This document shows, one piece after another, positions 1 to 64,000 of a stretch of 64,000 nucleotides of DNA; the stretch's first letter is position 1; each line of letters starts with the position of its first letter. Made by a program: the position numbers and the translations under genes. The notes below the pieces were generated by a model. That model did not search any database and was not told the DNA's origin. It saw only the letters and a program-made list of their open reading frames with translations. The DNA is from Planctomycetota bacterium. GTDB lineage: Bacteria > Planctomycetota > Phycisphaerae > Phycisphaerales > Phycisphaeraceae. The stretch is from the NCBI GenBank assembly GCA_026386955.1, contig JAPLMQ010000304.1:1-64000 (forward strand). Direction: 5' to 3'.

Positions 1-1
1 C

Positions 2-3000
2 TGCACGCCCGACACCGCGCCCCCCACCGCCAGCGTCACCGCCGCCAACGTCTCCGCGGCGGGCGCGACCAGCTACACCTTCACCGTCACCTACTCCGAC
101 AACATCGCCGTCAACACCGCCACGCTCGACGGCTCGGACATCCGCGTCACCGGCCCCAACGGCTACAGCGCGCTCGCGAGCTTCGTGAGCGTCGACGTCG
201 GCGCGCCGGGCACGCCGCGCACCGCGACCTACTCCATCACCCCCCCGGGCGGCGCGTGGGCCTTCTCCGGCAACGGCACCTACACCGTCTCGCTCGTCGC
301 CGGCCAGGTCGCCGACTCCAGCGGCAACACCGCCGCGGCCGCCACCCTGGGCACCTTCACCGTCGCCACCCCCTCGACGGTCTTCAGCCCCGTCGCGACC
401 TACGGCGACATGAACAGCTACACCGCGATCACCCCGTCGCGCTGGTCGATCGTCGCCGACGCCAACGGGCCCGTGCTCTCGATCAACACCTCGAACTACA
501 GCAACCTCACCGGCAACCGCTTGGGCGAGCTGGCCGTGGTCGGCAGCCAGACCTACGGCAACTTCGACATGAGCCTCATCGCCGCCAGCACGGAGGACTT
601 CAACACCAACTCCTTCGCCGACCTGGCCGTGGTCTTCGGCTACGTCGACGCCAACAACTACAACTACGCCTGGTACAACAGCAGCGCCAGCAGCACGATC
701 ATCGCCAGCGTCGTCGCCGGCAACCGCACGACCCTCGCCACCGCCTCGGCCGCGGGCGTCACCGACAACGCCTACCACGCCCTACGCGTGGTCCGCAGCG
801 GGCAGACCGTCACGGTCTCGCGCGATGGCTCCGTCCTGATGACCGCCACCAACGCCGCCCTCGCGGCCGTGGGCTCCGTGGGCGTCGGCTCCTACAACGA
901 CGCCGCGAACTTCGACGACATCAGCGTCACCGTGCCCGCCGCCGACACCACGGCCCCGACCGCCAGCCTCACCGCCGGCAACGTCTCGGCCGCGGGCGGC
1001 ACCAGCTACTCCTTCACCGTCACCTTCAGCGACAACGCCGGGATCAACGTCTCGACCCTCGACGGGTCCGACGTCCGCGTCACCGGCCCCAACGGCTTCA
1101 GCCAGCTCGCCGGCTTCGTGGGCGTCGACGTGAACTCCAACGGCACGCCGCGCACCGCGACCTACTCCATCACGCCCCCGAGTGGCACGTGGGCCTTCTC
1201 GGGCAACGGTTCCTACAGCGTCGCCCTGATCGCGGGCCAGGTCGCCGACACCAGCGGCAACACCGCCGCCGCCGCCACCCTCGGCTCCTTCACGGTCTCC
1301 GTCCCCGCCCCCGACACCACCGCCCCCACCGCCAGCCTCACCGCCGGCAACGTCAGCGCCGCGGGCGGGACCAGCTATATCTTCACCGTCACCTACACCG
1401 ACAGCACCGCGGTCAGCGTCTCGTCCCTCGACGGGTCGGACGTCCGCGTCACCGGCCCCAACGGCTTCAGCCAGCTCGCCGGCTTCGTGGGCGTCAACAT
1501 CAATTCCGACGGCGCGACCCGCACCGCGACCTACTCCATCACGCCCCCTAGCGGCGCGTGGTCCTACGGCGCGAACGGCACTTACAGCGTCGCGGTCGTC
1601 GCGGGCCAGGTCGCCGACACCAACGGCAACACCACCGCCGCCGCGACCCTCGGCACCTTCACCGTCGCCGCCCCCGACACCGCCGCCCCGACCGCCAGCC
1701 TCACCGCCGGCAACGTCAGCGCCGCGGGCGGGACCAGCTACACCTTCACCGTGACGTTTACCGACAACGCCGCGGTCAACGTCGCGACGCTCAACAGCTC
1801 CGACATCCTCGTCACGGGCCCCAACGGCTTCAGCCAGCTCGCGAGCTTCGTGGGCGTCAACGTCAACTCCAACGGCGCGGTCCGCACCGCGACCTACTCG
1901 ATCACCCCCCCGGGCGGCGCGTGGGACAACTCGGGCAGCGGCACCTACACGATCTCCCTGGTCGCTGGGCAGGTCGCCGACACCAGCGGCAACACCATGT
2001 CCGCCGCGGCGCTCGGCACGTTCGACGCGAGCATCCCGCTGACCGTCTTCAGCTCCATCGCGGGCTACGGCAGCATCACGGACTACACCAAGCTCAATAA
2101 CGGGCGCTGGGCCGTGGTCAACGACACCAACGGCGCCGCCCTGACGCTCAACGCCACGAGCTACTCGCCCCTGAGCGGCGGCCGGTTGGGCGAATACGCC
2201 CTCGCCTCCGGCACCCAGGGCGACTTCGACCTCTCCGTCGCCGCCAAGACCGCCGAGAACCTCACGACCAACCCCTCGGCCAACTACGCCGTGGTCTTCG
2301 GCTACGTCGACGCCAACAACTACAGCTTCGTCTCCTTCGGCGCGTCGGCCTCCAACACGGTGGTCGCCGTGGTCGTCAACGGGCAGCGGACGGACATCGC
2401 CGCCGGCACGCTCCCGGGCATCAACGACAACGCCTGGCACAACCTCCGCCTGGTGCGCTCGGGCACGACGGTCACCGCGATGGTCGACGGCTCGCGCGTG
2501 GCGGGCACGACCGACGCCCGCCTGGGCCTCTCGGGCAAGCTGGGCCTGGGCGCCCAGGACGACGCCGCCCTCTTCGACGACGTCAATCCAGTCGCCCTCG
2601 CCGCCGCCAAGCTGCGCGTCACCCGCGGGAACACCAAGAAGTCCAGCGGCACCGTCTCGGGCGCCGCGTTGCCCGACGCCACCCCGATCGACCTGGGCTC
2701 GGCTGCCGCGACGACCGCCTCCCCGACCCAGACCTACGTCATCACCAACGACGGTGCGAAGAACCTGGTCGTGGGCAACATCACCCTGCCCACGGGCTAC
2801 TCCATCGTCAAGGAGCCCAAGCTGGTCCTCGCGGCCGGCGAGAGCGACACGATGGTCGTCGCGCTCAACACACTCCGCCTGGGCTACGCCTCGGGCAGCG
2901 TCGCCTTCACCACCAACGACCCCTCGCAGGCGATCTACAGCACGGGCATCCAGGGCGTGGTCTCCACCCCGCTCTTCGACGAGGCGTTCTATCTCTGGCG

Positions 3001-3616
3001 CAACCCCGACGTCGCCGCCGACGTCGCCCGCGGCGTCTGGAAGTCGGGCTATGCCCACTTCACCCTCTTCGGCCAGCGCGAGAACCGCGCGCCGTCGCGC
3101 GTCTTCAGCGAGGCCTTCTACCTCCAGAAGAACCCCGGCGTCGCCGCCGCCGTCGCGTCGGGCGCCTACCGCTCGGGCTTCGAGCACTACGTCCTCTACG
3201 GCCAGCGCGAGAACCGCTCGTTCAGCCCGCTCTTCGACGAGCGGACCTACCTGTCGCTCAACCCCGACGTCGCCACGGCGATCGGCACCGGCCAGTGGCG
3301 CAGCGGCGCGGAGCACTTCGTCGCCTTCGGGCTCACCGAGGGGCGCCGGTTCACCGCTCTGTTCAGCGAGTCGACCTACCTGGCCCTCAACCCCGACGTC
3401 GCCGCCGACGTCGCCCGCGGCGTCTGGAGCTCGGGCTACGCCCACTTCATCGCCTTCGGCCGTGCGGAAGGCCGCGAGTACAGCGCCACCTTCTCCGAGG
3501 CGACCTACCTCCGACTCAACCCGGACGTCGCCGCCGACGTCGCCCGCGGCGTCTGGAGCTCGGGCCTGTCCCACTTCCTGCGCTTCGGCCAGTACGAGGG
3601 CCGCATCGCGATCTAA
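2..3616 (+). CDS. Large modular secreted/surface protein, 3' part only
   Basis: The reading frame is open from the window edge, so the 5' end is missing; an internal GTG near 185 is not a convincing start. What is visible is about 1,200 residues. Four Ig/cadherin-like repeats of about 120 residues each begin with a PTASLTAGNVSAAGGTSY-like motif. Two LamG/concanavalin-like beta-sandwich segments (about 370-940 and 2040-2600) share the phrase VVFGYVDANNY. A choice-of-anchor-D-like segment follows (about 2620-2970). The C-terminus is five copies of a 43-residue repeat with the pattern YLxxNPDVAxxVxxGxxxSGxxHFxxFGxxEGR, a type seen at the ends of large secreted proteins. No membrane anchor or sorting signal is visible at the end. 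The role is probably adhesion or matrix binding; this is inference. Confidence 0.85.
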   Translation, partial: CTPDTAPPTASVTAANVSAAGATSYTFTVTYSDNIAVNTATLDGSDIRVTGPNGYSALASFVSVDVGAPGTPRTATYSITPPGGAWAFSGNGTYTVSLVAGQVADSSGNTAAAATLGTFTVATPSTVFSPVATYGDMNSYTAITPSRWSIVADANGPVLSINTSNYSNLTGNRLGELAVVGSQTYGNFDMSLIAASTEDFNTNSFADLAVVFGYVDANNYNYAWYNSSASSTIIASVVAGNRTTLATASAAGVTDNAYHALRVVRSGQTVTVSRDGSVLMTATNAALAAVGSVGVGSYNDAANFDDISVTVPAADTTAPTASLTAGNVSAAGGTSYSFTVTFSDNAGINVSTLDGSDVRVTGPNGFSQLAGFVGVDVNSNGTPRTATYSITPPSGTWAFSGNGSYSVALIAGQVADTSGNTAAAATLGSFTVSVPAPDTTAPTASLTAGNVSAAGGTSYIFTVTYTDSTAVSVSSLDGSDVRVTGPNGFSQLAGFVGVNINSDGATRTATYSITPPSGAWSYGANGTYSVAVVAGQVADTNGNTTAAATLGTFTVAAPDTAAPTASLTAGNVSAAGGTSYTFTVTFTDNAAVNVATLNSSDILVTGPNGFSQLASFVGVNVNSNGAVRTATYSITPPGGAWDNSGSGTYTISLVAGQVADTSGNTMSAAALGTFDASIPLTVFSSIAGYGSITDYTKLNNGRWAVVNDTNGAALTLNATSYSPLSGGRLGEYALASGTQGDFDLSVAAKTAENLTTNPSANYAVVFGYVDANNYSFVSFGASASNTVVAVVVNGQRTDIAAGTLPGINDNAWHNLRLVRSGTTVTAMVDGSRVAGTTDARLGLSGKLGLGAQDDAALFDDVNPVALAAAKLRVTRGNTKKSSGTVSGAALPDATPIDLGSAAATTASPTQTYVITNDGAKNLVVGNITLPTGYSIVKEPKLVLAAGESDTMVVALNTLRLGYASGSVAFTTNDPSQAIYSTGIQGVVSTPLFDEAFYLWRNPDVAADVARGVWKSGYAHFTLFGQRENRAPSRVFSEAFYLQKNPGVAAAVASGAYRSGFEHYVLYGQRENRSFSPLFDERTYLSLNPDVATAIGTGQWRSGAEHFVAFGLTEGRRFTALFSESTYLALNPDVAADVARGVWSSGYAHFIAFGRAEGREYSATFSEATYLRLNPDVAADVARGVWSSGLSHFLRFGQYEGRIAI

Positions 3617-3648
3617 GTCGCCCATCAACCCGCTCGATCAGCCCACTG

Positions 3649-3686
3649 CCGGTCCAAGGTCCGCCTCATCGCGGGCCTTGGGCCGG
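3649..3686 (+). terminator. Hairpin after the giant repeat protein
   Basis: Two 16-nt arms (3649-3664 and 3671-3686) pair throughout, with two G-U wobbles, around a 6-nt loop. The hairpin starts 33 nt after the stop codon. The downstream T run is weak (GGTTTTGG), so it may act as a terminator or as an mRNA-stabilising 3' hairpin. Confidence 0.55.
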
Positions 3687-3689
3687 CGG

Positions 3690-3904
3690 TGTGGTTTTGG
3701 GGGAGTTATCCACATCTTGATTCTTGATTCTGAATCAGAATCAAATGGGAGGTGGAGGGGGCCGAGACGACGTCATCACATGAACAACTATAAATACACT
3801 TTATAAATGTTTTTATAATTCACTCGTTCATCGGTCGATGGGTCGCCCTCGTGAATCAAGGGTTTTGATTCACGTTGATTCACGCATGAATCAACTTTCC
3901 ACAA
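3690..3904. other. Candidate replication origin: DnaA boxes, AT-rich segment, nested palindromes
   Basis: A perfect DnaA box, TTATCCACA, lies at 3706-3714. A second box-like site, CTTTCCACA (8 of 9), lies at 3895-3903. Between them is an AT-rich tract (about 3778-3825, with ATAAATACACTTTATAAATG) that stands out strongly from its GC-rich surroundings, plus several GATTCA/TGAATC palindromes (3718-3746 and 3851-3895). The layout resembles an origin: initiator boxes, an unwinding element and iteron-like repeats. Against it, only one box is perfect and dnaA lies 50 kb away. It could also be a regulatory island or an integrated element remnant. No gene is visible in 3617-4019. Confidence 0.4.
3851..3895. 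repeat. Two abutting perfect inverted repeats with GATTCA cores
   Basis: The first palindrome, 3851-3873, has arms GTGAATCAA and TTGATTCAC around 5 nt. The second, 3874-3895, has arms GTTGATTCA and TGAATCAAC around 4 nt and starts at the very next base. A related dyad of TTGATTC and GAATCAA units lies at about 3718-3746. The shared half-site suggests one dimeric DNA-binding protein occupying several sites. Confidence 0.75.
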
Positions 3905-4019
3905 TTGTCGCAGGATGCTTTCCGGATTACGGCGAGCGAACCAGCGCGGGGATAGCGCCGCCCCGTTGGGGCTGCCGTCCAATCGTGTCATTCAATCGTG
4001 TCGTTGCAGGCCGATCCGC

Positions 4020-6239
4020 TCACCCTTGCGGCAGCGGCGCCAAGTCGGTGCTGACCTTCAGCCACGACGGGTCGGCCTTGGGCTCGGGGCGGTCGCAGCG
4101 CCACGCCTGCCCGGTCCACGTGAACCCGTTGGCGGGGTAGACCTTCCGGCTGGGCTCGTTGTGGGGCGTTTCGACGAAGAGCCCCTCGATCGGCAGGTCG
4201 CCCCGGCCCGAGGCGCTGAGCAGCCGCATCACCGCGGCGAGCAGCGCGTGCTCGATCCCGTAGCCGAAGACGCGGCAACTCAAGACGAAGAGCGGGATGC
4301 AGGCCACGTCGTCGCTGAGCTCCAGCACGAGCACCGCGACGGTGCCCATCGAGCCGAATTTGTCCGCCGCGTCCACGCGAATGATCCGCCGCCGGCCGTC
4401 CTGGCTCCAGGCGGTCATCTCGCGCAGGCTCGTCCTACTGCCGCAGAGGTTGAACTGGTTGGTGCGGTTGACCAGCTCCGCGACGCGCTTGAGGTCGGCC
4501 GTGCGGGCGTCGCGGATCTCGCAGGCGATGCCGAGCGTCGCGAAGAGCTTCGAAGGGTCCTCCGCGGCCGCCCCCGAAGACGGCGCCTTGAGGAACTGCT
4601 CGCGCTGGGCACGCTCCTTGTAGAGCTTCGTGCGGTCGCTCTCCCCGTCGTTGACGGCGATGCGGGCCCAAGTCGCCAGCAGCCGCCAGGTGCGCTCGTC
4701 GAGCGCGTCCATCGCGAAGACGCCCGGGCAGGCCTCGGCGACCATCCCGCGCTCGTCGGCACGGTCGTCGACGAAGACGAAATCCTTGAACTTCAGGTTG
4801 AGCGTCTCATGGATGCGCTTGAAGCCGACGACCTTGGGCTCCCAGTGGATCTCCTGGTGCACGAAGTCGTCGGGCCCGAGCACGGCCCCGTCCCAGCGGA
4901 CGTTGCGCGGGTCGTTCTTCGACGCCACCGCCAGCACGACGCCCTTCTTGCGCAGCAACTGCAGCGTCCGCTGCCGGTCGGCGTGGTGCTCCACCGGCCC
5001 GTCGCCGATGGTCCCGCGCCAGAGCGTGTTGTCGAGGTCGGTGACGACCAGCTTCTTCCTGAGCAGGTGGGCGTGGACGGCGAGCAGGTCGCGGTACTCG
5101 GCGGCGAGGTGCCGGCCGAGAACGGCGGGGTGCTGCAGGTCCGAACCGTAGAACTTCCGGCCCAGCTCGTCCTGGCTGAAGCGGTTGAGCAGGTCGGCCT
5201 CGTCGAGGACGAAGAGGTGCTCGAAGGTCGCGGCGTTGCGCGAGGCGACGTGGTGGGCCAACCGGCGGTTGATCGACTCGCGCACCAGCCCGCGCGGGCG
5301 GCGGGTGAGGGCGTTGCGGATGCGCTCGGCGGCCCCGCCCTCGTGCCGGCGGATGTTGGCGGAGTTGTGCACGAAGATGTTGCACTCGAAGACCTCGCCG
5401 ATCACGTCGATGGTCGCGGTGACCTCGGCCATGGTCGCGTCGACGATCTCCATGAGCCTGCCCGCGCCGTCGAGCGTCGAGCGCACGCTCTGCAGGCGGG
5501 CCAGCTCGAGGCTGAAGACGTAGCTGAAGGGGCTGAAGAAGACGGCGTCGAACTTCTGCCCCGCCAAGGCGCGGATGCTTGCCCGCAGCTCCGCGGGGTT
5601 CTTGTCGGCCAGGAACGTGGGCTGGAAGGCGATGCCGTCCTCGATCGCGCCCGCGGTGAGGAAGGCGACGATGTCGAGGTAGAGGCAGTCGCCCACCAAC
5701 AGGACGCGCGCCGGCACGGAGCCCTGCGCGGTGACCAGGCGGTGGATGTCGCCCTGCGCGGAGCGGAGGAGGGCGAGCTGGCCGGGCGTGAGCTTCCCGG
5801 CGAAGACGCGCTCGACGGCGCGGGCGTCGGCGTCGGCGATCGTCCGGCGGCGCTCGAGCGCCTGCTCGGGCGAGGCGCCCGGCTCGTAGGCCTGCTTGAC
5901 CTTCTCGCCCACGTAGAGGTCGCGCCAGGTGGTGTCGCCCGTGCGGACGTAGAGCGCGAGGTAGTCGATCAGGGCGTGGAACTCGCGCTGGATGAACTCG
6001 GAGAAGTCGCCTTCGCAGGCCCGCAGATCGTCGGCGAATTTGGGGAAGTCGCGGATGGATTCGACGAGGGCCAAGCCCAGGTCGTCGCGGTGGCGCACGA
6101 GCTCGGCGGCGACCGCGCCGGCGAGCCGGTCATCGCCCGCGCGGGGGGCCGGCGTGGCTTGCGTCGGCGTCGGAGCCGGAGCCGCGTCGGGCGGCGCGGC
6201 GGGGGTCGCGATGGGCGTGGAGTCGTCGGACAGGGTCAT
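4020..6239 (-). CDS. FkbH-like HAD-superfamily protein
   Basis: The product is 739 residues. A SGNH-like N-terminal region is suggested by LLVGDC at about 180. A HAD phosphatase-fold domain follows with the motif TDLDNTLW (nucleophile D401, D403), then ASKND at about 439 and VFVDDRADER at about 488. The C-terminal 150 residues look GNAT-like. FkbH proteins typically load a glyceryl unit from 1,3-bisphosphoglycerate onto a carrier protein or modify glycan precursors. Here the gene ends the minus-strand exopolysaccharide cluster, 36 bp after the Wzc-like gene, so a role in decorating the polysaccharide is likely but inferred. No carrier protein is visible nearby. The proline/alanine-rich first 35 residues look like a disordered leader. 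Confidence 0.85.
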   Translation of the reverse strand: MTLSDDSTPIATPAAPPDAAPAPTPTQATPAPRAGDDRLAGAVAAELVRHRDDLGLALVESIRDFPKFADDLRACEGDFSEFIQREFHALIDYLALYVRTGDTTWRDLYVGEKVKQAYEPGASPEQALERRRTIADADARAVERVFAGKLTPGQLALLRSAQGDIHRLVTAQGSVPARVLLVGDCLYLDIVAFLTAGAIEDGIAFQPTFLADKNPAELRASIRALAGQKFDAVFFSPFSYVFSLELARLQSVRSTLDGAGRLMEIVDATMAEVTATIDVIGEVFECNIFVHNSANIRRHEGGAAERIRNALTRRPRGLVRESINRRLAHHVASRNAATFEHLFVLDEADLLNRFSQDELGRKFYGSDLQHPAVLGRHLAAEYRDLLAVHAHLLRKKLVVTDLDNTLWRGTIGDGPVEHHADRQRTLQLLRKKGVVLAVASKNDPRNVRWDGAVLGPDDFVHQEIHWEPKVVGFKRIHETLNLKFKDFVFVDDRADERGMVAEACPGVFAMDALDERTWRLLATWARIAVNDGESDRTKLYKERAQREQFLKAPSSGAAAEDPSKLFATLGIACEIRDARTADLKRVAELVNRTNQFNLCGSRTSLREMTAWSQDGRRRIIRVDAADKFGSMGTVAVLVLELSDDVACIPLFVLSCRVFGYGIEHALLAAVMRLLSASGRGDLPIEGLFVETPHNEPSRKVYPANGFTWTGQAWRCDRPEPKADPSWLKVSTDLAPLPQG

Positions 6240-6275
6240 GCACGGCGCCCGTGAAAGATCGAAGCCGAGGCGGGA

Positions 6276-8681
6276 TCACTTCGCGGGCTTCTCGCCCTCT
6301 TCGTCGGGGCGGCGGATGCCGCGGGCGGTGGCGAGGGCGACCGGGCCCATGTGGCCGTAGTGGTGGTCGTTGCGCGGCGAGCCCGTGCCGTCCTCGACGG
6401 TGGGGAGCCTGCGGCGGCGCGAGACGCTGTAGTAGGAGGAGCTGTAGACGTCGACGTCCTCGTGCCCCGCGCGGTTGAAGACCAAGCCGGCGACGGTCGC
6501 GCCGATGGCGTCGAGGTGGGCGAGGGCCCGCTCGGTGGGTTGCCGGCGGCTGCCGCGCGAGAGCGTGAAGACCACGGCGTCGACCTGCGCCGCCGCCAGC
6601 GAGCCCTCGACGCACCCGGGCACGGGGCCCGAGTCGATGAGCACGACGGGGTAGCGCTGCCGGGCCTCGTGGATGATGCGCCCGACGGTCTGGGGCGAGA
6701 GGCCCAGGACGTGGTCGCCCCCGCCCGACCCGATGGGCAGGACCGAGAGCTGGCCCACGCTGGTGGGGCTGATGCACTTCTCGATGTCGACGCCGTCGAG
6801 CACGCTGAGCACGCCCCGGCGGAGGTGCTTCTGCGTCTCGAGGGCGGCCTGGAGCTGCTCGTCGGTGATGAGGGCCAGGTCGACCAGCGTCTCGCCCAGG
6901 CGCTTGGAGGTGGTGCGGGCGCGGTCGAGCGCGACCTGGAGCTGGGTGGCGGTGATGAGGCCCTGGCGGAGGAAGATCTGCCCGAGGCGGTCGAGGACGA
7001 TGGCCTCGCTGGCGGAGGTGAGCCCGCGCCCGCGGAGGTCGAGGTCGATCAGGAGCGTGCGGGCCCCGCCGGCGGCGAAGGAGAGGCCCAGGGCGGTGCA
7101 GAGGCTGGTCTTGCCGTCGCCGGGCGCGGCGCTGGTCATGAGGAAGACGCTGCGGCGCTGGGCCTCGGGCCCGAGCTGGAGCAGGCTGCGGATCTGGTGG
7201 ACGCAGGCGGCGGAGATGGAGGCCTGCTCGGGGTCGGCCAAGTCGTCGCCCAGGCGCGGGAGGACGCCCAGGAGGCGGCGGTTGCCGGCGCTCATGCGGG
7301 CTTCGTCGACGTGCTGATAACGGCGGTCGACGAGGGTCAGGCCCATGATCAGGCCGGCGGTGAGCCCGAACCCGCCCATGCCGCCCAGCACGGTCCACTG
7401 GATGCGCGATTTGCGGTTGGAGGGCGAGAGCGGCTCGGTCGCGGTGGCGACGAGGGTGACGCGCCCGCGGACGGGCGCCTCGAGGTTGAGCTGCTCCAGG
7501 CGGGCGTCGGTCTCCTTGAGGCGGTCCTTGACCTGGTCGATCTGCTGGCGGAGCTCGGAGAGCTGGAGGTTCTTGCGCCCGATCTCGAGCGTCTCCTGCT
7601 GGGCGTCGCTGAGCAGCTCCTTGATCTTCTTCTCGCGGGCGGCGAGGAGGCCGGGGTCGAGCGGGATGGCCGTGCCGGGCTGCTCGAGGGCGATGCCCTT
7701 CTTGCGGGCGGCGTTGTATTCCTTGCCATAGTCGACGATGAGCTTGTCGAGGTTGTTCAGGGCCTGCTGGGCCTGGATCACCGTGGCGTGGTTGTCGGAG
7801 TAGCGGAGCTTGAGGTCGGCGAGCTTCCACTCGGCCGACTTCTTCTGCTCGATGTACATCTGCATCGTGCGGTCGCGCTGGGAGATCTCGGTGGTGGTCA
7901 GGTCGGTCTTGTCGGCGGCCTTGTCGCCGGGGGTGACGACGACCTCGGACTGGGCGCGGTCGATCTGGATCTGGCGCAGCGTGCTCTCGATCTTCGCCAT
8001 CTCGGTGATCTTGTTTTGGTAGAAGGCGTCGAGCCGGTCGGACCCGTACTCGCTGGCGATCGCCATCATGCGCTCTTGCAGGGTGCGGCGCTCGGCCAGG
8101 AGCGAGGTGCGGCGCTGCTCGAGGATGGAGAGGCGGGTGGACTCCTCCTTCGACTCCTGGGCGGCGAAGGCGGTGAGGTAGGTGTCGACGACGGCGGCGC
8201 AGCCGGCGGTGCTCTTCGCCGCCGACTTGGCGCCGAAGAAGATGGTGATGATCTGCGAGCTGGCGTCGCGGCGGACCTTGAGCCCGTCGGTCAGCTCGCG
8301 CAGGGCGGCGTCGGGCCCGGGGGAGGCGACGGCCCGCCAGGCGGCGGTCTCCGAGGCCTTGGTCAGGACGTTGGGGCCCTGGAGCATCGCGACCTGCGAC
8401 TCGACGTACCCGTCGTACATCGGGAGCACGCCGTTCTCGGCGCTGGCGCCCAGGATGCGGTTGATGATGGGCGAGACGCGGATCTGCGAGACGCTCTCGT
8501 AGCTGGGGGACCAGCCGAAGTAGCCTGCGGCGGCGCTGCCGGCGGACATGACCAGGACGGCGAGGATGACCCAGGGGTAGCGCCCGCGCAGGCGCAGGTG
8601 CAGGCGCGTCCAGGTTTCGGACGGCTTGGCGGCGGCTTGCTGCGGGCCGCCCAGGAGCAGGGGAGCGTGGGCTTGGGTCAT
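6276..8681 (-). CDS. Wzc-like polysaccharide co-polymerase/ATPase with inserted MshEN-type domain
   Basis: The product is 801 residues with membrane segments at about 35-55 and 428-450 flanking a long coiled-coil periplasmic part (about 180-400), the layout of Wzz/Wzc chain-length regulators. The cytoplasmic half has a Walker A (GDGKTS, 521-526), a Walker A'-like LLIDLDLRG (543-551) and a Walker B-like VVLIDSGP (679-686). A tyrosine-rich tail (YSSSYYS, about 746) fits a bacterial tyrosine kinase autophosphorylation cluster. Unusually, residues 565-617 form two 24-residue RLGxx... motifs separated by exactly 5 residues, the published MshEN c-di-GMP-binding pattern, placed inside the ATPase between Walker A' and the segment GVLSVLDG. 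This suggests polymer length or export is controlled by c-di-GMP. Confidence 0.88.
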   Translation of the reverse strand: MTQAHAPLLLGGPQQAAAKPSETWTRLHLRLRGRYPWVILAVLVMSAGSAAAGYFGWSPSYESVSQIRVSPIINRILGASAENGVLPMYDGYVESQVAMLQGPNVLTKASETAAWRAVASPGPDAALRELTDGLKVRRDASSQIITIFFGAKSAAKSTAGCAAVVDTYLTAFAAQESKEESTRLSILEQRRTSLLAERRTLQERMMAIASEYGSDRLDAFYQNKITEMAKIESTLRQIQIDRAQSEVVVTPGDKAADKTDLTTTEISQRDRTMQMYIEQKKSAEWKLADLKLRYSDNHATVIQAQQALNNLDKLIVDYGKEYNAARKKGIALEQPGTAIPLDPGLLAAREKKIKELLSDAQQETLEIGRKNLQLSELRQQIDQVKDRLKETDARLEQLNLEAPVRGRVTLVATATEPLSPSNRKSRIQWTVLGGMGGFGLTAGLIMGLTLVDRRYQHVDEARMSAGNRRLLGVLPRLGDDLADPEQASISAACVHQIRSLLQLGPEAQRRSVFLMTSAAPGDGKTSLCTALGLSFAAGGARTLLIDLDLRGRGLTSASEAIVLDRLGQIFLRQGLITATQLQVALDRARTTSKRLGETLVDLALITDEQLQAALETQKHLRRGVLSVLDGVDIEKCISPTSVGQLSVLPIGSGGGDHVLGLSPQTVGRIIHEARQRYPVVLIDSGPVPGCVEGSLAAAQVDAVVFTLSRGSRRQPTERALAHLDAIGATVAGLVFNRAGHEDVDVYSSSYYSVSRRRRLPTVEDGTGSPRNDHHYGHMGPVALATARGIRRPDEEGEKPAK

Positions 8682-9060
8682 GGTCTCAGTCTCTACCTTG
8701 CCGTGAGGCGCGGGGCGCGGGCATGTCCCGCGCGGGAACTCAACTGGCCAGCGGTCACGGCTTGCACCGTTGCGGACCGGATCGACAGGGCTGCGTATGG
8801 CGTGCCCATTTTAGCCTCAATGCCGCGGGTTCGGCCCAGGAATCCTCCGGAAACCGCGGGGATGCCGATAACCAGCGCATCGCCCGAACCCGTGCCCGAC
8901 GACGGACCCTGCGCGTCCAAGGCCGCCTTGTCCTTAGATCGACATTGGATCGGGGTGTGTTGAGGGTCGGGCGGGCGAGATTTGCGAAAACGGGGCGGGC
9001 AATCTTGTCGCAGGGCATTTCGCGGTGGATGGGGGATTCGGCGTCGGCCCGGCGATCCTG
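8682..9060. other. Gene-free upstream region of the Wzc-like gene
   Basis: No reading frame here has convincing codon use. A short GC hairpin (CGCGGG...CCCGCG) lies near 8713-8735. The region probably holds the promoter for the Wzc-like gene, but no clear -35/-10 pair was found. Confidence 0.4.
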
Positions 9061-9306
9061 GGTGCCACATGCCATCGTATTCGTGGCATGTGCCAGTCGA
9101 CCGGAGGCGCCGCGGTTTCGGGGCGTTTGGGACCACGTCCACTGGCGGAAACGGAGAGCAATCCCTCGCGAACCTTGGCTCAACTGTTCACTCGCACATA
9201 GCAGCCTTCGGCTGCGATGTGGCACGCCCTTGGAAATTCGCGGAGTCGCAACAGGGCCTCACGGCTTCCCAAGACACATGCCACGAGTACGCTGGCATGT
9301 GGCACC
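9061..9306. repeat. REPIN-like element, copy A (inverted pair of hairpins)
   Basis: Left hairpin about 9065-9091 and right hairpin 9275-9301, each with arms CACATGCCA and TGGCATGTG around a 9-nt loop. The outer ends read GGTGC and GCACC, so the whole 246-bp unit is an inverted pair. It sits between wecG-like and Wzc-like genes and encodes no protein. The transposase expected to move such elements (a RAYT-type TnpA) is not in the window. Confidence 0.8.
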
Positions 9307-9324
9307 CGTAACTGGACGGCCGGC

Positions 9325-10185
9325 TCACGACGGATTCGGGCGGTAGTGAAGCACGCGGCGGCCGACCGCGCGGGCGAGCAGGTCGACGCCGAAGGGCAGG
9401 CCGTCGACGAGGTAGCGGCGCGCGAGCCGGCGGGGCTCCTGCTGGAGGCGGTGGATCCATTCGAGCCCGGTGTGCTGCATCCAGCGCGGGGCCCGGCGGA
9501 CGTGCCCGCTGATGAAGCTGAAGCTGATGCCCACGCCGATCCACCACGTGCCGGGCATCTCGCCGCGGAGCTGGTCGATGAGGACCTCCTGCTTGGGCGA
9601 GCCCAGGGCGACGTAGATCATGTCGGGCTTGGCCTCGCGGAGCTTGCGGCGGAGGCTGGCCATGGCGGCGGGGTCGCGCTCGAAGCCGAAGACGGGGCAG
9701 TCGGTGCCGGCGATCTGCAGCCCGGGGTAGCGCTCGGCCAGCACGTGGGCGGCGGCCTCCGCGGTGCCGGGGTCGCCCCCCAGGAGGAAGAGCGAACGCT
9801 TCTTGGCGGCGAGGGCGGCGCTGAAGCGCCAGACGAGGTTCGAGCCCGCGACGCGCTCGGGCAGCGTCGGCCCGCCCTGGATCCTGCTCGCCCAGACCAG
9901 CGGCATGCCGTCGGCGACCAGGAGCGTCGCCCGCTTGCAGAGCTGGTGGTAGGAGTCGTCGCGGACGAAGCGGCGGAGGTGGTCGAGGTTGACGGTGATG
10001 ACCCATCCGCCGCGCCCGACGTTGAGCTCGGACTCGATGAGGGCGATCGACTCGGCCTCGGTGATGGCGGAGAGTCGCGCGCCGCGCAGGGCGACGCTGG
10101 GCAGGCGGTGCCACTGCGGGGGGCCGCCGGGCGTGAGCGGGGCCGCGTCGGCGTGGAGGGCGGGTTGGGGTTGGTCGGTGGTCAT
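9325..10185 (-). CDS. WecG/TagA/CpsF-family glycosyltransferase
   Basis: The 286-residue product has the family signatures: TVNLDHL (about 64-70), ADGMPLVW (91-98), ALGSPKQE (193-200) and the C-terminal block RAPRWMQHTGLEW followed by EPRRLARRY. These enzymes transfer a sugar such as ManNAc from a UDP donor to a lipid-linked precursor at the inner membrane face. The length is slightly above the usual 240-260 because of a 30-residue leader. The ATG overlaps the stop of the upstream glycosyltransferase (ATGA), so the two are probably translationally coupled. It belongs to the minus-strand exopolysaccharide cluster. Confidence 0.9.
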   Translation of the reverse strand: MTTDQPQPALHADAAPLTPGGPPQWHRLPSVALRGARLSAITEAESIALIESELNVGRGGWVITVNLDHLRRFVRDDSYHQLCKRATLLVADGMPLVWASRIQGGPTLPERVAGSNLVWRFSAALAAKKRSLFLLGGDPGTAEAAAHVLAERYPGLQIAGTDCPVFGFERDPAAMASLRRKLREAKPDMIYVALGSPKQEVLIDQLRGEMPGTWWIGVGISFSFISGHVRRAPRWMQHTGLEWIHRLQQEPRRLARRYLVDGLPFGVDLLARAVGRRVLHYRPNPS

Positions 10186-11198
10186 GGCTGTGCGGCGGGC
10201 TTGGGGGCCGCGAGCACGTCCTTGACGCCCGAGGCGGGGCCGGCGTGCGGCGGCTTGAACCAGGCCGCGGCCCGCTCATTGAGTTCTTCGGTCGCGCGGG
10301 CCTTGCCCTTGAGGAGGCAATTGCGCTGGTAGGCGCGGAGGAAGCGGCGGAACTCCATGTCATCGTAGCGCTTCTGCCCGGTGAGCATGCTGTGGACATA
10401 GCCCCACCACATCGCCACGCCACCCACGACCAGCGGCGGGCGCGTCATGCGGAAGACGGCGCTGGCGGTCATGTAGGCGAGGCTGGTGCCCATGAACCAC
10501 TGCCCGAAGCCGTGGCGGGTGCGCCCGGTCCAGAGCCCCTTGTGGCTCGAGCCCATGGGGCGCAGGTGGATGAAGCGCAGGTCCTGGTCGTCCCAGCTCC
10601 GGGCGACCCAGCCGAGCATCCGGCAGCGGTGGCAGTCGATGCCGTCCCACATGACCTGCTGGACGAAGCCGCCGATGTGGCGGAAGCAGTCGACGCGGTA
10701 GAACTTGGTCATGCCCACGGAGGCCTCGTCGCCGCAGCCCTCGGAGACGAGCTGGCCGGCGGCGCCGGTGAAATAGGCCTTGCCCGAGCAGGTGCCCAGG
10801 CGCGGGTTGGCTTCCATGCGCTCCATGAGGATCTGGAAGTAGCGCGGGGGGAGGTCGAGGTCGAGGTCGAGCTTGCAGACGTAGTCGAAGTCGCCCAAGT
10901 CGACGCCGGCCAGGCCGTGGTTGAAGGCCTCGATCACGCCCGGGCCGACGCTGCGCTTGCCGCGGTCCTCGCGGCGGACGACGCGGATGTAGGGGAACTT
11001 GGCGGCGTACTCGGCGAGGATGGCGGGCGTCTCGTCGGTCGAGCCGTCGTCGACGACGACCCAGAGGGCGGGCGGGACGGACTGCGCGGTGACGCTGTCG
11101 AGGGTGCGCCGGGCGTACTGGGCCTCGTTGCGGCAGGGGCTGACGAGGACGTAGCGCCGGCTATCGGGGGCTCGGGATGCGGCTTGCGGTGCGGACAC
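10182..11198 (-). CDS. Glycosyltransferase family 2
   Basis: The product is about 338 residues. The GT-A fold is shown by YVLVSPCRNE at the N-terminus, VVVDDGSTDET (nucleotide-binding DDG) and KLDLDLDLP (metal-binding aspartates). A hydrophobic C-terminal stretch with VVGGVAMWWGY suggests membrane association. I chose the GTG at 11198 because it is preceded by a GGGGAA-type ribosome binding site and lies 2 nt after the upstream stop; a longer ATG start at 11333 would overlap the upstream gene by 134 nt through a low-complexity region. The donor and acceptor sugars cannot be told from sequence. Confidence 0.85.
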   Translation of the reverse strand: MSAPQAASRAPDSRRYVLVSPCRNEAQYARRTLDSVTAQSVPPALWVVVDDGSTDETPAILAEYAAKFPYIRVVRREDRGKRSVGPGVIEAFNHGLAGVDLGDFDYVCKLDLDLDLPPRYFQILMERMEANPRLGTCSGKAYFTGAAGQLVSEGCGDEASVGMTKFYRVDCFRHIGGFVQQVMWDGIDCHRCRMLGWVARSWDDQDLRFIHLRPMGSSHKGLWTGRTRHGFGQWFMGTSLAYMTASAVFRMTRPPLVVGGVAMWWGYVHSMLTGQKRYDDMEFRRFLRAYQRNCLLKGKARATEELNERAAAWFKPPHAGPASGVKDVLAAPKPAAQP

Positions 11199-11199
11199 T

Positions 11200-12525
11200 T
11201 CAGTTCTTCCCCTGGGCGGGCTCGACATCGGCGTCGACATCGGCGTCGACGTAGCGCTCGAAGAGCTCGGCCACCTGGTTTCCGATGCCGTGGATGTCGA
11301 ACTGGGCGGCGATCTTCTGGCGTGCGTTGGCACCCAACGAGCGGCGGAGCGACGGGTCGTGGGCGAGGCGCACGAGCGCCTTGGCCAGCGCGGGGGCCGA
11401 GCCGGGGTCGACCAGCAGGCCCTCCCGGCCGTCCTCGACCAGCTCGGGCACGCCGCCCACGCGGGTCGAGACCACCGCCATCTCCTTGGCCATCGCCTCC
11501 ATCAACACCACCGGGACACCCTCCATGAAGCTGCTCACCACCAATACATCGGCATCGTCGAAATACGGCTGGATGTCATCCTGGCCCACGGCGCCGGAAA
11601 ATCGCACGCGCTGGCCCAGATCGAGTTTTTGGACCCGTTCCTCGAGGTCCCGGCGGAGCTCGCCGTCGCCGACGACGGTCCACGACCAGTCGACGCCCGC
11701 GTCGGTGAGGTGCTTGCAGGCCTCGAGCATCTGCGGATAACCCTTGATGGGGTGCAGTCGCCCGACGGTGAGGATGCGCAGGCGGGGACGCGAAGGATTT
11801 CCCGAGATGCCGGCCGTTCCGGCCGCAGCGGTTGTGAGGTCTGCGGCGCCTGTGACGTTTGGCGCGGGCGCGGGGGCCTTGGGGCTGAACGACTGGAGGT
11901 TCACGCCGCAGTGGACGACGTGGAAGCGATCCCAGAAGGCCGGGTCGGTCCAGGCCATGATCTGGGCCCGGCAGAACTGCGAGATGGTGCGGACGAAGAC
12001 GGCCTCGCGGACCTTGTCGGCCAGGCGGACCTCCTCGACGGCGAAGAACTCGGCCGAGCCGTGGACGGTGAGGCTGTATTGGATCGACGGGTCGATCTTC
12101 GAGGCGAGCAGGGCGATGCTCGCGGCGTTGTTGGCCATATGGACGTGGACGTGGTTGAGCCCGCGGCTGCGCAGCTCCTCGACGAGGCGGGCAGCCTCGA
12201 GCAGGTAGGCGAGATGCCAGAGCCGCGAGCGGACGCCGGGGAGCGCGAGGCGCTGCGAGCGGACGAGCCCGCGGAGGAAACCGACGGGGTGCGTGAGGAG
12301 CGTGCGCAGGCTGGAGACGAAGAGCCCCCAGGCGCCGTTCATCAGGACGCAGGTGGTGCGGGCTTCGGCGTCGTGGGCCTGGCTGAGCCGGCCGGTGGCG
12401 CCGGCGGGGCGGACGGTGAAGGTGTGGACCTCGATGCCGCGGCTGCGGGCGTCCTGCACCTCACGCTCGATGAACGTGTGCGAGAGGCTGGGGTACTCGC
12501 TGTTGAGGTAAGCCAGGCGCAGCAT
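11200..12525 (-). CDS. Glycosyltransferase family 4
   Basis: The product is about 441 residues with a GT-B fold. The N-terminal domain begins LRLAYLNSEYPSLSHTFI, typical of colanic-acid-type enzymes. The C-terminal domain has LTVGRLHPIKGY, then EGVPVVLMEAMA with the E-x7-E donor-binding motif, and VGGVPELVEDG. The ATG at 12525 has a good GGGGAG site 9 nt upstream and is preferred over an in-frame TTG at 12591. A repeat of DVDADVDADVE encodes an acidic C-terminal tail. It lies between the deacetylase and a family 2 enzyme in the exopolysaccharide cluster. Confidence 0.88.
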   Translation of the reverse strand: MLRLAYLNSEYPSLSHTFIEREVQDARSRGIEVHTFTVRPAGATGRLSQAHDAEARTTCVLMNGAWGLFVSSLRTLLTHPVGFLRGLVRSQRLALPGVRSRLWHLAYLLEAARLVEELRSRGLNHVHVHMANNAASIALLASKIDPSIQYSLTVHGSAEFFAVEEVRLADKVREAVFVRTISQFCRAQIMAWTDPAFWDRFHVVHCGVNLQSFSPKAPAPAPNVTGAADLTTAAAGTAGISGNPSRPRLRILTVGRLHPIKGYPQMLEACKHLTDAGVDWSWTVVGDGELRRDLEERVQKLDLGQRVRFSGAVGQDDIQPYFDDADVLVVSSFMEGVPVVLMEAMAKEMAVVSTRVGGVPELVEDGREGLLVDPGSAPALAKALVRLAHDPSLRRSLGANARQKIAAQFDIHGIGNQVAELFERYVDADVDADVEPAQGKN

Positions 12526-12587
12526 GATCCGATGCTCCCCGACGCGTCGACCCTGCGGGGCGATGCGGGTGCTGGCGACGCCAGACT

Positions 12588-13631
12588 TCAATTGAGCCCC
12601 ACGAGGTGAGCGGCGAAGGCGTGGCGGTCGTGACGTCCGTCGCGCGTGACCTTGGCGGGATTGACGTCGCGCCGGGGCAGACCGAACCGGCCTGGCTCCC
12701 GTCTAAGCGTCGCCCGCGCGGGCGCCACGCCTTTCCGGGTTGTCAGGCCGTAATCGTAGCCTGCGGCGGCGACGGCGGCGACCACGCGCCCATCGCAATC
12801 GCCATTGGGATAGGCAATTCCACCTATCGCATGTCCGATTTTTGCGGAGATTGCTTCGCGCGAGGCTCGCAGCTCGCGCGCGAGCTCCGCGTCGTCGAGT
12901 TGGGGAAGCATCGCGTGGGAGACGGTATGCGAGCCGATCTCGTGCCCGCGGCGGCGCAGGTCGGCGACCTGCTCCCAGGACATGAGCCGGTGGCGGGCCT
13001 CATCGTCGGCGTCGGCGAGGCCGCGCGGGCCGAGTTTCGCGAGGGCGTCGAGCACGCGGCGGCGCTCGGCGGGTTCGAGGGTCTTGAAGGCGCTCATGAA
13101 GTCGCGCAGCGTCCAGGCACCGGAGGCGGGCCGCGCGAGGGGCGAGGAGTGGGTGGCATCGCGGAATGCCTCGGCCGCCGCTTGGTCGCCCAGGCGCTGC
13201 CAGGCGAGGACCGCGCGATCGTGCCAGAGCAGGTCGGAGGTGCCGACGACGCCGGCGGTGACGTAGAAGCTGGCGCGCAGGCCGGCAGATTCGAGGATCG
13301 GGGCGGCGGCGGCGTGGTTGTCGGCGTAGCCGTCGTCGAAGGTGATGCAGACCCGGGGGCGGGGGCGGGGGCCGGTCGCGGGCAGGGCTTGGCTGCGGAG
13401 TGCCTCATCGACGGTGGCGACCTGGCAGTGGCTCGCCAGCCAGCGGACCTGTTCGCCGAAGGCGGTGACGCCGATCGCCAGCGAAGCGAGCGGGTAGCGG
13501 GCCGCGAGGTCGTCCGCGAGGACGCGGTGGTACATGAGGATGTTCAGCCCGGGGCGAAATCGGTGGAGAATCCACGTCAAGGCGCTGGTCGCCCGGAGGG
13601 CTTGTCCGCGAATTTGACGTTTGAGGCTCAA
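12588..13631 (-). CDS. NodB-type polysaccharide deacetylase
   Basis: The conserved NodB domain is shown by ILMYHRV, CITFDDGYADN (catalytic Asp and metal Asp), GHEIGSHTVSH (metal-binding His pair) and IAYPNGD. Such enzymes remove acetyl groups from N- or O-acetylated polysaccharides, fitting its place among glycosyltransferases. The start is uncertain: a TTG at 13631 has a GGTGAG site just upstream, while in-frame starts at 13721 (ATG) and 13736 (TTG) would add about 30 residues from DNA whose codon third positions look non-coding. No signal peptide is obvious from the 13631 start, so it may act in the cytoplasm or be exported differently. Confidence 0.85.
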   Translation of the reverse strand: MSLKRQIRGQALRATSALTWILHRFRPGLNILMYHRVLADDLAARYPLASLAIGVTAFGEQVRWLASHCQVATVDEALRSQALPATGPRPRPRVCITFDDGYADNHAAAAPILESAGLRASFYVTAGVVGTSDLLWHDRAVLAWQRLGDQAAAEAFRDATHSSPLARPASGAWTLRDFMSAFKTLEPAERRRVLDALAKLGPRGLADADDEARHRLMSWEQVADLRRRGHEIGSHTVSHAMLPQLDDAELARELRASREAISAKIGHAIGGIAYPNGDCDGRVVAAVAAAGYDYGLTTRKGVAPARATLRREPGRFGLPRRDVNPAKVTRDGRHDRHAFAAHLVGLN

Positions 13632-13853
13632 GGCTTTCTCACCCCCCCGGGCAAAAACCGCGGTTTTGACGCACCGCCAAGCAAACTCCAACGGACTAAC
13701 CACGACACGAGCAAAAATCATTCCCGACTGCCGCAATGCCGACCGACGCCACTGTCGGAATCCCCAGCATCAAAGTAACTCAATCGGCCAACCACGCGGC
13801 GTTTGGCGAACGAAAATCTGATTGCAAGTCGCGCAAGGGCATCGATATGCCGT

Positions 13854-14951
13854 TCATGCGGGCCCGCCCGAGGATTCGGGAGCCGGGGGCGGAGTGGCCG
13901 ACGGGGCGGACGGCGCGACCGTTTGCGAATTGGATTTCGTAATCTTGTGTTCGATGATCGTCACGCGCCGGCCACGCAGACGGTTCAGCCAGTAGCTCGC
14001 CACGCCCACGGCCTCGGGCAGCTTCCCGAGCGTGCAGAAGAAGGCGTAGAGCATCGCGTGGCGCGCGGGGTCGTTGCGGCGGCGGCGGTGGAGATAGGTG
14101 CGGACGGTGACGAGCCCCAGCGCCAGGGCGACGAGCAGCGTGAGCACGGCCGCGGGGGGAAACAAGGGCACGAGCGCGACGCCGAGCAGCGCGACCATCG
14201 GGGCGACGAAGCCCCAGCCCAGCGCACGGCGGACTTCGCGCACGTTGGGCCGGTGCGGGGCGTCGCCGGTGCGCACGGCCCCCTCGGCATACGCATGCCC
14301 GGCCCGCACGGAGCGTTTCCACCATTGCCCGAATCGCTCCATCGCCGCGTCGTGCCACGCCATCAGCCGGTCGAGGCGGAAGATCCTCCAGCCCTGCCCG
14401 GCGACGCGGGTGCAGAGGTCGCCCTCCTCGCCGGCGATCAGGTCGGCCGAGAAGCCGCCCACCTGCGCGAAGGCCTTGGCGCGGATCATGAAGATCCCGC
14501 CGCAGCGGCTGATCGCGCCCACCGGGCCGTTCCATTCCATGTCGCAGAGGCGGTTGTAGACCGTGCGATCCGGGAACCGCTCGCGCAGGCGGCCGCAGAC
14601 GATGCCCAGCTCGGGCGACGAGTCGAGCTCCGCGGCGGCGGCGTCGAGCCACCCGGGGTCGACCTCGCAGTCGCCGTCGACGAACTGCACGGCGTCGATG
14701 CGCGGGTCGATCGCGACGAGCCGCGCGAAGCCCTCGTTGCGCCCGCGGGCGGCGGAGAATGGCGTGGAGGGGTCGAGCTCGTGGACCACCGCGCCGATCT
14801 GCCGGGCCCGCTCCGGACTGCCGTCCTCCGAGCCCGAGTCGACGTAGACGACGTTGGCGGCCCGGCCCGAGAGGCTCTGCAGGCAGCGCACGAGGCGCTC
14901 GCCCTCGTTGCGGCCGATGACCACCACGCCCACGCTCAATTTGCTGGCCAT
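13854..14951 (-). CDS. Membrane-associated glycosyltransferase family 2
   Basis: The product is 365 residues. GT-A motifs are VVVIGRNEG near the start, VYVDSGSEDGS, and FVDGDCEVD (metal-binding). CGGIFMIRAKAF and AGEEGDLCTRV fit the acceptor-side region. Two hydrophobic segments near residues 245-285 (ALGWGFVAPMVALLGVAL and VLTLLVALALGLVTV) likely anchor it in the membrane. The proline/serine-rich tail is probably disordered. It starts 21 bp after the preceding family 2 gene, so the two are probably cotranscribed. The sugar transferred is unknown. Confidence 0.87.
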   Translation of the reverse strand: MASKLSVGVVVIGRNEGERLVRCLQSLSGRAANVVYVDSGSEDGSPERARQIGAVVHELDPSTPFSAARGRNEGFARLVAIDPRIDAVQFVDGDCEVDPGWLDAAAAELDSSPELGIVCGRLRERFPDRTVYNRLCDMEWNGPVGAISRCGGIFMIRAKAFAQVGGFSADLIAGEEGDLCTRVAGQGWRIFRLDRLMAWHDAAMERFGQWWKRSVRAGHAYAEGAVRTGDAPHRPNVREVRRALGWGFVAPMVALLGVALVPLFPPAAVLTLLVALALGLVTVRTYLHRRRRNDPARHAMLYAFFCTLGKLPEAVGVASYWLNRLRGRRVTIIEHKITKSNSQTVAPSAPSATPPPAPESSGGPA

Positions 14952-14972
14952 GAAAGCGCTCGCGGGTGGGCG

Positions 14973-15950
14973 TCAGTGGGTCCGGGCGGGGAGCGTGGGC
15001 GCGGGAAGCCGGAGCATGGGGACCTTGAGCTTCGGGGGACGGTCGCAATCGCGCCCCAGGGCGCGGGCCCGCTTGGCCCAATACTTGCCCCAGATGATGC
15101 CCGCCTCGGCGATCTCGGTCGCGGCGGCGGCGAGCCAGCCGTGGTGCTTGACGAGGTAGTAGTACCGGCTGGCGAAGTAGTGCTCGGCGATGCAGCCGTC
15201 GTAGCGCACGGGCTCGGGCCGCGCGGGGGCTTGCGCCTGCGCAACGGCCGGCGCCGCGGGAGCATCGTCGCTCGAGCTGGCGCCGCCCACGTGCCGGGCG
15301 ACGGCCTTGCCCACGGCCCACAGTTCCGCCCCCTGGGCCGCGGCGCGGCGGCAGAGGTCGGTCTCCTCGAAATACAGGAAGAAGCGAGGGTCGAACCCGC
15401 CGAGCGTCTTGAACAGCTCGCTGCGGATCATCAGCACCGCCCCGCTGATCCAGTCGGTCCTGAACGGCTCGCCGCCCGGGACGATCGACCGGCGTCCGGG
15501 GTGCGACTCGCCGATGCCCGACGCCGCCTTCACCAGTCCGAAGGGCGAGGGCAGATGTCCCGCCGCCTGCAGGTGGCCGTCGTCGCCCTCGATGGCGGGG
15601 CCGGCGATCCCCGCGCGCGGGTGCTCGTCGAAGAAGCGGATCATCTGCTGCAGCGACTCGACGTCCATCTGGGCGTCGGGGTTGAGCAGGAGCGTGAGCG
15701 GGGAGCGGACCGACTCGAAGCCCAGGTTGTTCCCGCGCCCGAAGCCGATGTTGCCCGGACTGCGCACGAGGCGGACCCAGGGGTGTTCCCGCTCGACGAT
15801 GTCGGCCGTGCCGTCGGGGCTGGAGTTGTCGACCACGACGCAGTCGAGCAGCCCGCGCTGATGGGCCTCGTGGGCGGCGCGCAGGCACGGGCCGATGGTT
15901 CGGCCGGACTTGTAGGTGACGGTCACCGAGGTGACCGGAGGAGGGGTCAT
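14973..15950 (-). CDS. Rhamnosyltransferase-like glycosyltransferase family 2
   Basis: The product is about 325 residues. The sequence VTVTYKSG, VVVDNSSPDGT, LVRSPGNIGFGRGNN, LLLNPDAQ and YFEETDLCRRA is the pattern of WbbL/RfbN-type enzymes, which often transfer rhamnose. I took the ATG at 15950 (MTPPPVTSVTV); an upstream in-frame ATG at 16025 would add 25 residues unlike the family. The ribosome binding site is weak. The C-terminal half contains an alanine/proline-rich insert (about 225-245) that is unusual for the family. Donor specificity is an inference from motifs only. Confidence 0.85.
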   Translation of the reverse strand: MTPPPVTSVTVTYKSGRTIGPCLRAAHEAHQRGLLDCVVVDNSSPDGTADIVEREHPWVRLVRSPGNIGFGRGNNLGFESVRSPLTLLLNPDAQMDVESLQQMIRFFDEHPRAGIAGPAIEGDDGHLQAAGHLPSPFGLVKAASGIGESHPGRRSIVPGGEPFRTDWISGAVLMIRSELFKTLGGFDPRFFLYFEETDLCRRAAAQGAELWAVGKAVARHVGGASSSDDAPAAPAVAQAQAPARPEPVRYDGCIAEHYFASRYYYLVKHHGWLAAAATEIAEAGIIWGKYWAKRARALGRDCDRPPKLKVPMLRLPAPTLPARTH

Positions 15951-16149
15951 GTCGGGTCTCGGTGTGGGCGCCGGCCAAGTGTGGCCCGGCCAAGTGCGGC
16001 GGCGGCGAAGGCAGTTTCTGTGCACAACATTATAGGTCCTGCCCTGCTGAGAACGCCGCCGGTTCAGGCGGTGGTTCCCTGTGGGTCATCGGCAAAACCA
16101 AGGCGGGACATTCGATCGTGGGGAGGCGCGCCGGAGGAAGGCCGTTCTG

Positions 16150-16327
16150 GGTGCCACATGCCATCGTACCCGTGGCATGTGTCGGTGAACGGACGTCCCA
16201 GCACCTCGCGACGGCCTCTTCACGCCATCGCGAAACGCGTGGTTTCATGGCGTTTGAGCAGATTTGTGCGTCGCGGAGTGAACGACTTCCCAAGACACAT
16301 GCCACGAATACGATGGCATGTGGCACC
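16150..16327. repeat. REPIN-like element, copy B
   Basis: Hairpins at 16155-16181 and 16296-16322 in inverted orientation, with outer ends GGTGC and GCACC; total 178 bp. Arms are of the CATGCCA/TGGCATG subtype. The element ends 14 bp from the stop of the polymerase gene. It occupies most of the gene-free stretch 15951-16340. A diverged copy of the ACCGCCTGAA repeat lies near 16070-16095. Confidence 0.8.
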
Positions 16328-16340
16328 CGGATGATTGTCC

Positions 16341-17750
16341 TCACGCCGCGGGGCGCGGCGGCGTCTCGGGCCCGGTCGGCGGGACGTAGCGCTCGACCGG
16401 CGCGACAGGCGCAGTCGGCGCCGGCGCCGCGGCGTAGGCGAAGACGGGCATGACCCATCCCGCCAGGCCGCCGGCGACGCAGATGTAGACCGGGTTGACG
16501 AACCCGTTGGGCAGGCAGTCGATCATGTAGATGATCGGGATCATGACCATCACCGCCACCGGCGCCAGCGCCGGCTCCGCCCAGAGCCGGTAGGGCTTGA
16601 GCTTCCTCATCACCAGCGCGCCGGGGAGCAGCATCATCACCGTCAACGACGTCAGCCCCACCCACCCGCACGAGCCGAGGTAGATGATCCAGATGCCGTC
16701 GGTGGTGCTGATGTCCTTGCCCTCGTCGTTGGTGACGCGGGCCCGGCCCCATCGGCCCCAGCCCACCAGCGGGCGCTGGCTGGCCTTGTCGATCAGCATG
16801 TCCTCGTTGTCGAGCCGGAACTTGAGCGACGCAGCCCGGTCGCTGCTGAAGCCCTGCGAGAAGGAGACGATGCCGTCGCCGCTGAAGACGCCCGTGTAGC
16901 GCGCGACGGGGTAGGCGACGGGGATGAGCAGCATGACGAAGACCAGCGCGCCCAGGCGGAACCAGCGGGCGAGGAGCATGACGCCCACCGCCGCCGCCAT
17001 GAGCACGAGGCTGCCCAGCGAACGGCACATGACGGTGGTGATGACCAGGATGGACATGACCAAGCCCATGGGCAGGCCCATGAGGGTGCGCGTGCCGTTG
17101 ACCCAGAGCCAGATCGCGACCAGGGAGATGCAGGCCATCCAGAGGCCCAGCACGAGGCCGAACTGCATGAAGACCGAGGGGCGCCATCCGCCGAGGCGCG
17201 AGGCTCCGCCGGCCCAGTCGTAGGCGTAGAAGCCGTAGACCATCTGGTTGAGCTGCGGGCTCATGCGCGACTCGAAGATGCACAGCGGCACATAGACCAG
17301 CCCGCCGAGGACCAGCCCGTGGGCGAGCTCGGTCATGCCCTCGATGTCGGAGTAGTAGATCCGCCCGATGAGGAAGGGCAGCCCCCAGGTCTCGACCTGG
17401 ATGCGGACGGCCTGGAGCCCGTCGTAGGCGCCCAGCCCGTTGTCGATCGACGAGGCCATGGGGCAGACGCACCAGACCAGGGCGAAGAGGTCGACGAAGC
17501 GCGGGCGGAGGCGCAGGAGGCTGCCGACGTCGAAGAGGACGGCGGAGGCGACGATGGCCAGGGCGATGACGCTGGCCTTGGTGAGGTCGGTGAAGCCGGG
17601 GATCTTGAATCCCACGGCGTCGGGGAGGAGGAGCCACCCGCCGACGAGGGCGATGGTGGCGGCGCGGCGCGGAGTGCAGACGGCGAAGAGGACCAGCGTG
17701 ATGACCGGCCAGCCCAGGAGCGCGATGAGGACCGTGGGTGACAGTGACAT
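16341..17750 (-). CDS. O-antigen ligase/polymerase-like membrane protein (Wzy-like)
   Basis: The 469-residue product is highly hydrophobic, with roughly ten to eleven predicted membrane segments and one larger periplasmic loop (about 285-345) containing FRLDNEDMLIDKASQRPLVGWGRWGR. The phrase RPLVGWGRWG resembles the conserved P-L-x-G-x-G loop of Wzy/WaaL proteins. It is probably the first gene of the minus-strand exopolysaccharide cluster and is expected to polymerise lipid-linked repeat units that the Wzc-like protein then controls. The proline/alanine-rich C-terminus (about 30 residues) is likely cytoplasmic and disordered. Confidence 0.8.
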   Translation of the reverse strand: MSLSPTVLIALLGWPVITLVLFAVCTPRRAATIALVGGWLLLPDAVGFKIPGFTDLTKASVIALAIVASAVLFDVGSLLRLRPRFVDLFALVWCVCPMASSIDNGLGAYDGLQAVRIQVETWGLPFLIGRIYYSDIEGMTELAHGLVLGGLVYVPLCIFESRMSPQLNQMVYGFYAYDWAGGASRLGGWRPSVFMQFGLVLGLWMACISLVAIWLWVNGTRTLMGLPMGLVMSILVITTVMCRSLGSLVLMAAAVGVMLLARWFRLGALVFVMLLIPVAYPVARYTGVFSGDGIVSFSQGFSSDRAASLKFRLDNEDMLIDKASQRPLVGWGRWGRARVTNDEGKDISTTDGIWIIYLGSCGWVGLTSLTVMMLLPGALVMRKLKPYRLWAEPALAPVAVMVMIPIIYMIDCLPNGFVNPVYICVAGGLAGWVMPVFAYAAAPAPTAPVAPVERYVPPTGPETPPRPAA

Positions 17751-17929
17751 GGATCAGCCGGTGGGGATGCGGATGGAGTCGGTGCGGGGTTCGCTCACGG
17801 GGGACTTCAGTTTATCGGGCCCGGATGGCCCGCGGCGGCGGCTGCGGGGAATCCCAGCGCCGCCCGAGTCCCTGATACATCGACAAAATCAGGGGGATGG
17901 GCCAACACGGCGCGGGGCGGCGGGCCAAT

Positions 17930-17964
17930 AAAAAAACGGCGCCGCGCGGGTTTCGCGCGGCGCC
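17930..17964 (-). terminator. Rho-independent terminator of the fibro-slime gene
   Basis: A perfect 11-bp stem (GGCGCCGCGCG at 17938-17948 and its complement at 17954-17964) with a 5-nt loop is followed, on the minus strand, by seven T (A run at 17930-17936). It begins 33 nt after the stop of the gene at 17997-18914. The rest of 17751-17996 holds no gene. Confidence 0.9.
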
Positions 17965-17996
17965 GGAGCGAGGGCAGCACTCGGAGGCTGTTGATC

Positions 17997-18914
17997 TCAG
18001 TCGAACAGGGGCGTCACGACGGTGGGGGTCACCGGCTTGAGGTAGATGCTGGTGTCGATGCGGAAGTTGGACTGGGTGACGTGCCGCTCGGCGAAGAAGA
18101 AGTCGAGCGAGCAGGCGTCGCCGTCCTTGATGCCCAAGTCGATGTAGCGGTCGCCGCTCTTGATCGGGCAGGCGCCGGCGAGCTTGGCGGTGCTCCACTT
18201 GCTGGCCATGTTGGTGGCCATGGAGGCGTCGACGCTCTTGACCGAGCCGGCGACGGGGAGCTGCGAGCTGGCGTTGTAGGAGAAGACCTTCCCGTCGAAG
18301 AGGATGATGTTGCCGGTCACGGCGGCGTGCACGCCGCCCAGGTCGAGCGCCTTCTGGCCGTTGATGAAGACGTAGACGTCGTCATCGCCGACGAACTGGA
18401 AGTTCTGGCCCGCGGCGTAGGTGAAGGTGGTGTGGAGCTCGTAGGTGAAGGAGAAGTTGCGGGTGACGTTGTTGACGTCCTTCTGCCCCTGGTTGCCGAA
18501 GAGCAGGCCGTCGATGGGGAAGAAGGAGTTGGTCGAGTAGGAGTAGACGCCGCCCTTGGTGGCCGAGCCGTTGCTGAGCGTGAGGCTCAGGGGCATGGCC
18601 ATGTTGGTCCCGGCGACGTCGTTGTACCACTGGTTGAAGGAGGTCGAGGAGTACATCGTGTCGTTGGAGGGGCGCGTGGGGTTGAAGACGGGCTTGTTGT
18701 CGGCCCCGAGCTGCGCGCCGACCAGGCCGACCACGTGGCCGTATTGGCCGTGGCCGGCGACGGTGGTGCAGGTCTCGAAGTCGGGGTGCCCGCCGGTTTG
18801 GTCGCCGCGCTTGAAGTCGCGGACCACGCCGTTGAGCGTGATGGTGTCGGCCAGGGCATTCCCGGCCAGGGCGCCGCACACCATGGCGGCCAGAAGCGTC
18901 TTGGACAATTTCAT
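17997..18914 (-). CDS. Secreted stand-alone fibro-slime domain protein
   Basis: The product is 305 residues with a signal peptide (MKLSKTLLAAMVCGALAGNALA, cleavage expected after ALA). The mature part matches the fibro-slime pattern: GVVRDFKRGD, HPDFE, then FVGDDDVYVFINGQKALDLGGVHA near the middle, a PA14-like calcium/ligand-binding beta-barrel signature. In other bacteria this domain occurs in large fibrous or cellulose-associated proteins; here it stands alone. Ribosome binding site GGGAGA precedes the ATG. It is transcribed divergently from the regulator at 19298 and has its own terminator. No PEP-CTERM anchor is visible. Likely a matrix or carbohydrate-binding surface protein (inference). 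Confidence 0.85.
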   Translation of the reverse strand: MKLSKTLLAAMVCGALAGNALADTITLNGVVRDFKRGDQTGGHPDFETCTTVAGHGQYGHVVGLVGAQLGADNKPVFNPTRPSNDTMYSSTSFNQWYNDVAGTNMAMPLSLTLSNGSATKGGVYSYSTNSFFPIDGLLFGNQGQKDVNNVTRNFSFTYELHTTFTYAAGQNFQFVGDDDVYVFINGQKALDLGGVHAAVTGNIILFDGKVFSYNASSQLPVAGSVKSVDASMATNMASKWSTAKLAGACPIKSGDRYIDLGIKDGDACSLDFFFAERHVTQSNFRIDTSIYLKPVTPTVVTPLFD

Positions 18915-19162
18915 GATCGATTTCTCCCGTGCCTCAGTTTCCGCCGCCGCACTTCCGGTCCCCGCTTCGGCGGGGTGGATGAAACTGGCCCCATCGGGCC
19001 ATCGGTATAAAGAAACAATGCTCCCGCCCGTGTTGGAAACGTCTGGGCCTCGTTTTTCGCTTTCGCCGCTCCCGCCGCCCCTTCACCCGGCACAGACCGC
19101 GCCGACGGACGCCCCCGCGGGCGGCGATGTGCCCGATAATCCATACGAGCGAGAGGCAGGCA

Positions 19163-19194
19163 TTGACGTTCGCGGGGCGATCGTGTTATATAAC
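19163..19194 (+). promoter_or_regulatory. Sigma-70-like promoter with overlapping palindromic operator
   Basis: A -35 TTGACG (19163-19168), a 17-nt spacer and a -10 TTATAT (19186-19191) form a good vegetative promoter. The -10 lies inside the perfect palindrome GTTATATAAC (19185-19194), a plausible site for a GntR-family dimer, suggesting autoregulation of the downstream regulator. The rest of 18915-19297 also holds the divergent upstream region of the fibro-slime gene. Confidence 0.65.
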
Positions 19195-19297
19195 TTTCGT
19201 CCCGCGCGCTGATCTGCACCCGGATCCGCGCCGGCTCACCGCCCGACTGCCGCCCCACCGCCCCGAAGCCACGCCCCCACCCGGACCGTCCCGCACG

Positions 19298-20394
19298 ATG
19301 GCCTACGCCTACCAGATCGTCGTCGAGGCAATCCTCGCCCGCATCCGCAGCGGCGAGTGGCGCGAGGGGGAGCAGATCCCGCCCTTGGCCGAGCTGGAGA
19401 AGCTCTATCCGCAGAGCCGCATGACGCTCTACAAGGCGCTGCAGCACCTGACCGACCGCGGCCACCTGACGATGTCGCGCGGGCGCGGCACGTTCGTCCG
19501 CGCCGCCCATCCCCGCCGGCGGATCGCCATCCTCACCGGCTCGGAGGTCTTCGGGCAGGGCGTGGCGACCTTCGCCATGCAGGCCTTCATCCACGCCCAC
19601 GAGTTCTTCGCCGAGCGCGGCATGGACGCCCAGCTCTACACCGAGGCCCCCAACTCGCCCATGAGCATGCCCGCCGGGCTGCTCGAGGAGCTCGAGCGGC
19701 GGAAGCTCTCGGGGATCATGACGGTGATGGCGGGCTTCCCTTGGCGGTTCATGAACGAGCCGCAGTGGAAGGCCTTCGCGATCCCGCACGTCCACCTCGG
19801 GCCCGGGCCGGTGGACCACGCGCTCGACGTCGACCGCGGCGCGTTCCTCGACCTGGCCCTGCGCTCGCCCTGCTCGAGCGCAGCGAGCACCTCAAGGAGC
19901 ACGCCGAGCAGTTCCTCCGCCGCTGCACGGACCTGGGCATGACGCTCTGCCCGCCGCCCGCGGCGATGCCCGACGACAAACTGCCCTACGAGGCCTATGG
20001 CTACGAGCTGCTGCACCAGGTCTGGGCGGCCTCGCCCCGCCCGGACGTGGTGATCGTGCCCGACGACGTGATCGCAAAGGGCGTCACACAAGCGGCGCTG
20101 GCGCTGTCGATCAAGGTGCCGGAGGAGCTGACGGTGATCGCGATGACCAACCGCGGCTGCCGGTTCTTCTTCCCCGTGCCGATCGTCGCGCTGGAGGTGG
20201 ACGTGAAGGCGATGGTCGCCGAGGGGGCGGGGATGCTGGTGGACCTGATGCAGAACCTGCCCGTGCCGACGGGACCCAGGCTCGTCCCGCCCCACCCGCC
20301 CGCGGACGAACCGCCGGCGGAGGCCGCGCCGTCCAAGACGCCCAAGAGAAAGACCCCGAGTCGTCCTCCGACCCGCAAGCCCGCCCGGCACTAA
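19298..20394 (+). pseudogene. GntR-family regulator with LacI-like sensor, frameshifted
   Basis: The first part (ATG 19298) encodes a winged-helix GntR domain (VVEAILARIRSGEWREGEQIPPLAEL, SRMTLYKALQHL, GRGTFV) followed by the start of a periplasmic-binding-protein-like sensor (IAILTG...). It runs out of frame to a stop at 19942. The sensor continues in another frame from about 19870 to 20394 (HAEQFLRRCTDLGM, PDVVIVPDDVIAKGVTQAAL, VPIVALEVD). The usual strand after LLERG, containing RRVAV, is also missing, so a short deletion of 1 mod 3 nt is likely. A 9-bp inverted repeat at 19859-19883 marks the lesion. It may be a real pseudogene or an assembly error. The Lys/Pro-rich C-terminal tail is unusual. 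Confidence 0.8.
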
Positions 20395-20551
20395 TCGGGC
20401 GGGTTCGTCCGCAGAGAATTCACTGGCCGCGATTCTCCGTCGCCGCCCGCATTGAAACCGTCCCCGAACCGCGCCTCCTGAATCGCGCCTTACGTTTGAT
20501 GATCGCCCCGTAGTTGCCCCGAGCTTGTCCACCCTCCTGCAAGGAATGCGT

Positions 20552-23089
20552 ATGAATCCCAGGATTTCGCGAAACGTGCCGTCCCTGTTCGCAGCCCTGA
20601 TGCTGCTCGCCGCGCTGGCGTTCGCCCCGCTCTCGGCCGCCCTGGCCGCGGAGCAGACCTTCCGCCTCCACGAGGGCGTGACGCTCTATGTCGTCAACGA
20701 CAAGGGCGAGGACTTCAACGTCGGCTTGGACGTGCGAGACCTCAACCTCTACGCCAACGGCCCGCGCGAGGTGATGTTCAAGGTCTACGACCCCGACGGC
20801 AAGCCCGTGGTCCGCAAGATCATCGAGGACGACGGCTGCACCAGCGCCAACTTCCCCGACCGCGCCGGCGGCTGGGACCACGAGCTGCAGTATTACGCGA
20901 ACCTCAACGCCAAGGGGACCAAGCCCACCATCCGCTGGAGCGCGTGGTCCGACCCCAAGCGCCTGGCGACCCAGGTGGCCCGCAAGTTCGACGAGCCGGT
21001 CAAGGGCAAGAAGGGCGTCTACCGCATCGTGCTCGCCGGCACGTGGGACCACTACGTCACCGTCCGCCTGCCCGACTCGCTCAAGTACGGCTTCTGCGGC
21101 CATCCGACCTTCATGCACGGCATCGGCAGCTCCCTCAAGCAGGCCTTCGTCTACGTGCCCAAGGACATGGTGGGCCTGTTCGTCGCCTGCCAGGAGCCCG
21201 ACGAGCCGCGGAACCGCAACTTCAAGATCACCGCCCCCGACGGCAAGGTGCTCTTCAACGACCAGGCGACCGGCGGCTTCAACTCCAACGAGGGCAACCA
21301 CTGGCACCCCGCCTCGCAGGAGTTCCCCAAGGGCACCGACTACAACGGCAAGATCATGAAGGTCGAGGTCTCCGACGGGCCCAACGACTACCTCTTCAAG
21401 ATGACCTTCATCTTCAAGAAAGTGGAGTGGGGCGACTACGTCAGCATGGGCGCCAACGCCATCTTCTGCCCCGACGAGGCCACCGCCAACGCCATCAAGG
21501 GCGGCACGATCGTCGTCGACGACCAGGTCTTCTTCCACCCCTTCCAGGTCCGCTTCCACGAGTGGCTCAAGAAGAACGGCGGGAGCCTCAACGAGAACCT
21601 GCGCAAGGACCTCACCGCCCTGTTCGGCAACTTCCGCCTGCTTGAGACCAGCGACGGCCGGGGCTCGGGCTCCTGGACCAACTGGGCCTACGCCATGGGC
21701 TACTACGGCTGCATCATCTTCCGCCCAAGCTGGGTGCTGGTGAACCGCGGCGACGTGCCCGCCGAGATCAAGGAGATCATCAAGGAAGGCCTGATCATGG
21801 CGGGCGACCGCCTGAGCTTCGCGACGCACATCGAGAAGGTGAACGGCAACGCCTTCTCGCAGATCAACGTCGCCCTCTGGTACGCTCACCGCGCCACCGG
21901 CGACCCGATCCAGAAGGAGCGCTTCGAGACCTTCTGGCAACGCTGGACCACCGAGGGCTGGGGCCCGGGCAGCGGCCTCTCGAAGTCCGGCGACTCGCAG
22001 GAGCACTTCGCCCACGACTGCCACTACGGCTCGTACCTCATGGACAACTGGCGGGCCTCGGGCAACCAGTGGATCCGCAGCGGCATCACCGGCGTGGAGG
22101 GCACGGGCATCACCGGCGACGCCACCGACGACCCGCGCTTCCAGAAGGTGCTCGACCGCTACAAGGAGCTCTACACCTACCTCTACTGCCGCGAGGCCGC
22201 CGGCGCCTCCGTGGCCGCCAACCCCTGGTCGGGCCGGACCCACATGCACCCGCACAAGGAGACCGCCAACTGGGAGAGCCCGCAGTTCAAGTGGAAGGGC
22301 GAGCCCGGCCCCGACCTGACCGCCAGCGTCAACGGCGGCGACGAGTGGTTCGCCGCCCGCCGCAAGAGTTACTACTTCCTGACCTTCCACGGGCGCATCC
22401 CGCCCGAGTGGATGAGCCAGTGCTTCCCCGGCCAGCTCGGCTTCAGCGGCGGCACGATCTGCCAGCTCACCGTGCCCGGCAAGGGCCCCGTCCTCGCCGG
22501 CACCCTGCACGACTCCTACGGCGGGGGCATGCACCCCTCGCAGTGGGCCAACCTGCACATCCACTCCATCGTCGGGGAGATGTGGGACGGCTCGCCGCTG
22601 GTCGCCGCCATCGGCGAGCATGACGACGCCAAGCTCAACGGCAACACCGTCACCAGCTCGGGCGAGGTCCGCAATGCCCACGTCCGCTCGGCCCGCTCCT
22701 ACACCTACAACCCCGACAGCATCGACTGCTCGGTGAAGCTCGCCCCCTCCGACTACGCCCGCGCCCTCTCCATCTGGAGCCACGACCGCATGTGGTCGGA
22801 GGTGAAGCAGGCCTATGAGATGATCCCGTTCATGCCCAAGTCGCCCGACGGCGCGAAGGCCACCGAGGTGACCGCCGACGGCAAGCCGTTGACGGCGACG
22901 GTGGGGCCGGCGCAGAAGATCCGCATCGACCGCGGCGGGTTCGGCGTCGAGATCCAGTTGGAGAAGCCCATGCCGGTCAAGCTGGGGCAGAACGGCACGG
23001 TGTTGATCCAGTTGGCCGACCCGGCCGCGAAGCCGGCCGCCGCCGACACCGTCGCGCTCAAGTACAAGCTCGTGCCCTTCGGGGGATGA
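20552..23089 (+). CDS. Large secreted protein, polysaccharide-lyase-like architecture, paralogue 1
   Basis: The product is about 845 residues with a signal peptide ending ...SAALAA. The start at 20552 follows AAGGA by 6 nt. I do not recognise a named family. The N-terminal 200 residues look like beta-sandwich (RLHEGVTLYVVN, LDVRDLNL), the middle is helix-rich with many aromatic residues, and the C-terminus is again beta-rich (WFAARRKSYYFLTFHGRI, RSYTYNPDS, IDRGGFGVEI). This beta, alpha-toroid, beta order resembles heparinase II/III-type lyases. It shares many of these phrases with the product of 27426-30179, so the two are paralogues. The gene follows a sugar-type regulator and has its own terminator. 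Function in polysaccharide breakdown is inference. Confidence 0.8.
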   Translation: MNPRISRNVPSLFAALMLLAALAFAPLSAALAAEQTFRLHEGVTLYVVNDKGEDFNVGLDVRDLNLYANGPREVMFKVYDPDGKPVVRKIIEDDGCTSANFPDRAGGWDHELQYYANLNAKGTKPTIRWSAWSDPKRLATQVARKFDEPVKGKKGVYRIVLAGTWDHYVTVRLPDSLKYGFCGHPTFMHGIGSSLKQAFVYVPKDMVGLFVACQEPDEPRNRNFKITAPDGKVLFNDQATGGFNSNEGNHWHPASQEFPKGTDYNGKIMKVEVSDGPNDYLFKMTFIFKKVEWGDYVSMGANAIFCPDEATANAIKGGTIVVDDQVFFHPFQVRFHEWLKKNGGSLNENLRKDLTALFGNFRLLETSDGRGSGSWTNWAYAMGYYGCIIFRPSWVLVNRGDVPAEIKEIIKEGLIMAGDRLSFATHIEKVNGNAFSQINVALWYAHRATGDPIQKERFETFWQRWTTEGWGPGSGLSKSGDSQEHFAHDCHYGSYLMDNWRASGNQWIRSGITGVEGTGITGDATDDPRFQKVLDRYKELYTYLYCREAAGASVAANPWSGRTHMHPHKETANWESPQFKWKGEPGPDLTASVNGGDEWFAARRKSYYFLTFHGRIPPEWMSQCFPGQLGFSGGTICQLTVPGKGPVLAGTLHDSYGGGMHPSQWANLHIHSIVGEMWDGSPLVAAIGEHDDAKLNGNTVTSSGEVRNAHVRSARSYTYNPDSIDCSVKLAPSDYARALSIWSHDRMWSEVKQAYEMIPFMPKSPDGAKATEVTADGKPLTATVGPAQKIRIDRGGFGVEIQLEKPMPVKLGQNGTVLIQLADPAAKPAAADTVALKYKLVPFGG

Positions 23090-23125
23090 GCGGCGGAAGT
23101 CGTTCGGAAACCCCGTGAATTCCCC

Positions 23126-23160
23126 GGGGGGGACGGATGAAACCGTCCCCCCCGTTTTTG
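23126..23160 (+). terminator. Rho-independent terminator after paralogue 1
   Basis: A perfect 11-bp stem (23126-23136 with 23143-23153; seven G, then ACGG, and its complement) with loop ATGAAA is followed by GTTTTTG. It separates the secreted protein gene from the aldo/keto reductase. Confidence 0.92.
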
Positions 23161-23202
23161 ATCGTCCGCGATGGAACCGCTCTTCACCCAGGAACGCTTT
23201 AC

Positions 23203-24165
23203 ATGAAGTTCGCCCCCCTCCCCGGCACCACCCTGCAGGCCTCGCGCATCGCCCTGGGCACCGCGTGGTTCGGCACCGCCATCCCCGAAGAGAAGGCCTT
23301 TGAGCTGCTCGACGCCTACTTCGCCGCGGGCGGCAACTTCCTCGACTCCGCCCACATGTACGCGAGCTGGGTCAAGGGCGGGGCAGGAAAGAGCGAGACG
23401 ACCGTCGGCCAGTGGATCGCCAAGCACGGGCGCAAGGGCGTGGTCATCGCCACCAAGGGAGCCGACCTGGGCATGACCCGCGCCGGCATCCGCGCCCAGC
23501 TCGACGAGAGCCTCGCCCGGCTCAAGCTGCCCAGCATCGACTTCTACTGGCTCCACCGCGACGACCCGGCGGTCCCCGTCGGCGAGATCATCGACTGGCT
23601 CAACGAACTGGTCGCCGAGGGGCGCTTCCCCGCCTTCGGCTGCTCGAACTGGTCGCCCACGCGCATCGCCCAAGCCCAGGTCTACGCCGCGACGGCGGTG
23701 AAGCGAGGCTTCTCCGCCAGCCAGATCGGCTGGAGCCTCGGGCGCGTCAACCCCGAGGCGGCCGCCTCCGCGGGCGGGCAGCGCTTCATGGACGACGAGA
23801 CGATGGCCTACCACCGCGGGAGCAAGCTGGCGCAGGTCGCCTACTCCTCGCAGGCGGGCGGCTTCTTCGCGGGGAACTACGACCCCGCCGGCGCGCCCCC
23901 CGGCGTCACGCCCAACGCCGCGATTGTCAAGTTCTACGGCACGCCCGCGAACTACGCCCGCCTCAAGCTCTGCAACCAGCTCGCCAAGGCCAAGGGCTGC
24001 TCCGCCAACCAGGTCTCCCTGGCCTACCTCCTGCACCACTCCTTCCCGTCGTTCGCCATCGCCGGGGCCAACTCGGTCGAGCGCATGGCCGACACCTGCG
24101 GCTCCGCCGACGTCGAGCTCACCTCCGACGAGGTCGAGCGCCTCGAGTCCCCCGCCGTCGCCTGA
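23203..24165 (+). CDS. Aldo/keto reductase
   Basis: The product is 320 residues, the usual length. The catalytic tetrad is visible: Asp and Tyr in NFLDSAHMYASW, Lys in VIATKGADLG and His in YWLHRDDP. GCSNWSPTRI and LAYLLHHSFPSFAIAGANSVE are the typical later strands of the (beta/alpha)8 barrel. The start MKFAPLPGTT is preferred over an upstream ATG at 23137 because it lines up with the family; AGGAA lies upstream. It is flanked by two genes for secreted lyase-like proteins, so it may reduce a sugar or uronate-type product in the cytoplasm. That substrate is inferred from context. Confidence 0.88.
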   Translation: MKFAPLPGTTLQASRIALGTAWFGTAIPEEKAFELLDAYFAAGGNFLDSAHMYASWVKGGAGKSETTVGQWIAKHGRKGVVIATKGADLGMTRAGIRAQLDESLARLKLPSIDFYWLHRDDPAVPVGEIIDWLNELVAEGRFPAFGCSNWSPTRIAQAQVYAATAVKRGFSASQIGWSLGRVNPEAAASAGGQRFMDDETMAYHRGSKLAQVAYSSQAGGFFAGNYDPAGAPPGVTPNAAIVKFYGTPANYARLKLCNQLAKAKGCSANQVSLAYLLHHSFPSFAIAGANSVERMADTCGSADVELTSDEVERLESPAVA

Positions 24166-24225
24166 GCGGATGATTCCCGTGACATGCCGCGCGTGACGAT
24201 TCCCTCCCCTTCCGGATCATCACCC

Positions 24226-26556
24226 ATGAAGCCGACCCTGCGCCTCGCGTCCCGCCTCGCCCCGCTTTTGGCCCTGCTCGCGTTGGCCTCGCCCGCCCCC
24301 GCCCCCGGGGCCGACCTGCCCAAGCCCGAGCCCACGCCCGGCCGGCTCATGCTCCCGCAGGAGCACCAGTACGAGCGCGTCCTGCGCAAGTACCTCGCGT
24401 CGCTCACCGAGAAGGACTTCACCCACGGCGTGGCCGGGTACCTCACAGAGACGCCGCTGAGCCCCGACCTCGACGTCCAGCACCGCAACTTCGTGCTCAC
24501 GCTGATGAACCAGCCGATCATCGGCAGCAAGCGCGGCTACCCGTGCATCAATGCCCCGGGCCACTGCTTCACCCTCAACGACATCGAGACCGCCGGGGGC
24601 ATCATGGACCCGCCGGTCTGGCCCGAGACGCTCACCACCTTCGTGCAGTGGAACTACCCCGGCAACCCGTTCTACGACAACCGCGCGCTCAAGCTCCGCG
24701 CCTTGGCCACCGGCATCGTCAAGATGATCATGATCGACGACTGGCTCGACCGGAACCCCAATAAGGGGCGGTCGGACTGGTACTCCTACGAGATGGTCAT
24801 CCTGGGCGCGCCCTTCCGCGCGTTCAAGGACGTGATGCCCGCCGACGCCCGCGCGGCCTACGCCGAGGGGCTCAAGAAATACGCCCGCCGCGTCATCGCC
24901 TGGGGCCCGACCCGCAACGAGCCCAACTTCGACCTCACCATGCCCATCGGGCTCTGGTACGTCATCAAGGGCTGCGACGACCCCGAGTTCACCAAGGAGG
25001 CCGAGGCCCACGCCAAGCTGCTCTTCACCGATCCGAAATACTTCCACCCCGCGGGCTTCTGGGTCGAGCGCGGCGGGCTCGACATGGGCTACAGCGGCAT
25101 GGGCAACTGCTTCGCGGTCGGGGCCGCCCTCACCGGCGACTGGCCTTGGGCCAAGGAGGCCGTCGAGCGCGTCTACCGCTTGAAGTCGCACCTCACGCTC
25201 CCCGAGCCCGACGGCCGCTACACCGGTCCGACGCACTTCAACTGCCGACTGGGCACGCCCTCCGACAACGACCAGTGGATGTGGACGCCCGACAACAACA
25301 AGCGCCACGGCGCCCGCGACTACGGCGCCGCCGAACTCACCGACGAGGCCGCCTGGCTCGTCGACGGCCCCACGGCCGAGGACCTCAAGACCGGGGCCCT
25401 GCTCCGCGTCGAGGGTTTCAACCACGGCATCGTCGAGAACCCCGTCAAGTCCGGCACGGGCTCGAAGGAAGACCCGCGCATCTGGTACAAGAACGAGGAG
25501 CTCCACGGCTACCAGTGGGAGCGCCGGATGTGGCAGACCTGGGACTTCCCGCTCAGCGTCAACTTCGCCTACGAGTTCTACCCCAAGGGATACGACGCCC
25601 ACCGCCGCGACCTCGAGGCCAAGAAGTCGCCCATGCTCAAGTCGCCCTACCTGCGCGACGGCTCGTTCCTCCGCGACTTCGAGAAGGCCTTCTACGCCAC
25701 CAAGCAGGCCAGCTTCGCCGCGATCCTCCAGACCGGCCCGATCGGCCAGCAGACCCCCGACGACAAGCTCGCCCAATTCTGCGGCCCGCTCGGCCTGGGC
25801 GGCGGGCAGCTCTCCGCCTTCTGGACGCCCGCCACCGGCTCGGTCATCCTCGGCCGGCGCAGCGGCAACAAGTGGGACAATACCTTCGACTTGGTCGACG
25901 CCTGGCGCACCTGGCCCAACCACTCGGTCAACGGCGTCACCCCCGAGGGCAAGTTCTTCACCTCCGCCCGCATCGTGAAGCCCGAGGTCGTCAGCGAGGT
26001 CGCGGGCAACAAGGCGACCGTCAAGGTCTCCGGCGCGCTCACGAGCGTGAAGTTCGTCAACGACCCCGAGGCCGCCCTCGTGGGCAAGACCAAGATGCTC
26101 TGGTACGACGACGCCCTCCCGGGCAAGATCGACTTCACCCGTGAGTTCAAGCTCGACGAGACGGGCGTCCACGTCGAGACCACCGTCTCGGGCGACGGCA
26201 AGGAGACCGCGGCCGAGCTCTACGACGTCATCCCCGTCTTCCACCGCGACGCGGCGATCCAGAAGGAGGACTTGGTCACCAAGATCGAGTTCCAGGCCGG
26301 CGGGAATTGGGCCCCGGCGACGGAGGCGTATGTCGAGAAGGTGAAGGCGGTCCGCCTCACCCGCGCGGGCGGGTCGGTGCTGGTCACCTTCGACTCGCCC
26401 CGCCGCGTGAAGCTCTCGCCGACCGAGTGGAAGGACACGTACCTCAGCGGCGCGATCTGCCGGAACGTGATGATCGACTTGCTCGAGACGGGCGACAAGC
26501 CCGCGGCCGTCAAGGACGCGAAGAAGGTCGGGTACCGCATCGAGGCGGGGAAGTGA
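24226..26556 (+). CDS. Large secreted protein, (alpha/alpha) barrel plus beta-sandwich, lyase-like
   Basis: The product is 776 residues with a signal peptide (LAPLLALLALASPAPAPGA). An in-frame ATG at 24184 would put 14 residues before it. The N-terminal half is helical and aromatic-rich (PNFDLTMPIGLWYVIKG, GFWVERGGLDMGYSGMG), as in alginate-lyase/heparinase toroids. The C-terminal third is beta-rich. The segment GPLGLGGGQLSAFWTPATGS VILGRR parallels GQLGFSGGTICQLTVPG in the product of 20552-23089, suggesting a shared C-terminal sandwich. I cannot assign a named lyase family or substrate. The context (regulator, reductase, hexosaminidase-like gene) supports polysaccharide degradation. Confidence 0.75.
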   Translation: MKPTLRLASRLAPLLALLALASPAPAPGADLPKPEPTPGRLMLPQEHQYERVLRKYLASLTEKDFTHGVAGYLTETPLSPDLDVQHRNFVLTLMNQPIIGSKRGYPCINAPGHCFTLNDIETAGGIMDPPVWPETLTTFVQWNYPGNPFYDNRALKLRALATGIVKMIMIDDWLDRNPNKGRSDWYSYEMVILGAPFRAFKDVMPADARAAYAEGLKKYARRVIAWGPTRNEPNFDLTMPIGLWYVIKGCDDPEFTKEAEAHAKLLFTDPKYFHPAGFWVERGGLDMGYSGMGNCFAVGAALTGDWPWAKEAVERVYRLKSHLTLPEPDGRYTGPTHFNCRLGTPSDNDQWMWTPDNNKRHGARDYGAAELTDEAAWLVDGPTAEDLKTGALLRVEGFNHGIVENPVKSGTGSKEDPRIWYKNEELHGYQWERRMWQTWDFPLSVNFAYEFYPKGYDAHRRDLEAKKSPMLKSPYLRDGSFLRDFEKAFYATKQASFAAILQTGPIGQQTPDDKLAQFCGPLGLGGGQLSAFWTPATGSVILGRRSGNKWDNTFDLVDAWRTWPNHSVNGVTPEGKFFTSARIVKPEVVSEVAGNKATVKVSGALTSVKFVNDPEAALVGKTKMLWYDDALPGKIDFTREFKLDETGVHVETTVSGDGKETAAELYDVIPVFHRDAAIQKEDLVTKIEFQAGGNWAPATEAYVEKVKAVRLTRAGGSVLVTFDSPRRVKLSPTEWKDTYLSGAICRNVMIDLLETGDKPAAVKDAKKVGYRIEAGK

Positions 26557-26563
26557 CGGGGAA

Positions 26564-26590
26564 TTGTTAGCCGGAAGCGCAAGCGACGGG
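26564..26590. repeat. GCCGGACGCGCAAGCGACGG-type repeat, copy 1
   Basis: Reads TTGTTAGCCGGAAGCGCAAG followed by CGACGGG. Other copies lie at 36017, 36099, 40563 and 49633. It lies in the gap just after the stop of the lyase-like gene. Confidence 0.7.
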
Positions 26591-26687
26591 ACAGGGGTCG
26601 ATCAAACCGCCGCCGCCCCGGAGATCGCGGATCGCCTCGAACGATGGGATCAACCTGCCCGAGAATCCACGTGGGGGTTGAACGTCT

Positions 26688-27344
26688 ATGGGAAAAGTGA
26701 CGACCCTTGGCGACGTGGTCAAGAACCTGAATTCTTACGATCACGAGCTGACCATCTATGTCTATCCGCCATGGATGCCTGATTCACCCGCTGCGGTGGC
26801 GTTGGCACCGCCCAACGGCGACTGGCCGAAGGTAGCCACGGACAATTCCCTGAGTTCCTTTCTGGAAATCGCCGCCGCCCGCGACTTCCTCGCGGGGTGG
26901 GACAAGTCTTTGAAAAAGCCGGCGCCGTTGATCGATCGCGTGAAGCGGTTGATTGAATACGCCATCAATGACGCGCCACCGCCAACGTGCGAATCACGTC
27001 CTATCCAGGCACGTGGCACCAGACGACGGGGACCTAAGCCGAATCGGACTCCAATGGGAAAAGTGACGACCCTGACCGACGTGATCCAGAATCTGGATAC
27101 ACACGATCAAGAGCTGACCATCTATGTCCATCCGCCGTGGAGGCCTGATTCGCCCGCCGCGGTGGCGATGGAACCGCCCGACGGCGACTTGCCGGAGGCA
27201 GCCACGGACAATTCCCTGAGTTATTTTCTGGAAATCGACATTGCCCGCGACTTCCTCGCAGGGTGGGACAAGTCGTTGAAAAAGCCGGCGCCGTTGATCG
27301 ATCGCGTGAAACGGCTGATTGAATACGCCATCAACGACGCGTGA
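26688..27344 (+). CDS. Internally duplicated small protein (two 96-residue copies fused)
   Basis: The 218-residue product is two near-identical copies joined by a 26-residue linker. Each copy reads MGKVTTL...ELTIYV.PPW.PDSPAAVA..PP.GD...ATDNSLS.FLEI..ARDFLAGWDKSLKKPAPLIDRV...YAINDA. Copy 1 is 26688-26975 and copy 2 is 27054-27341. At the point where copy 2 has its TGA, copy 1 has CCA, so loss of the first stop fused them. The linker DNA contains a truncated remnant of the hairpin repeat that follows copy 2 intact at 27376. Copy 2 has no visible ribosome binding site of its own. I do not recognise the family with confidence; it is small, acidic and cytoplasmic, and an immunity-type or stress role is only a guess. 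Confidence 0.75.
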   Translation: MGKVTTLGDVVKNLNSYDHELTIYVYPPWMPDSPAAVALAPPNGDWPKVATDNSLSSFLEIAAARDFLAGWDKSLKKPAPLIDRVKRLIEYAINDAPPPTCESRPIQARGTRRRGPKPNRTPMGKVTTLTDVIQNLDTHDQELTIYVHPPWRPDSPAAVAMEPPDGDLPEAATDNSLSYFLEIDIARDFLAGWDKSLKKPAPLIDRVKRLIEYAINDA

Positions 27345-27375
27345 TCGCCGACATGCGATCCACATCCCCTCCAGA

Positions 27376-27407
27376 CACATGTCACGAGAACGATGACATG
27401 TGGCACC
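27376..27407. repeat. Single hairpin of the REPIN-like family (TCA/TGA subtype)
   Basis: Arms CACATGTCA (27376-27384) and TGACATGTG (27394-27402) around CGAGAACGA, then GCACC. It lies between two convergent genes. Confidence 0.8.
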
Positions 27408-27425
27408 AGGCGAATACCGCCCCCC

Positions 27426-30179
27426 TCACGCCCCAAACGGCACGATCTTGTACCTCAGCGCCGCGTCCTCGGCGTTGGGCTTGACCTTCTCCTCGCGCGG
27501 GCCCAGGGGCGACTCGGCGATCACCTGGATCATCACCGTGTTGTTCAGCCCGCGCTTGAGCTTCATCGGCTTCTCCAACTCGATGCGCACGCCGAAGCCG
27601 CCGCGGTCGATCACGATCACCTGACCTTCCACCAACGCCTGCTCGAGCGGGCCGACCTCCTTGCCCGCGGCGTCGAGCACCTTGACGGAGGTCAGCTCCT
27701 CGGGCTTCGCCGTCGCCGCTGCGGTCCCCTTCTTGTTCGGCAGGAACGGGATCATCTCCCACGCCTGCGCGACGTGGCCGCGCCAGGGGCTCTTGAACCA
27801 GAAGCCCTGGAAACCGTCGTCGTCGGTGATGCGCAGCTTCACCTCCGCGACGATGTGGTCGGGGTTGTAGGTGTAGGAGCGGGTGGAGTGGACCGACGAC
27901 TCGCGCACCTCGCCCGAGCCGGTGACGACGTTGCCCTCGAGCCGGGCGTCGGGCTGCTCGCAGTCGGAGGAGATCAGCGGCTTGCCCTCGGCGGTGGTGC
28001 CCACCAGCGAGTGGATGTGGAAGATCGGCCACTGCGTGGGGTGCATGTCCTTCCCGTAGCCCGGACCGTTGAGCGTCGAGGCCAGGACGGTGCCCTTGCC
28101 GGGGACGACGACCTGGCAGATCACCCCGCCGCTCCACCCGAGCTGGCCCATGAAGGAGTCGTTCTGCCACTTGGGGGTCATGCGCCCGTGGTAGGTGAGC
28201 ATGTAGTAGCCCTTGCGGCGGGCGGCGAAGAACTCGTTGCCGCCGTTGACGGTCTCGGTGAAGTCGGGGCCGGGCAGCCCCTTCCACGCGAAGGGTCCTT
28301 CCTTCTCGGGGCCGAAGGAGGGGTTGTGGAAGGTGCGGGCGGAGAAGGGGCAGGCGGCGACCTCGTCGTTCTGGGTGTAGCTGTAGAAGTTCCTCAGGCG
28401 GTCGTGGACCTTGATGAAGCGCGGGTCCTTGAGGTCGTCGACGACGCAGCCCCAAGTCGCGACGGGGTAGGAGCCGTAGTGGTTGTCATAGGCGAACTCC
28501 TCCTGCACGGGGCCCGAGGGGCCCACGCCCACGCGGGCGCCGAAGCCGCCGGTGGTGAAGCGGTCGTAGAAGTCCTGGAAGCTGGCCTCGTTGAGCGGGT
28601 CCTTCGTGCCCTCGCAGGCGTAGCGCAGGCCGCAGACGACGGTGGAGAAGGCGTTGCCGTTGACGCGCTCCCAGTTGCGGCAGAAGGCAAGGCGGTCGGC
28701 GGCGTTGATGATCATCTCGCGGACGAGCTCCTTCACTTCCGCGGGCGTGTCCTTCTCCTGCAGGATGCGCCACGACGACCGCCACCAGTGCCAGTTGTAC
28801 GTGCCGAAGATGTAGGCGAGGTTGCCCATGCCCTTCCAGGTGACGCAGACGGGGTGGTCGCCCGGGCCGAGGGTGCGCAAGCCCAGCTCGAGCTCCTTGA
28901 TGGCGACGTTGAGCGACTGGCGGTTGTGGTGCAGGTCGTAGCTGAACATGATCGTGTCGCTCAGCGGAGCCTGCTCATGCGGGCCGTTGAGGGGCACGAA
29001 CTCCTTGTTGCGGTTGGGCTGGATGTCGAGCGCGGGCGAGGCGGCCAGGTCGGGGCGGTTCTGCACCTTGACCGTCTCGACCGGCTTGCCCTGGCCGTCG
29101 ACCACGGCCAAGTCGGCCTCGGTGAGCTTCTTCGTCCATTCGTAGAGGCGGAGCTGGAGCGGGTTGGCGAAGCGGTTCCCGTCGCGGAAGACCACGCCGC
29201 CGCCCAGCGCGCGGGCGGTCGCCTCGTCGGAGGCGTAGAAGGCCTGGATCGCCCCGGGCGGCTTGCGCGGCGGGCCGTTGAGCCGGTCGGTGATGAAGGC
29301 GAACTGCACCATGCAGGCGTTGGGCGCGTCGGCGAGCTCGAAGACCAGCACCTTGTCGTCCCACTCCCCGGGCTCGCCGGGCTTCCCCGGCTTGGTGGGC
29401 TTGACCTCGGCGAAGCCCACGCCCGCGGCGGCGGAGCCCTCCGCGAGGAGATTCCCCGCGGTGTCCTTGAGCGTGAACTTCCGGGCCCGTGGACGGTCAT
29501 GCTCGACCATGGCGATGTTGATCGCGCGCGTGCCGGCGGGGACGTAAACGAAGCGCTTCTTGAAGAAGTCGCCCACGGGGTGGAGGTAGAACGGGTTGCC
29601 GGCGACGCCCCATGACAGGCCGGAGTCGACCTTGACGGTCACGACGTGGTCGCGCGAGCCGACGAGGACGACGCGGTAGATGCCCGGCGTCCCCGCGGGG
29701 ATCGACTTTTCGAGGGTGCGCACGGGGATGGCCGCGAGGCGGTCGGGCGCGGTGAGCGTGCCCCACTTGAGCATGGGCGGCGTGCCGCGGTTGTACTGGT
29801 AGAGGTAGTACCAGCCCTCGTGGTCCCACCCGCCGGTGGGCGACTGGCTGGCGGGGGTGATGACGCCGTCGTCGGGGATGATCTCGCGCACGACGCTCTT
29901 GCCGTTGGGGTCGTAGACCTTGAAGAGCAGCTCGCGCGGCCCGGGTTCGATGAGGTTCAGGTCGCGCACGTCCAGCGCGAGCTTGAAGGCCTTGCCCCCG
30001 GGGTTGTGGACCAGGACCGTCAGGCCCTCGTAGAGGCGGAAGGTCGTGCCCTCCTTGTCGAGCGGGGCGAGGCGGGCGACGAGCGGCTCGGCCGCGAGGG
30101 CGGGCCCGGCCAGCAGGAGGGCCGAGAGGAGCGCCAACGTGAGGGCGGGCGCGAATCCCAGGAGCGTGCGGTTCAGCAT
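27426..30179 (-). CDS. Large secreted protein, polysaccharide-lyase-like architecture, paralogue 2
   Basis: The product is 917 residues with a signal peptide ending GPALAAEP. The ATG at 30179 has GGAG 5 nt upstream and is preferred over one at 30221. It shares with the product of 20552-23089 the blocks LDVRDLNL, GPRE..FKVYDP.GK.VVR, GGWDHE, FFAARRKGYY, RSYTYNPD and IDRGGFGVRIELEKPM, so the two are paralogues along their whole length. Between residues about 240 and 300 there is a Lys/Pro/Gly-rich insert (PTKPGKPGEPGEWDD). No named family is recognised. It is convergent with the duplicated small gene and probably acts on an external polysaccharide (inference). Confidence 0.8.
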   Translation of the reverse strand: MLNRTLLGFAPALTLALLSALLLAGPALAAEPLVARLAPLDKEGTTFRLYEGLTVLVHNPGGKAFKLALDVRDLNLIEPGPRELLFKVYDPNGKSVVREIIPDDGVITPASQSPTGGWDHEGWYYLYQYNRGTPPMLKWGTLTAPDRLAAIPVRTLEKSIPAGTPGIYRVVLVGSRDHVVTVKVDSGLSWGVAGNPFYLHPVGDFFKKRFVYVPAGTRAINIAMVEHDRPRARKFTLKDTAGNLLAEGSAAAGVGFAEVKPTKPGKPGEPGEWDDKVLVFELADAPNACMVQFAFITDRLNGPPRKPPGAIQAFYASDEATARALGGGVVFRDGNRFANPLQLRLYEWTKKLTEADLAVVDGQGKPVETVKVQNRPDLAASPALDIQPNRNKEFVPLNGPHEQAPLSDTIMFSYDLHHNRQSLNVAIKELELGLRTLGPGDHPVCVTWKGMGNLAYIFGTYNWHWWRSSWRILQEKDTPAEVKELVREMIINAADRLAFCRNWERVNGNAFSTVVCGLRYACEGTKDPLNEASFQDFYDRFTTGGFGARVGVGPSGPVQEEFAYDNHYGSYPVATWGCVVDDLKDPRFIKVHDRLRNFYSYTQNDEVAACPFSARTFHNPSFGPEKEGPFAWKGLPGPDFTETVNGGNEFFAARRKGYYMLTYHGRMTPKWQNDSFMGQLGWSGGVICQVVVPGKGTVLASTLNGPGYGKDMHPTQWPIFHIHSLVGTTAEGKPLISSDCEQPDARLEGNVVTGSGEVRESSVHSTRSYTYNPDHIVAEVKLRITDDDGFQGFWFKSPWRGHVAQAWEMIPFLPNKKGTAAATAKPEELTSVKVLDAAGKEVGPLEQALVEGQVIVIDRGGFGVRIELEKPMKLKRGLNNTVMIQVIAESPLGPREEKVKPNAEDAALRYKIVPFGA

Positions 30180-30218
30180 GGAATCTCCATTGCGCAAGAT
30201 CGATCGTTTGATCGAGTC

Positions 30219-30245
30219 CAAAGCCCAGGCACTGCGGCGCCTGGG
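30219..30245. repeat. CCCAGGC hairpin repeat, copy 1
   Basis: CCAAAGCCCAGGC... with arms CCCAGGC (30224-30230) and GCCTGGG (30239-30245). It lies in the 5' region of the minus-strand lyase-like gene and just before the promoter of the microprotein. No T run follows directly. Confidence 0.75.
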
Positions 30246-30265
30246 TCACTTCTTTTTAACACACA

Positions 30266-30293
30266 TTCACTTTCGCCGAACCCGCGCTAGAGT
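30266..30293 (+). promoter_or_regulatory. Possible promoter of the microprotein gene
   Basis: TTCACT (30266-30271), 16-nt spacer, TAGAGT (30288-30293). The same TAGAGTG/TAGAATG hexamer-plus-G occurs upstream of the genes starting at 62049 and 57286, which may point to a common -10 form in this organism. Confidence 0.4.
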
Positions 30294-30332
30294 GATTCGG
30301 CGGGAATCCTTTCCGCCAGAAAGGAGGAAGCC

Positions 30333-30440
30333 ATGAGCCTCCTCGTTTCAACCGTCATGGTGATCCTGCTCGTCATCGCCGCCGGCGCGGTTCTTTATTG
30401 GGCGATGGAACGCTTCCAGCAGATGCATCACCATCATTGA
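30333..30440 (+). CDS. 35-residue single-pass membrane microprotein with His-rich end
   Basis: The ATG is preceded by AAAGGAGG with 5 nt spacing, the strongest ribosome binding site in the window. The peptide is one hydrophobic helix (MVILLVIAAGAVLYWAM, about residues 9-25) followed by ERFQQ and the end MHHHH. A possible promoter (30266-30293) lies upstream and a hairpin terminator (30489-30514) downstream, so it looks like an independent gene. The four terminal histidines could bind a metal. No family is recognised. Because it is so short, function cannot be predicted; regulation of a membrane partner is one possibility. Confidence 0.75.
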   Translation: MSLLVSTVMVILLVIAAGAVLYWAMERFQQMHHHH

Positions 30441-30488
30441 GCGCGACGCGCGACGTTTGACCCTTCGAGGTCAAGCATCGGACCCAAA

Positions 30489-30514
30489 GCCCAGGCACTG
30501 CGTGCCTGGGTTTT
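30489..30514 (+). terminator. Terminator formed by CCCAGGC hairpin repeat, copy 2
   Basis: An 8-bp stem, CCCAGGCA and TGCCTGGG, with loop CTGCG is followed by TTTT (30511-30514). It ends the microprotein gene and faces the convergent hexosaminidase-like gene. Confidence 0.75.
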
Positions 30515-30556
30515 GAGCCCGCGCGATCGAAGCGCGAACGAATCGCGCGCCGATCA

Positions 30557-32143
30557 TCAACGTTTCCGCGCATACGTTTTCCGCGCGAGCGCCTTCTTCG
30601 CGCGGCAGATCTTCGTCACGTCCTTGATGCGCTGCTCCAGCACCCCGAAGACTTGGCCGACCCACTCGTCGAACGCCTTGCCGTGGTATCGCTTCCCGAA
30701 GTGGGCGATGATCCGCTTGCGCAGGGCGGCGATCTCCCTGAGCGTGGCCGCTTGCTCGTCGAGCCTCCGCTGCCACTCGCTGTCGACCGGGCGGTGGTTG
30801 GGGAAGAAGTAGTCGACCTCGGCCAGGTTGAACTCCGCCTTCCGCTGCAGGTCGAGCGCGCGGGCCATGAGGGCGATGCCCAGCCACTCGTAGCGGTGCG
30901 ACTTCACGTGCGGGGCCAGCGCCTCCATCTCCTCGGCGACCTTCAGCTCCAGCCGCCAATCGCGCCGGCTGCGCCCGAGCGTGAGGATGAGCCGGTCGAC
31001 CGTCTTGGCCGGGACGCCCGCGAAGAACGGCTTGGGTTTGCCGCCCAGCGAGCGCGACAGCTCCGCGATCAAGGGCCAGGTCAGGTCGATCGGGAAATTG
31101 GGCGGGCACCAGCTCGTCCCGCGGGCCCAGCTCGTGCCGATCTGCCCCAGGCAGCCCGCGCGGTGCACCGCCCGGCTTATCCCGCGGATGTTCGCGAAGA
31201 ACTCGTGGTAGGCCGGCAGCACCGAGAGGTGCGAGCTCACCCGCAGCGCGCTCACCGGCAGAACCTCCGCCCCCAGCCCCCGCCACATGTCGGCCTGGAA
31301 GAGCGGCGTGAACAGCCGCCCCTCGCGGTGCGGCTCGACGACCTTCCTCAGTTTCGCCGGCAAATCCTCGACGAACTTCGTCCCCGCGCCGATCCCCGGC
31401 CCGCGCGTGTCGGCCGGGTCCTCCAGCCACTCCCTGCTCACGCGCGTGCCGCCCGACAGCCTCGCGTTGGGCCAGCCGCCCTTCGCGGGGATCGTGCCGT
31501 AGTCCCACGTCGCGAAGACCACGCGCTCCTTGAACTCCGCGAAGGCGTCGGGGCGGAAATGGTCCTCGAGCATGTCGGTCCAGATGATCGGCTTCTTGCC
31601 GTGGGCCTCGACGATCGGCACGAGCACGCGCAGGTGGTCGAGGTAGACGTCGAGCACGTCGCGCTTGAGCCGCTTGGCGGTGTCGACCAACGCCCAGGCC
31701 TCGTCCATCCCGAGGTGGAAGTACTTTCCGCGGGGATGGGCCTCGAGCAATTCCTCGAGCATCGTGCGCACCAGCGCGACCGACTTGGGGTCGTCGACGC
31801 GGATCGTGCTGGGATACCGCTTGTTCTACGCCAGCTTGCGGTAGCGGTCCCAGCCGAGCACGTACTCAAGGTGGCCCAGGCACTGCTGGAGCGGGATGAC
31901 CTCGATGCCGTGTTCCTCGGCCAGCGCGAGGAAGCGCCGGTGCGTCGAGCGGGACCAGGCCGTCGCGGGGTCGTGGGCGATGTCGAGCGATTTGAAGGGG
32001 AAGGCGTCCTCGTATTCCACGAGCAAGGCGTTGACGCCCTGGCCGGCGAGGTCGGCCAGCATCGCGGGGATGTAGGAGGGCTTGAACATCATGCCCTTGA
32101 GGTCGAGGTGGACGCCGATGATGAGCGGTTTTTTGGAGGCCAT
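30557..32143 (-). pseudogene. GH20-like beta-N-acetylhexosaminidase broken by an in-frame TAG
   Basis: Read through one stop, the gene encodes about 528 residues. The first part, from ATG 32143, covers the early TIM-barrel strands (LIIGVHLDLKGMMFKPSYIP, EVIPLQQCLGHLEYVL). A TAG at 31828-31826 follows LGWDRYRKLA. The same frame then continues with NKRYPSTIRVDDPKSVALVR, and FHLGMDEAW carries the GH20 catalytic Asp-Glu pair. The stop probably replaces a TAC (Tyr). No frameshift is present and codon use is normal on both sides. It may be a recent pseudogene, a sequence error, or translated by readthrough; internal initiation at 31771 would lack the first four or so strands. The expected substrate is terminal HexNAc. 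No signal peptide is seen. Confidence 0.8.
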
Positions 32144-32189
32144 GCCGCGATTGTGCGGCGAACCGCTCCCCTCGTGCAAACGCCGGGGC

Positions 32190-32218
32190 TTGGCCTTCGC
32201 CTCCGCCACGCCTATTCT
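32190..32218 (+). promoter_or_regulatory. Promoter of the AhpD-like gene
   Basis: TTGGCC (32190-32195), 17-nt spacer, TATTCT (32213-32218), about 105 bp before the ATG. Confidence 0.5.
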
Positions 32219-32323
32219 TATCGCTCCGGCGAAGCGTCGAAACCCTTCCCGGAAATGCGCCGGCGCGTGCACGCCGACCCGCCTTCCCCCCACCCCGCCT
32301 ACAAACGAACCAGGAGTTCCGCC

Positions 32324-32947
32324 ATGCCCGTCGTCCCCCCTCTCGCCCCCGAAGCCGCCCCCGAATCGACTCAGGCCATCTACGAGCGCATCAAGGAGAC
32401 CATCGGCAACGGGCAGGTCCCCGTGGGCTTCCAGATGATGGGCCACGTCGAGGCCTTCTTGCAGGACGGCTACATGAACTACCGCAAGTTCATCGCCGAC
32501 GGCGCGGGGCAGCTCGACCCCAAGACGCGCGAGGCGATCGCCCTGGCCGCCAGCAGCGCCAACAACTGCGTCCACTGCGTCCGCCACCACGCCAAGGAGG
32601 CCAAGGCCAAGGGCTGGACCGACCAGGAGGTCGCCGAGATCCTCGCCGTGGTCGCGACCTGCGCGATGTACAACGTCTACTTCAAGTTCCGCGACCTCGC
32701 CGGCGACGACGCCTTCAAGGCCATGTCGATCGGGCTGCGGGCCCACACCTTCAACAAGACCAGCCTGACCGACCAGCTCGTCGAGCTGATCAACGTCGTG
32801 GTCTCGACGATCAACAGTTGCCCCGCCTGCACGGCCGGGCACGTGCAGAAGGCCCTCGCGCTGGAGCTCTCGCACGAGGCGATCGACGAGGCCGTGAAGA
32901 TCGGCGCGACGCAGACGGCCTTCAACGTCTTCCATCGCACGCAGTGA
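32324..32947 (+). CDS. AhpD-like carboxymuconolactone decarboxylase-family protein with two CxxC sites
   Basis: The product is 207 residues. AGGAG lies 7 nt before the ATG. Two copies of the alkylhydroperoxidase signature are present: CVHCVRHHA (C82, C85, H89) and CPACTAGHV (C166, C169, H173). AhpD-type proteins use such a cysteine pair and histidine to reduce peroxides or to relay electrons. Most family members of this size have one functional pair; here both halves keep the residues, suggesting a tandem arrangement of two domains. It is first in a plus-strand run with manC-like and ruvX genes. A role in oxidative stress is likely; the exact substrate is unknown. Confidence 0.87.
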   Translation: MPVVPPLAPEAAPESTQAIYERIKETIGNGQVPVGFQMMGHVEAFLQDGYMNYRKFIADGAGQLDPKTREAIALAASSANNCVHCVRHHAKEAKAKGWTDQEVAEILAVVATCAMYNVYFKFRDLAGDDAFKAMSIGLRAHTFNKTSLTDQLVELINVVVSTINSCPACTAGHVQKALALELSHEAIDEAVKIGATQTAFNVFHRTQ

Positions 32948-33013
32948 GCGCTGGGGCGTCCGTTGGCCGATGAGTTCTGGACAACGTTCCCCCGGTTTCC
33001 CAGGCTTCACTCC

Positions 33014-34159
33014 ATGCGCCACGCACTGATCATCGCCGGCGGCTCGGGCACCCGCCTCTGGCCCATGAGCCGTTCCGCCCTGCCCAAGCAGCTCATCCCC
33101 TTCATCCACGGCCGCAGCCTCCTGCAGGTCGCGATGGACCGGCTCGAGGGGCTCGTGCCCGCGGGGCAGCGCCACGTCTGCGCCGGCGAGTCGCACCGCA
33201 AGGCGATCGAAGCCAACCTGCCCGCCCTGCGCGACGAGAATTTCCTGGGCGAGCCCGCGGGGCGCGACACGCTCAACGCCGTGGGGCTCGGCGCGGCCGT
33301 CATCGCCCAGTCCGACCCGCAGGCGGTCATCGCCGTCTTCACGGCAGACCACATCATCGAGCCCGTCGACCAGTTCCGCCGGATCGTCGAGGCCGGCTTC
33401 GCGCTGGCCGAGGCCGACGGCGCGTCGTCGATCCAGACGCTCGTCACCTTCGGCATCACCCCCACCGCCGCCGCCACGGGCTACGGCTACCTCCAGCTCG
33501 CCGAGGCGATGGGCGCGGCTTCCGGGGGATCGACTTCCGGGGCGGCAATTTCCGGGGGCGCCCGCCGCGTCGCCCTCTTCCGCGAGAAGCCCGACGCCCC
33601 CACCGCCCAATCCTTCTTCGCCGCGGGGAGCGAGAAATACCTCTGGAACAGCGGGATGTTCGTCTGGCGGGCATCGACGCTGCTCGACTGCATCCGCCGC
33701 TACGAGCCCGCGACGCACGCGGGGCTGCTGAAGATCGCCGCGGCGTGGAACACACCCAAGCGGCAAGACGTGCTGAAGGAGACGTACCCGACGCTCAAGA
33801 AAGTCAGCGTCGACGTCGCGGTGATGCAGCCGGCCTCGACCGATCCGAAGGTCCGCGTCGCCGCCGTGCCGATGCCGCTGAGCTGGCTCGACGTCGGCTC
33901 CTGGCCGGCCTTCGCGGAGACGTGCGAGCAGGACGCGTCGGGCAACGCGATCGCGGCCCCGCGCCACGTCCTGCTCGACACGCGCGGCACGCTCGTCGCC
34001 AGCAACGACCCGAGCCACCTCATCACCACCATCGGCGTCGAGGGGCTGTTGATCATCCACACGCCCGAGGCGACGCTGGTCTGCAAGGCCGACCGCGCCC
34101 AGGAGATCAAGGACCTGCACGCGAAGGTGGGCGAGAAGTTCGGGCCGGGGATGTTGTGA
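33014..34159 (+). CDS. manC: Mannose-1-phosphate guanylyltransferase
   Basis: The product is about 381 residues. The nucleotidyltransferase signature GGSGTRLWPMSRSALPKQ is at the N-terminus, FTADHIIEP and FREKPDAPTA follow, and WNSGMFVWRAS is the sugar-binding block. It lacks the C-terminal phosphomannose isomerase domain found in bifunctional ManC/AlgA. It makes GDP-mannose from mannose-1-phosphate and GTP, a donor for the glycosyltransferases encoded elsewhere in the window. The start MRHALIIAGG lines up with the family; an earlier GTG/ATG at 32963 is less likely. A Gly/Ser-rich stretch near residue 170 (GAASGGSTSGAAISGG) is an unusual small insertion. Confidence 0.9.
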   Translation: MRHALIIAGGSGTRLWPMSRSALPKQLIPFIHGRSLLQVAMDRLEGLVPAGQRHVCAGESHRKAIEANLPALRDENFLGEPAGRDTLNAVGLGAAVIAQSDPQAVIAVFTADHIIEPVDQFRRIVEAGFALAEADGASSIQTLVTFGITPTAAATGYGYLQLAEAMGAASGGSTSGAAISGGARRVALFREKPDAPTAQSFFAAGSEKYLWNSGMFVWRASTLLDCIRRYEPATHAGLLKIAAAWNTPKRQDVLKETYPTLKKVSVDVAVMQPASTDPKVRVAAVPMPLSWLDVGSWPAFAETCEQDASGNAIAAPRHVLLDTRGTLVASNDPSHLITTIGVEGLLIIHTPEATLVCKADRAQEIKDLHAKVGEKFGPGML

Positions 34160-34222
34160 GGCGTGGCCCGTGCTTGAGCCCCCGCCCTTTACACTTCCCC
34201 CGCCCCGCCCCACACTATCGCC

Positions 34223-34654
34223 ATGCGTTACCTCGCCATCGACCACGGCGACAAGCGGACCGGGCTTGCCGTCGGCTCCGACTCCTCCGACATCGTCACC
34301 CCCGTGGGCGTCATCGAGGCGACCACGATCGCCGAGCTGCTGCGCCTCGTCGCCGTCGCCGTCGCCGAGCATGGGCCCGACGAGCTGGTCATCGGGCATC
34401 CGCTCAACATGGACGGCACCGAGGGGCCGCGCGCCAAGTCGTCTCGCGCCTTGAAGGGCTTCCTCGAGCAGCGCTACGGCATCCCCGTCAACCTCGCCGA
34501 CGAGCGGTTGAGCAGCTTCGCCGCCGAGCAGCAGCTCAACCAGTCGGGGCTGACCCACGGGCAGAAGAAGGCCCGGCGCGACGCCCTCGCCGCCGCCGCG
34601 ATCCTGCGCGGGTTCCTCCAGCAGAAGGCCCAGGACAAGAAGGCGAAGGCCTGA
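34223..34654 (+). CDS. ruvX: Putative pre-16S rRNA nuclease / YqgF-type Holliday junction resolvase
   Basis: The 143-residue product has the RNase H-like fold motifs of the YqgF/RuvX family: LAIDHGDKRTGLAVG at the start (catalytic Asp7), LVIGHPLNMDGTEG, and LADERLSSFAAEQQL. In well-studied bacteria this essential enzyme processes the 5' end of 16S rRNA. Length is typical. The C-terminal tail is lysine-rich. It lies 63 bp after the manC gene and may be cotranscribed with it. Confidence 0.92.
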   Translation: MRYLAIDHGDKRTGLAVGSDSSDIVTPVGVIEATTIAELLRLVAVAVAEHGPDELVIGHPLNMDGTEGPRAKSSRALKGFLEQRYGIPVNLADERLSSFAAEQQLNQSGLTHGQKKARRDALAAAAILRGFLQQKAQDKKAKA

Positions 34655-34681
34655 CGCGTTTCCGTGGACGCCGCACCCGCG

Positions 34682-34705
34682 GACCGCCTGGAGGCGGAAC
34701 CACAA
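34682..34705. repeat. ACCGCCTGAAGGCGGAACCACA-type repeat, copy 1
   Basis: Short hairpin CCGCC...GGCGG followed by AACCACA, immediately before the sulfatase ATG. A second copy is at 36212-36235 and a diverged one near 16070. Confidence 0.65.
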
Positions 34706-34709
34706 ACCC

Positions 34710-35996
34710 ATGTCCCCCTCCCCCCGCCGGCCCAACATCCTCCTGCTCATGACCGACCAGCAGTCGGCCGACGCGATCTCCTGCGCGGGCATCGTCGCCA
34801 AGGCCGACCTCCACACGCCCCACCTCGACGCGCTGGCCGGGCGCGGCCTGCGCTTCACCCGGGCCCACTGCACCTTCCCGCTCTGCACGCCCTCGCGGGC
34901 CAGCATGCTCACGGGGCGCATGCCCTCGGCCATCGGCGTCACGCAGAACCCCGGGCGCATCCCGCCCCATCTGGCCAACCAGCACCTCGGCCCGCTTCTC
35001 GCGGCCGCGGGCTATGACTGCTACTACGGCGGGAAGTGGCACCTGCCCAGCGGCGCGATTCCCGAAGGGCAGGGCTTCACGCCCATCGCGGGGTTCAACG
35101 ATCACCAACTCACCGCGGCCGCGGGCGACTTCCTGCTCCGCCGTCCTGCAGACGCAGCCCGGCCATTCCTGCTCGTCGCCTCGTTCGACAACCCGCACAA
35201 CATCTGCGAATGGGCCCGCGGCGAGCCGCTCCCGTGGGGCCCCGTTGCCGAGCCGCCGCCTGATGCGCCGGCCGACCAACTCCCCGCGCTGCCGGCCAAC
35301 TTCGAGCCCGGCCCCGACGAGCCGGAGCTTTTCTCCGAGGCCCGCGCGAAGCTCACGCGCCTCTACCCCACGCGCGATTACACGCCCGAGCGCTGGAGGC
35401 GGTACCGCCACGCCTACTTCCGCCTCGTCGAGAAGGTCGACGCCCAGATCGGGCAGGTCCTGGCCGCGCTCCGCCGCGGCGGGCATGAGGAGAGCACGCT
35501 CATCGTCTTCCTCAGCGACCACGGCGACGGGATGGGCGCGCACCGCTGGAACCAGAAGACGGTGCTGTATGACGAGGTGGTCTGCGTCCCGTTGATGTTT
35601 GCCGGCGCGGGTGTGCAGTCACGCAGCGATGGCGCGCCGCTGATCGACACCCGCCTCGTCTCCACCGGGCTGGATCTGCTGCCCACGCTTTGCGACGTTG
35701 CCGGCGCCGCCCGGCCGGCCGACCTCCCGGGCCTGAGCCTCGCCCCGCTGTTGCACGGCGAGGAGCCCGCCACATGGCGCGAACACGTCGTCACCGAGAC
35801 CGGCTGGGGCCCGAACGAACTCCCCGACGCCACGGGCCGGATGGTCCGCACCGACCGCCACAAGCACTGCCTCTATTCACGCGGCGAGCGCCGGGAGCAG
35901 CTCTTCGACCTCGCGGCCGACTCGGGCGAGACGCACAATTTGGTTGGCGACGCGGATTGCGCGGAGGTGTTGGCGCAGCTTCGCGCGTTGGCATGA
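34710..35996 (+). CDS. Sulfatase (arylsulfatase family)
   Basis: The product is 428 residues. NILLLMTDQQ provides the first metal-binding Asp, and CTPSR (C59-R63) is the signature in which the cysteine is oxidised to formylglycine. TGRMPSAIG follows, and FLSDHGDGMGAH contains later metal ligands. No signal peptide is visible, so it is probably cytoplasmic or exported by a route not visible here. The sequence is somewhat short for the family but complete. The Shine-Dalgarno-like GGAGG lies inside the hairpin repeat at 34682-34705, so that repeat may mask or set translation. The substrate, probably a sulfated sugar, cannot be told. Confidence 0.9.
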   Translation: MSPSPRRPNILLLMTDQQSADAISCAGIVAKADLHTPHLDALAGRGLRFTRAHCTFPLCTPSRASMLTGRMPSAIGVTQNPGRIPPHLANQHLGPLLAAAGYDCYYGGKWHLPSGAIPEGQGFTPIAGFNDHQLTAAAGDFLLRRPADAARPFLLVASFDNPHNICEWARGEPLPWGPVAEPPPDAPADQLPALPANFEPGPDEPELFSEARAKLTRLYPTRDYTPERWRRYRHAYFRLVEKVDAQIGQVLAALRRGGHEESTLIVFLSDHGDGMGAHRWNQKTVLYDEVVCVPLMFAGAGVQSRSDGAPLIDTRLVSTGLDLLPTLCDVAGAARPADLPGLSLAPLLHGEEPATWREHVVTETGWGPNELPDATGRMVRTDRHKHCLYSRGERREQLFDLAADSGETHNLVGDADCAEVLAQLRALA

Positions 35997-36016
35997 TCGC
36001 GCCGGTTCGAGGGGTC

Positions 36017-36129
36017 TTGTTAGCCGGACGCACAAGCGACGGAGGTTGGTTCGCCTGAAACAACGGACATCACCCGAAGCTTGCGAAGGGCCATGACAAA
36101 CCTCCGTCGCTTGCGCGTCCGGCTAACAA
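36017..36129. repeat. Inverted pair of GCCGGACGCGCAAGCGACGG-type repeats
   Basis: Two 31-bp arms, 36017-36047 and 36099-36129, are reverse complements with one mismatch, separated by 51 bp. Each arm reads TTGTTAGCCGGACGC(A/G)CAAGC then GACGGAGGTT. The region 35997-36275 otherwise holds no gene. Confidence 0.8.
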
Positions 36130-36163
36130 AGCGCCGCGAGTCCGATCGGCCTGCGTTGACCGG

Positions 36164-36195
36164 CACATGCCACGAGTACGATGGCATGTGGCACC
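36164..36195. repeat. Single hairpin of the REPIN-like family (CCA/TGG subtype)
   Basis: Arms CACATGCCA (36164-36172) and TGGCATGTG (36182-36190) around CGAGTACGA, then GCACC. Confidence 0.8.
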
Positions 36196-36211
36196 CGGCG
36201 ATGACCATGCG

Positions 36212-36235
36212 AAGACCGCCTGAAGGCGGAACCAC
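36212..36235. repeat. ACCGCCTGAAGGCGGAACCACA-type repeat, copy 2
   Basis: Hairpin CCGCCTGAAGGCGG followed by AACCACA, directly beside the preceding hairpin repeat and near the end of the phytase-like gene. Confidence 0.65.
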
Positions 36236-36275
36236 AAGCCAAGAGGCGAACCGAAGACAGCGGCGGCGACTCCGC

Positions 36276-37580
36276 TCACCGCGGCGCGTCGAACGCCTGC
36301 GGCTGGAACCCCGGCAAGTCCGCGGGGTCGATCGCGAAGACGTAGATCCGGCTCGGCTGGGCCGCGAGGAAGTCGTTGTCGACCGTGACGATCAGCAGAT
36401 GCCGCCCGTCGGGCAGGTCGGGGCCGAAGGCGAGGCCCTCGATCTTCTCGGGGAACGTCGGGCCCGCGAGGCCGTGGCGCGGGTCGAGCAGGTCGATGAA
36501 CGGCCCCTTCTTCGCGGCGACGATCCCCTCCGGCAGCTTGCCCTCGGGCAGCGAGGCAACCTTGCCCACGTCGCTCGCGCCGGCGGTATCGACCGTGATG
36601 ATCCGCTTGAAGGATGCCTTCGCACCGATCTTGCTGTCGCGCTCGATGGCGAGGAACTCGTGGTCGTTGACCGCCAACAGTTCGTTGAAGTTGTTCGCGG
36701 CGTCGTCGAGCGGGCAGACGATCTGCCGCGTCGCCCCACCCGATTTGGCGTCGAGCTCCAACAGTCGGCAATTCACGCCCGCCGTGCCGTGGTCCTGCAA
36801 CAGCGGCTGCTGCAGCAGGGCGAAAAGCTTGCTCCCGTCGGGCGAGATCGCCAATCCCTCGAAGCCCTTGTTGGCCATGCGCCCGGAATCGTTCAGCGCG
36901 ATCTCCTCCTTCTTGTCGGCCGCGGGCTTCTTGATCGAGAAGATCGCGGGGACCGAGAGCACGCGCGTCCGCTTCCCCTCGGGCGAGAACTCCAGCACGA
37001 ATGGCCCGTACTCATCGGCGATGAAGAGGCCACCCGTGCGATTGACGCGGATGCCCTCGGGGTCGAGCCGAAGACCGGCCGGGGAGTTGCTGGCGTCGAA
37101 TGCCGAGGAGATCCCGACAAAGTTCTCGCCCTTCTCGTTGACCAGCATCGTGGTCGCGACGAGCTTGATCGTCACCGCGTGGGCCACGTCGGCCTTGGGA
37201 TCTGCGTCGATGTTCACGTCGATGTCGAACATCTGCACGCGGCACTTGTAGGCGACCTCGCCGTTGGCCGGCCCGCGGTCTGCGGCGGCGATGTAGCGGT
37301 GCCCGCGCCCCGTGTAGGCGATCGCCGAGCCGAAGCTGCCCAGCCGGTTGTGCGGCGTGCCGTCGGGCAGCGTGTCGGTCAGGCCCGAGAGGTCGGCCGC
37401 CATCGCGGGGAGGCTGGCGACGCCGACGAGCTTGACCTCAGCCTCGACGCCCGCGCCGGCCCCGGGCAGGATCAGCGCGAGGTAGCAGAGGCCGACCAGG
37501 GCCAGGCCGGGGCGCGAGGAGCGCACCGGTTGCGCGGGTCTCACGTGCTTGGCGACGAGGGGGGAAGGTTCAGTTCGCAT
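36276..37580 (-). CDS. Secreted phytase-like (esterase-like activity of phytase) domain protein
   Basis: The product is about 434 residues. A hydrophobic segment ([18 protein letters not shown]) near residue 28 is a likely signal peptide or anchor. The rest fits the phytase-like beta-propeller: [72 protein letters not shown], and [24 protein letters not shown]. The start ATG at 37580 lies inside the last codons of the upstream prepilin gene (11-nt overlap), so it is probably translated from that mRNA. These proteins are thought to hydrolyse phosphate esters, but activity is not assured by sequence. Confidence 0.83.
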
Positions 37581-38733
37581 TGACGGCCCAAGGGCTCCAG
37601 ATGATCGTGCCGGCGCGGTTGAAGTCGGTGGCGCCGATGCCCGAGCCGGTCGGCGTGCCCGAGCCGGAGGGGACGCTCGGGCCATAGACGGTGGTGTTGA
37701 GCGCGGGGTTGGCGTTGACCAGCGTGCCGCGGGTGACGGTCATGTAGTCCATCCGGCGGGCGCTGCCGTCGGCCATCGAGACGTTGCCGCCCGCGTCGTG
37801 CCGGTAGGCGAAGTTGGCCCAGTAGCCCTTGCAGCGGTTGACCGCGACATCAGCATAGGTGCCGTAGGCGGGCGTGGGGTTGGCGAGCAGCTCGGAGGCG
37901 GGCAGCTCGTTCTTGCAGGAGCGCCCCTCGGTGAAGAGCACGGTCTTGGAGACGTCGCCGGGGATCTCGCCGTGGGCGAAGTTCTGGTTGTTCAGGTCGC
38001 CCGCGCCGCCCGAGATGGCGATGCCGTAGGGGTTCTGGTCGAGGTTGGCGGTGGTCAGCCCGGGGATGCCCTTGGAGGAGCCGCCCGTGCCGCGGTTGAG
38101 TTTGGAGTTGATCATGTAGTTGCTGTAGAAGCCGACGTTGGTGGTCTGCGCCGCCTGCGTGATGGGGTTGTAGTAGTTCCTGTTCGTCGTGGGGAGGAAG
38201 GGCGGCTTGGGGGCGTTGTTGACCGTGCTGGTGGAGACGGGCCGCTGGGCCGAGGGGCAGACCCAGGGCGAGTTGGTGCGCGGCGCGACGGGCAGGCCGG
38301 AGTTGCCCTGCGTGAAGACCATTTCGCGGTAGGACATCCCGTTGGAGATGTATTTGCCCACGGCGTTGGGCCACCAGACGTCCTGGTTGAAGGCGTTCTG
38401 GTAAGAGCTGGAGGTGCCCCCGCCGACGGTGCTCACGCCGTCGTTGAGCGTGTCGACCGTGCCGGAGAAGAGGTCGGGCCCGTCCCAGGGGAAGTTCTGG
38501 GAGTTGTCGGTGAGGTAGGTCGACATGGCCAGGCCCCACTGGCGCATGACGTTGAGGCAGGTGACGCCGCGGGCGGTGTCGCGGGCCTTGCCCATAGCGG
38601 GCAGGAGGATGCCCACGAGCAGGGCGATGATCGAGACGACCACGAGCAGCTCGATGAGGGTGAAGCCGTCCGCGCGCCGCGCGCGGCAACGACTCGGGCG
38701 GGCATCGCAGGAGGACAAGTGCGGAAGATCCAT
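37570..38733 (-). CDS. Prepilin-type protein with H-X9-DG motif
   Basis: The product is 387 residues. The prepilin cleavage and methylation signal is [14 protein letters not shown] with cleavage between Gly and Phe and the conserved Glu at +5; a hydrophobic helix follows. Near the C-terminus [13 protein letters not shown] contains the exact H-X9-DG signature found in planctomycete pseudopilin-like proteins. The middle is Asn/Thr/Gly-rich, typical of the exported globular domain. The ATG at 38733 has GGAG 8 nt upstream; upstream in-frame codons run through repeat DNA. The partner peptidase and secretion genes are not in the window. Confidence 0.9.
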
Positions 38734-39246
38734 GCTGAGGTCTCCAAAGGGTGAACGAAGGAAGGATGTATGCGAGGGGGGAGTCGGGCCGCGGTCCGTG
38801 CGGCCAAGGTGGGGAGGGACGAACAGCGTTGGCGAAGGCCGCGTCCACGCGGTCGGCCAAGCGACGAGCAGGATGATGCCAGCGCCGCGCTGGGGGTTTC
38901 TTAGGGTGTGGTTAAATCTGGGTGAATCGCGCGGGGAGATGAGGGCGCGATTCGCGGGGCGTGAGGAATCGGCGCGAAGTCCAAGGCGGCCGACTCTGGT
39001 GCCACATGTCATCGTACCCGTGACATGTGTCTTGGAATGACGTGCAGCGCACATCCGTCAGAAGGCTTGGAGCCCTCTTTGATCACCGGCATTCCATGAT
39101 CGTGCGACGAGGTCGCCGCAAGGCCGTGAGCCGTCCGCTGACCGGCACATGTCACGAGTACGATGACATGTGGCACCAGACAATGCGGCTTTCCGACGTC
39201 GAGGGCTTTCGCGCGCTTCGACGACGCGACGCAGCCCACCCCGCCT
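38734..39246. other. Gene-free upstream region of the prepilin gene
   Basis: Besides the REPIN-like element at 38998-39177, no gene or clear promoter was found. The segment 38880-38960 is lower in GC and may contain the prepilin promoter. Confidence 0.4.
38998..39177. repeat. REPIN-like element, copy C (TCA/TGA subtype)
   Basis: Hairpins at 39003-39029 and 39146-39172 in inverted orientation with outer ends GGTGC and GCACC. Both hairpins use CATGTCA/TGACATG arms, so the two halves of one element match in subtype, unlike copies A and B which use CCA/TGG. Confidence 0.8.
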
Positions 39247-40524
39247 CTACATCTCCTCCACCCGCACACAGTAGATCTCCGTCTCGGGCTCCTCGGGCGT
39301 CGCGCCGCCGGGCAGGCCGTGCGTGTAGAGGATCGTCGGCTTCTCGACGGGGTGGAGAACGCTGTTGCGGCTGATGTTCGGCAGCCAGTTCGCCAATTTG
39401 TCGTCCGTCGGGCTCACCTGATGGCAGGACCAGCTCTTGCCCGCGTCGGCGGAAACCATGTGGAAGACCTCGCACGACGCGTGGCCCCACCAGGTCTCCA
39501 CGTCGTCATCTTTAAGCCGGTCGGGCAGCAACGCCGTCACCGCGAGGTGAAGCCGGTCCCGGCTGTCGATGGTCAGCGTCGCGTCGACGGGCATGCGCTC
39601 GGCGGGGAGGAACCTGGCCGCGTCGTTCGGCTCCCAGCCCTTCGAGCCCCAGCGCGAGACGAGGATGCTCCGGGCCTTCACCCCCGCGTCGTGGACCATC
39701 GCCCAGACGTTGCCTCGCGAGTCGATGTTGAGCCCGCCCAGGTGCGGGTTCCCGGCCGACGCGGGCACGCCGAGGCGCTCGTCGAACAACGCGGGGATCG
39801 CCACGGGCTCGCCGTCCATGCCGGACCACGTCTCGCCCAGGTCACTGGACTTGAGGATCGCCACGCCGCGCGACTCGCGCGTCTCGCCGGGCAGCGGCGC
39901 GCCGGCCGTCTGCGTGTAGAAGTGGCTGGCGAGGTAGAGCGCGCCCTTCGCGTCGCAGTCGATGTGCGAGGCGTAGTGCGTGTATTGGGGCGGGAGGTCC
40001 TGCCAGAAGATCTCGCGGGCCTTGGTCCAATGGCGCATGGAGCGCTGCCGCTGGAACATCGTGGAGGGAGGCCACTCCCCGCCGCGGTAGACGATCGCGT
40101 CGAGCCCCTGGGGCGTGTGGACGAAGCAGGGGTAGGTGCCGAGGTAGCCCACGTCGTTCTGCCATTTCCAGGCGTCGATGCGCCCGGGCTGGTCGGAGAT
40201 CGCCCAGAGGAAGCGCCCGGAGTTCCAGCCCGCGCCGTGGGGCCCGAGCATCAGGCGCAGGTGCGGGTCGCCGAACCCGTCGGCGACCAGCGCGGGGCTG
40301 GTGTGGTTGTCGCTGCCCTCGAAGAGCCGGTGGGTCGGGCCCCAGGTCCGCGTGGCGTGGTCGTAGGTGCGCCCGTTGACGGTGGCGGGCCGGTCGAGCC
40401 AGACGACGTGGGTCTTGGCCTGGTCGCCCTTGCCGAGGGTCACGCTCTTGTTGGAGAAGCAGTAGGCCGTGCCGCGGACGGAGCCGTGGGAGGAGAGTAG
40501 GAAGGGGGCGGAGTGGCGGGGCAT
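39247..40524 (-). CDS. BNR-repeat, sialidase-like beta-propeller protein
   Basis: The product is about 425 residues. Asp-box-like turns (S-x-D-x-G-x-T-W) are seen in SSDLGETWSG and SADAGKSWSC, and repeated blades such as NIDSRGNVWAMVHD and TIDSRDRLHLAVT support a propeller fold of the BNR_4 type. AGGA lies 8 nt before the ATG at 40524. No signal peptide is evident. Such proteins are often annotated as putative neuraminidases, but the catalytic Arg triad cannot be confirmed by eye, so enzymatic function is unproven. Context is carbohydrate metabolism. Confidence 0.8.
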   Translation of the reverse strand: MPRHSAPFLLSSHGSVRGTAYCFSNKSVTLGKGDQAKTHVVWLDRPATVNGRTYDHATRTWGPTHRLFEGSDNHTSPALVADGFGDPHLRLMLGPHGAGWNSGRFLWAISDQPGRIDAWKWQNDVGYLGTYPCFVHTPQGLDAIVYRGGEWPPSTMFQRQRSMRHWTKAREIFWQDLPPQYTHYASHIDCDAKGALYLASHFYTQTAGAPLPGETRESRGVAILKSSDLGETWSGMDGEPVAIPALFDERLGVPASAGNPHLGGLNIDSRGNVWAMVHDAGVKARSILVSRWGSKGWEPNDAARFLPAERMPVDATLTIDSRDRLHLAVTALLPDRLKDDDVETWWGHASCEVFHMVSADAGKSWSCHQVSPTDDKLANWLPNISRNSVLHPVEKPTILYTHGLPGGATPEEPETEIYCVRVEEM

Positions 40525-40562
40525 TTGGAGGTTCCTGTGCCTATGGCCCCAACAAGCGCCTC

Positions 40563-40592
40563 TTGTCTGCCGGACGCGCAAGCGGCGGCGAG
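40563..40592. repeat. GCCGGACGCGCAAGCGACGG-type repeat, diverged copy
   Basis: Reads TTGTCTGCCGGACGCGCAAG followed by CGGCGGCGAG. Variant TCTGCC in place of TAGCC is shared with the copy at 49633-49661. Confidence 0.65.
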
Positions 40593-40665
40593 CGACCTAC
40601 AAAGACGATGACGCGTCGATCACGGAAGGACTCAACGATACCGCGACAGCAAATGGACCGTCTCG

Positions 40666-41592
40666 TCACTGTAACGGCGCGAGGTCAGTCATCCGGAAAT
40701 AGAACCAGCACTCGCGGCCTTGCGCCTTGGACGTCGAGAGCACGCGTTGGATGTTGCCGCGAAGCTTGATGGTTTGGCCGGGCTTGAGGGCCTTGCATCG
40801 TTTCGCGGTGGCTTCGTCGACCTTCCAAGACAGGCGTTCGGTTGGAATCAGACTGTGGTAACGATCCTTGGCGGTAGTGAGGTAATGTCTCGTGTTGAAG
40901 AAATGCGCTGCGACGTGAGTTGTCGCAAACTCAAACTCGATGGGCTGGTGCCAGACTTGGACTTCCCACAGTTCGCTTGGCGAACTGTTGCCTACTGGCT
41001 TGATGTTCTTGACCTCGGTCTTCGTAACCACGATCGACAGGTCAACTTTGGCACCAAGCATGTTTGCATTCATCCATTCAAAGGACTTCTCCAACACCTC
41101 ATCGGTCCACCCCATCTTCGGCGAAGGCCTCACATCCGCTGGCAACGTCTGCAACAACGTCACGAGATTGGTGTACGGCATCCGCGGCGCATCGGCCGCG
41201 GCGGGAGGCGAGGCCGGAGCGTCCGCCGCCTTCTCCGGCGCCGGCTTGATCGGCCCCAACTTCTCCGCCCGCATCGCCTCGGCCTCGGTCGGCGGGGCAT
41301 AGGCCCGCAGCCGGCGCACCTCGCTCTCGAGCTTCTCGATCCGCGCCAGTGCGTTCGCCAAGTTCTCCCTCAGCTCCGCGTTGAGCCGCATCGAATCCGC
41401 GGCCGCCTTGCGAAGCGCGGCCGGGTCGAGCTTCTCCAAGTCGCGCGGTTCCGAGCCGGTCGCCGGCGCGGCGGGCTGCGTCGCCTGTCCGCGGGCGTCG
41501 GCGGGGAACATTGTCGACGCGAACAAGGTCGACACGGCAACGATTGTCGCCGACACGAGGCGAGCGAGTGAACGACGCGAGCGCGATGTCAT
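40666..41592 (-). CDS. Secreted or periplasmic coiled-coil protein of unknown function
   Basis: The product is about 308 residues. A hydrophobic leader (LVSATIVAVSTLFASTMFPADA) looks like a signal peptide. A coiled coil follows at about residues 55-105 (LRKAAADSMRLNAELRENLANALARIEKLESEVRRLRAY), then an Ala/Pro-rich linker and a globular C-terminal domain of about 170 residues (MGWTDEVLEKSFEWMNANMLGAKV, LRGNIQRVLST). No family is recognised. The start is uncertain: ATG 41592 has GGGGG upstream; ATG 41607 is also possible. The C-terminal part has lower GC than its neighbours, which may hint at transfer. Confidence 0.7.
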   Translation of the reverse strand: MTSRSRRSLARLVSATIVAVSTLFASTMFPADARGQATQPAAPATGSEPRDLEKLDPAALRKAAADSMRLNAELRENLANALARIEKLESEVRRLRAYAPPTEAEAMRAEKLGPIKPAPEKAADAPASPPAAADAPRMPYTNLVTLLQTLPADVRPSPKMGWTDEVLEKSFEWMNANMLGAKVDLSIVVTKTEVKNIKPVGNSSPSELWEVQVWHQPIEFEFATTHVAAHFFNTRHYLTTAKDRYHSLIPTERLSWKVDEATAKRCKALKPGQTIKLRGNIQRVLSTSKAQGRECWFYFRMTDLAPLQ

Positions 41593-41757
41593 TCGGAGAA
41601 CCCCCATGGACGGCCACGGCACAAGAAACGAGGATGGATGTGCCACCACAGGATACAAATCGTTGCGCGGCTTGCTTTGCGTCTTGGAACTGACACGAGA
41701 ATTCAAGACTCGCCCGTGGCACCCGTTGGGAGTTGTGGCGCTTCATCCATTCGAAGA

Positions 41758-41789
41758 CACATGTCACGAGTACGATGACATGTGGCACC
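41758..41789. repeat. Single hairpin of the REPIN-like family (TCA/TGA subtype)
   Basis: Arms CACATGTCA (41758-41766) and TGACATGTG (41776-41784) around CGAGTACGA, then GCACC. A partial half-unit, CGTGGCACCC, lies 40 bp upstream near 41715, consistent with a decayed inverted pair. Confidence 0.78.
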
Positions 41790-41810
41790 AGACAACGCGC
41801 TTCGCCTTCT

Positions 41811-42371
41811 CTACTTCTCCGCCTTCGGCAAGCACGGCGTCGCCTTCCCGCCTTCCTTCTCGCACTTCGCCTCCGTCATCTCGCGCAGCGCCGCCAACCG
41901 CTCGTCAGTGCGCACCTGCCACTCCCGCGCGTCGACGCTCTTGACGAGGTAGTGCACGGGCAGGTCGTCCTCGTCGCTGGTGGGCAGCTCCCAGTTCATC
42001 GCCATCAGCCAGGCCTTCTCGCCCTCGGGGCCTTGCGTGGCGATCTTCCCCTCGACGAGCTCCTCGCTCTCCAGCCAGGCGGGGAAGCGCGATTCCGCGG
42101 CGTCGCAACTGCCGCAGGAGAAGACGGCCGCGCGCACGCTCGGCCCGCCCGCGGGGCCTTGGACGAGGTTGGGCGGGCGGAACGGCCCGGGGAAGACCAG
42201 CCCGGTGGCGAGCTCGTAGTAGTAGGCGGGCGGGGGCTTGTACTCGGGCCGGACGGCGGCGGCGATTGAGCCGCGGGCGAGCCAGGCGACGGCGAGCGCG
42301 GTCACCAAGGCCGCCCCGGCTCCGACCCAGCGCGGGTGGCGGTCGAGGGTCTCTTTGAGCTGGAAGGGCAT
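41811..42371 (-). CDS. Membrane-anchored protein paired with a prepilin gene
   Basis: The product is 186 residues. One membrane segment lies near the N-terminus (WVGAGAALVTALAVAWLA), followed by an exported domain with FSCGSC, a Cys-x-x-Cys-like pair (CGSC) that might form a disulfide or bind metal. The C-terminus is Lys/Glu-rich. No family is recognised. It starts 4 bp after the prepilin gene ends, so the two are surely cotranscribed, and it may help assemble or anchor that pseudopilin (inference). Confidence 0.75.
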   Translation of the reverse strand: MPFQLKETLDRHPRWVGAGAALVTALAVAWLARGSIAAAVRPEYKPPPAYYYELATGLVFPGPFRPPNLVQGPAGGPSVRAAVFSCGSCDAAESRFPAWLESEELVEGKIATQGPEGEKAWLMAMNWELPTSDEDDLPVHYLVKSVDAREWQVRTDERLAALREMTEAKCEKEGGKATPCLPKAEK

Positions 42372-42375
42372 GAGT

Positions 42376-43488
42376 TCAGAAATCCCCGACGGCGGCGTAG
42401 GCCCACTTGGTCTGGTTGGGGCACTTGAAGGTCCAGGTGGTGGGCGTGGGCGAGAGGGGCGTGGCGTAGACGCCGCCGGCGTTGACCTTGCCGTAGGGGG
42501 AGACCGGCCCGCTGACCCATCTCACCGAGCCGTCGTAGAAGCCCATGTGCCCGCCGGCGCAGTCGAGGACGCTGCCGATCCAGAGCCGGTCGCAGGGGTT
42601 GGCGGTGAGGGGCTGGACGGAGTTGTTGGGCCAGTTGACGCCTCCGCCGGGGTTCCAGGGTCCGCGGCCGACGACCTGGCCGACTTGGAGCCAGGGGGCG
42701 GAGCCGTTGTTGGAGGTGAGGGAGGCGGCGCCGGGTGTGCGGTGGGCGTAGCCGTAGCCGAGGTAGTGGGTGGAGTCGGCGCCGGCGATGTTGGCGTCCT
42801 TGCCGATGATGATGTCGCCGATCATGGCGTGGGTGGGCTTGGCGGAGTCGATGCGGCCCGGGGGCGGGTCGAAGGGGGAGTAGCCTTGGGCGGCGCCGGC
42901 GGAGGTGAGGTACTTGCCGCCCTCGAAGTAGAGGCCGTAGGGGCTGCACATCCAGGCGTCGCCGTTGGGCCAATAGTTGGTGTAGGAGACGCCAGTGGTG
43001 ATGTCGATCTGCGCGGAGCCGCCGTTGCTGCCGGAGTTGTTGGCGAGGGTGGGCAGGCTGGTGTCTCCCAAGCAGGACTTCTCCCAGGAGGGCGTGCCCA
43101 TGCAGGGATGGGCGGTGAGGCCGATGTTGCCGTAGTTGAACATGGCGTTGTAGACCACGTCGTCGACGCCCTTGGTGAACCCGCCGGAGTTGGCATAGCC
43201 GCCGAGCCCGGTGGTGCCGGGGAGGAAGGAGCAGAAGGTGTTGGGGAACTCGCTGCTGGGGCGGCGACGGTGCGGGACGTATTGGACATTGTCCGCGGCG
43301 TAGTTGGTCACGGAGACGATCATGCCGCGCGTGTTCGCCATCTCTTGGGTCTTGCGGGCCTCCTCGCGGGCGTTGTCCATCACGGGCAGGAGGACGGCGA
43401 CGAGGACGGCGACGATCGCGATGACCACCAGCAACTCGATGAGCGTGAAGCCGTGGCGAGCGGAAGACGAGGCATGCAACTTACCCAT
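42376..43488 (-). CDS. Prepilin-type N-terminal cleavage/methylation protein
   Basis: The product is 370 residues. [27 protein letters not shown] is preceded by a short basic leader, giving the Gly-Phe cleavage site and conserved Glu. The exported domain is rich in Gly, Asn and Thr and contains four to six cysteines ([24 protein letters not shown]), suggesting disulfides. A shortened version of the H-X9-DG motif may be [14 protein letters not shown], where His and DG are only four residues apart. It forms a two-gene unit with the membrane protein at 41811. It is similar in type but not closely in sequence to the product of 37570-38733. Confidence 0.88.
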
Positions 43489-43963
43489 TTTGCCGAATCT
43501 CCATGTCCGGGATACTGAAGGTCGGAACAGGGGGGATCAGGGCATCGGCGCCGGAAACGCCGGGAAACCCGCAGAAAGTGGCGTGTTGGTGGGGCTGGAT
43601 CGTACAGAGAGGATCGTCTTGCCTTCCCCGAGCGATGGAAAAGATACACCCATTTTAATCCGCGGACAGGTCCTGTTGATCGTGAATTTTCAGTGCATGA
43701 AACGAAGTTCGGCGATGCTTGATTGCGGTTGGGAAGGATTGACGTGAAGACGAGGCAATTATGCTGCCGTGCGGCGTGAAGTTGAATAGTGGAAACCCCG
43801 ATGGGGCCGGGTTGCCGCGAAAACAGGCGAAGACCGACGAGACAATTGGCGTGCGGAACAAGCAGCGAGCTTCGCCGTGGGAAAATGGGCAACGAGCGGG
43901 CATGGGGAGCTTGCGCAGAAAGTAGACAGGCACGCCGGACATTCGACGGTGATCGTCATGACT
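43489..43963. other. Gene-free region upstream of the prepilin unit
   Basis: About 475 bp of lower GC than the genes around it. No reading frame with typical codon use is seen. It probably carries the prepilin promoter; no clear promoter pair or repeat from the families above was found. Confidence 0.4.
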
Positions 43964-44010
43964 CAAGCCCACTGATCGTGACGGGAGTACCGTCGGGATC
44001 AGTGGGCTTG
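43964..44010 (-). terminator. Long hairpin overlapping the stop of the GT2-P450 gene
   Basis: Arms CAAGCCCACTGATC (43964-43977) and its complement (43997-44010) pair perfectly, and an inner GACGG/CCGTC stem continues it to a 5-nt loop. The gene's TGA (44001-43999) lies in one arm. No T run follows, so termination may need a protein factor, or the hairpin may protect the 3' end. Confidence 0.6.
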
Positions 44011-46377
44011 GGCGCTGGCGTTGTCGTGAGGATTCGCGCGGCGGGCGAGCCGCACATACAGATGCCCCGCGCGCGGCTGCGAGGAGAAGAGGTTGGGCAT
44101 CTCGATCTCGGGGCGCGGGCCGGGGCCGGCCTCCAGTCGCCAGCGCGACACGATCATCGTGATCGCCAGCATCATCTCCATCCGCGCGAAGTACTCCCCG
44201 ATGCAGACCCGCGGCCCCATGCCGAAGGGGATCATCGCGTCCGCCGGCCAAGTCGGCGGGCCGGCGAAGCGGTCGGGGTCGAAACGCTCGGGATCGGGGA
44301 AGAACCGCGCGTCGTGCTGGAACAAACGCGGGCTGACCATCACCTCCTCGCCCTTGCGCACGCGCACGCCCGAGGGCAGGCGGTCGTCGACCAACGCCCG
44401 GCGGGTGAGCAGCGGTTCGCTGGGGTAGAGGCGTAGCACTTCGTCGACGACCCGCCCGGTGAGCGGCAGGCGGGCGAGGTCCTCCGGCGTGATGGAGCGC
44501 CCGCCCCAGACGGAGGCAGCCTCGACGGCGAGCGCGTCCTGCACGTCGGGGCGCTCGGCGAGCAGCTGCGCGGCCCAGGAGAGCACGACCGCGACGGGCT
44601 CGAAGCCCGCGGTGAAAAGCGTCATGAGGCGGTCGCGCATCGCGGCGGCGGTGGGCGGGCCCGGCTCGGCCCACCCGCGCAGCATCAGCGAGAGCATGTC
44701 GTCGCCCGACTGCTTGCCGTCGGGCGGTCCGGACTTGTCCGCCTGGGACGCACGCGCCGTGGCCCGCGAGACCCACGGATCGAGCCACGCATCGATCTCG
44801 CGCAGGAGGCGCTTCGCCATTCGCCTCCGCTTGATCGGCAGCCAGCGCGGTACGGGGGGCCAGCGCTTCAGCTCGCGGGCGGCGCATTGATGGCTCATGC
44901 GCACCAGTTCGACCAGCTCGGCGGCCTTGGTGGAGTCTCTGCAGTCGAAGACCGCGGCAGAGGAGACGTCGCCCGTCATCCACTTGAACTCGATCGCCGC
45001 GTCGAACCTCTCGGAAGGCGACCACGAGGCCACGCGCCGCCCGATGATGTCGATCATCAGCGGGGCGTAGCCTTGGACCGAGCGCTTCTGCAGGGTGGGC
45101 TGGACCACGCGCCGGTGGGTCGGGTGGGCCGGGCGCTGCATGCCGATCATCCCGCCCGCGAGGAGCGAGAAGGCCATCAGGATGCCCGATTTCATGTAGT
45201 TGCGGTCGTTGGCGACCAGGACGTGGCGGGCGTCGGCGGGCTCGCGCAGGAGGTAGGTCCGCCGTTGGAGGCGAAGGAGCGCCGCGGCGCGGTCGTGCCG
45301 GTTCGCCGCGTCGAGGAAGCCGACCGGATCGGCCCAGATCGCACGCTGATGGCCCCACAACACATTCGCGGGCAGCGCCGCCACCGGACCTTCGGGCCTT
45401 CGCAGCAACGAGCGAGCCGCGCTGCCCAGGGCCCGCCTGAGATGCCGCAGGCTCATCATTGACGATGGCTCAGCCCGGACCGCCGCCGCGTAGCTCCGCC
45501 ACGCCGGCCCATGCCATCCCGCGCGGAAATAGGCACGGGCACGCTCTCGCTCGATGAAGGCGACAAAGCTCCGGCGATGCACTAGCACCTGGGGCGGGAG
45601 CACCGCGGGGTCGAAGAGCACGTCGGCGAGTCGCAGTCCCGAGCGGTGGATCGAGGCGATGTTGTCTCGCAGTCGCCCGGGATGGTCGTGGACCTCGAGG
45701 GTGACGAAGTCGACTCGGGCAACAGGGTGGAGCATCGCGAGGGCGACGACGGCGCGGTCCATCCCATGCGGGTATTCAAAGCCCGCGGGGCGATCGAACG
45801 GGGCGAGGAGCGCGCGGTCGATCAGTCCGCCGGAGATGCACACCGACCAACGTCCACGGACGAGGCCGGCAAAGCGCTCCAGGGGGTCTGCGGGAAGCGC
45901 GGGCGGGAACCACGGGCGCGAAGTCTCGCGGCCTTGTTCGTCGACGCTGTGGTTCCCGCCCATGACGAAGCGGACGTGCGGCTGGTCGTCGGCGGCAGCA
46001 CGGAGGGCGGCGAGCGCGCCGGGGCGAAGGCGGTCGTCGGCTCCGACGAAGACTGCCCAGCGCCCGTGCATGGCGTGGTACGCCTCGCGGCATGCGTCGA
46101 ATGGACCGGCGTGCTCCTGACGGATGTAGCGCACGTGCGGGGCGTATCCGGCGACGATGGCGCGGGTGTCGTCGGTCGAGCCGTCGTCGACAACGATGAT
46201 CTCGAAGTCGTCGCCGTCCTGAGCGAGGATGGAATCGATTCCGCGTGCGAGATAGCGCCCGTAGTTGTAGGTGGCGACGATGAACGTGAAGCGCGGCGGG
46301 GGCGGCGCGGCGTTCGTCGTCGGTGGGAGAGGCGTGACTCGATCGTCGGAGGCGCCATCGGGGCGGACGGGAGGCAT
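43999..46377 (-). CDS. Fusion of glycosyltransferase family 2 and cytochrome P450
   Basis: A continuous 792-codon frame. Residues 28-300 are a GT-A domain: FTFIVATYNYGRYL, EIIVVDDGSTDDT (DDG 64-66) and FVGADDRL. Residues about 335-785 are a P450: VGFLDAANRHDRAA and RRTYLLREPADARHVLVAN (N-terminal sheet), HRRVVQPTLQ (helix C), EVLR as the ExxR of helix K (646-649), FFPDPERFDPDRF, and the haem loop FGMGPRVCIG with ligand C725. The helix I motif reads TAGFEPVAV, with Pro where most P450s have the conserved Thr. There is no membrane anchor and no redox partner gene nearby. A family 4 glycosyltransferase gene precedes it. The enzyme may hydroxylate a lipid or glycan intermediate and glycosylate it (inference). 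No Shine-Dalgarno site is visible; the 211-bp gap upstream holds nothing recognisable. Confidence 0.9.
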   Translation of the reverse strand: MPPVRPDGASDDRVTPLPPTTNAAPPPPRFTFIVATYNYGRYLARGIDSILAQDGDDFEIIVVDDGSTDDTRAIVAGYAPHVRYIRQEHAGPFDACREAYHAMHGRWAVFVGADDRLRPGALAALRAAADDQPHVRFVMGGNHSVDEQGRETSRPWFPPALPADPLERFAGLVRGRWSVCISGGLIDRALLAPFDRPAGFEYPHGMDRAVVALAMLHPVARVDFVTLEVHDHPGRLRDNIASIHRSGLRLADVLFDPAVLPPQVLVHRRSFVAFIERERARAYFRAGWHGPAWRSYAAAVRAEPSSMMSLRHLRRALGSAARSLLRRPEGPVAALPANVLWGHQRAIWADPVGFLDAANRHDRAAALLRLQRRTYLLREPADARHVLVANDRNYMKSGILMAFSLLAGGMIGMQRPAHPTHRRVVQPTLQKRSVQGYAPLMIDIIGRRVASWSPSERFDAAIEFKWMTGDVSSAAVFDCRDSTKAAELVELVRMSHQCAARELKRWPPVPRWLPIKRRRMAKRLLREIDAWLDPWVSRATARASQADKSGPPDGKQSGDDMLSLMLRGWAEPGPPTAAAMRDRLMTLFTAGFEPVAVVLSWAAQLLAERPDVQDALAVEAASVWGGRSITPEDLARLPLTGRVVDEVLRLYPSEPLLTRRALVDDRLPSGVRVRKGEEVMVSPRLFQHDARFFPDPERFDPDRFAGPPTWPADAMIPFGMGPRVCIGEYFARMEMMLAITMIVSRWRLEAGPGPRPEIEMPNLFSSQPRAGHLYVRLARRANPHDNASAQAH

Positions 46378-46588
46378 GGGCCGGCGCTTTTCAAAGGGAG
46401 TTCGCGGCGCAACTGATTCTGTGCAACGGCTTCGCGCAACGATCCGTGGACGGACCGTGTGTGGATTGGATGAAGGCTAACGAAGACAAGGCTCGGACGC
46501 GAGCCGACGACGACGCGCTGGGCGCGTCCTCGGTTCATCCTCAACGCCGCGGGCCACGGCCTTATTCCATGGCCGCGCCGACGCGTCT

Positions 46589-47875
46589 TCAGATCATGTC
46601 GGGTGAGGGCGTGCGCAGCGCGCTCTCGAGCCGGTCGACATTGAGCGACAGGGAGAATTCTTGCTCGACGCGCAGTCGCCCCGCGTGGCCGATGCGGCTC
46701 CGCTCGGCGGGGTTGGCGGCGAGCCAGGCGAGCCGGTCGGCCAGGGCCTTGGGGTCGGTGCCGTCGACGAGCAGGCCGTTGACGCCGTCGTCGATCAGCT
46801 CGCGGATGGCGGGAAGATTTCCGCTCAGGGCGGGGACTCCGCAGGCCATCGCCTCCATGAGGACGACAGGGATGCCGTCGCGGTCGCCGCGCGAGTCCTC
46901 CTTGCAGGGAAGCGCGAAGACGTCGGTCTTGGCGAGGAGCCCGGGGACCTTTTCGTTGTCGACCGCGCCGAGCCAGGTGATCGCCGCGTCGCACTTGAGC
47001 TCGCGGGCGAGCGCCTCGAGGCTCTGGCGGTACGGGCCGTCGCCCGCGATGGTCAAGCGCCAGTCGACGCTCCCGGCCGCGCCCGTGCCGCCCGTCGCGA
47101 TCCCGCGGAGCAAGGCCAAGGCGCGGATCAGCGTGTCGACGCCCTTCTTCTCGACCAAGCGGCAGAGCGTGAGGATCTGCATCGTCGAGGCCGAGCCGTT
47201 GGCGTGCCTGACCGACTCCGTCCACGCGGAGACGTCGACGCCGCAGCGGATCACGCGGTAGGCGTCGGCCGCGCCCGCGCCGGGCGCGCCTTGGACCTCC
47301 TGATAGAACGAGCGGTGCCACGCGCTGATGCACGAGACGAAGCTCGCCCGCGCGAGCTTTGTCTTCAGGATCGACCGGCGCTGGAAGATGTCGTTGGCGT
47401 GCCCGGTGAAACTGAAGGGGACCCGCATCTGCCGGGCGGCGTACATGCCCAAGGTCGTCGGAGCGTGGGCGAAATGGCAATGGATGTGGTCGACGCCGAT
47501 CGAGCGCAGCCGTTTCGCCAAGCCCAGCGCGGCGAAGGCCTGCATCGGCAGCTTGAGGCGCGAGGAGGGCGTCAGGGGCTCGTCCGGAGCGAGCGCGTCG
47601 CCGACGGCGGCGGCGAACGTCTGGAGCGCGCGGACCGGATGCGCCGCGGCCTCGGCCAGCGACCGACCCACCATGCCAAGCCCGCCGGGGTCGTAGACAA
47701 CCGTCAGGTCCTGGTAGAGGTCCGACAGCCCGGCGATGGCGGTTTCGCGCGGCGCGTGGAGGCTCACCGCATGCACCGTCCAGCCCCGACGGCGCAGCTC
47801 GCGCACTTCGCGGTAGACGAACGTCTCGCTCCGTGACGGGAATTCCCCTGCGATGTATGCGAGTGTTCGTCCCAT
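46589..47875 (-). CDS. Glycosyltransferase family 4
   Basis: The product is about 428 residues. The N-terminal domain reads LAYIAGEFPSRSETFVYREV; HCHFAHAPTTLGMYA and FSFTGHANDIFQ are typical of colanic-acid-type enzymes. The C-terminal donor domain has LCRLVEKKGVDTLIRAL, DGIPVVLMEAMACGVPAL (E-x7-E region) and LIDDGVNGLLV. The ATG at 47875 is preferred because the homologous region starts there; an ATG further upstream (47983) adds a low-complexity leader. It is the likely first gene of a small unit with the GT2-P450 fusion. Sugar specificity is unknown. Confidence 0.87.
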   Translation of the reverse strand: MGRTLAYIAGEFPSRSETFVYREVRELRRRGWTVHAVSLHAPRETAIAGLSDLYQDLTVVYDPGGLGMVGRSLAEAAAHPVRALQTFAAAVGDALAPDEPLTPSSRLKLPMQAFAALGLAKRLRSIGVDHIHCHFAHAPTTLGMYAARQMRVPFSFTGHANDIFQRRSILKTKLARASFVSCISAWHRSFYQEVQGAPGAGAADAYRVIRCGVDVSAWTESVRHANGSASTMQILTLCRLVEKKGVDTLIRALALLRGIATGGTGAAGSVDWRLTIAGDGPYRQSLEALARELKCDAAITWLGAVDNEKVPGLLAKTDVFALPCKEDSRGDRDGIPVVLMEAMACGVPALSGNLPAIRELIDDGVNGLLVDGTDPKALADRLAWLAANPAERSRIGHAGRLRVEQEFSLSLNVDRLESALRTPSPDMI

Positions 47876-48349
47876 GCCCAGCGCTTGTCCCGTTCCCGGT
47901 CCGTCCACCCGCGTCCCGCCTCGCGGGGCCCGCGTCATTCGTTCGGTCGACTCGTCTTCCAGCCCTTCACCCGGCCCCGTCATCGGCTAAGAGAGCCGCC
48001 CGAGTCATGTCGGATGGACGCCCCCAAAACGGCTCATTGCGGCATCGCGCGGCGGCGCTTGCCGCCGTGCGTCACGCCGGGCTTTGTCGCATCTGATGGC
48101 TTTATTCCGCGGTCTTTCAGAATACCTTACGTCAGGTGGCGGGCAAGCACGTCCGCACCGGCGAACCGCCGGCCTATTCCTATTCATACCGATCGGCGAC
48201 TTTGGCAAACCACCCAAATTGCCCAATCGCTTTTTTTCTGACAGGAATGGACCACAGCGCCCACCGGGGCGCTTGGGCCAGAATTATTGGACGTGCTTGT
48301 CCGCAACGTGTTGGCCCGAGACACATTCGGGCCGCGACGGGCGCGACGG
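47876..48349. other. Gene-free region between the dioxygenase and glycosyltransferase genes
   Basis: The part 48095-48290 has lower GC, with CGCTTTTTTTCTG near 48228-48240, which may include the promoter of the glycosyltransferase unit or an A/T-rich terminator remnant of the plus strand. No gene or repeat was recognised. Confidence 0.4.
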
Positions 48350-49129
48350 TCAGCCGCCAGTCTTTCCCTCGCGCGCGCCGGCAGGGAGATCGACCCACAA
48401 TTCCGGCCTGCTGAAGTACGCTTTCTTGCGGAACTCCTCCGCCATGACGACGTCGCCCCCGACCCAGAAGGTCGCGTACGCGCGGCGCCAGCGGTCGGAC
48501 TCGTTGGGCCCCGAGCAGTGCAGCGCGTTGCCGTGGTGGAGGACCACGCCGCCCTTGCGGATCGGCGCCAGGGCCTCGCGCGAGAGGTCGAGCAGCTTCG
48601 CGTCGGGCGTGAGGTCGTGCTCGCGCCCGGGGACGGGGGCGATGGGGAGCAGCGGGCCGAGGTGGGAGCCCTCGATGTAGCGGAGGCAGCCGTTGGCCGC
48701 GTCGGAGTCGTCGAAGGCGATCCAGGCGTTGAGCACGTGCCCCGCGGGGACGCCTTGGAAGTAGTGGTTGTCCTGGTGGTACGGCTTGGCGCTGCCGTGG
48801 CGGGGCGGCTTGAAGAAGATCTCGTCGTCCATCAGCAGGGGCGGGACGCCGATGAGCTGGCGCACGAGGCTGGGCACGGCGCTGGCGAAGATCATTTGCC
48901 GGAAATAGGCGTTGCGCCCGAAGACGTTCACCAGCTTGCGCGGGAGCCTCTCGCGCCCGTCGGGCGAGCGGTCCGCCAAGGCCACGCTGGCGTCGGGCCC
49001 GATCAGCCGGTCGGCCATCGCCATCGCCTCGCGGATGGCCTGATCGGCCTGGGCGGGGGTGAAGACGCCCTCGATCGCGACCCAGCCGCGCTCCCAGTAG
49101 TGGTCGAATTGGCTCTTCGTCACTTTCAT
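48350..49129 (-). CDS. Phytanoyl-CoA dioxygenase-family (Fe/2-oxoglutarate) protein
   Basis: The product is 259 residues. The iron-binding HxD is in KPYHQDNHYF, the distal His is in LHHGNALHCSGPN, and an Arg (RRAY) about 10 residues later would hold 2-oxoglutarate. AGGAG lies 8 nt before the ATG at 49129. It is the last gene of a minus-strand set: SDR, SDR, cupin, dioxygenase. The set may oxidise a small molecule such as a sugar acid or halogen-free natural product; the substrate is unknown. It is only distantly similar to the tandem dioxygenases at 57286 and 58213. Confidence 0.87.
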   Translation of the reverse strand: MKVTKSQFDHYWERGWVAIEGVFTPAQADQAIREAMAMADRLIGPDASVALADRSPDGRERLPRKLVNVFGRNAYFRQMIFASAVPSLVRQLIGVPPLLMDDEIFFKPPRHGSAKPYHQDNHYFQGVPAGHVLNAWIAFDDSDAANGCLRYIEGSHLGPLLPIAPVPGREHDLTPDAKLLDLSREALAPIRKGGVVLHHGNALHCSGPNESDRWRRAYATFWVGGDVVMAEEFRKKAYFSRPELWVDLPAGAREGKTGG

Positions 49130-49173
49130 CGCGTGATCTCCTGCGCGTGCGCGAGATGCCCGGCCCGATTCGA

Positions 49174-49596
49174 TCACGGATTCGGCGGCGAGGTGCAGAT
49201 CAGCACCACCATCGTCTCGCGCCCCGTGTTCTCGATCCCGTGCAGGCACCAAGGCGGTAGGTAGACGAAGTCGCCTTTCTTCACCTCGCGCTTCCCGCCC
49301 TGGAACGTCATCGTCCCCGCGCCCTCGAGGATGACGTACGTCTCCTCCGTCTCGTGGTTGCCCGGCTCGAGCACGACGTGGGGCGGGATGTAGAACAGCA
49401 CGAGCCCCATGTTCTTCGAGGGGGCCTTGGGGTTGACGGGGTGGACAACGCGGACGCCCACGCCGTGGCACCCGGGGTACGACACCGGCACGCCGTCCTG
49501 CACGTTGACGATCATCGGGTCGGGCGGGACCGCGGGGCGCGGGATCGTCGGCGGCTTGCCGTCGGTGTAGCCCTTGAATTGGGTGATCTTGGCCAT
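49174..49596 (-). CDS. Single-domain cupin protein
   Basis: The 140-residue product has a cupin_2 core: GNHETEETYVILEGAGTMTF supplies the first motif and FVYLPPWCLHGIENTG the second with its histidine. The ATG at 49596 has GGAG 5 nt upstream. Metal ligands appear to be Glu, Glu and His rather than the full His-His-Glu-His set, so metal binding is uncertain. It lies 44 bp before the dioxygenase gene. Likely an isomerase, sensor or dioxygenase in the same pathway. Confidence 0.87.
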   Translation of the reverse strand: MAKITQFKGYTDGKPPTIPRPAVPPDPMIVNVQDGVPVSYPGCHGVGVRVVHPVNPKAPSKNMGLVLFYIPPHVVLEPGNHETEETYVILEGAGTMTFQGGKREVKKGDFVYLPPWCLHGIENTGRETMVVLICTSPPNP

Positions 49597-49632
49597 GGGG
49601 TCTCCGTTGGAGTTGGCGGAAAGGGCGAAAAC

Positions 49633-49661
49633 ATCCGTCGCTTGCGCGTCCGGCAGACAAG
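49633..49661. repeat. GCCGGACGCGCAAGCGACGG-type repeat, reverse orientation
   Basis: Reads ATCCGTCGCTTGCGCGTCCG then GCAGACAAGA; it sits in the short gap between the cupin and SDR genes, inside an apparent operon. Confidence 0.68.
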
Positions 49662-49670
49662 ACAGCGTCC

Positions 49671-50468
49671 TCAGAAATCCCGGAAATACCCCGCGGTCCA
49701 ACCGCCGTCGACGGCGAGCGTCTGCCCGGTGATGTAGCTGCTCTCGGGGGCGGCGAGAAACAGCACGGCGTGGGCGATCTCCTCGCACGAGCCGGGCCTG
49801 CTCAGCGGGATGTGGGCGAGGAGGCACTCCATCTTGTCGTTGAACTGCCCGCCCTTGTCGTAGAAGAGCTGCTTGGTGCCCTCGGTGAGGATCGACCCGG
49901 GCGCGACGCAGTTGACCAGCACGCCGCGCCCGCCGAGCTCGATCGCCATCGCGCGGGTGAGGTTGACCACGCCCGCCTTCGCCGCGGTGAAGGCGCACTG
50001 CAGCCGCGCGGGGACGAGCCCCATCACCGAGCCGATGTTGATGATCTTCCCGCGCCCCTGCGTGACCATGACGCCCGCCGCGGCCTTGCTCACGAGGTAG
50101 AGCCCGGTGAGGTCGACCTGCAGGATGCGGTCCCACTCCTCCTTGGGGAATTGCTCGACAGTGACGCGGTGGGCGGAGGTGTTGACGCCCGCGTTGTTGA
50201 CCACGATGTCGAGCCGGCCGTGGCGGGCGACGACGCCGGCGACCGCGGCGTTGACCGCGGCCTCGTTGGTGACGTCGAGGCGGGCCGATTCGGCGCGGCC
50301 CGCGGCGTGGCCAGGCGACTGCGCCGCCGCCTCGCGCGCGGTGGCCTCGTCGATGTCGGTGTAGACCACCGTCGCGCCGTTGCTCGCCAGCGCGTCGGCG
50401 ATGGCGCGTCCGATGTGCCTTCCCGCGCCGGTCACCAGCGCCACGTTGCCATTGAGGTCGACCTTCAT
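49671..50468 (-). CDS. Short-chain dehydrogenase with Phe in place of the catalytic Tyr
   Basis: The product is 265 residues. The cofactor motif is VTGAGRHIG, then VNNAG; the catalytic Ser is in INIGSVMG. Where the family has Y-x-x-x-K, this protein reads FTAAK (in LQCAFTAAKAGVVNL). The Phe is encoded by TTC and would need one change from a Tyr codon. Without Tyr, normal proton relay is lost, so activity may be reduced, altered or absent. The C-terminus (SSYITGQTLAVDGG) is typical. ATGA overlap with the preceding SDR indicates coupling. A sequence error cannot be excluded. Confidence 0.88.
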   Translation of the reverse strand: MKVDLNGNVALVTGAGRHIGRAIADALASNGATVVYTDIDEATAREAAAQSPGHAAGRAESARLDVTNEAAVNAAVAGVVARHGRLDIVVNNAGVNTSAHRVTVEQFPKEEWDRILQVDLTGLYLVSKAAAGVMVTQGRGKIINIGSVMGLVPARLQCAFTAAKAGVVNLTRAMAIELGGRGVLVNCVAPGSILTEGTKQLFYDKGGQFNDKMECLLAHIPLSRPGSCEEIAHAVLFLAAPESSYITGQTLAVDGGWTAGYFRDF

Positions 50469-51238
50469 CGCGACAACCATCCCCCGTCGACGACCAGCGA
50501 TTGGCCGTGGACGTAGTTCGACGCCTCGCTCGCGAGGAAGACCGCCGCGCCGACGAGCTCCTCCGGTTTCCCCGCGCGCCCCGCGGGGATGCGGGCCATG
50601 ATCGCCGGGCCGCGCACCGGGTCGGTCAGCACGGGCACCGCCATCGCCGTCGCGAAATAGCCCGGCGCGATGGCGTTGACGTTCACCCCGCGTGGGGCCC
50701 ACTCGTTCGCGAGCGCCTTCACCATCCCCAACACGGCATGCTTCCCCGCGGCATACGCGGGCACCATCAGCCCGCCTTCGAAGCCCAGCACGCTGGAGAT
50801 GAAGATGATCTTCCCGTGCCGCCGCGCGAGCATGCCCCCGGCCCCCCCCACCACCTGCTGCGCGAGGTCGAACCCCGCGTTGACGTGCAGCTCCAGCACC
50901 TCGCGGAAGCGCGCGAGCGGGAAGTTCTCCGCCGGCTCGCGGTGCTGCTGCCCGGCCGCGTGGACCAAGATGTCGACGGGGCCGAGTTTCTGCGCGACCT
51001 TCGCGACCAGCCCCGCGCGGGCGCGCTCATCGATCAGGTCGACGCCGAAGAACTCATGCGCGAAGGCCGGGCCGTCGTTGGCGTCGACCGCCCCGCGGGC
51101 CGCGACGGCGACCCTCGCCCCCGCCCCGGCCAACCCCGCGGCGATCGCCCTGCCCAGCCCGCGCGAGCCGCCCGTCACCAGCGCCACCCGCCCGGCGAGA
51201 TCGAAGAGCTTGAGCGTGGATGGGGATGGATCACTCAT
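50465..51238 (-). CDS. Short-chain dehydrogenase (sugar-acid dehydrogenase-like)
   Basis: The product is 257 residues. It has VTGGSRGLG (cofactor), HAAGQQ in the place of the NNAG motif, ISSVLG with the catalytic Ser, and YAAGK with the catalytic Tyr-Lys pair. The C-terminal SNYVHGQSLVVDGGW is characteristic of gluconate 5-dehydrogenase/KduD-type members. Its C-terminal stop overlaps the next gene's ATG. It probably begins the four-gene operon. The plus-strand polyphosphate kinase gene is divergent from it, with a 220-bp gap between them. Confidence 0.88.
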   Translation of the reverse strand: MSDPSPSTLKLFDLAGRVALVTGGSRGLGRAIAAGLAGAGARVAVAARGAVDANDGPAFAHEFFGVDLIDERARAGLVAKVAQKLGPVDILVHAAGQQHREPAENFPLARFREVLELHVNAGFDLAQQVVGGAGGMLARRHGKIIFISSVLGFEGGLMVPAYAAGKHAVLGMVKALANEWAPRGVNVNAIAPGYFATAMAVPVLTDPVRGPAIMARIPAGRAGKPEELVGAAVFLASEASNYVHGQSLVVDGGWLSR

Positions 51239-51458
51239 GCGCCCGGCTCCGAAGTGCGATTGGCCGCGTCGAGCGGGAAGCTTACCGCATCGCACCACAC
51301 CACCAAAGCCAGCCACCAGAGCCCGCCGCCAAAGCCGGCCGCCATGGCTCCCGGCCCCCGGGCTCCTGAAGACGTCGCGCCAGCCCGGATGCGATACACT
51401 GCTCGGGATCGAAAGGCATCGAGGCGGAGGTGGCCCGCCTTCCAACATGAAGGTAGCC

Positions 51459-53675
51459 ATGGAGAGCAAGAGTCCCGCAGAGTCCCATTCCGCGCCCGCA
51501 TCGCCCGCCGAGCCGGTCCCCGGCGAGTTCCTCAACCGCGAGCTGAGCTGGCTGGAGTTCAACCGCCGTGTGCTCCACGAGGCGCTCGACGAGCGCACGC
51601 CCCTCTTGGAGCGCGTGAATTTCCTGGCGATCTTCAGCTCGAACCTCGACGAGTTCGTGCAGAAGCGCGTCGGGGGGCTCAAGCGCCAGATCGCCGCGGG
51701 GATCATGACCCGCACGCCCGACGGCATGAGCCCGCAGGAGCAGCTCGCCGCGATCCGCCGCGTCATCGTCGAGATGCTCGACACCCAGGCGAAATGCTTC
51801 ACCGAGTCGATACGCCCCGCGCTCGCGGCCCAGGGCGTCCACCTCCTGCGCTGGGAGGAGGCGACCGACGCCGAGTGCGAGGTCGCCAGCGCCTACTTCC
51901 GCACCAACCTCTTCCCGGTGCTCACGCCCCTGGCGGTCGACCCCGGGCACCCCTTCCCCTTCATCTCCAACCTGAGCACGTCGCTGGGCGTGATGCTGCG
52001 CCCGCCGGGCGAGCCGGGCTCCGCGGGCGGAGCCGAAGGCGCGTCGCAGTTCGCGCGGGTGAAGGTGCCCAAGGTCGTGCCGCGCTGGATCGACCTGGCC
52101 CGCATCAACCTCCCCGCGGGCAAGCCCCCCGCCTCGCCCAACGTCTGGCGGCTCATGCACGTCGAGCAGATCATCCGCCACAACCTGCAGGACCTCTTCG
52201 AGGGCATGGTCATCGAGGAGGTCGAGCCCTTCCGCGTGACCCGCAGCGCCGACGTCGAGCGCGACCAGGAGGACGCCGAAGACCTGCTCGAGATGATCGA
52301 GAAGGAGCTGCGCGAGAGGCGCTTCGCGCAGACGATCCGGCTGGAGGTCGACAACGACCCCTCCAAGCGCATCACGCCATTCCTGATGGGCGAGCTGGAG
52401 CTGGACGAGACCGACGTCTACCGCATGCCCGCGGAGATGGACTACACCGACCTGTTCTGCATCTCCGCGCTGGACATCCCCCACCTGCGGGCGGCGCCCT
52501 GGACGCCGGTGGCGCCCCCGCGCCTGCGCGACGAGGAGGCCGACATCTTCTCGATCATCCGCGCGGGCGACGTGCTTGTGCACCACCCCTACGAGTCGTT
52601 CTCCGCGAGCGTCGAGCGCTTCATCCGCGCCGCCGCCGCCGACCCCAAGGTGATCGCGATCAAGCTCACGCTCTACCGCACGAGCAAGGACTCGCCCTTC
52701 ATCCCCGAGCTGATCCGCGCCGCGGAGAGCGGCAAGCAGGTCGTCGCGCTCGTCGAGCTCTCCGCCCGCTTCGACGAGGAGCGGAACATCCTGCTCGCCC
52801 AGACGCTCGAGAAGGCGGGCGTGCACGTGGTCTACGGGATCGTCGGGCTCAAGACGCACACCAAGACTTCGCTGGTGGTGCGCCACGAGCCCGAGGGGAT
52901 GAAGGCCTACGCCCACATCGGCACGGGGAACTACAACTCCAAGACCGCGCAGCTCTACACCGACCTGGGGCTCTTCACCTGCGACCCGGACATCACCGCC
53001 GACCTGGTGGAGCTCTTCCACTACCTCACGGGGCGGAGCCAGAAGAAGGAGTTCCGCAAGTTGTTGATCGCGCCGATCAACATGAAGCGCCGGTTCGTGG
53101 AGTTGATCGACCGCCAGATCGCGTACGCGCAGGCGTGGCGCGAGCGCGGGGGCGACCCGGCCGACCCGAACCGCCCGCGGATCATCGCGAAGATGAACTC
53201 ATTGGAGGACCGCGGGGTCTGCCGCCGGCTGTACGACGCCAGCCGCGCGGGCGTGGCGATCCAGCTCATCGTGCGCGGGTTCTGCTGCCTGCGCCCGGGC
53301 GTGCCGGGGATGAGCGAGAACATCACGGTGCAGAGCGTGATCGGGCGCTTCCTCGAGCACTCGCGGATCTTCTACTTCCACAACGCCGGGGGCGGCACGG
53401 GCGAGTACTACATCGGCTCGGCCGACTGGATGCACCGCAACCTCAACGACCGCGTGGAGTGCATCACGCCCATCACCGAGCCGGCGCTGCAGGAGCGCTT
53501 GAGGCAGGTGCTGGAGATCATGCTCGGCGACCAGAGGCAGGCGTGGGAGATGCGCCCCGACGGGAGCTACGTGCAGCGGAGGCCCGACGCCGCCGGCCCC
53601 GAGGCGGCCGCGGGCACGCACGCGCGGCTGATGGAGCTGGCGCGGCACGAGGCGGCGCGCGACGTCAAGGAATAG
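51459..53675 (+). CDS. ppk1: Polyphosphate kinase 1
   Basis: The product is 738 residues. FLNRELSWLEFNRRVLHEA is the conserved N-terminal helical domain. The catalytic histidine is in GLKTHTK (about H467), matching H435 of the E. coli enzyme, followed by YAHIGTGNYNSKTAQLYTDLGL. A second conserved histidine is in GRFLEHSRIFYFHNAGGG. It makes polyphosphate from ATP at the membrane or cytoplasm. The ATG at 51459 has GAAGG upstream and is preferred over ATG 51447. It is followed by a hairpin terminator and is convergent with dnaA. Confidence 0.93.
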   Translation: MESKSPAESHSAPASPAEPVPGEFLNRELSWLEFNRRVLHEALDERTPLLERVNFLAIFSSNLDEFVQKRVGGLKRQIAAGIMTRTPDGMSPQEQLAAIRRVIVEMLDTQAKCFTESIRPALAAQGVHLLRWEEATDAECEVASAYFRTNLFPVLTPLAVDPGHPFPFISNLSTSLGVMLRPPGEPGSAGGAEGASQFARVKVPKVVPRWIDLARINLPAGKPPASPNVWRLMHVEQIIRHNLQDLFEGMVIEEVEPFRVTRSADVERDQEDAEDLLEMIEKELRERRFAQTIRLEVDNDPSKRITPFLMGELELDETDVYRMPAEMDYTDLFCISALDIPHLRAAPWTPVAPPRLRDEEADIFSIIRAGDVLVHHPYESFSASVERFIRAAAADPKVIAIKLTLYRTSKDSPFIPELIRAAESGKQVVALVELSARFDEERNILLAQTLEKAGVHVVYGIVGLKTHTKTSLVVRHEPEGMKAYAHIGTGNYNSKTAQLYTDLGLFTCDPDITADLVELFHYLTGRSQKKEFRKLLIAPINMKRRFVELIDRQIAYAQAWRERGGDPADPNRPRIIAKMNSLEDRGVCRRLYDASRAGVAIQLIVRGFCCLRPGVPGMSENITVQSVIGRFLEHSRIFYFHNAGGGTGEYYIGSADWMHRNLNDRVECITPITEPALQERLRQVLEIMLGDQRQAWEMRPDGSYVQRRPDAAGPEAAAGTHARLMELARHEAARDVKE

Positions 53676-53702
53676 TTGAACGAGTGCTGATCAAACCCAA
53701 AG

Positions 53703-53729
53703 CCCAGGCACCGCGCGCCTGGGTTTTTT
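53703..53729 (+). terminator. Terminator formed by CCCAGGC hairpin repeat, copy 3
   Basis: CCCAGGC (53703-53709) and GCCTGGG (53717-53723) with a 7-nt loop, then six T (53724-53729). It lies between ppk1 and the convergent dnaA. Confidence 0.8.
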
Positions 53730-53736
53730 CTGCGCC

Positions 53737-55380
53737 TCACGCGCTCGCCGTCGCGGGCGTGGAAGCCGCGGTCTGCGACTTGGTCACCTGCTGCGCGATC
53801 TTCTCGAGCTGGGCCGCGAACGACGGGTCGGCCCCGCTGCGCTCGTCGACCGTGCGGATCGAGTGCATGACCGTCGTGTGGTCGCGCCCGCCGAAGTAGG
53901 CGCCGATCTCCTCGAGGCTGAAGCGCGTGCGCTTGCGGGCCAGCCACATGCAGACTTGCCGCGGCCCGGTGATCGACTTGTGCCGCCGCTTCGACTGCAG
54001 GTCGGAGAGCTTCACGTTGTAGAACGCGGTGACGACGTTGATGATGTTCTGCAGGGTCACCTGCGAGCCGCTCGACTGGTGGTTCGAGTCGCCCAGCGCG
54101 GTCTGCGCCAGGGCGAGGTCGATCGGGCGGTTCTGCAGCACCGCGTGCCCCTGGATCGTGTTGATCGAGCCCTCGAGCTCGCGGGCGTTGGAGTCGATCT
54201 TCCCCGCGATGTAGGCGACGACGTCCTCGGGGATCGCCAGACCGCGGATGCGGGCCTTGGCCTTGAGGATCGCCACGCGCGTCTCGTAGCAGGGCTTGCT
54301 CACGTGCGCGACCAGGCCCCACTGGAACCGGCTCACCAGCCGCTCCTCGAGCTGCGGGATCTCGGCCGGGGGCGAGTCGCTGGAGATGATGATTTGGCGG
54401 TTCGACTGGTAGAGCGCGTTGAAGGTGTGGAAGAACTCCTCCTGCGTGCGCTCGCGGTTGGCCAGGAAGTGGATGTCGTCGATGACCAGCACGTCGACAT
54501 GGCGGTAGCGGTGGCGGAACTCGTTCATCTTCCCGGACTGCACGCACTCCAGGAAGTGGTTCATGAACGTGTCACACGAGAGGTAGCAGAGGCGGACCTG
54601 GGGTGACTTCTCGATGAGCCGCTGGCAGATCGCCTGCAGCAGGTGGGTCTTGCCCAAGCCGACGCCGCCGTGGATGAAGAGCGGGTTGTAGGCCGTGCCG
54701 GGCTGGTTGGCGACGGCGACGGAGGCGGCGTAGGCCAAGTGGTTGCCCGGGCCGGTGACGAAGTTCTCGAAGGAATTGTCGGGCGAGAGGACGATCTGGT
54801 CGTAAGGCGTCTCGTCGCCCATGTGCTGCGAGGAGACGGGCGACCTGGGCTTCGCGGGCGTGGTGGCGAGGACGGTGATGGCCGGCGCCCCCGGAATCCC
54901 GGGAACCCCTGGAGCGCCTGGCGCAACCGGATTGCCGGCGGCCGCGGGGTTCGTCGCGGGCGCGGCGGGCGCATGTGCGGCCGACTGAACAGGACTGAGC
55001 ATCGGCGCTCGGGCAGCCCCGTTCCCCGCGGCGTGGTTCGAGTTCTGGTTGGAGGCCTCCTCGGGCTCGGCGACGGCGGTCGCCGCCTCGATGCTCCCGG
55101 GCACCAGCGCGGCCTCTTCGTCGAACGCCACCGCCTCGTCGGTCACGAAGCGCACGGCAACCAGCGCGCCGGTCGTGGCCTGCGCCGCCTCGGTGAACTG
55201 CTCGAGGCACTTGCGCTGCAAATAGTTCCGCTGGACGGTGTTGGTGGTGTGGACCTTGAGCAGCCCCGAGTGCAACTCCACGGGGAGGAGCTCCTCGAAC
55301 CATTGGCGACAGATCGGCGCGTGGCGCTGGCGCAAGTAGCCCATGATGTCGCGCCACAGCGCGGGATCGACCTTCGCCAT
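53737..55380 (-). CDS. dnaA: Chromosomal replication initiator DnaA
   Basis: The product is 547 residues. Domain I is the N-terminal 80. A long linker (about 85-200) contains a collagen-like stretch GAPGVPGIPGAPA. Domain III has Walker A GGVGLGKTH (238-246), Walker B LVIDDIHF (about 298-305) and a sensor II region. Domain IV ends with the DNA-binding signature GGRDHTTVMHS. ATG 55380 follows GGAGAG. A DnaA-box-like TTTTCCACT (55383-55391, 8 of 9) lies right at the start, which might allow autoregulation. The usual rpmH or dnaN neighbours are absent. Confidence 0.96.
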   Translation of the reverse strand: MAKVDPALWRDIMGYLRQRHAPICRQWFEELLPVELHSGLLKVHTTNTVQRNYLQRKCLEQFTEAAQATTGALVAVRFVTDEAVAFDEEAALVPGSIEAATAVAEPEEASNQNSNHAAGNGAARAPMLSPVQSAAHAPAAPATNPAAAGNPVAPGAPGVPGIPGAPAITVLATTPAKPRSPVSSQHMGDETPYDQIVLSPDNSFENFVTGPGNHLAYAASVAVANQPGTAYNPLFIHGGVGLGKTHLLQAICQRLIEKSPQVRLCYLSCDTFMNHFLECVQSGKMNEFRHRYRHVDVLVIDDIHFLANRERTQEEFFHTFNALYQSNRQIIISSDSPPAEIPQLEERLVSRFQWGLVAHVSKPCYETRVAILKAKARIRGLAIPEDVVAYIAGKIDSNARELEGSINTIQGHAVLQNRPIDLALAQTALGDSNHQSSGSQVTLQNIINVVTAFYNVKLSDLQSKRRHKSITGPRQVCMWLARKRTRFSLEEIGAYFGGRDHTTVMHSIRTVDERSGADPSFAAQLEKIAQQVTKSQTAASTPATASA

Positions 55381-55749
55381 CGTTTTCCACTCTCCCCCCG
55401 GTCGCTCCGACGCGGCCCGGTCCCACCGATGCGGGGCCGGCGACACCCACCAGTGTCGTCCGCGCACGAAATGATTGCGGGGTCAAAGAACGGAAAGTAC
55501 GGCCTCGCTCCCGCGGTGTCAATACGTTTTCGCGCGCGACGCGGCGCTGCACGCGCGCTTCTGTCAAGCGCTGCGCGAGTGAAGCGGCGCACGCGCGGGC
55601 GCGCGGACGCGCCGTGACGACGTCTCGCGCACGACTCGCCCTTGCGACGCGCCCAAAGCCCAGGCATTGCGGCGCCTGGGACCTCCCGCGTGGAAGATGC
55701 ATCGCACGGAAACAGGAATCCACTCGCGCATCTGGTCGATAATGAAACC
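55381..55749. other. dnaA upstream region, gene-free
   Basis: Besides the DnaA-box-like TTTTCCACT (55383-55391) and a CCCAGGC hairpin repeat (55659-55680), no cluster of DnaA boxes or AT-rich unwinding element was found, so this does not look like oriC. Confidence 0.5.
55659..55680. repeat. CCCAGGC hairpin repeat, copy 4
   Basis: CCCAGGC (55659-55665) and GCCTGGG (55674-55680), preceded by CCCAAAG as in the other copies; no T run. Confidence 0.75.
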
Positions 55750-57012
55750 ATGCCCTCCCATTCGCTGATCCTCTTCGACGACGGCCTCGGGCGATTCGGC
55801 CCGTTGGGCGACCGCCGCGCGAGCTTCGAGTTTCGCAGCGGCGCGCTGACCACCGAGGAGCGCCTCGCCCGCGTGCTGAAATGCGAGCGCGAGGGTTGGA
55901 TCGCCCCAGCCGCGCTCATGAGCGTTCTGAATGAACGAATTTCGATGCTGCCGCTGGGTGCGCTCGATCGCTTCGCCACGGAGAGCGATGAGATCGCGCT
56001 CGCGGTCAACGGCGCGTGGCTGGGGCTCGCCCACGTCGATGAGATCGCCAAGATGAGCGTGCGCCAGGCGTTCGTGCAGCCTGACGGCCGGCTGATTGCC
56101 ATTCGCGGCGCCGGGAATGAAATCGCGGCGATCGTGCAGGCCTACATGCAATCCGGGATCCGCGACTTCGCGTCGGTCTTGCCGACGATCACGAACTTGA
56201 ACATCAGGCTTCGACGCACCCGCGAGCGCTGCCTCATCGACCGCCCCTGGCACCTCCTCGAATCGCTCGACGCCGCTCTCCGCGCCGACATCGCCCTGCT
56301 CGCCCTGCCGCCATGGCACGACGGTGCGGTTCACTCCGTCGTGAAACTCGGCGACCATCCCGTCACCGTCCATCCTGACGCCCGCATTCACCCGATGGTC
56401 GTGCTCAATTCCGAGAAAGGCCCGATCGCCATCGACGCCGACGCCGTCGTCGGCTCCTTCTGCGTGATCGCGGGCCCCTGCTACATCGGGCAGGAGACGA
56501 TCGTCAGCCCGCAGACGCACATCCGCTCGCAGGCCTGCATCGGGCCCCAGTGCGTGGTCGGCGGGGAGATCAGCCAGAGCATCATCCACGGGCAGAGCAA
56601 CAAGGGGCACGCCGGCTACCTCGGCCACAGCCTCGTCGGCCAGTGGGTCAACCTCGGGGCCGACACCAACGTCAGCAACTTGAAGAACACGTACGGCAGC
56701 GTGCGTTGCCAGCTCGAGGCCGACGGCCCCGCCGAGGACTCGCGCCAAAGCAAGCTCGGCCCGCTCATCGGCGACTTCGTCCGCACCGCGATCGGCACGC
56801 GCCTGCTCACCGGCTCAGTGGTCGGCACCGGCGCGATGATCGCCCTCTCGGGCTTCGCCCCCAAGCTCGTCCCGCGCCTGGCCTTCTGCACCGACGAGGG
56901 CGAGGAGCGCTACGAGATCGACAAGTTCCTCGACACCGCGCGGAAGATGATGTCCCGCCGCGGACAGACGCTCAGCGAAGTCGAGGCGGATCGGCTGCGC
57001 GCGCTGGCGTGA
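55750..57012 (+). CDS. GlmU-like sugar-phosphate nucleotidyltransferase/hexapeptide acyltransferase
   Basis: The product is 420 residues. The N-terminus (LILFDDGLGRFGPLGDRRASFEFRSGALTTEERLARVL) is the form typical of the GlmU-related group (UDP-GlcNAc diphosphorylase/acetyltransferase-like), which lacks the usual GxGTRM loop. The C-terminal half is a left-handed beta-helix with hexapeptide repeats (IDADAVVGSFCVIAGPCYIGQETIVSPQ, VVGGEISQSIIHGQSNKGHAGYLGHSLVG, WVNLGADTNVSNLKNTYG). It probably activates a sugar and acetylates it or acts in NDP-sugar synthesis. No clear ribosome binding site is seen. It stands alone on the plus strand. Confidence 0.83.
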   Translation: MPSHSLILFDDGLGRFGPLGDRRASFEFRSGALTTEERLARVLKCEREGWIAPAALMSVLNERISMLPLGALDRFATESDEIALAVNGAWLGLAHVDEIAKMSVRQAFVQPDGRLIAIRGAGNEIAAIVQAYMQSGIRDFASVLPTITNLNIRLRRTRERCLIDRPWHLLESLDAALRADIALLALPPWHDGAVHSVVKLGDHPVTVHPDARIHPMVVLNSEKGPIAIDADAVVGSFCVIAGPCYIGQETIVSPQTHIRSQACIGPQCVVGGEISQSIIHGQSNKGHAGYLGHSLVGQWVNLGADTNVSNLKNTYGSVRCQLEADGPAEDSRQSKLGPLIGDFVRTAIGTRLLTGSVVGTGAMIALSGFAPKLVPRLAFCTDEGEERYEIDKFLDTARKMMSRRGQTLSEVEADRLRALA

Positions 57013-57285
57013 TCTCGATTCGATGCGTTCCTCTAACGGTGGGTTGAGCGGTAATCCGCGAAGCCCCCGATTGGGCGCACAGAAAACCTTGGCGATTCCG
57101 ACCCGCGACTTCACGTGGTCAAAGCGGGAAACGCCATGCTCTTTCGTGAGCAAGCTCAACCACACACGCATCGCCGGTGGGCTTGGCCGAGTACGGCTCA
57201 GCGCCACCCTACCAATGCGCCTCCCTCCAGCGCGGGTTAGAATGCACCGTCCCGAACCGCGCCGCCCCGGCGCCGGAGCCTCCCC

Positions 57286-58167
57286 ATGGCCTTCGAGTTC
57301 ACCGACGCCCACATCCAGGAATACTTCCAGCTCGGTTACACGGTCTTCCGCGCAATCATCCCACCCGCGCTGCTGCGCGACCTCCGCCGGGAGACCGACA
57401 AGGGGCGCGTCATCGCCCGCCAGCGCGCCGGCGAGAACGCCCAGAGGCTGCAGCCCATCGCCGGCTGCCCCGAGCTCGACATGAAGCCCTTCGACGACTA
57501 CCACGCGCTCCCGCCGCTGGTCGACGCGCTCAACCGCCTGCTCGGCCCCTCGATCGGCGGGCTCGTCGACACGCACGCGACGCGCGACGTCTTCGGCGTC
57601 CTCTACGAGCCGGCCGGCGCGCCCTGGTGCACGCAGTGGCACCGCGACTGGCGCGACAACATCCGCGGGCTCAAGGTCGGCGAGTGGGAGAAGGTCATGC
57701 TCGACTTCCGCCTCTTCAACCAGATCAACTGCGCCCTCTACGACGACTCGTGCACCTGGGTCGTCCCCGGCAGCCACCTGCGCAAGGACACGCCCGGCGA
57801 GATCCGCCGGTTCCCCGACCGCCCCGTCCTGGGCCCGACGATCCCCAAGGACTCGACGCCCGAGGAGACCGAGGTGGCCTGCCTCGCCTACACGATGAGC
57901 ATGCCCGGGGCCGTGCAGGCGCACCTGAACGCCGGCGACTACCTGCTCTACCGCAACTCGCTCTGGCACATCGGCAACTACGTGCCCTACCGGAAGCGAG
58001 CGACGATCCACGACGGGATCTTCACGCCCGAGTTCCGCGCGTTCTTCACCAAGCCGCCGATGAACCCGCCCGCGGCGGACGGCGCGCCCGCGGGGTGGGA
58101 GAACCCGAACCTCGACTCTCTGGTACGCAAGGCGCTCAAGCGCGAGCCCGTCGGCGCGAACGCCTGA
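57286..58167 (+). CDS. Phytanoyl-CoA dioxygenase-family protein, tandem copy 1
   Basis: The product is 293 residues. WHRDWRDN has the HxD iron site, and LWHIGNY carries the distal His. The protein shares SLWHIGNY, TWVVPGSH, MPGAVQAHL and the N-terminal pattern with the next gene. GGAG lies 7 nt before the ATG. A TAGAATG element (57238-57244) is a possible -10. Such enzymes hydroxylate small substrates with Fe and 2-oxoglutarate. The actual substrate is unknown; the two copies probably arose by tandem duplication. Confidence 0.88.
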   Translation: MAFEFTDAHIQEYFQLGYTVFRAIIPPALLRDLRRETDKGRVIARQRAGENAQRLQPIAGCPELDMKPFDDYHALPPLVDALNRLLGPSIGGLVDTHATRDVFGVLYEPAGAPWCTQWHRDWRDNIRGLKVGEWEKVMLDFRLFNQINCALYDDSCTWVVPGSHLRKDTPGEIRRFPDRPVLGPTIPKDSTPEETEVACLAYTMSMPGAVQAHLNAGDYLLYRNSLWHIGNYVPYRKRATIHDGIFTPEFRAFFTKPPMNPPAADGAPAGWENPNLDSLVRKALKREPVGANA

Positions 58168-58212
58168 ATCGATTTGCCTCCAGTCATCCTTCGCAAGTCC
58201 CCGGAACCCGCC

Positions 58213-59091
58213 ATGCCCTTCGAACTCACCGATGCCCACCACGACGAGTACCACCGCAACGGCTTCACCATCTTCCGCGGCATTGTCCCGCTGAAGCTGC
58301 TCATCGAGCTCCGCCGCGAGGCCGACAAGGGTCGCGCCATCGCCCGGGCCCGCGGAGGCGAGAACACCCAGCGGCTGCAGCCCCTGCGCAACCACCAAGA
58401 GCTCGACATGACGCCCTTCAAGGAGTTCGCGAATCTCCCGGCGATCAACGACGCGCTCAAGGCCGTGGTGAGCCCCAACATCTTCTACGGGCTCAAGGAC
58501 GACGACCGCCTGGGCGCGTTGGGCGTCCTCTACGAGCCGGCGACGCGGCCGTGGTGCACGCAGTGGCACCGCGACTGGCGCGACAACGCCCCGGGCCTCG
58601 ACATCAAGCTCTGGCAGGACCGCCTGCTCGACCCGGAGATGTTCAACCAGGTGAACTGCGCGCTGTATGAGGACACCTGCACGTGGGTCGTGCCCGGGAG
58701 CCACATCCGCCGCGACACCTCCGCGGAGATCCGCCGGTTCCCCGAGCGCCCGATCGCGGGCCCGGCGGTGCCCGAGAGCGCGAGCGTCGAGGAGGCGGAG
58801 CTGATCTGCCTGGGGTACACCGCCAGCATGCCCGGCGCGGTGCAGGCGCACCTCAACCCCGGCGACTTCATGCTCTACCGCAACTCGCTCTGGCACATCG
58901 GCAATTACGCGCCCTACAAGCGCCGCGCGACGATCCACGACGTCATCGGCTCGCCCGCCTTCTCCCAGTGGTTCCAGAAGCCGCCCATGCTCCGCGACAA
59001 GGACGGCAAGCCGCTGCCGATGCAGAACGCGAACCTCGAGACGGCGGAATACAAGGCGTGGGAGAAGACGAGGAAGCCGCAGCCGGCGTGA
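58213..59091 (+). CDS. Phytanoyl-CoA dioxygenase-family protein, tandem copy 2
   Basis: The product is 292 residues, close to the product of the gene before it: CTQWHRDWRDN, CTWVVPGSHIRRDT, MPGAVQAHLNPGD and NSLWHIGNYAPYK. Residues outside these blocks differ substantially, so the substrates may differ. The ATG at 58213 is preferred over an in-frame start at 58174. The genes are 45 bp apart and likely cotranscribed. Confidence 0.88.
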   Translation: MPFELTDAHHDEYHRNGFTIFRGIVPLKLLIELRREADKGRAIARARGGENTQRLQPLRNHQELDMTPFKEFANLPAINDALKAVVSPNIFYGLKDDDRLGALGVLYEPATRPWCTQWHRDWRDNAPGLDIKLWQDRLLDPEMFNQVNCALYEDTCTWVVPGSHIRRDTSAEIRRFPERPIAGPAVPESASVEEAELICLGYTASMPGAVQAHLNPGDFMLYRNSLWHIGNYAPYKRRATIHDVIGSPAFSQWFQKPPMLRDKDGKPLPMQNANLETAEYKAWEKTRKPQPA

Positions 59092-59148
59092 GCCGCGGGG
59101 CCACGGGGCGCGCGAGCAAGGCCCAACGTCTATCTTCTCCTCTTCGCG

Positions 59149-62049
59149 CTACGGCAGGACGAGCGTTCCCCAGCGGTTGGTCGAGGCGATGAACATCCCG
59201 TGGGCCGGAGCCCAGCAGGACGTCTCGCCCGCGCTGGGGCGGTTGCGGGCGATCTCGAACCGGACCTCGCCTCCGGGCGCGACCGGGCCCGCGCCGTCGG
59301 CCTCCAGCGGGATCCCGATCTCCACTTGCCAGCCGGACGCGGTCTTGCTTGCCTTCGCCGTGATCTCCGCGCTCCAGCCCGGATCTTCGGGCTTCAGTCC
59401 GTCCGCCATCGCGTCGAAGACCGTGCCGGCCGAGTTCACGATGACATGCGCATAGCCGCGGCCGCCGGGGCGCATCCAGAAGATCTCGATGGAGTCCTGG
59501 GTCCAGAGGGTGCTGTCGTCGCGCTCGCCGTGGGGTGGCTTCATCGTCTCGGGCGCGGGCTCCTCACAGGCCACGCGCAGATGCAGGCGCTTGCCGTCCC
59601 AGAGCGCCCGGGCGGCCGAGCTGGATTTGGGGGGCTGGCTGGTGTTGTTGATGAGGAACGGGCTGAACGCCGCGCCGCGCTTCCAATCCTCATCAGTTTG
59701 CGGGGGCTGGTCGACGCGCGGCACCGTCGCGCGGGGCCCGGAAGCGGCGGGCATCGTCGCGGGGCCGAAAATCGCCGCCGCCGGCGCTTGCTTCAACGAT
59801 GCGGTCAACAGGTCATTGCCCGCGCGGGCGGCCCGCCAGTAGTCGTCGGGCTTGAAGGCGGGGTTGCAGACATAGTCGCCCTTGGACTTGGGGTCGAAGG
59901 CCAGCGAACTCCAGATCCAGAACCCCGCGCTGGTGGTCGCGCCTTCGCGGATCAGAGCGGCGAGCTGGTCGGCCCGCACCGGTTGGGGCCAGAAGCCCGG
60001 CACATAGAGCGCGGGATAGCCGTCGGCGCGGAGCTGGGCGATTCGGCCGGGCGTACCGCTGAGGTTCCCGTGGTATTCGAGCTCGGAGAAGACCAAGGCC
60101 GGCATCGTGGGCGTGCCGAATCCGCGGGAGAGCCCGGGCAGTGATTCCGGGTCGAGCAGGTTGCCGAGCAGGAAGTCGGGCTTGATCTCGCGCACGCGGC
60201 GGACGATCCCATTGAGGATGCCCGTCACCACGATCTCCTGCCGCTGCGCGTAGTCCGTGGTCAGCCCGTTGGCGCTGATCCACGCCGGGCGGTCGATCAT
60301 CGAGACGCTGTGCCCCGAAGGGCCTTCGAGGTGCGCGTCGACGAACCGGTGCCAGCAGGAATCGCAGTAGCACGGGCCGGGGTAGCGCGTGGAGTCCGCG
60401 CTGTACATCTCCATGTCGACGACCATGCCCGTCAAGCCCGCGTGGGCCGCGATCGCGGCGCGGTCGCCGACGACGCGGTCCCAGTATTCATGCGACTGCG
60501 GGCAGGGCGTGCGCGTCCAATGCTGCTTTCCGCCCGGCTGATAAAGCCCGAAGCGGTTGTTGTAGTAGCGCTCGTCGCTCCCGAAGGCCCAGACGGCGAT
60601 GACCTTCATCCCGTGGGTCTTCTGCAGCCCCGCCCAGGTCTCGCAGATGGCGGGCCAGCCCTTCTCCGAATGGGCCTGCGGACCGGAGGTGTGGACGAGG
60701 AGGCAATTGAAGCCGGCGGCCTTGGCGTGCTCGAAGAGGCCCGCGTCGCCGGATTGCGACGCATAGGCGAAGAGCGCGCGGATGCGATCGTGGACGATCC
60801 AGTCATACGCGGGCGCAAGCGCCCCGATGGGCACGGGCGCGATCGCCGGGACGGGCTTGCTCACGCGCAGGGCCGGCGCGGTGGCCGTGGTCTTCATGTC
60901 CGTCGACTCCTTGCCCCAGACCTCGATCTCCCCGATGCGGATCGCCTCCGCGCTCTGGGCCACGCCCGTGAACTCGATGCGGACTGCGCCCGCGACCTTG
61001 CCGATCGGCGGCGAGGCGAGCGGGTAGTCGGCGGCCGGATGCTCGCCCGGCAGGACGGCGTTGCGCGTCTCGCCCACGGGCTCCCACGCGGCCTCGGGGC
61101 CGGCCCGCACCCAGGCCTGGAACGCGTTGAGGTAGGTGCGCGACTGGGCGTCGTGCCGGGCGCACCAAACCACGACGCGATCGACCTCCACGGGATGCTC
61201 GAGGTCGATCTCGACCTGGATGGTCTTGTGGGTATACCAGCCGGCGAAGGAGGTGATGGCCGTGCGCGGATCGCCGTCGACCAGCGTGCGCCCGGAGGGA
61301 TCGCTGTCGTGGGCCGCGGTGTCCTGCACGAAGGCGTGGGTCTTGTCGTCGTAGTGGGTCGACGTGGCCACGACGCGCGTCGCGGCAGGCGCGATGTTGA
61401 CGACGCCTTCGTGCCTCTCGGGAGCGCGGAGCAAGGGGGTGAGATCGCGCGGCGGAACCACGATGAGGCCGGCCGGCGGAGCGCCGGAGATCGCCGCCCC
61501 GCTCGGCTGGCCCATGATCTCGACCTCGCTGACCGCCAGCTCAGGCGTCGAGCCTGCGCAGACGAGGCGCACGAATTGGCCCGCCTTGGCGGGACCTGCC
61601 CAGATGAATCCGCCCTCCCCCGGCGCAAGCGGGATCTCCGGCGCCTGCGCCAGCCCCGCCTCACTGTCGGCGACGCGGGCCGTCACGGCGTCGAGGACGC
61701 CCTTGCCCTCCGGCGGGGACCAGACGCCCAGCCGATCGATCTTCGCCGCCCTTCGCAAGTCAAACGTCAGCGTCGCCCGCTTCTTCATGCTCGACCAGAA
61801 CCACGAGCGCACGGCAGCGCCATCACGCCGCCCGTCGATGAGCGTGTCGGCCGGCCCTTGCCAGGGCGGGGCGTCCATAAAGCCATCGCGCTTCGCGGGG
61901 GCGTTCGTGCCGGGGATCAATTGCCCGCGATAGACGTAGCCCGAGAGGCCAACGGAATAGGCCGCTCCGCTCGCCAGGTTCTCAGCCCGCGCTGGCGACG
62001 CCGACAACAGCACGATCAAGGCGAGACAGGGAAGAAGGTATCGTGTCAT
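59149..62049 (-). CDS. Large secreted discoidin/TIM-barrel/CBM9-like protein
   Basis: The product is about 966 residues. A signal peptide (LLPCLALIVLLSASPARA) is followed by two F5/8-type discoidin-like domains (about 25-180 and 220-385; LTFDLRRAAKIDRLGVWSP and VEIDLEHPVEVDRVVVWCA). A TIM-barrel-like domain (about 420-745) has MVVDMEMYSADS, where the Asp and Glu could be catalytic as in glycoside hydrolases. The C-terminus (about 785-966) resembles a CBM9-type domain (DSIEIFWMRPGG, WQVEIGIPLEA, EIARNRP). I cannot assign a hydrolase family. The ATG at 62049 has GAGGG 5 nt upstream. A TAGAGT element lies upstream. It probably binds and cleaves a surface or environmental polysaccharide. Confidence 0.82.
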   Translation of the reverse strand: MTRYLLPCLALIVLLSASPARAENLASGAAYSVGLSGYVYRGQLIPGTNAPAKRDGFMDAPPWQGPADTLIDGRRDGAAVRSWFWSSMKKRATLTFDLRRAAKIDRLGVWSPPEGKGVLDAVTARVADSEAGLAQAPEIPLAPGEGGFIWAGPAKAGQFVRLVCAGSTPELAVSEVEIMGQPSGAAISGAPPAGLIVVPPRDLTPLLRAPERHEGVVNIAPAATRVVATSTHYDDKTHAFVQDTAAHDSDPSGRTLVDGDPRTAITSFAGWYTHKTIQVEIDLEHPVEVDRVVVWCARHDAQSRTYLNAFQAWVRAGPEAAWEPVGETRNAVLPGEHPAADYPLASPPIGKVAGAVRIEFTGVAQSAEAIRIGEIEVWGKESTDMKTTATAPALRVSKPVPAIAPVPIGALAPAYDWIVHDRIRALFAYASQSGDAGLFEHAKAAGFNCLLVHTSGPQAHSEKGWPAICETWAGLQKTHGMKVIAVWAFGSDERYYNNRFGLYQPGGKQHWTRTPCPQSHEYWDRVVGDRAAIAAHAGLTGMVVDMEMYSADSTRYPGPCYCDSCWHRFVDAHLEGPSGHSVSMIDRPAWISANGLTTDYAQRQEIVVTGILNGIVRRVREIKPDFLLGNLLDPESLPGLSRGFGTPTMPALVFSELEYHGNLSGTPGRIAQLRADGYPALYVPGFWPQPVRADQLAALIREGATTSAGFWIWSSLAFDPKSKGDYVCNPAFKPDDYWRAARAGNDLLTASLKQAPAAAIFGPATMPAASGPRATVPRVDQPPQTDEDWKRGAAFSPFLINNTSQPPKSSSAARALWDGKRLHLRVACEEPAPETMKPPHGERDDSTLWTQDSIEIFWMRPGGRGYAHVIVNSAGTVFDAMADGLKPEDPGWSAEITAKASKTASGWQVEIGIPLEADGAGPVAPGGEVRFEIARNRPSAGETSCWAPAHGMFIASTNRWGTLVLP

Positions 62050-62183
62050 GAAAGCCCTCATGTTCCCCCACTCTAGCCACCGCTCGCCGCGGGCGAAGGC
62101 CCACTGTGCGAGTACGATAGCGCCTGACGCCCGGCCGTCTCGCCTTGCATCTTGACCCCATCTCTTTGCTTCCGGAGGTCCCC

Positions 62184-63203
62184 ATGGCCCAAGTCCCCCC
62201 GCCCGCCCCCGTCCTGCCTCCCGCGCCTTCCACGCCCGACCGCCGGGCGGGCCTGCGGGTCTTCGGCGTGGTCTTCATCATCCTTGGCTGTCTCGCGGGC
62301 TGCCTGGTGACCTGCATGCCGCTGTCGATGTTCGCCGCCCGCGCGGCGCCCCAGCAACAGCCCGCCCCGCACATGACCTTGGCCATGCTCTTCGGGACCA
62401 TGCTCTTCTACATGGTCATCGCCGCCGCCCTCATCTGGACCGGCGTCGGCACGTTCAAGCTCCGCCGCTGGTCGCGCCCGATCGTCCTGACCATCGCCTG
62501 GTTCTGGATCGTCTTGGGCGTGGCCACGCTCGCGATGTTGCCGATGCAGGCCCGCATGATGTCCGCCACGATGGAGTCTCGCGCCAGCGGCGGGCCGCAA
62601 TTGCCGCCGGGCTTCGTGACGGGCACCATCGTCGTGATGGCCGCGTTCGTGGCGGTCCTGGGCATCGCCCTGCCCGCGGGCTTCCTGGCTTTCTTCATGC
62701 GCAAGGATGTCAAGGCCGCGCTGGAGCAGTACGACCCCCAGCCGCGCTGGACCGACCGTTGCCCCGCCCCGGTCCTGGGCTACGTCCTCTCGCTGCTCTG
62801 GGGCGTTATGGGCATGTTGATGGCGGCCATGATGCCGGTGATGCCGGTCTTCGGATCCATGCTCCGCCAGCCCTTCGCTTTCCTGGTCTCGGCCGTGGTC
62901 AGCGCCGTCCTGCTCTACCTCGCCTACGAGGGCTACCGGCAAAGACCCATCTCGTGGTGGGGCACGATCGCGCTGACCGTCGTGGCGGCGGTCAATGGCG
63001 TGTTCGTCTTCGCCAACCCCGAGGCGCTCAAGCAGATCTACGTTGAGTTGGAGATGCCCCAGGAGCAGATCGACGCGCTGGAGAAGGCCGGGGCGCTCAG
63101 CGGCAACGCCTACCTGCCGATGGCGATCTTCTTCCTCGTCGCGATGGTTGGGTACATGATCTACATCCGGCCGTATTTCTTCGGGACGAAGAAAACGGTT
63201 TGA
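62184..63203 (+). CDS. Integral membrane protein of unknown function
   Basis: The product is 339 residues with about seven to eight membrane segments, for example VFGVVFIILGCLAGCLVTC, FGTMLFYMVIAAALIWTGV, IVLTIAWFWIVLGVATLAM, VLSLLWGVMGMLMAAMMPV and AFLVSAVVSAVLLYLAY. The N-terminus is Pro-rich (QVPPPAPVLPPAPSTP). GGAGG lies 5 nt before the ATG. No family is recognised. It is divergent from the discoidin protein gene. Confidence 0.8.
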   Translation: MAQVPPPAPVLPPAPSTPDRRAGLRVFGVVFIILGCLAGCLVTCMPLSMFAARAAPQQQPAPHMTLAMLFGTMLFYMVIAAALIWTGVGTFKLRRWSRPIVLTIAWFWIVLGVATLAMLPMQARMMSATMESRASGGPQLPPGFVTGTIVVMAAFVAVLGIALPAGFLAFFMRKDVKAALEQYDPQPRWTDRCPAPVLGYVLSLLWGVMGMLMAAMMPVMPVFGSMLRQPFAFLVSAVVSAVLLYLAYEGYRQRPISWWGTIALTVVAAVNGVFVFANPEALKQIYVELEMPQEQIDALEKAGALSGNAYLPMAIFFLVAMVGYMIYIRPYFFGTKKTV

Positions 63204-63262
63204 GGAAGGCCGCGGCTTGGCCTGATCGGACGAAGTCGTCCGGACTTGGCCTCGCGCGATCC

Positions 63263-63514
63263 TCAATCACAACACGTCTGCAGCAGCCTCCGGCACCTGG
63301 GGCAGAACCACTTCTGCAGCTTCTCCACCCCCGCGACGTGGCAGACCGGGCAGCTCGGGCGCTCGGCTCCGCAGGCGGCGTCCGTGGGTTCGACGGCCTC
63401 GAGCGGGGCGGGGGCGGCGAGCTCCGGGGCGGGAAGCGGCGCTGCCGGCTTGGGCTTGCGCTCCGGTGCGGCGGACGGGGTGGTGGGCTTGGGATGCGGA
63501 CGATGCGAGCTCAT
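63263..63514 (-). CDS. Small zinc-ribbon protein
   Basis: The product is 83 residues. A disordered Pro/Ala-rich first half (KPTTPSAAPERKPKPAAPLP) precedes CPVC and CPRC pairs about 15 residues apart (CPVCHV, then WFCPRCRRLLQTCC), a zinc-ribbon. AAGGA lies before the ATG. Its start codon overlaps the stop of the upstream membrane-protein gene (ATGA), so they are translationally coupled. Confidence 0.8.
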   Translation of the reverse strand: MSSHRPHPKPTTPSAAPERKPKPAAPLPAPELAAPAPLEAVEPTDAACGAERPSCPVCHVAGVEKLQKWFCPRCRRLLQTCCD

Positions 63515-64000
63515 GGAACATCCTTGCGCGGATTCCGGGCAGTCCAGGGGCTCGGGCCCGGCAAAAGCAGGAGCAGCACGACGGCCGCGACCGCGAGGGC
63601 GACGACCACAGGCGAGGCCGAGCGCAGCAGCGCCGGGCGGGCCAGGGCCAGCGCAGCCCACAGCCCCAGCACTACATATCGGCCGGATGTGAGCCTTGAT
63701 CGAACATGCTGCGCCGATGGATCGACCAGCGACTCGAGCACCATGACCGCCGCGAGGGCGAGGGTCAGCGACGCAAGCATGCCGTTGAGCCGGGTGAGGT
63801 GGTCGGCCTGGGCCTGCTGGAACTCGGCCTGCATCAGCGCCAGCTTCGGGCGCTCCTTCTGCTCGAACTCGGTCAGCGCCATCGGCGAGGCGCCGACCTG
63901 GGCCAGCGCCTGCCGGCCTTCCTCGGCCTCCTTCTCGACCAACGCCAGCGCCTGGCGCTGCCGGCTGCCTCCGACGAACCATCGCTCGTAGGTCTCGGGC
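63511..64000 (-). CDS. Membrane protein, 5' end beyond the window
   Basis: The frame stays open to the window edge (YERWFVGGSRQRQAL...), so the start is missing. The visible 160 residues begin with an acidic helical part (VEKEAEEGRQALAQVG, ALMQAEFQQAQADHLTRL) followed by three membrane segments, including MLASLTLALAAVMVLESLV and VVALAVAAVVLLLLLPG. The coupled zinc-ribbon protein suggests that the two work together. No family is recognised. Confidence 0.72.
   Translation of the reverse strand, partial: PETYERWFVGGSRQRQALALVEKEAEEGRQALAQVGASPMALTEFEQKERPKLALMQAEFQQAQADHLTRLNGMLASLTLALAAVMVLESLVDPSAQHVRSRLTSGRYVVLGLWAALALARPALLRSASPVVVALAVAAVVLLLLLPGPSPWTARNPRKDVP

Follow-up and report, generated by a model that had tools for sequence, protein, structure and literature searches.

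The locus considered here raises the question of whether a planctomycete bacterium makes a family 2 glycosyltransferase (GT2) and a cytochrome P450 as one protein and, if so, how such a gene arose and what its product might do. The locus lies in a stretch of 64,000 nucleotides at the start of contig JAPLMQ010000304.1, here referred to as the window. An earlier note on this DNA had described an uninterrupted frame of 792 codons joining the two domains, and this is confirmed, on the minus strand. The frame runs from an ATG at 46377 to a stop ending at 43999 and encodes 792 amino acids without an internal stop; across this interval the plus strand contains stops in frame. A search of the literature for a GT2-P450 fusion found no report of one.

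The fused gene and its junction

The features of the gene, all on the minus strand, are as follows.

43999..46377, minus strand: GT2-P450 fusion gene, 792 codons plus stop (open reading frame, translation, Pfam)
45403..46377, minus strand: GT2 half, residues 1-325, with the Pfam core at 32-149 and a conserved C-terminal part to about residue 315 (Pfam, alignment)
46180..46188, minus strand: GT-A motif D64-D65-G66, predicted to bind the nucleotide sugar (sequence; conserved in relatives)
46033..46044, minus strand: G112-A113-D114-D115, predicted DXD-type metal site, DADD in both relatives (sequence, alignment)
45343..45432, minus strand: junction, residues 316-345, the end of the basic GT C-terminal helix and the linker (alignment, composition, AlphaFold2 model)
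45382..45384, minus strand: possible internal GTG start of the P450 half, a relic or still used, preceded by GAAGG (putative, sequence only)
43999..45342, minus strand: P450 half, residues 346-792, Pfam core 362-768 (Pfam, structure and sequence relatives)
44596..44610, minus strand: I-helix segment A590-G-F-E-P594, the conserved Thr replaced by Pro (alignment)
44431..44442, minus strand: ExxR motif, E646-R649 (sequence, alignment)
44203..44205, minus strand: predicted heme-ligand Cys725, within FGMGPRVCIG at residues 718-727 (sequence, alignment)

Two Pfam domains are recognized above their gathering cut-offs in the one frame, PF00535 at residues 32-149 (E 2.3e-25, 89.9 bits, cut-off 23.3) and PF00067 at residues 362-768 (E 3e-57, 194.8 bits, cut-off 22.8). 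The former, together with the DDG and DXD-type motifs, places the N-terminal half in family GT2, and both GT-A motifs described earlier (DDG, GADD) are present. The best partial matches of this half to GT2 families come from polysaccharide pathways (EpsD, PglI and TuaG).

The junction, which had been placed near position 45,390, falls within the linker at about residue 330. GC contents at codon positions 1, 2 and 3 are 0.71, 0.64 and 0.80 for residues 281-360, and the coding periodicity is unbroken across the junction. GC at third positions (GC3) is 0.82 in the GT half (45400-46377) and rises to 0.92 in the P450 half, within the range of 0.90-0.98 seen in most genes nearby; this step at the domain boundary fits a two-gene origin. 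The gene at 40666-41556 (0.80) is the only one as low in GC3 as the GT half. An AlphaFold2 model built from few sequences (overall pLDDT 58) is confident for the GT half only. It has a helix at residues 304-325, which carries the basic C-terminal stretch of the GT, MMSLRHLRRALGSAARSLLRR, and is confident at its start only; residues 326-336 lack secondary structure, and confidence is below 50 from residue 310 onward, including the linker.

Unfused pairs in related genomes

Among the 101 genomes nearest to that of the window, both halves are present in two others, designated G026 and G063, which belong to the same taxonomic order. Here the GT2 and the P450 are encoded by separate, adjacent genes in the gene order of the window, with 36-37% identity to the window protein over both halves, and these are the nearest relatives found. 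The two genes overlap by 4 nt in G026 (ATGA, with AGGGGG just upstream) and by 26 nt in G063, and the GT tail and P450 head are together longer than the junction segment of the window protein. The relative phase of the P450 is the same in either overlap, and one frame-changing, stop-removing indel would therefore fuse the genes. The comparison points to the fusion of an old, translationally coupled GT2-P450 pair. Separate genes in close relatives had been named in the earlier note as grounds for rejecting the fusion; those found here are in relatives of only 36-37% identity and represent the unfused precursor state, not an assembly error.

The trees of the two halves match. In a P450 tree of 35 planctomycete sequences the window protein, G026 and G063 form one clade (100/99), and in a GT2 tree of 34 sequences the same three form one clade together with a GT2 from genome G619 (100/95). 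In both trees G026 is sister to G063 with the window outside, contrary to the taxonomy, which places the window in one family with G026. Such agreement between trees that conflict with taxonomy is as expected from co-transfer of the pair or from co-retention of old copies. With adjacent halves and joint clades, G026 and G063 have the features of a conserved GT2-P450 module.

The search for further examples covered the families of the window (51 genomes), of G063 (9) and of G619 (163), together with 400 genomes sampled from the order, about 400 from the class and about 390 from the phylum. Neither a second fusion nor a further pair was found in these, and no second fusion appeared in 1528 genome searches, in which many genomes were covered repeatedly; the distribution is therefore very patchy. 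No frame other than that of the window matched both halves. Long stop-to-stop frames containing P450s in three genomes (G866, G740 and G839) were considered as possible fusions and rejected, as gene calling separates them. Wherever gene calling was possible, GT2 relatives within family f51 lacked an adjacent P450. In G619, whose GT2 of the clade sits at a contig edge, a search of the whole genome found no P450. Back-translated protein patterns gave no close relatives in genome contigs or viral contigs, and a profile scan of genome contigs returned general GT2 proteins, except for one from a Phycisphaeraceae metagenome-assembled genome (TGS_PLA6, contig JAHCJH010000167.1) that has the same sequence as the G619 GT2 and stops at the contig end. 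In a plasmid collection no record covered 80% of the query, the best matches being P450s alone.

Gene neighbourhood and repeats

The window gene is flanked by GT4 and pseudopilin-like genes, the first of these being:

46589..47875, minus strand: upstream GT4 glycosyltransferase gene, EpsE-like, 211 nt before the fusion (Pfam, family models)

A longer start at 47983 is possible for the GT4 gene, which scores 198.9 bits against the EpsE model (cut-off 400). The pair in G063 has genes for ParA and a VanZ-MurJ protein upstream, and that in G026 has a C25-type peptidase gene as neighbour. With different neighbours at each of the three loci, it is the pair alone that is conserved. The glycosyltransferase neighbourhood proposed earlier is thus reduced to the one GT4 gene, which is absent beside the pair in G026 and G063 and is probably a neighbour of the fusion without being a conserved one.

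Upstream of the GT4 gene, genes for a PhyH-type dioxygenase, a cupin and two SDR proteins (48350-51238, minus strand) may form a separate small-molecule catabolic operon. Two genes for pseudopilin-like proteins, both with an N-terminal methylation motif, lie downstream of the fusion (37570-38733 and 42376-43488, minus strand) and share a 101-nt stretch (38569-38669 and 43354-43454) that is 81% identical.

The window also contains two interspersed repeats. The REP-like imperfect palindrome CACATGTCANNNGTACGATGACATGTG occurs nine times (9066-9092, 9275-9301, 16155-16181, 16296-16322, 27376-27402, 36164-36190, 39003-39029, 39146-39172 and 41758-41784), with no copies expected, and frequently as inverted pairs with a spacing of about 142 nt; the genome has 219 copies at two or fewer mismatches and none of the reversed control. 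The second, CCGTCGCTTGCGCGTCCGGCAGACAA, occurs five times (26564-26589, 36017-36042, 36104-36129, 40563-40588 and 49635-49660), again with none expected.

Is the fusion made in the cell?

The fused state is known from a single draft genome of 316 contigs, and it is conceivable that no fusion protein exists in the cell, either because a consensus error erased a stop codon or because an internal start yields a separate P450. At 45384 an in-frame GTG preceded by GAAGG lies where the P450s of the relatives start, and the rise in GC3 at the domain boundary would also suit two genes; Shine-Dalgarno sequences are irregular among the genes of the window. The earlier note had regarded an assembly error near 45,390 as what would overturn the fusion. 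A single-base indel was rejected on frame grounds: past the conserved C-terminus of the GT, one alternative frame (+1) first stops at 45194 and the other (+2) below 44900. Such an error would therefore imply a GT-P450 overlap of about 190 nt or more, unlike the short overlaps of the relatives. Substitution errors are rare in consensus sequences, the coding signal runs on through the linker, and use of an internal start would yield an extra product alongside the fusion. The absence of a fusion protein is accordingly judged very improbable, and the sequence evidence indicates a fusion that is real and unusual, joining two ordinary enzyme families with a conserved unfused pair behind it.

The P450 half

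The C-terminal half has the marks of the P450 superfamily, namely the PF00067 match, the heme-thiolate Cys within FxxGxRxCxG and the ExxR motif, all conserved in the relatives. The description of a complete-looking P450 therefore holds for ExxR, FxxGxRxCxG and C725, which are intact, but not for the I helix, where the acid-alcohol pair (Asp/Glu-Thr) of canonical monooxygenases is broken: Glu593 is kept and Pro594 replaces the Thr. In 18 other planctomycete P450s this column is Thr in 17 and Ser in one, never Pro. Against the same 18 sequences, three changes are common to all three GT2-linked P450s (T594P, W418H and P653S), that is, I-helix Thr to Pro, C-helix Trp to His and the second Pro after ExxRL to Ser; all three retain the heme Cys, ExxR and the C-helix Arg as well as the I-helix Glu. 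Given the change from Thr to Pro, ordinary monooxygenase chemistry should not be assumed. The I helix also lacks the conserved Thr (ASYEV) in a P450 at 933-2318 of a contig classed as viral (IMGVR_UViG_3300031576_000948).

The window P450 departs further from near-universal positions (F429L, G363R and Y715M) and has a branch length of 1.34 in the P450 tree, against 0.31 and 0.71, so its activity could be altered. That the lineage has diverged for long with neither stops nor loss of heme motifs argues for selection on the product.

Named P450 families match weakly. The nearest named or solved families by sequence include the CYP170-type (albaflavenone) and CYP97-type enzymes, and P450-BM3 is also a recognizable relative among solved structures; the score of about 163 bits against the albaflavenone oxygenase model (cut-off 700) makes no case for membership. 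CYP102 (P450-BM3) and CYP116B enzymes are likewise natural fusions, although their partners are reductase domains, whereas the window P450 has a GT on its N-terminal side. A domain search of the fusion protein found GT2 and P450 only and no reductase domain, and the protein does not qualify as a self-sufficient P450. No dedicated ferredoxin or reductase gene lies beside the fusion at the locus, a search of the genome gave no Fer4_15 ferredoxin, and the one Fer2 match in the genome is inside a 489-residue frame.

A parallel to the altered I helix is found in the CYP152 peroxygenases (P450-BSβ and OleTJE), in which Pro occupies the Thr position and the neighbouring acid is lost to Arg (PMC3937522). 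These fatty-acid enzymes share the Pro with the window P450 but have Arg-Pro in place of Glu593-Pro594. Membership of CYP152 was rejected on this difference and on a score of 19 bits (cut-off 600). With the acid retained but Pro in place of the Thr that helps to split O2, the way in which oxygen is activated probably departs in part from the canonical one and may be peroxide-driven or use another proton route.

Proposed function and competing explanations

In two other genomes the genes are adjacent and overlap, which supports a functional link between the domains, and it is reasonable to infer, as the earlier note suggested, that one substrate may be both oxidized and glycosylated. We give an even chance to a bifunctional enzyme, derived from the older coupled pair, in which the P450 oxidizes and the GT2 glycosylates the same molecule. 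In such an enzyme the P450 domain would bind heme through Cys725 and oxidize its substrate, a small hydrophobic or lipid-linked molecule; a sugar would then be moved by the GT-A domain from a nucleotide sugar onto this molecule, most simply onto the newly installed oxygen. Fusion would hold the intermediate local and supply both activities in equal amount. The carotenoid or lipid carrier proposed earlier as substrate has no direct support. More speculatively, the basic C-terminal stretch of the modelled GT could touch the membrane, and such contact, in a protein that lacks strong transmembrane segments, would suit a lipid substrate at the membrane surface.

Instead of serving as an oxidase, the P450 half could activate the GT half structurally or allosterically, in the way that EryCII acts on EryCIII and DesVIII on DesVII. 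EryCIII and DesVII belong to family GT1, and the GT here is a GT2 with a GT-A fold, which counts against the parallel. P450-fold partners of glycosyltransferases are nevertheless already known, in the form of P450-derived activators of the EryCII/DesVIII type that have lost the heme Cys (PMC3391682). The loss of the I-helix Thr and C-helix Trp would fit such a role, as would weak matches of the G026 and G063 proteins (38.1 and 32.1 bits) to the NCBIfam model for these activators, TIGR04515 (cut-off 343), which the window protein does not match. Membership of this family was rejected, Cys725 being present and the scores below the cut-off. EryCII and DesVIII are also separate proteins, whereas the window protein is one chain. 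It is chiefly the intact heme Cys, retained with ExxR and the C-helix Arg in all three GT-linked P450s, that makes an activator role quite unlikely. Somewhat similar doubt attaches to the idea that the domains have different molecules as substrates while serving one pathway or cell structure (an exopolysaccharide or glycolipid, for example), the fusion fixing only their ratio. The EpsE-like GT4 upstream and the EpsD, PglI and TuaG matches of the GT2 speak for it; the GT4 neighbour is not conserved, however, and the GT2-P450 pair alone is, and we consider the idea unlikely.

The preferred reading remains an enzyme that couples oxidation to glycosylation on one substrate. A bolder version of it, which is possible though doubtful, is an undescribed planctomycete two-enzyme module in which a heme P450 with a Glu-Pro I helix and non-standard oxygen activation would hand its product directly to a GT2, giving a glycosylated molecule not known elsewhere among bacteria.

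Significance

When two activities are joined in one natural protein, this is strong evidence that they belong together. The fusion considered here ties an oxidase to a GT2 in organisms that have very few P450s (PF00067 matches number one in the genome of the window, one in G026 and three in G063) and offers a direct handle on the pathway; where the P450 is the only one detected, as in G026 and the window's genome, a knock-out or a spectral assay would give an unambiguous answer. A specific, testable prediction on oxygen activation follows from the change from Thr to Pro that the paired P450s have in common. If active, the protein would provide enzyme engineering with a ready-made scaffold for oxidation and glycosylation.
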